The notes beneath the pieces were generated by a model. That model was given only the letters and a program-made list of their open reading frames with translations. It searched no databases and was not told the DNA's origin. From an uncultured Clostridia bacterium (lineage in GTDB: Bacteria > Bacillota > Clostridia > Oscillospirales > Acutalibacteraceae): a DNA stretch of 11,709 bases. Below are positions 1 to 11,709 of the stretch, piece after piece (the stretch's first letter is position 1; each line of letters opens with the position of its first letter). The translations under genes and the position numbers were made by a program. The stretch covers positions 1 to 11,709 of the forward strand of contig CALGCE010000093.1 in the NCBI GenBank assembly GCA_937884625.1, given 5' to 3'.

Positions 1-1
1 G

Positions 2-2968
2 TATATAGAGCAAACGGTACGTTCAGTACTTGCACAAACGTATAAAAATTTGCAGGTAATAGTCGTAGATGACGGTTCAACGGACAGCACTTTTGAAATT
101 TTGAAGTCAATAGACGATGACCGCCTTGAAGTTTATCAAAATGACAAGAACCGCCATATTTCTTATACCTGCAACCGTGCAATTGGGTTATCCAAAGGCG
201 AGTATATAGCACATATTGATGCAGACGATTTATGGGTAAGTGAAAAAATAGAAAAACAGGTAGAATTTCTTGAAAACAATCCGCAGTATGTAGCCTGCTT
301 TACGCAGGTAGATATAATAGATGAAAATGGAAATCCTGCAAATGAGAAATACAGCAATTATAAAGATATTTATAATCTTGAAAATATGCCGCAGGAAAAA
401 ATGTTGCGGTATTTTTTAGATAATCCAAATCATTTATGTCATTGCAGTGTGCTTGTAAAAGCAGAAACATTAAAACAAGTAGGAAATCACGATGTTTCTA
501 TGTGTTATTTGCACGATTTTGATTTGTGGCTTCGCATACTGCTTACAGGTTCTGTTTATATTATGGAAAGTCCGCTTACAATTGTACGTGTACATTCGGA
601 CAGTAACAGTTCAATGAATGAAAAAAAGTGGATTGCCCACGATACCGAATATGCACGCATTATTGACAAGGTAATCGGTTTATGTCCCGATGAATTATTT
701 TTAAAGGCTTTTGAGGATTGCTTGAAACTGAAAGGTGAGCATACACATTCAGAAACAGAACTTGAAAAGGCTTTTATTTTGATTGACAGAATTTTTCCTC
801 TCAAAAGCAATCCTGTTTTAGCGATTGCAAAGTTTTCCGAATTGTTGAACGATAAGGCTTATTTAGACATTGCAGAAAAGAAGTTTGGGTTTACACCGAA
901 AGACCTTTATGAACTTCAAAAAAGGCAGTCGCTTTATAATGAGCAGAAGCAAAAGCGAGAAACGGATATTTTAAAAAGCAGTTTCAACGAGAAAATCGGC
1001 ACTCTTGATGAGAAAATCTGTCTGCTTAATTCACAGATTGACGAATACAAAAAAGCAATTTCTAACGCAAATGACCGCATAGCGACTGTTGAGGCCCAAA
1101 AGCAGGAACTATTAAGCACTTTTTCTTGGCGAGTTACTGCACCCATGAGAAAAATTACGGGTAAAATAAAGCCTATTGTTTTTAAAAACCGTACTCTTAC
1201 ACGAATTTGCAGAGGGACAAAAATGTTGTTATTAAGCGGTCCTAAGGCTGTGTATAAACGTTTTAAGACAAGAACGGTAGGTAGATACGTTGGTAAAGCG
1301 GTAATAAAAGACGATATTTCAAAGGAAAGACGTAAGGCTGAAAGCAATTATGAATTTAAAAGGGACGTTAAGTTCAGCATTTTGGTACCTCTTTACAATA
1401 CTCCCGAAGACTTATTAAGAGAAATGATAGCGTCGGTAGAGTGCCAGACTTATTCGAATTGGGAACTTTGTTTGGCGGACGGCAGTACCGATGAATTCTC
1501 TTACGTTGGCGAATACTGTAAACAATCAGCCAAAAGGGACAGCCGAATTAAGTATAAAAAACTTGAAGAAAATAAAGGCATATCGGAGAATACAAATGTC
1601 TGTATAGAAATGTCTTCGGGCGATTATATTGCCCTGTTTGACCACGATGACCTTTTACATTCAAGTGCATTATTTGAGTATGCAAAGGTAATTTGCGAAG
1701 AAAACGCCGATTTTATTTACTGCGATGAGGACAAGTTTGAAAAGGTTGGCGGAAGATTATTTGATCCGCACTTCAAGCCGGACTTTGCACCCGATAATTT
1801 AAGGGCAAATAACTATATTTGTCATTTTACGGTGTTCAGCAGAGATTTGCTCGAAAAAGTAGGCGGTTTCAGAAAGGAATTTGACGGAAGCCAAGACCAC
1901 GATTTGGTTTTACGGCTTACCGAACAGGCAAAACATATTGTTCATATTCCAAAAGTGCTTTATCATTGGAGGGTAAGCAGTGTTTCTGTCGCATCTGACC
2001 CGTATGCCAAGCCGTACACAATTACGGCAGGAATAAATGCGGTAAGCGAACATCTTGAAAGGGTAGGACTTAAAGGTACTGTTGAAAGTTCTGCCGTTCA
2101 CCCGAATATTTACAGAATCAGATATGAGATAACGGGAAATCCGCTCGTTTCCATAATCATTCCGAACTACAATCACATAGAAGACCTTTCACGCTGTATT
2201 GATTCCATCACCAAAAAATCCACTTATAAAAATTATGAAATAATAATAGTTGAAAATAACAGTAATGAGGAAACTTTTGAATACTACAAGACTCTTGATA
2301 AGTATTCAAATATAAAGGTAGTAGTTTACAAACCTGAGCCCAATGAGTTTAATTACTCGGCTATTAATAATTACGGCTTTAAATTTACAAGCGGTGAGCA
2401 CATCATTCTTCTTAACAATGATATAGAGGTTATCTCCCCCGATTGGATACAGGAAATGCTTATGTACTCACAAAGAAATGATGTCGGTGCAGTTGGTGCT
2501 ATGCTTTATTATCCTGATAATACTATCCAGCATGCGGGTGTGGTTTTGGGCGTTCTTACACTTGCCGGACATTCATTTAAACATCAACCGAGAGGCACTG
2601 CAGGATATTTCGGCAGGGCTGCTTATCAGCAGAATTTAACGGCGGTAACAGCCGCTTGTATGATGATGCGAAGAGACGTGTTTGAGCAGGTAAACGGTCT
2701 TGACGAAACATTTAAGGTTGCATTTAACGATATAGACCTTTGTATGCGTATCAGAAAAGCAGGATATCTGATAACTTTTACGCCGTATGCAGAACTTTAT
2801 CATTATGAATCCGTTTCAAGAGGAGATGATACTTCTCCTGAAAAACGCAAACGTTTTGTAAGCGAGGTCCAAAGATTTCAAAGCCGTTGGAAAAAAGAAC
2901 TTGAAGCAGGAGACCCGTATTATAATCCTAATCTTACTCTTGATGCGGAAAATTTTGATATAAAATAA
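2..2968 (+). CDS. Multidomain family 2 glycosyltransferase, 5'-partial
   Basis: The reading frame is open from base 2, so the true start lies left of the window; 988 codons are visible. The codons before the TTG at 50 still encode a typical GT2 N-terminal strand-helix (EQTVRSVLAQTYKNLQVIVV), so that TTG is not the start. Three GT-A/GT2 modules are visible. Module 1 has DDGSTD (68-85), DADD (218-229) and an HDFDLW segment near 512-529. Module 2 (about 1369-2000) has ADGSTDE (from 1475), DHDD (1640-1651) and QDHD (from 1892). Module 3 (about 2130-2870) has NNSNEE (from 2255), NND (2414-2422) and NDIDLCMRI near 2726. Between modules 1 and 2 is a charged, probably coiled-coil stretch (about 910-1125) followed by an SWRVTAPMR motif common in large surface-polysaccharide transferases. 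No signal peptide or membrane segment is seen in the visible part. Family knowledge suggests assembly of a cell-wall or exopolysaccharide repeat from nucleotide sugars at the cytoplasmic face of the membrane. The donor and linkage cannot be read from the sequence. Confidence 0.93.
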   Translation, partial: YIEQTVRSVLAQTYKNLQVIVVDDGSTDSTFEILKSIDDDRLEVYQNDKNRHISYTCNRAIGLSKGEYIAHIDADDLWVSEKIEKQVEFLENNPQYVACFTQVDIIDENGNPANEKYSNYKDIYNLENMPQEKMLRYFLDNPNHLCHCSVLVKAETLKQVGNHDVSMCYLHDFDLWLRILLTGSVYIMESPLTIVRVHSDSNSSMNEKKWIAHDTEYARIIDKVIGLCPDELFLKAFEDCLKLKGEHTHSETELEKAFILIDRIFPLKSNPVLAIAKFSELLNDKAYLDIAEKKFGFTPKDLYELQKRQSLYNEQKQKRETDILKSSFNEKIGTLDEKICLLNSQIDEYKKAISNANDRIATVEAQKQELLSTFSWRVTAPMRKITGKIKPIVFKNRTLTRICRGTKMLLLSGPKAVYKRFKTRTVGRYVGKAVIKDDISKERRKAESNYEFKRDVKFSILVPLYNTPEDLLREMIASVECQTYSNWELCLADGSTDEFSYVGEYCKQSAKRDSRIKYKKLEENKGISENTNVCIEMSSGDYIALFDHDDLLHSSALFEYAKVICEENADFIYCDEDKFEKVGGRLFDPHFKPDFAPDNLRANNYICHFTVFSRDLLEKVGGFRKEFDGSQDHDLVLRLTEQAKHIVHIPKVLYHWRVSSVSVASDPYAKPYTITAGINAVSEHLERVGLKGTVESSAVHPNIYRIRYEITGNPLVSIIIPNYNHIEDLSRCIDSITKKSTYKNYEIIIVENNSNEETFEYYKTLDKYSNIKVVVYKPEPNEFNYSAINNYGFKFTSGEHIILLNNDIEVISPDWIQEMLMYSQRNDVGAVGAMLYYPDNTIQHAGVVLGVLTLAGHSFKHQPRGTAGYFGRAAYQQNLTAVTAACMMMRRDVFEQVNGLDETFKVAFNDIDLCMRIRKAGYLITFTPYAELYHYESVSRGDDTSPEKRKRFVSEVQRFQSRWKKELEAGDPYYNPNLTLDAENFDIK

Positions 2969-2975
2969 AAAATGG

Positions 2976-3004
2976 TTGCAAATTTTAAAATATTATGGTA
3001 TTAT
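2976..3004 (+). promoter_or_regulatory. Probable sigma-A promoter of secG
   Basis: TTGCAA (2976-2981) is separated by 17 bases from TATTAT (2999-3004), and a TG dinucleotide just upstream of the -10 hexamer (2997 region) gives an extended -10. It lies between the glycosyltransferase stop and the secG ribosome binding site, so secG can be transcribed on its own. No intrinsic terminator is visible after the glycosyltransferase, so read-through into secG is also possible. Confidence 0.55.
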
Positions 3005-3064
3005 ATATTTTACGAAAATTATTTTGACTTTTTATATTGATTTATACGGTTTGGAGGTATAAAA

Positions 3065-3313
3065 ATGAGTGTTTGGGAAATTATTTTGGGAATAGCCGTC
3101 ATATTGGTATCTTTAATAATTATCGCCGTAATTCTTTTTCAACAGGGTCACCGTTCGGGAATAAACGGTGCTATTTCAGGCGGTGCGGATACGTTCCTTT
3201 CTAAAAACAAGGCCCGCACGTTTGATGCTACACTTGCACGCATAACCAAATATGTTGCAATCCTGTTCTTTGTGTTGGCACTTGTTGCAAACGTAATTGC
3301 TTTAAGAAAGTAA
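3065..3313 (+). CDS. secG: Preprotein translocase subunit SecG
   Basis: SecG is the small accessory subunit of the SecYEG protein-conducting channel and assists SecA-driven export across the cytoplasmic membrane. The 82-residue protein has the usual length and layout. It has an N-terminal hydrophobic helix (about residues 4-25, ending in ILFQQG), a polar Gly/Ser loop with the family-typical SGGADTFL segment (about 38-46), and a second hydrophobic helix (about 63-79). The start is fixed by GGAGG at 3053-3057, seven bases before the ATG. It stands alone between its own promoter and a strong terminator. In many Bacillota rnr and smpB follow secG; here a hydrogenase operon follows instead. Confidence 0.95.
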   Translation: MSVWEIILGIAVILVSLIIIAVILFQQGHRSGINGAISGGADTFLSKNKARTFDATLARITKYVAILFFVLALVANVIALRK

Positions 3314-3322
3314 AAAGATGTT

Positions 3323-3353
3323 AAAAGTCCCTCGAAAAGCGAGGGACTTTTTT
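3323..3353 (+). terminator. Rho-independent terminator after secG
   Basis: GTCCCTCG (3327-3334) pairs perfectly with CGAGGGAC (3340-3347) around a five-base loop. The stem is extended by AAAA (3323-3326) against the first four bases of a six-T run (3348-3353). It begins ten bases after the secG stop and separates secG from the hydrogenase operon. Confidence 0.95.
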
Positions 3354-3455
3354 GTATATTAGCAAATACTTGGAAAAATATTTGAATGTTTTAAATAAAA
3401 TGTCGAAAAATTTAATTAATTTTAAAAAAAGCCTTTTCAAAATTGAAATTATGTG

Positions 3456-3496
3456 TTATCATTATGATTGACAGAATTATAACAATCATATAGTTT
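3456..3496 (+). promoter_or_regulatory. Probable promoter region of the hydrogenase operon
   Basis: Two overlapping sigma-A-like solutions are visible. One is TTATCA (3456-3461), 16 bases, TATAAC (3478-3483). The other is a perfect TTGACA (3468-3473), a short 15-base spacer, then TATAGT (3489-3494). Neither is ideal, and the sequence alone does not decide between them. Both overlap the palindrome at 3463-3490, so a protein bound there would block either. The rest of the 3354-3455 stretch is very AT-rich with no gene or RNA that I recognise. The first gene's ribosome binding site is AAGGAGG at 3515-3521. Confidence 0.5.
3463..3490 (+). promoter_or_regulatory. Palindromic operator candidate, Rex-like core
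   Basis: TATGATTG (3463-3470) is the exact reverse complement of CAATCATA (3483-3490), separated by 12 bases. The inner 18 bases (3468-3485) read TTGACA-GAATTA-TAACAA. From general knowledge the clostridial Rex consensus is about TTGTTA-N6-TAACAA; this site matches 10 of those 12 defined bases, with a perfect right half. Rex represses hydrogenase and other fermentative genes when NADH/NAD+ is low, which fits an NADH-linked hydrogenase directly downstream. That Rex is the actual binder is an inference, and no rex gene lies in the window. Confidence 0.5.
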
Positions 3497-3529
3497 TATG
3501 ATGCTGTAATATTTAAGGAGGAACTGTTA

Positions 3530-4027
3530 ATGAAGAAAAAAATCGGTAAACTTCCGTTTAAAGGCACTGCCGAACAGGAAGCACAACTTTTGAAGGTCAT
3601 TGACGAGTATAAGTATGACAAAACCAACCTTATGGTAGTAATGCAAAAAGCACAGGATATTTACGGCTATCTGCCGATTGAAGTACAGGAAATGATTGCA
3701 GAGGGTATGGACGTACCGCTTGAAAAGGTTTACGGCGTTTCTACTTTCTATGCTCAATTTTCACTCTCCCCAAAGGGTAAATATAACATTTCCGTTTGTT
3801 TGGGTACTGCCTGCTACGTTAAGGGCTCAGGACCGATATTTGATAAGTTAAGCGAGAAACTCGGCATTGGTGCCGATGAGTGTACACCTGACGGTAAGTT
3901 TTCACTTACTGCCTGCCGTTGCATAGGTGCATGCGGTCTTGCACCTGTACTTACAGTTAACGACGACGTTTACGGAAGACTTACTGTTGATGATGTTGAG
4001 GGCATACTCGAAAAGTATAAAGACTGA
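3530..4027 (+). CDS. hydC: NuoE-like [2Fe-2S] subunit of bifurcating hydrogenase (HydC)
   Basis: This is the thioredoxin-fold [2Fe-2S] electron-transfer subunit of soluble NADH-linked hydrogenases (HydC/HndA, homologous to complex I NuoE). It passes electrons to or from the NAD-binding flavoprotein HydB. The 165-residue length is typical of NuoE. An N-terminal helical bundle includes the family-typical AQDIYGYLP (41-49) and VYGVSTFYAQF (67-77). The cluster ligands are C90 and C95 (CLGTAC) and C131 and C135 (CIGAC), with an extra C129. The start is supported by AAGGAGG at 3515-3521, eight bases upstream of the ATG. It is the first gene of the operon, 40 bases ahead of the next gene. It is separated from hydB and hydA by seven genes, unlike Thermotoga, where, as I recall, hydC, hydB and hydA adjoin. 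Assignment as HydC rather than another NuoE paralogue rests on operon context. Confidence 0.9.
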   Translation: MKKKIGKLPFKGTAEQEAQLLKVIDEYKYDKTNLMVVMQKAQDIYGYLPIEVQEMIAEGMDVPLEKVYGVSTFYAQFSLSPKGKYNISVCLGTACYVKGSGPIFDKLSEKLGIGADECTPDGKFSLTACRCIGACGLAPVLTVNDDVYGRLTVDDVEGILEKYKD

Positions 4028-4067
4028 TTGATTTTTTAGTGTTTAGAGAATTAAGGGATAATAATTT

Positions 4068-4424
4068 ATGAAAATCTGTACAATGAAAGATTTGCTCGAT
4101 GCCGAAGTTCTTTGCTGTGAGGAGAACTTGGGACGTCACGTATACTCCGCTTGCGGTTGTGACCTTATGAGTGACGTTCTTGCCTACGTTAAGGACCAAG
4201 CGGTATTGCTTACAGGTCTTGTTAATCCGCAGGTTATAAGAACTGCGGAAATGATGGATATGGTTTGTATCGTTTTTGTGCGTTCTAAAATGCCTACCGA
4301 AGAAATGTTAAATCTTGCGAGAGACAGCGGTATAGTTATTATGCAGACTAAAAAAAGGCTTTACGAGGCTTGCGGAATACTGTATTCCAACGGTCTTGTA
4401 AGGAATAAGACAAAAGATGAGTGA
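4068..4424 (+). CDS. DRTGG-domain-like small protein, hydrogenase operon
   Basis: This 118-residue soluble protein resembles the small DRTGG-domain proteins found in clostridial hydrogenase operons. DRTGG domains also occur in phosphotransacetylase and in CBS-domain pyrophosphatases, where they are linked to nucleotide or small-ligand regulation. No ligand is known for this type. The visible pattern is an N-terminal KDLLDAEVLCC helix, then SACGCDLMSDVLAYV, a hydrophobic strand (AVLLTGLVN), and a C-terminal half with alternating strands (VCIVFVRSK and GIVIMQTKK). The literal DRTGG signature is not present, so the domain call rests on overall pattern and context. It is Cys-rich (C4, C16, C17, C29, C31, C67, C102). 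AAGGGA at 4053-4058 is its ribosome binding site. Its last eight bases overlap the next gene, which implies translational coupling. Confidence 0.72.
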   Translation: MKICTMKDLLDAEVLCCEENLGRHVYSACGCDLMSDVLAYVKDQAVLLTGLVNPQVIRTAEMMDMVCIVFVRSKMPTEEMLNLARDSGIVIMQTKKRLYEACGILYSNGLVRNKTKDE

Positions 4425-4842
4425 AGAGTTAGTTTTTCATTTTGACGTCGACGGGGAAGATTTTACTTCTGCCGGTCAGGCTTCGGTACAAATCAAGAAA
4501 ATTTTAAGAAGATTGGGATTGTCTCCCGAAATAATACGTCGAGTTTCCATTGCGATGTACGAGGGAGAAATTAATATGGTAATCCACGCCGGTGGCGGCG
4601 TTGCCGACGTGCGTGTTTTTGAGGACTATATAGAGTTAGTCCTTAAAGATAACGGACCCGGAATATCCGATATAAATAAGGCTATGCAGGAGGGATATTC
4701 TACTGCAACCGATACTATTCGTTCACTCGGTTTCGGTGCGGGTATGGGATTACCGAATATGAAGAGGTACAGCGATACTATGGAGATAAATTCCGTAGTG
4801 GGCGAGGGTACCGAAATAACAATGCGAGTAAATATTCGGTAG
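4417..4842 (+). CDS. RsbW/SpoIIAB-like GHKL ATP-binding protein
   Basis: This 141-residue protein is a stand-alone GHKL (HATPase) domain of the anti-sigma-factor serine kinase type. The N box is EGEIN...H (E49, N53, H57), with the Glu-x3-Asn spacing of SpoIIAB and RsbW. The G1 box is DNGPGI (78-83), the G2 glycine loop is GFGAGMGL (105-112) and the G3 motif is GEGTEI (129-134). All ATP-binding motifs look intact, so it should bind ATP and may phosphorylate a partner protein. No STAS-domain antagonist and no sigma factor is present in the window, so a classical partner-switch is not demonstrated. Its ATG overlaps the end of the preceding gene by eight bases, and nine bases separate it from the HydS gene. 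Proteins of this type recur beside HydS in Clostridia. The substrate is unknown. Confidence 0.85.
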   Translation: MSEELVFHFDVDGEDFTSAGQASVQIKKILRRLGLSPEIIRRVSIAMYEGEINMVIHAGGGVADVRVFEDYIELVLKDNGPGISDINKAMQEGYSTATDTIRSLGFGAGMGLPNMKRYSDTMEINSVVGEGTEITMRVNIR

Positions 4843-4851
4843 TGTGATAAT

Positions 4852-6117
4852 ATGGATAAATACGAACATTCCGTGTTGCTTGACCGTGATAAATGCACCG
4901 GCTGTACTACCTGTTTACGCCACTGTCCGACAGAGGCAATAAGGATTAAGGACGGTCACGCCGTCATAAACGATGAAAGATGTATTGACTGCGGTGAATG
5001 TATCAGGGTGTGTGGGCATAAGGCAAAAAGAGCAATATGCAGTAAACTTGAAAGTATGGAGCGGTTTAGGTATAAAATTGCACTTCCTGCACCTACACTT
5101 TACGGTCAGTTCGATAATTTAGAGGACGTTGATATTGTCCTTGACGGACTGCTTAAAATCGGATTTGACGATGTATTTGAGGTGTCGAAAGCAGCAGAAC
5201 TTGTGTCTGCGTATACAAGACTATACCTTAAAACCGACGGTGTTAAAAAACCTGCCATCAGTTCGGCTTGTCCTGCTGTGTTAAGACTTATAAGTCTGCG
5301 TTTTCCGTCGCTTAGCGATAACGTAATACATATGTTACCGCCGTCTGAGGTGGCAGCGTCGCTTGCAAGGGAAAAGGCACTTAAAGAACACCCCGAACTT
5401 AAAGAAACAGATATAGGAGTTTGCTTTATTTCGCCGTGTCCTGCAAAGGTAAGTTACGTTAAAAACGGTTTTGCAAATTATAAAAGTAAAATAGACGAAG
5501 TAGTTTCAATCAGTGATATATACTTTATGCTTATAAGTAAAATGTCGCAGGAAGACGAAATTAAGACGATTTGCGAATCGGGAATGATTGGCATAGGTTG
5601 GGCGACTTCGGGTGGCGAAGCAACGGCTATTTTCAATGAAAAGTACCTTGCGGCTGACGGTATTGAGAACGTTAATAAAGTTCTTGACCAGATAGAAAAC
5701 GGTAACATACCGCAACTTGAATTCATTGAACTCAACGCCTGTACGGGCGGTTGCGTAGGCGGTGTTATGACCATGCAAAACCCGTTTATCGCAAAGGCAA
5801 GGTTACGAGGGTTAAGACGGGACCTGCCTGTATCTCAAAATTTTTTGGGTAAATATGATTTATATATACCTGATAATTATTTGTTTGATAAGTTGCCCGA
5901 ATACAGTCCGATATCAAGGCTCAGTGATAATATGGCGGAGTCAATGCGTATGATGGCAGACATTCAGAAATTAAAGGATATGCTGCCGAATACCGACTGT
6001 GGCTCCTGCGGTGCACCTACGTGCAGGGCTTTTGCCGAAGATGTGGTTAAGGGCGAAGCGAAGGCTGAAAACTGCATTTTTATGTCTTTAAAGGAGAACG
6101 GTAAAAATGACGGTTAA
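4852..6117 (+). CDS. hydS: HydS-like putative sensory [FeFe]-hydrogenase
   Basis: This 421-residue protein has three parts. The first is an N-terminal two-[4Fe-4S] ferredoxin domain (C15, C18, C21, C25; C44, C47, C50, C54). The second is a hydrogenase large-subunit-like domain (about 72-330). The third is a C-terminal single-cluster Fe-S domain with C383, C386, C391 and C408. The H-cluster motifs are altered. L1 is SSACPAV (137-143) instead of TSCCPxW, so the proton-transfer Cys is Ala (A139) while the following ligand Cys (C140) stays. L2 is SPCPAKVSY (194-202), keeping C196 and K199 but losing the final Glu. L3 keeps C297 and C301 (NACTGGCVGG) but lacks the usual Met before the first Cys. 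All four cubane ligands are thus present. Cys-to-Ala at the proton-transfer site is, as I recall, the hallmark of HydS from Thermotoga maritima (TM1421), a putative sensory enzyme with low activity encoded beside hydABC. There is no PAS domain. No strong ribosome binding site is visible, and nine bases separate it from the upstream ATPase gene. Confidence 0.87.
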   Translation: MDKYEHSVLLDRDKCTGCTTCLRHCPTEAIRIKDGHAVINDERCIDCGECIRVCGHKAKRAICSKLESMERFRYKIALPAPTLYGQFDNLEDVDIVLDGLLKIGFDDVFEVSKAAELVSAYTRLYLKTDGVKKPAISSACPAVLRLISLRFPSLSDNVIHMLPPSEVAASLAREKALKEHPELKETDIGVCFISPCPAKVSYVKNGFANYKSKIDEVVSISDIYFMLISKMSQEDEIKTICESGMIGIGWATSGGEATAIFNEKYLAADGIENVNKVLDQIENGNIPQLEFIELNACTGGCVGGVMTMQNPFIAKARLRGLRRDLPVSQNFLGKYDLYIPDNYLFDKLPEYSPISRLSDNMAESMRMMADIQKLKDMLPNTDCGSCGAPTCRAFAEDVVKGEAKAENCIFMSLKENGKNDG

Positions 6118-6436
6118 GGAACTTTGTGAAACCTGCGATTTTGATATTTGCTGTATGCCTTTTCCCGAAAGGGAGGTAAAAGGTGCTTATATAGGCGACC
6201 TGCTCAGTTGGGTAATGGGCAGAGCAAATGAAGATAACGCTTGGATTACCATTATGTCAAACGTAAATGTGGTTGCGGTAGCAACACTTGCGGATACATC
6301 GTGTGTAATACTTGCAGAGGGCGTGAAGTTAGAGCAGGATATAATAGATGTTGCAAATGAAAAAGGCGTAAATATTCTTTATTCCAGTCTGCCGTCATTT
6401 GAAACGGCGGTTAAAATATCCGGTAAGGTATTATGA
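6107..6436 (+). CDS. Second DRTGG-domain protein
   Basis: This 109-residue protein has the DRTGG-type core GAYIGDLLSWVMGRA (26-40), then NAWITIMSNVNVVAVATLAD with alternating strands and a final VNILYSSLPSFETA segment. This layout matches the small DRTGG proteins annotated in clostridial hydrogenase operons. Enzymatic motifs are absent, so a ligand-sensing or scaffold role is the likeliest reading. The N-terminus carries a cysteine group, C7-x2-C10-x4-C15-C16, that is not part of the usual fold. Its ribosome binding site AAGGAG (6091-6096) and its ATG lie inside the end of the HydS gene, giving an 11-base overlap. It ends in a four-base ATGA overlap with the PHP gene. The two DRTGG genes lie on either side of the ATPase-HydS pair. 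Confidence 0.82.
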   Translation: MTVKELCETCDFDICCMPFPEREVKGAYIGDLLSWVMGRANEDNAWITIMSNVNVVAVATLADTSCVILAEGVKLEQDIIDVANEKGVNILYSSLPSFETAVKISGKVL

Positions 6437-7158
6437 ATAAGTATTATTATGATTTGCATATACATTCGTGCCTGTCACCTTGTGCAGATAATGACAATAC
6501 ACCTAATAATATAGCAGGTATGGCTTCCCTTTGCGGACTTAATATTGTCGCTCTTACAGACCATAACACCTGCAAAAACTGTCCTGCTTTTTTTGTTGCA
6601 GCAAGGCGTTACGGTATAATTCCGATAGCAGGTATGGAACTTACCACCGCAGAGGATATCCACGTTATATGCTTGTTTTCCACCCTCCAATATGCACTTT
6701 CCTTTGATGAGGAAATAAATTCAAGGCGAATACTTATAAAAAACCGTACCGATATATTCGGCGACCAACTTATTTTAGACTGTGAAGATAACGTAATAGG
6801 AATTGATGAAAATTTGTTGTCGAATGCTACTGACGTTTCTTTGGAAGAAGTGCCGAAAATTGTCGGTAAATACGGTGGAATATGCTATCCTGCACATATA
6901 GATAGGCAATCTAACGGCATAATAGAAGTTTTGGGAACTTTTCCCGAAACGCCGATATTTAGTGCAGTAGAGTTTAACAACAGTGTAAAAATTGCCGAGT
7001 ACACACAAAAATACGGTCTTGAAAATAAAAAAATTGTTGTAAGTTCAGATGCACATTATCTTGAAAATATAAGGGATAAAGAAAACTTTTTTGAACTTTG
7101 CGATAAGCCTTATAGCAGTGCTTTTGTGAGTAAGAAACTAATAGATTATTTAAGGTAA
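6433..7158 (+). CDS. PHP-domain metal-dependent phosphoesterase
   Basis: PHP domains are trinuclear-metal phosphoesterases; relatives hydrolyse 3',5'-bisphosphonucleotides, short oligonucleotides or histidinol phosphate. In this 241-residue protein the metal-ligand motifs are in the expected order: HIH (H9, H11), D19, DH (D43, H44), E69 in GMELTT, H77, H155 in PAHID, and D206 with H208 in SSDAH. It is therefore probably catalytically competent. Cysteines sit right next to the metal site: C13 and C17 follow the HIH motif, and C47 and C50 follow the DH motif. It is cytosolic with no signal peptide. The ATG overlaps the previous stop by four bases and the next gene starts five bases after this one. 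In this operon it may hydrolyse a phosphorylated or nucleotide signal made by its neighbours, but the substrate cannot be inferred. Confidence 0.88.
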   Translation: MNKYYYDLHIHSCLSPCADNDNTPNNIAGMASLCGLNIVALTDHNTCKNCPAFFVAARRYGIIPIAGMELTTAEDIHVICLFSTLQYALSFDEEINSRRILIKNRTDIFGDQLILDCEDNVIGIDENLLSNATDVSLEEVPKIVGKYGGICYPAHIDRQSNGIIEVLGTFPETPIFSAVEFNNSVKIAEYTQKYGLENKKIVVSSDAHYLENIRDKENFFELCDKPYSSAFVSKKLIDYLR

Positions 7159-7162
7159 AAAA

Positions 7163-7705
7163 ATGAAAGAACTGTCACTTAATATTCTTGATATATCCGA
7201 AAATTCGGTAAAGGCGGGTGCCTCGATTGTAGAAATACTGATAAATGAGGATAACGATATACTTACGCTTGTCATTCGTGATGACGGTTGCGGTATGACG
7301 GAAGATGTGTTAAAGTCGGTAACCAATCCTTTTTATACTACAAGGACTACAAGAAATGTAGGGCTCGGTATTCCGCTTTTAAAACTTTCAGCAGAACAGA
7401 CAGACGGAAGTTTTGAAATCACATCAAGAACCGACGACAATCACGGTACTACTGTAAAGGCGGTCTTTAATAAAAATCATATGGATTTTACACCGCTTGG
7501 CGATACAGTATCGACGATTACCACTTTAATACAGGGACACCCCGATACAAACTTTTTGTTTGTTCATACCAAAGGAGAAAATGAAGTATCACTCGATACC
7601 CGTCAAATGCGTGAAATGTTAGGGGAAGTTCCGTTAAACAGTTATGAGGTTATTAAATGGGTCGAGGAATATTTGTGTGAGCAGTATTCCGAGAACTTTA
7701 AATAA
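7163..7705 (+). CDS. GHKL (histidine-kinase-type) ATP-binding protein
   Basis: This 180-residue protein is made of a histidine-kinase-like ATPase domain (about 1-105) plus a C-terminal extension (about 106-180). The N box is LDISENSVKAGA (9-20, with N14). The G1 box is DDGCGM (40-45). An F-box-like PFYTT (56-60) precedes the G2 motif GLGIPLL (67-73), and a G3-like HGTT follows. It has no dimerisation/phospho-acceptor His domain, no sensor domain and no membrane segment. It is thus either an ATPase or a kinase acting on another protein. It differs clearly from the RsbW-like protein upstream, so the two are not a recent duplication. The ribosome binding site is a weak AAGG (7152-7155) seven bases before the ATG, which suits translational coupling to the PHP gene. 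Confidence 0.83.
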   Translation: MKELSLNILDISENSVKAGASIVEILINEDNDILTLVIRDDGCGMTEDVLKSVTNPFYTTRTTRNVGLGIPLLKLSAEQTDGSFEITSRTDDNHGTTVKAVFNKNHMDFTPLGDTVSTITTLIQGHPDTNFLFVHTKGENEVSLDTRQMREMLGEVPLNSYEVIKWVEEYLCEQYSENFK

Positions 7706-7736
7706 ATAAACAAACTACAGAAAGGGAGCAATATAT

Positions 7737-8108
7737 ATGAAATCATTGGCTGAATTGCAGGCAATCAAAGACAAAATGAAGGATAAGGTAGTTCTTCGTG
7801 AGGGTTCGGGCGACGTTCGTATAGTAGTGGGAATGGCTACTTGCGGAATAGCGGCAGGTGCACGTCCGGTTCTCAATACTTTCGTTGAGGAGGTTAGCAA
7901 CAACGGTCTATCAAACAGAGTAACCGTATCTCAAACAGGCTGTATCGGCATTTGTCAGTTCGAACCTGTTGTTGAGGTATACGAAGCAGGTAAGGAAAAG
8001 GTTACCTATGTTAAGATGACAGCCGAAAAGGCAAAAGAGGTTGTTGAAAAACATATTAAGGGTGGCAAAGTCGTATCAGAATACACGATAGCCAACCGAA
8101 AAGATTAA
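7737..8108 (+). CDS. Thioredoxin-fold [2Fe-2S]-type protein (HndB/TM1420-like)
   Basis: This 123-residue protein is related to the C-terminal half of NuoE and to HndB of NADP-reducing hydrogenases. Typical segments are VGMATCGIAAGARPV (31-45), QTGCIGICQFEP (66-77) and KVTYVKMTAEKAKEVVEKHI towards the end. Only three cysteines exist in the whole protein (C36, C69, C73); the residue equivalent to the second cysteine of the usual C-x4-C pair is G41. The cluster may therefore use an unusual fourth ligand. It probably transfers electrons to or from the HydB flavoprotein, whose own N-terminal domain is a complete four-Cys version of the same fold. AAAGGGA (7722-7728) is a good ribosome binding site. 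It lies 31 bases after the GHKL gene and 15 bases before hydB. Confidence 0.88.
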   Translation: MKSLAELQAIKDKMKDKVVLREGSGDVRIVVGMATCGIAAGARPVLNTFVEEVSNNGLSNRVTVSQTGCIGICQFEPVVEVYEAGKEKVTYVKMTAEKAKEVVEKHIKGGKVVSEYTIANRKD

Positions 8109-8123
8109 TGGGGAGGTAGAAAT

Positions 8124-9944
8124 ATGATTCGTTCACAAGTACTTATTTGTGGCGGTACAGGTTGTACTTCATCAGGCAGTAAGTCTATTCAAAAAGCCTT
8201 CGAAGAAAATATTAAGGCTAACGGACTTAGCGATGAAATCAAACTTGTCCAAACCGGATGCTTCGGTCTTTGTGCATTGGGACCGGTCGTAATTATTTAT
8301 CCGGACGGAACATTTTACAGCAGAGTTACGGCAGATGACGTAAAGGAAATAGTTGAGGAGCATCTGCTTAAAGGACGTGTAGTTGAGCGTCTTGTTTATA
8401 ACGATACGGGTGTTAATACCGAGGAGATTATAGGAAATGTATCTCTCGGCGATACGGCATTCTATAAATCACAAAACAGAGTAGTTCTTCGTAACTGCGG
8501 TGTAATAGACCCTGAAAATATCGACGAATACATAGCGATGGACGGTTATCAGGCACTCGGTAAGGTACTTACCGAAATGACGCCGGAAGACGTTATAAAG
8601 TGTATTTCCGATTCAGGACTTCGTGGTCGTGGTGGCGGTGGCTTCCCGACAGGCTTTAAATGGTCGCTTTGTGCACCTAATAAGGCACCGCAAAAGTACG
8701 TCGTATGTAATGCCGACGAGGGCGACCCCGGTGCATTTATGGACCGTTCCGTTTTAGAGGGCGACCCGCACTGCGTTATCGAGGCTATGGCAATAGCAGG
8801 TTATGCAATAGGTGCTACAAAGGGTTACGTTTATGTACGTGCAGAGTATCCTATCGCAGTAGCACGTTTGCAGATTGCTATTAATCAGGCTCGTGAGTAC
8901 GGTCTTTTGGGTAAAGATATTTTCGGCTCTGGATTTGATTTTGACCTTTATATCCGTCTTGGTGCAGGTGCATTTGTTTGCGGTGAGGAAACCGCACTTA
9001 TGACCGCTATCGAGGGTAACAGAGGTGAACCACGTCCACGTCCGCCTTATCCTGCCGTTAAGGGACTTTACAACTCACCGACGGTTGAAAACAACGTTGA
9101 AACCTTTGCAAATATTCCGCAGATTATCCTTAAAGGTGCCGATTGGTTTGCATCTATGGGAACCGAGAAGTCAAAGGGTACAAAGGTATTTGCACTCGGC
9201 GGTAAAATAAAGCATACAGGCCTTGTTGAAATTCCTATGGGTACTACACTCCGTCATATTATTGAGGATATCGGCGGCGGTATTCCGAACGGGAAAAAGT
9301 TCAAAGCCGCTCAAACAGGCGGTCCGTCGGGCGGATGTATACCGGCATCCCTTATTGATACCGAAGTTGATTACGATAACCTTACGGCTATCGGTTGTAT
9401 GATGGGCTCGGGCGGTCTTATAGTTATGGACGAAGACAACTGTATGGTCGATATGGCTAAATTCTTCCTTGAATTTACGGTTGACGAGTCCTGCGGTAAG
9501 TGTACACCCTGCCGTGTAGGTACAAAAAGACTTCTTGAAATGCTCGATAAAATTACCAAAGGCAAGGGCACACTTGAAGATATTGATAAACTTGAAGAAC
9601 TTTGTATGTACATTAAGCAGAACTCTTTGTGCGGTCTCGGACAGACTGCTCCAAACCCCGTTCTTGCAACACTCAAATTTTTCAGAGAAGAATATGTTGC
9701 CCACGTTGTTGATAAGAAGTGTCCGGCAGGTGTTTGTAAAGATTTGCTTACCTTTACAATTGATAAAGATAAGTGTATCGGTTGCGGTATGTGTGCTAAA
9801 AACTGTCCTGCATCTACAATTCACAAGACAGATTACGTTGCAGAAGGTCATAAACTTCCGTCTTACGAAATTGACCCTGACAAGTGCGTTAAATGTGGCG
9901 TATGTATGAGCAACTGTAAGTTTAAGGCTATCAGTAAGATTTAA
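8124..9944 (+). CDS. hydB: NADH-oxidising flavoprotein subunit of hydrogenase (HydB)
   Basis: HydB is the NuoF-like subunit that binds NAD(H) and FMN and is regarded as the site of flavin chemistry in electron-bifurcating hydrogenases. The 606 residues contain four regions in order. An N-terminal thioredoxin-fold [2Fe-2S] domain has C9, C14, C46 and C50. The NuoF core has the glycine-rich RGRGGGGFPTG (167-177), NADEGDPGAF (196-205) and a GAGAFVCGEETAL segment. The NuoF-type [4Fe-4S] site has C457, C460, C463 and C503. A C-terminal two-[4Fe-4S] ferredoxin domain has C551, C554, C557, C561 and C588, C591, C594, C598. The length and layout match HydB/HndC proteins. GGGAGG (8111-8116) is a strong ribosome binding site seven bases from the ATG. 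It adjoins hydA with a 19-base gap and needs the distant hydC product for the full complex. Confidence 0.96.
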   Translation: MIRSQVLICGGTGCTSSGSKSIQKAFEENIKANGLSDEIKLVQTGCFGLCALGPVVIIYPDGTFYSRVTADDVKEIVEEHLLKGRVVERLVYNDTGVNTEEIIGNVSLGDTAFYKSQNRVVLRNCGVIDPENIDEYIAMDGYQALGKVLTEMTPEDVIKCISDSGLRGRGGGGFPTGFKWSLCAPNKAPQKYVVCNADEGDPGAFMDRSVLEGDPHCVIEAMAIAGYAIGATKGYVYVRAEYPIAVARLQIAINQAREYGLLGKDIFGSGFDFDLYIRLGAGAFVCGEETALMTAIEGNRGEPRPRPPYPAVKGLYNSPTVENNVETFANIPQIILKGADWFASMGTEKSKGTKVFALGGKIKHTGLVEIPMGTTLRHIIEDIGGGIPNGKKFKAAQTGGPSGGCIPASLIDTEVDYDNLTAIGCMMGSGGLIVMDEDNCMVDMAKFFLEFTVDESCGKCTPCRVGTKRLLEMLDKITKGKGTLEDIDKLEELCMYIKQNSLCGLGQTAPNPVLATLKFFREEYVAHVVDKKCPAGVCKDLLTFTIDKDKCIGCGMCAKNCPASTIHKTDYVAEGHKLPSYEIDPDKCVKCGVCMSNCKFKAISKI

Positions 9945-9963
9945 GAAAGGAGCCGTAAATAAA

Positions 9964-11709
9964 ATGGATATGATTAACGTAAAAATTAACGGTATAGCAG
10001 TAAGCGTACCAAAGGGCTCCACTATTCTTGAAGCAGCCCGCATAGCAGGTGTTGAAATTCCGACACTCTGCTTTATGAAAGAAAAGAATGAGATAGGTGC
10101 TTGTCGTATCTGCGTTGTTGAGGCTAACGAGGGCAGAGGTTTCCGTGTTGTTACCGCCTGCGTTTACCCCGTAAGTGAGGGTATGGAGGTACTTACCAAT
10201 TCTGAAAAAATCCAGAAAGCAAGAAAGACCACACTTGAACTTATTCTTTCAACCCACGAAAAGAAATGTCTTTCCTGCGTCCGTTCCACAAATTGCGAAC
10301 TTCAAAAACTTTGCCGTGATTACGGTGTAGAAGATACTACCTTTGAGGGCTTTAAGCCGAAGTACGAACTCGATACTTCTACTCCGCACCTTGTAAGGGA
10401 TAATAATAAATGTATTCTTTGCCGTCGCTGTGTTGCGGTTTGTAAAGAGCAGTATGTAAGCGTTATAGGTGCTAATGACCGTGGTATTGATACCAATATC
10501 GGTCAGGCATTTAACCTTTCGCTTAATAATACACCTTGTATTTCCTGCGGTCAGTGTACTGCCGTATGTCCTACAGGTGCACTTACAGAAAAGGACGATA
10601 CCGATAAGATTTGGGAAGCACTTGCTGACCCGAAAAAGACGGTCGTTGTTCAAACCGCTCCGTCTATCCGTGCTACTTTGGGCGAATGTTTCGGTATGCC
10701 TATCGGTACTAACGTTGAGGGTAAAATGGTATCCGCACTTCACAGACTTGGCTTTGATAAGGTCTTTGATACCGATTTTGCGGCAGACCTTACGATAGTC
10801 GAAGAAGCAAACGAGTTGGTAGAGCGTGTCAAGAACGGCGGAGTTCTCCCGATGATTACCTCTTGTTCACCAGGTTGGGTTAAGTTCTGCGAATTCTATT
10901 ATCCCGATATGATAGACCATCTTTCAAGTTGTAAGTCACCTCAACAGATGGCAGGTGCGGTTATTAAGACCTATTGGGCAAATAAGGCAGGCATTGATGC
11001 AAAGGATATAGTAGTAGTATCAGTTATGCCGTGTACCGCTAAAAAGTTTGAGATTGGCAGAGATGACGAATCAGCAGCAGGTGTTCCCGACGTTGATATT
11101 GCCATTACAACGAGAGAACTCGGCAGAATGATAGACCGTGCAGGTATCAGTTTCACATCACTTCCCGACGAGGAATTTGATAATCCTCTCGGCGAGGATA
11201 CAGGTGCCGCAGTTATCTTCGGTGCTACCGGCGGTGTTATGGAAGCAGCACTCAGAACTGCTAACGATTGGCTTACAGGCAAAGATAATACCGATATAGA
11301 TTTCGAGGCAGTAAGAGGTACCGCAGGACTTAAACAGGCAACCGTTAAGATTGCAGATTTGGAACTTAAAGTTGCAGTTGCAAGCGGAGCCGCTGCCGCA
11401 AAGGTAGTAATGGACAGAATGAAGGCAGGAAATCCCGACGGTTGGGGATTTGTTGAAATAATGGGTTGTCCGGGCGGTTGCGTAAACGGTGGCGGTCAGC
11501 CGATACAGCCACAGTATGTTCGTGATACGGTAGACCTTAAAGCAGTTCGTGCAAAGGCTTTGTATGACCAAGATAAGGCTTCTAAACTTCGTAAATCACA
11601 CGAGTCACCCGTTGTAAAGACACTTTACAGTGAATGGTATGACGGCTTTGGCGGTCATAAGGCTCACCACGATTTACACACTTCCTACGTTGCACGTAAG
11701 AAATATTCC
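9964..11709 (+). CDS. hydA: [FeFe]-hydrogenase catalytic subunit HydA, 3'-partial
   Basis: HydA carries the H-cluster where protons and H2 interconvert. 582 codons are visible and the frame is still open at the right edge. An SHE motif and a KAHHDLHTSYVARKKY-like tail, usual near the end of clostridial HydA, suggest few residues are missing unless there is an extra C-terminal domain. Domains in order: a [2Fe-2S] domain (C36, C47, C50, C66); the His-ligated [4Fe-4S] site (H98, C102, C105, C111); two [4Fe-4S] clusters (C150, C153, C156, C160; C192, C195, C198, C202); and the H-domain. Motif L1 is TSCSPGW (299-305), L2 is MPCTAKKFE (355-363) and L3 is EIMGCPGGCVNGGGQP (498-513). L1 has Ser302 where the textbook motif has a second Cys. 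AAAGGAG (9946-9952) precedes the ATG by 11 bases; the next ATG (9970) would be 17 away, so 9964 is preferred. Context suggests the trimeric NADH/ferredoxin-linked type. Confidence 0.96.
   Translation, partial: MDMINVKINGIAVSVPKGSTILEAARIAGVEIPTLCFMKEKNEIGACRICVVEANEGRGFRVVTACVYPVSEGMEVLTNSEKIQKARKTTLELILSTHEKKCLSCVRSTNCELQKLCRDYGVEDTTFEGFKPKYELDTSTPHLVRDNNKCILCRRCVAVCKEQYVSVIGANDRGIDTNIGQAFNLSLNNTPCISCGQCTAVCPTGALTEKDDTDKIWEALADPKKTVVVQTAPSIRATLGECFGMPIGTNVEGKMVSALHRLGFDKVFDTDFAADLTIVEEANELVERVKNGGVLPMITSCSPGWVKFCEFYYPDMIDHLSSCKSPQQMAGAVIKTYWANKAGIDAKDIVVVSVMPCTAKKFEIGRDDESAAGVPDVDIAITTRELGRMIDRAGISFTSLPDEEFDNPLGEDTGAAVIFGATGGVMEAALRTANDWLTGKDNTDIDFEAVRGTAGLKQATVKIADLELKVAVASGAAAAKVVMDRMKAGNPDGWGFVEIMGCPGGCVNGGGQPIQPQYVRDTVDLKAVRAKALYDQDKASKLRKSHESPVVKTLYSEWYDGFGGHKAHHDLHTSYVARKKYS

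What the first reader, a model, noticed from the sequence alone, without database searches (positions are those of the whole stretch)
4068..7705. Possible hydrogen- or redox-sensing signalling module inside a bifurcating hydrogenase operon
Between hydC and the electron-transfer genes lie DRTGG protein, RsbW-like ATPase, HydS-like hydrogenase, second DRTGG protein, PHP phosphoesterase and second GHKL ATPase. Most junctions overlap or are under 10 bases, so they are probably made together. The set has a plausible input (HydS), two ATP-using proteins, two ligand-binding-type domains and a phosphoesterase, but no DNA-binding output domain. Similar gene sets flank hydABC in other anaerobes, so the association is likely functional. 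The circuit (what is phosphorylated, what the PHP enzyme cleaves) is not known to me. Inference: it adjusts hydrogenase activity or expression to H2 or redox state through a protein phosphate or a nucleotide signal.
Basis: partly seen in the sequence, partly recalled or inferred. Interest (0 to 1): 0.72.

Follow-up and report, generated by a model that had tools for sequence, protein, structure and literature searches.

The report
Hydrogen-sensor signalling module in hydrogenase operon
Six small genes inside a gut bacterium's hydrogenase operon form a fixed, widely conserved set built around a hydrogen-sensing type of enzyme and two ATP-using proteins, which probably tells the cell how full its hydrogen and electron pool is; the parts list is now clear but how the signal is passed on is not.

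Summary
The six genes at 4068-7705 are real and lie inside a hydC...hydBA operon. HydS carries the sequence marks of putatively sensory group D [FeFe] hydrogenases. Over 299 genomes of one phylum HydS, DRTGG, PHP and GHKL-2 proteins mostly come together (all four in 107, none in 166, not kinship-corrected). Natural fusions pair DRT1-RsbW (8 loci), PHP-GHKL (6), HydS-DRT2 (2) and RsbW-HydS (1). Four genomes hold the complete set split over two loci. Three genomes lack HydS but carry an RsbW with a CBS pair, so the input looks exchangeable. The neighbouring enzyme varies: A6 hydrogenase, selenocysteine formate dehydrogenase, or Rnf. 102 of 213 genomes with an A6 hydrogenase lack HydS, so the set is not needed to build it. 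Rex boxes and rex genes near many copies suggest separate transcriptional control; protein-level action of the module is inference. That sensory HydS sits with a kinase near bifurcating hydrogenases is in print; the six-part set, fusions, CBS variant and formate-dehydrogenase/Rnf neighbours I did not find in my searches. Phosphorylation target and PHP substrate remain unknown.

The parts
3323..3351 (+). intrinsic terminator-like hairpin before hydC; the operon probably starts after it
   Evidence: 12-pair stem followed by a T run; the scan finds 9 such sites against 7.5 expected, so weak by itself
3530..4027 (+). hydC (NuoE-like 2Fe-2S subunit)
   Evidence: PF01257 172.2 bits
4068..4424 (+). 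DRT1, DRTGG-like protein; fused to RsbW in 8 other loci; Ser35 and Thr49 conserved at 100% (rounded) of 193 relatives
   Evidence: (below cut-off)
4417..4842 (+). SpoIIAB/RsbW-like GHKL ATPase with complete N, G1 and G2 boxes (E49, N53, D78, G80, G82, G105-G111)
   Evidence: predicted fold of a fused relative matches SpoIIAB 1til, E 3e-11
4852..6117 (+). HydS, group D (M2e) [FeFe] hydrogenase by sequence marks: two N-terminal 4Fe-4S motifs, H-cluster Cys140/196/297/301, Ala139 in place of the group A proton-transfer Cys, C-terminal Cx2Cx4Cx16C (383/386/391/408)
   Evidence: marks of group D from passages of PMC8163306 and PMC10407848
6107..6436 (+). DRT2, second DRTGG protein; fused to HydS in 2 other loci; Asp31, Ser34, Thr48, Asn54 conserved at 100% (rounded) of 199 relatives
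   Evidence: (31.1 bits, above cut-off)
6433..7158 (+). PHP phosphoesterase with its metal-site residues; fused to GHKL in 6 other loci; nearest solved folds EndoQ, then other PHP proteins including RNase AM and CV1693
7163..7705 (+). GHKL-2, HATPase of histidine-kinase/MutL type without a phospho-acceptor domain; same kind of protein as A. woodii HydE (sequences not compared)
   Evidence: PMC3315566 passage
7737..8108 (+). thioredoxin-like 2Fe-2S protein
   Evidence: PF01257 28.0 bits against 24.8
8124..9944 (+). hydB (NuoF-like, FMN/NADH subunit)
   Evidence: PF01512 151 bits
9964..11709 (+). hydA, group A6 NADH-dependent [FeFe] hydrogenase, open at the window end
   Evidence: NF040763 863.5 bits, cut-off 765

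Best explanation
The six genes are one signalling module that reports the H2/ferredoxin redox state and, by inference, tunes electron-bifurcating or ferredoxin:NAD oxidoreductases at the protein level. Proposed steps. (1) HydS is reduced by H2 or ferredoxin; its H-cluster can pass electrons to accessory clusters (reported for TamHydS variants, PMC10407848 passage), and the state reaches the C-terminal 4Fe-4S domain (inferred). (2) HydS contacts DRT2 (supported by fusion). (3) The state is handed to the RsbW-like ATPase held by DRT1 (fusions DRT1-RsbW and RsbW-HydS), which acts as a kinase or an ATP-gated partner switch; the near-invariant serines of the DRTGG proteins are the first candidates for phosphorylation (inferred). 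(4) The PHP-GHKL pair resets or relays the state (pairing supported by fusion, chemistry inferred). (5) The output is the activity or complex state of HydABC, formate dehydrogenase-HydBC or Rnf, while Rex controls transcription in many of these operons (Rex seen as sites and genes; protein-level output inferred).
For: Co-occurrence: all four of HydS, DRT, PHP, GHKL in 107 of 299 genomes, none in 166; odds ratios 290-612. Fusions: DRT1=RsbW 8 loci, PHP=GHKL 6, HydS=DRT2 2, RsbW=HydS 1 (one of each checked by Pfam). Split but complete in four genomes (G176, G202, G146, G276: RsbW-HydS at L099, L107, L123, L122; DRT1-DRT2-PHP-GHKL at L207, L204, L205, L206). ATP and metal residues kept. The neighbouring enzyme varies while the module stays. 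CBS pair on RsbW where HydS is missing (Pfam for L208 only). Rex boxes: 27 of 75 hydC-first upstream regions with at most 2 mismatches, 1.0 expected from shuffles; a Rex-like gene in 29 loci, overlapping the start of DRT1 by 4 bases in 8 and 46-272 bases upstream of it in 6.
Against: No experiment here shows H2 response, kinase activity or a target. The window's own upstream region has only 4-mismatch Rex-like sites, no better than shuffles. 20 of 73 HydS loci of 15 kb or more show no HydA, Fdh or Rnf by my cut-offs, and HydS stands alone beside unrelated genes in L172. Covariation between the six proteins was uninformative. Co-occurrence counts are not corrected for kinship, and several fused loci are close relatives. 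A LuxR-type DNA-binding protein follows hydB in L144 (Pfam) and L186 (by reading), so a DNA-level output exists as an option.
Confidence: 0.42

Rival explanations
1. Same sensor module, but the output is transcriptional through an unlinked regulator: the RsbW-like protein acts as an anti-sigma or partner-switch factor, or the module feeds Rex or another DNA-binding protein.
For: The RsbW-like part is nearest to SpoIIAB in family and fold; rex overlaps DRT1 in 8 loci; a LuxR-type HTH protein follows hydB in L144. The published view of such sensors is mostly transcriptional (PMC3492117, PMC6776011 passages).
Against: NCBIfam anti-sigma F score 57.5 against cut-off 135; I noticed no STAS or sigma partner among the neighbour clusters printed (the 28 commonest, named by reading); Rex senses NADH on its own (recalled).
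Confidence: 0.27
2. The module is an ATP-driven assembly, repair or quality-control factor for the bifurcating complexes.
For: GHKL-2 resembles MutL, topoisomerase VI-B, GRP94 and histidine kinases by fold; the A. [quoted passage not shown]
Against: 102 of 213 genomes with an A6 hydrogenase lack HydS; HydS keeps its H-cluster cysteines and group D acidic residues in nearly all members, which an assembly factor would not need; the neighbouring catalytic subunits are of unrelated kinds.
Confidence: 0.15
3. The module makes or removes a small nucleotide signal; the PHP enzyme hydrolyses it and the DRTGG and CBS domains bind it.
For: PHP is closest in fold to nucleic-acid or nucleotide hydrolases EndoQ, RNase AM and CV1693 among others; DRT1 and DRT2 weakly match the DRTGG part of manganese-dependent inorganic diphosphatase models (16.0 and 18.9 bits against 335), enzymes that also carry CBS domains (recalled); CBS pair on RsbW in a HydS-less variant.
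Against: No nucleotide synthase was recognised in the module; a shared fold shows no substrate.
Confidence: 0.12

Closest known systems
Group D (M2e) [FeFe] hydrogenase TamHydS of Thermoanaerobacter mathranii
   Different: The paper names an AraC regulator and one ATPase as neighbours and asks how the signal is passed on; the passages I saw name no DRTGG, PHP or second ATPase. TamHydS itself was not fetched or aligned
C. thermocellum Cthe_0335 to Cthe_0342 hyd region
   Same: M2e hydrogenase Cthe_0335 and bifurcating Cthe_0340-0342, with Cthe_0339 annotated histidine kinase (PMC3561251, PMC3990059, passages)
   Different: Genes 0336-0337 are not named in the passages; I did not fetch this locus
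A. woodii five-gene hyd operon (hydA1-hydE)
   Different: No HydS, DRTGG or PHP in the operon as the passage describes it; sequences not compared here
Group C HydS with PAS domain (T. maritima; HfsB; R. albus HydS)
   Same: H-cluster domain plus accessory clusters, encoded near other hydrogenases, linked to kinases or phosphatases in print
   Different: No PAS, no HisKA in the window's HydS; a group C-type kinase is a separate protein in L128
SpoIIAB/RsbW anti-sigma kinases
   Same: Fold and ATP-site residues
   Different: Below the NCBIfam cut-offs; a DRTGG protein is its fused or adjacent partner, in the place where a STAS antagonist would be expected (recalled)

Membership tests
Group D (M2e) [FeFe] hydrogenase | four H-cluster cysteines | tested here: met
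   Cys140 203, Cys196 203, Cys297 202, Cys301 202 of the residues in those columns of 203 aligned sequences
Group D (M2e) [FeFe] hydrogenase | group A proton-transfer Cys (C299 CpI) absent | tested here: met
   column 139 is A 149, S 47, T 5, N 1, H 1; no Cys
Group D (M2e) [FeFe] hydrogenase | C-terminal Cx2Cx4Cx16C and two N-terminal 4Fe-4S motifs | tested here: met
   Cys383/386/391/408 in all 202 with residues there; Cys15/18/21/25 and 44/47/50/54 at 100% rounded
Group D (M2e) [FeFe] hydrogenase | group D proton path (TamHydS E252, E289, D265, S249) | tested here: met
   matched by spacing only, no direct alignment to TamHydS: E256 197 of 203, E293 202 of 202, D269 188, S253 S 130 and T 19 (paper passages)
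Group D (M2e) [FeFe] hydrogenase | no PAS domain | tested here: met
   Pfam scan of the window's HydS lists none
Group D (M2e) [FeFe] hydrogenase | H2 conversion or H2 sensing | not testable with these tools
   needs protein work
SpoIIAB/RsbW anti-sigma kinase | N, G1, G2 ATP-site boxes | tested here: met
   E49, N53, D78, G80, G82, T96, G105, G107, G109, G111 at 100% rounded of 204 members plus window
SpoIIAB/RsbW anti-sigma kinase | curated model score | tested here: not met
   spIIAB 57.5 against 135; RsbW model 24.5 against 145
SpoIIAB/RsbW anti-sigma kinase | STAS antagonist or sigma factor partner nearby | tested here: inconclusive
   none noticed by reading among the 28 commonest neighbour clusters; rarer neighbours not scanned
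Two-component histidine kinase | phospho-acceptor (HisKA) domain in the same protein, receiver protein encoded beside it | tested here: not met
   GHKL-2 has only HATPase matches; none of the ten window proteins scanned is a receiver
DRTGG (PF07085) | Pfam cut-off 25.2 bits | tested here: met
   DRT2 31.1; DRT1 of the window 21.8, below it; L115 DRT1-RsbW fusion 38.0
PHP phosphoesterase (PF02811) | metal-site residues and curated score | tested here: met
   H9, H11, H44, E69, H77, H155, D206, H208 at 100% rounded of 193 members; 42.8 bits against 26.4
Electron-bifurcating group A6 hydrogenase | NF040763 cut-off 765 | tested here: met
   863.5 bits

The most novel reading that the evidence does not exclude
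A new kind of signalling circuit in which DRTGG proteins take the place of STAS proteins as partners or substrates of an RsbW-type kinase, with an exchangeable input (H2 through HydS, or adenylates through a CBS pair) and a PHP-GHKL reset pair, gating electron bifurcation itself (HydABC, formate dehydrogenase-HydBC, Rnf) at the protein level instead of gene expression.
Probability: 0.22. Interest if true: 0.87.

Novelty: new variant of a known kind. Interest (0 to 1): 0.6.

Why it matters
[quoted passage not shown] The module names five partner proteins, which of them are joined in nature, and which enzymes they travel with, so the question can be put to the bench protein by protein. It bears on control of H2, formate and ferredoxin flow in gut and rumen Clostridia and in biofuel strains.

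Tried and rejected
Covariation between the six proteins (137 loci with all six, effective number 87) was dominated by a clique of columns (RsbW 18 and 130, DRT2 6 and 103, HydS 131, PHP 78, 137 and 146) that looks like an alignment or kinship artefact; weaker HydS 394/404 to DRT2 29/87 pairs are noted but not used.

Fusion alignments A7 and A8 were misaligned and dropped; A9 and A10 replaced them. No coordinates of the models can be read here, so no interface was measured; the DRT1-RsbW linker (116-129) has pLDDT under 50 and pTM is 0.70, so the mutual placing of the two halves is not claimed.

'Truncated HydA' of about 355 residues (15 loci: 14 of 15 kb or more, and L160) was first read as a broken hydrogenase; it is the N-terminal part of a formate dehydrogenase: in the 14 loci printed it ends at an in-frame TGA after ...DHCARL and is followed by H(A/S)xTVAGLA, and L190 has molybdopterin domains (Pfam; the other 14 not scanned). 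A 312-residue protein in the same score band beside it (L158, L159, L163, L168, L178) was not identified.

Rex site in the window: rejected as evidence (4 mismatches; 70% of 200 shuffles do as well). Rfam: no match at gathering thresholds. tRNA: none. A phylogeny-corrected test of co-occurrence was not run.

In the rows shown by Foldseek and VIA-align I noticed no phosphotyrosine-type PHP phosphatase; this excludes nothing.

Papers (passages only, all of them): PMC9431212 had no 'group D', 'sensory' or 'histidine kinase'; PMC13104023 had no 'operon', 'kinase' or 'PHP'; PMC11837493, PMC10102598, PMC10472528, PMC3478167 gave context only. Searches without a useful hit on the module's make-up: DRTGG + hydrogenase (one unrelated paper), PHP domain + hydrogenase + histidine kinase + bifurcating (none), HydABC + RsbW + hydrogenase (none), and (listings only for the papers not named here). 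Calusinska 2010 was not seen, only cited by others.

Full report
WHAT IS THERE. The window (11709 bases) holds, after a terminator-like hairpin at 3323-3351, ten plus-strand genes: hydC, DRT1, an RsbW-like ATPase, HydS, DRT2, PHP, a second GHKL ATPase, a thioredoxin-like 2Fe-2S protein, hydB and hydA (families). HydA passes the cut-off of the group A6 NADH-dependent hydrogenase model (863.5 against 765 bits). DRT1 is the weakest assignment: 21.8 bits against the DRTGG cut-off of 25.2.

CLOSE RELATIVES. A scan of genome contigs with HydS gave 141 confirmed relatives, of which the best 80 were kept: Clostridia and some Coriobacteriales by record title, HydS identity 70-94%. In all 80 the same order is kept as far as the stretch reaches; the six module genes are all seen in 74 of 80 and all ten genes in 54, and the missing ones lie beyond the ends of the stretches. 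Junctions seen: RsbW-HydS 80, HydS-DRT2 80, DRT1-RsbW 79, DRT2-PHP 79, hydC-DRT1 77, PHP-GHKL 75, GHKL-fdx 72, fdx-hydB 71, hydB-hydA 55. Within the class of one Coriobacteriales genome, 1 of 149 genomes, the centre itself, has HydS at E 1e-60, so those copies were probably gained as a block by horizontal transfer (inference).

WIDE SURVEY. 299 genomes drawn evenly from the phylum of G007 were searched with HydS, DRT1, PHP and GHKL-2 at E 1e-30, 1e-10, 1e-25 and 1e-20. Of 134 genomes with a HydS match I kept 120 whose best match exceeds 180 bits; 14 with 133.8 bits or less (other hydrogenase groups) were dropped. HydS and DRT together in 116, HydS alone 4, DRT alone 9, neither 170; HydS and PHP 112, 8, 4, 175; HydS and GHKL 114, 6, 11, 168. 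All four in 107, none in 166. The Fisher p-values (5e-61 and below) ignore kinship. The DRT search also catches DRT2. RsbW and DRT2 were not searched in this way.

EXCEPTIONS THAT TEACH. Twenty loci around exceptions and extra copies were fetched (read). (a) In G176, G202, G146 and G276 RsbW-HydS (L099, L107, L123, L122) lies apart from DRT1-DRT2-PHP-GHKL (L207, L204, L205, L206): the set is complete though unlinked, so co-occurrence there is not operon hitch-hiking. (b) L208, L209 and L211 (genomes G170, G110, G137, none among the 120) have no HydS; their RsbW carries an N-terminal extension of about 165 residues that is a CBS pair (Pfam for L208, 107.8 bits; the others by reading). L189 and L221 have both CBS-RsbW and HydS; L212, a second locus of G137, has DRT1 and CBS-RsbW beside Rnf-like genes. 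(c) L215 and L217 keep DRT1-RsbW-DRT2-GHKL only. (d) L140, L148, L151, L167 and L169 carry only HydS and DRT2 of the module, before a hydrogenase operon; their genomes (G186, G236, G309, G038, G211) also hold a fuller copy (L141, L174, L166, L135, L175). (e) In L213 HydS is in pieces while the neighbours stand.

FUSIONS. DRT1=RsbW in 8 loci (L098, L100, L103, L109, L115, L116, L121, L171), PHP=GHKL in 6 (L158, L159, L160, L163, L168, L178), HydS=DRT2 in 2 (L118, L128), RsbW=HydS in 1 (L191) (L115, L158, L128, L191 confirmed by Pfam). Several are close relatives of each other, so events are fewer than loci. They mark the pairs most likely to touch. Only fusions between the ten operon models were sought; a 768-residue protein of L118 with weak HydS and GHKL matches is not counted (its like in L128 is a group C-type kinase).

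NEIGHBOURING ENZYMES. Among loci L111-L223 (113), 86 are 15 kb or longer and 73 of these hold HydS above 250 bits (the thirty 4-kb loci L081-L110 were left out). All six module genes are found in 56 of 73, five in 9, four in 1, two in 6, one in 1. Neighbours: HydA only 28, HydA and Rnf 9, selenocysteine formate dehydrogenase only 12, HydA and formate dehydrogenase 1, Rnf only 3, none of these 20 (Rnf by a RnfD-like cluster named by reading or by a weak hydB-model match of RnfC length, not by Pfam). Of 15 loci with the formate dehydrogenase start, 9 have it on the module's strand (for example 8 bases after hydB in L183) and 6 in a diverging operon. In L185 DRT1-RsbW-HydS-DRT2-PHP is followed by RnfC, D, G, E, A, B-like genes with no hydABC in the stretch (named by reading); that genome's GHKL-2 lies elsewhere (G197). 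Some of the 20 carry hydC-GHKL-hydB without hydA (L144, L186) or an NfnB-like protein (L153).

IS IT NEEDED FOR THE HYDROGENASE? 213 of 299 genomes match the A6 model at E 1e-100 (204 over its cut-off). 111 have both A6 and HydS, 102 A6 without HydS, 9 HydS without A6, 77 neither. In 20 genomes of the close set the H-cluster domain family finds from 2 to 5 members; 11 of 20 have exactly two. So the module is an optional companion, not a maturation need.

CHEMISTRY KEPT. Among members above score thresholds (percentages rounded to 100): RsbW E49, N53, D78, G80, G82, T96 and most of the GFGAGMGLPN lid; GHKL-2 D10, N14, D40, G42, G44, G67, G69; PHP H9, H11, D43, H44, E69, H77, H155, D206, H208 and also Cys17 and E180; DRT1 S35, T49 and G109; DRT2 D31, S34, T48, N54; HydS sixteen cluster cysteines. 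HydS column 139, the place of the group A proton-transfer Cys, is never Cys in 203; E256 is E in 197 of 203 and E293 in 202 of 202, at the spacing of the pair E252/E289 of TamHydS described as exclusive to group D (PMC10407848 passages). The Ser35-Asp36 pair of DRT1 is not kept in the solved DRTGG protein AF1212 (2ioj) as HMMER aligns it, in a weak match (E 0.41).

TRANSCRIPTION. In 75 loci whose operon starts with hydC, 27 upstream regions hold a Rex-type palindrome with at most 2 mismatches (1.0 expected from dinucleotide shuffles) and 47 with at most 3 (7.95 expected); in 94 DRT1-first loci 3 with at most 2 (0.7 expected) and 20 with at most 3 (5.4 expected); in 15 RsbW-first loci 2 with at most 3 (0.7 expected) (the consensus is recalled). 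Many of the 75 are close relatives. The window's own region has no significant site. A cluster of 29 loci carries a Rex-like gene (PF06971 with PF02629 in L161; the others not scanned): it overlaps the start of DRT1 by 4 bases in 8 loci and lies 46-272 bases upstream in 6; in the other 15 it is downstream. Since Rex reads NADH/NAD (recalled), the HydS module would add H2/ferredoxin information at another level; this is inference.

WHAT IS KNOWN. PMC3561251 (passages) states that sensory hydrogenases are usually encoded upstream of trimeric bifurcating ones and are often separated by a histidine/serine kinase, suggesting a regulatory relationship, citing earlier work, and lists M2e enzymes such as Cthe_0335. 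PMC3492117 (passages) mentions upstream phosphatases, kinases and/or PAS sensors. PMC8163306 (passages) proposes a sensory role for group D and asks how the signal is passed. PMC3315566 (passages) says A. [quoted passage not shown] The sensor idea is therefore not new. I did not find the six-part composition, the fusions, the CBS variant or the formate dehydrogenase and Rnf neighbours described (searches; open-licence PMC papers only).

MECHANISM. Shown: the set, its pairings by fusion, its conserved active-site residues, its exchange of input and of neighbour. Inferred: HydS reports redox to DRT2; DRT1 holds the RsbW-like ATPase; phosphorylation of a DRTGG serine or a partner switch carries the signal; PHP-GHKL resets it; the output is on the enzyme complexes. 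I hold the protein-level reading at 0.42, a transcriptional output at 0.27, assembly at 0.15 and a nucleotide signal at 0.12; they overlap in part.

VERDICT. Observation confirmed, interpretation partly supported and widened. New variant of a known kind; interest 0.6.

Noticed in passing
L043 and L054, about 8717-16899: Two operons keep the same module and hydB but have a shorter, diverged hydC (159 residues) and a diverged hydA (806 and 819 bits; first seen as about 700 against roughly 900-1235 in other loci with a full hydA): subunits look swapped around a constant regulatory set.
   Followed up: partly
L128:14043-16379, similar ORFs in L118 and L171: A separate group C-type hydrogenase-PAS-histidine kinase (HisKA and HATPase by Pfam in L128; the others by model score only) is encoded close to the group D module, so two sensor-type hydrogenases sit side by side.
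   Followed up: partly
L144:15210-15569 and L186:14957-15280: A small LuxR/GerE-type DNA-binding protein follows hydB where hydA is missing (Pfam for L144, reading for L186).
   Followed up: partly
window PHP, Cys17 (6481-6483): Cys17 in the motif HSCLSPC is conserved at 100% (rounded) of 193 PHP relatives, close to the first metal-site histidines; a metal ligand or a redox switch, unexplained.
   Followed up: no
L208, L209, L211, L212, L189, L221: RsbW-like protein with an N-terminal CBS pair, with or without HydS: an energy-charge input is possible.
   Followed up: partly
window 2-2968: Large ORF open at the 5' end that reads like a two-domain family 2 glycosyltransferase; not scanned.
   Followed up: no
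window 3065-3313: 82-residue membrane protein that reads like SecG, ending before the terminator-like hairpin; not scanned.
   Followed up: no
L057, L066, L067, L069-L077, L080: The operon in rumen Coriobacteriales (by record title), while 148 of 149 genomes of that class have no HydS at E 1e-60: likely transfer of the whole block.
   Followed up: partly
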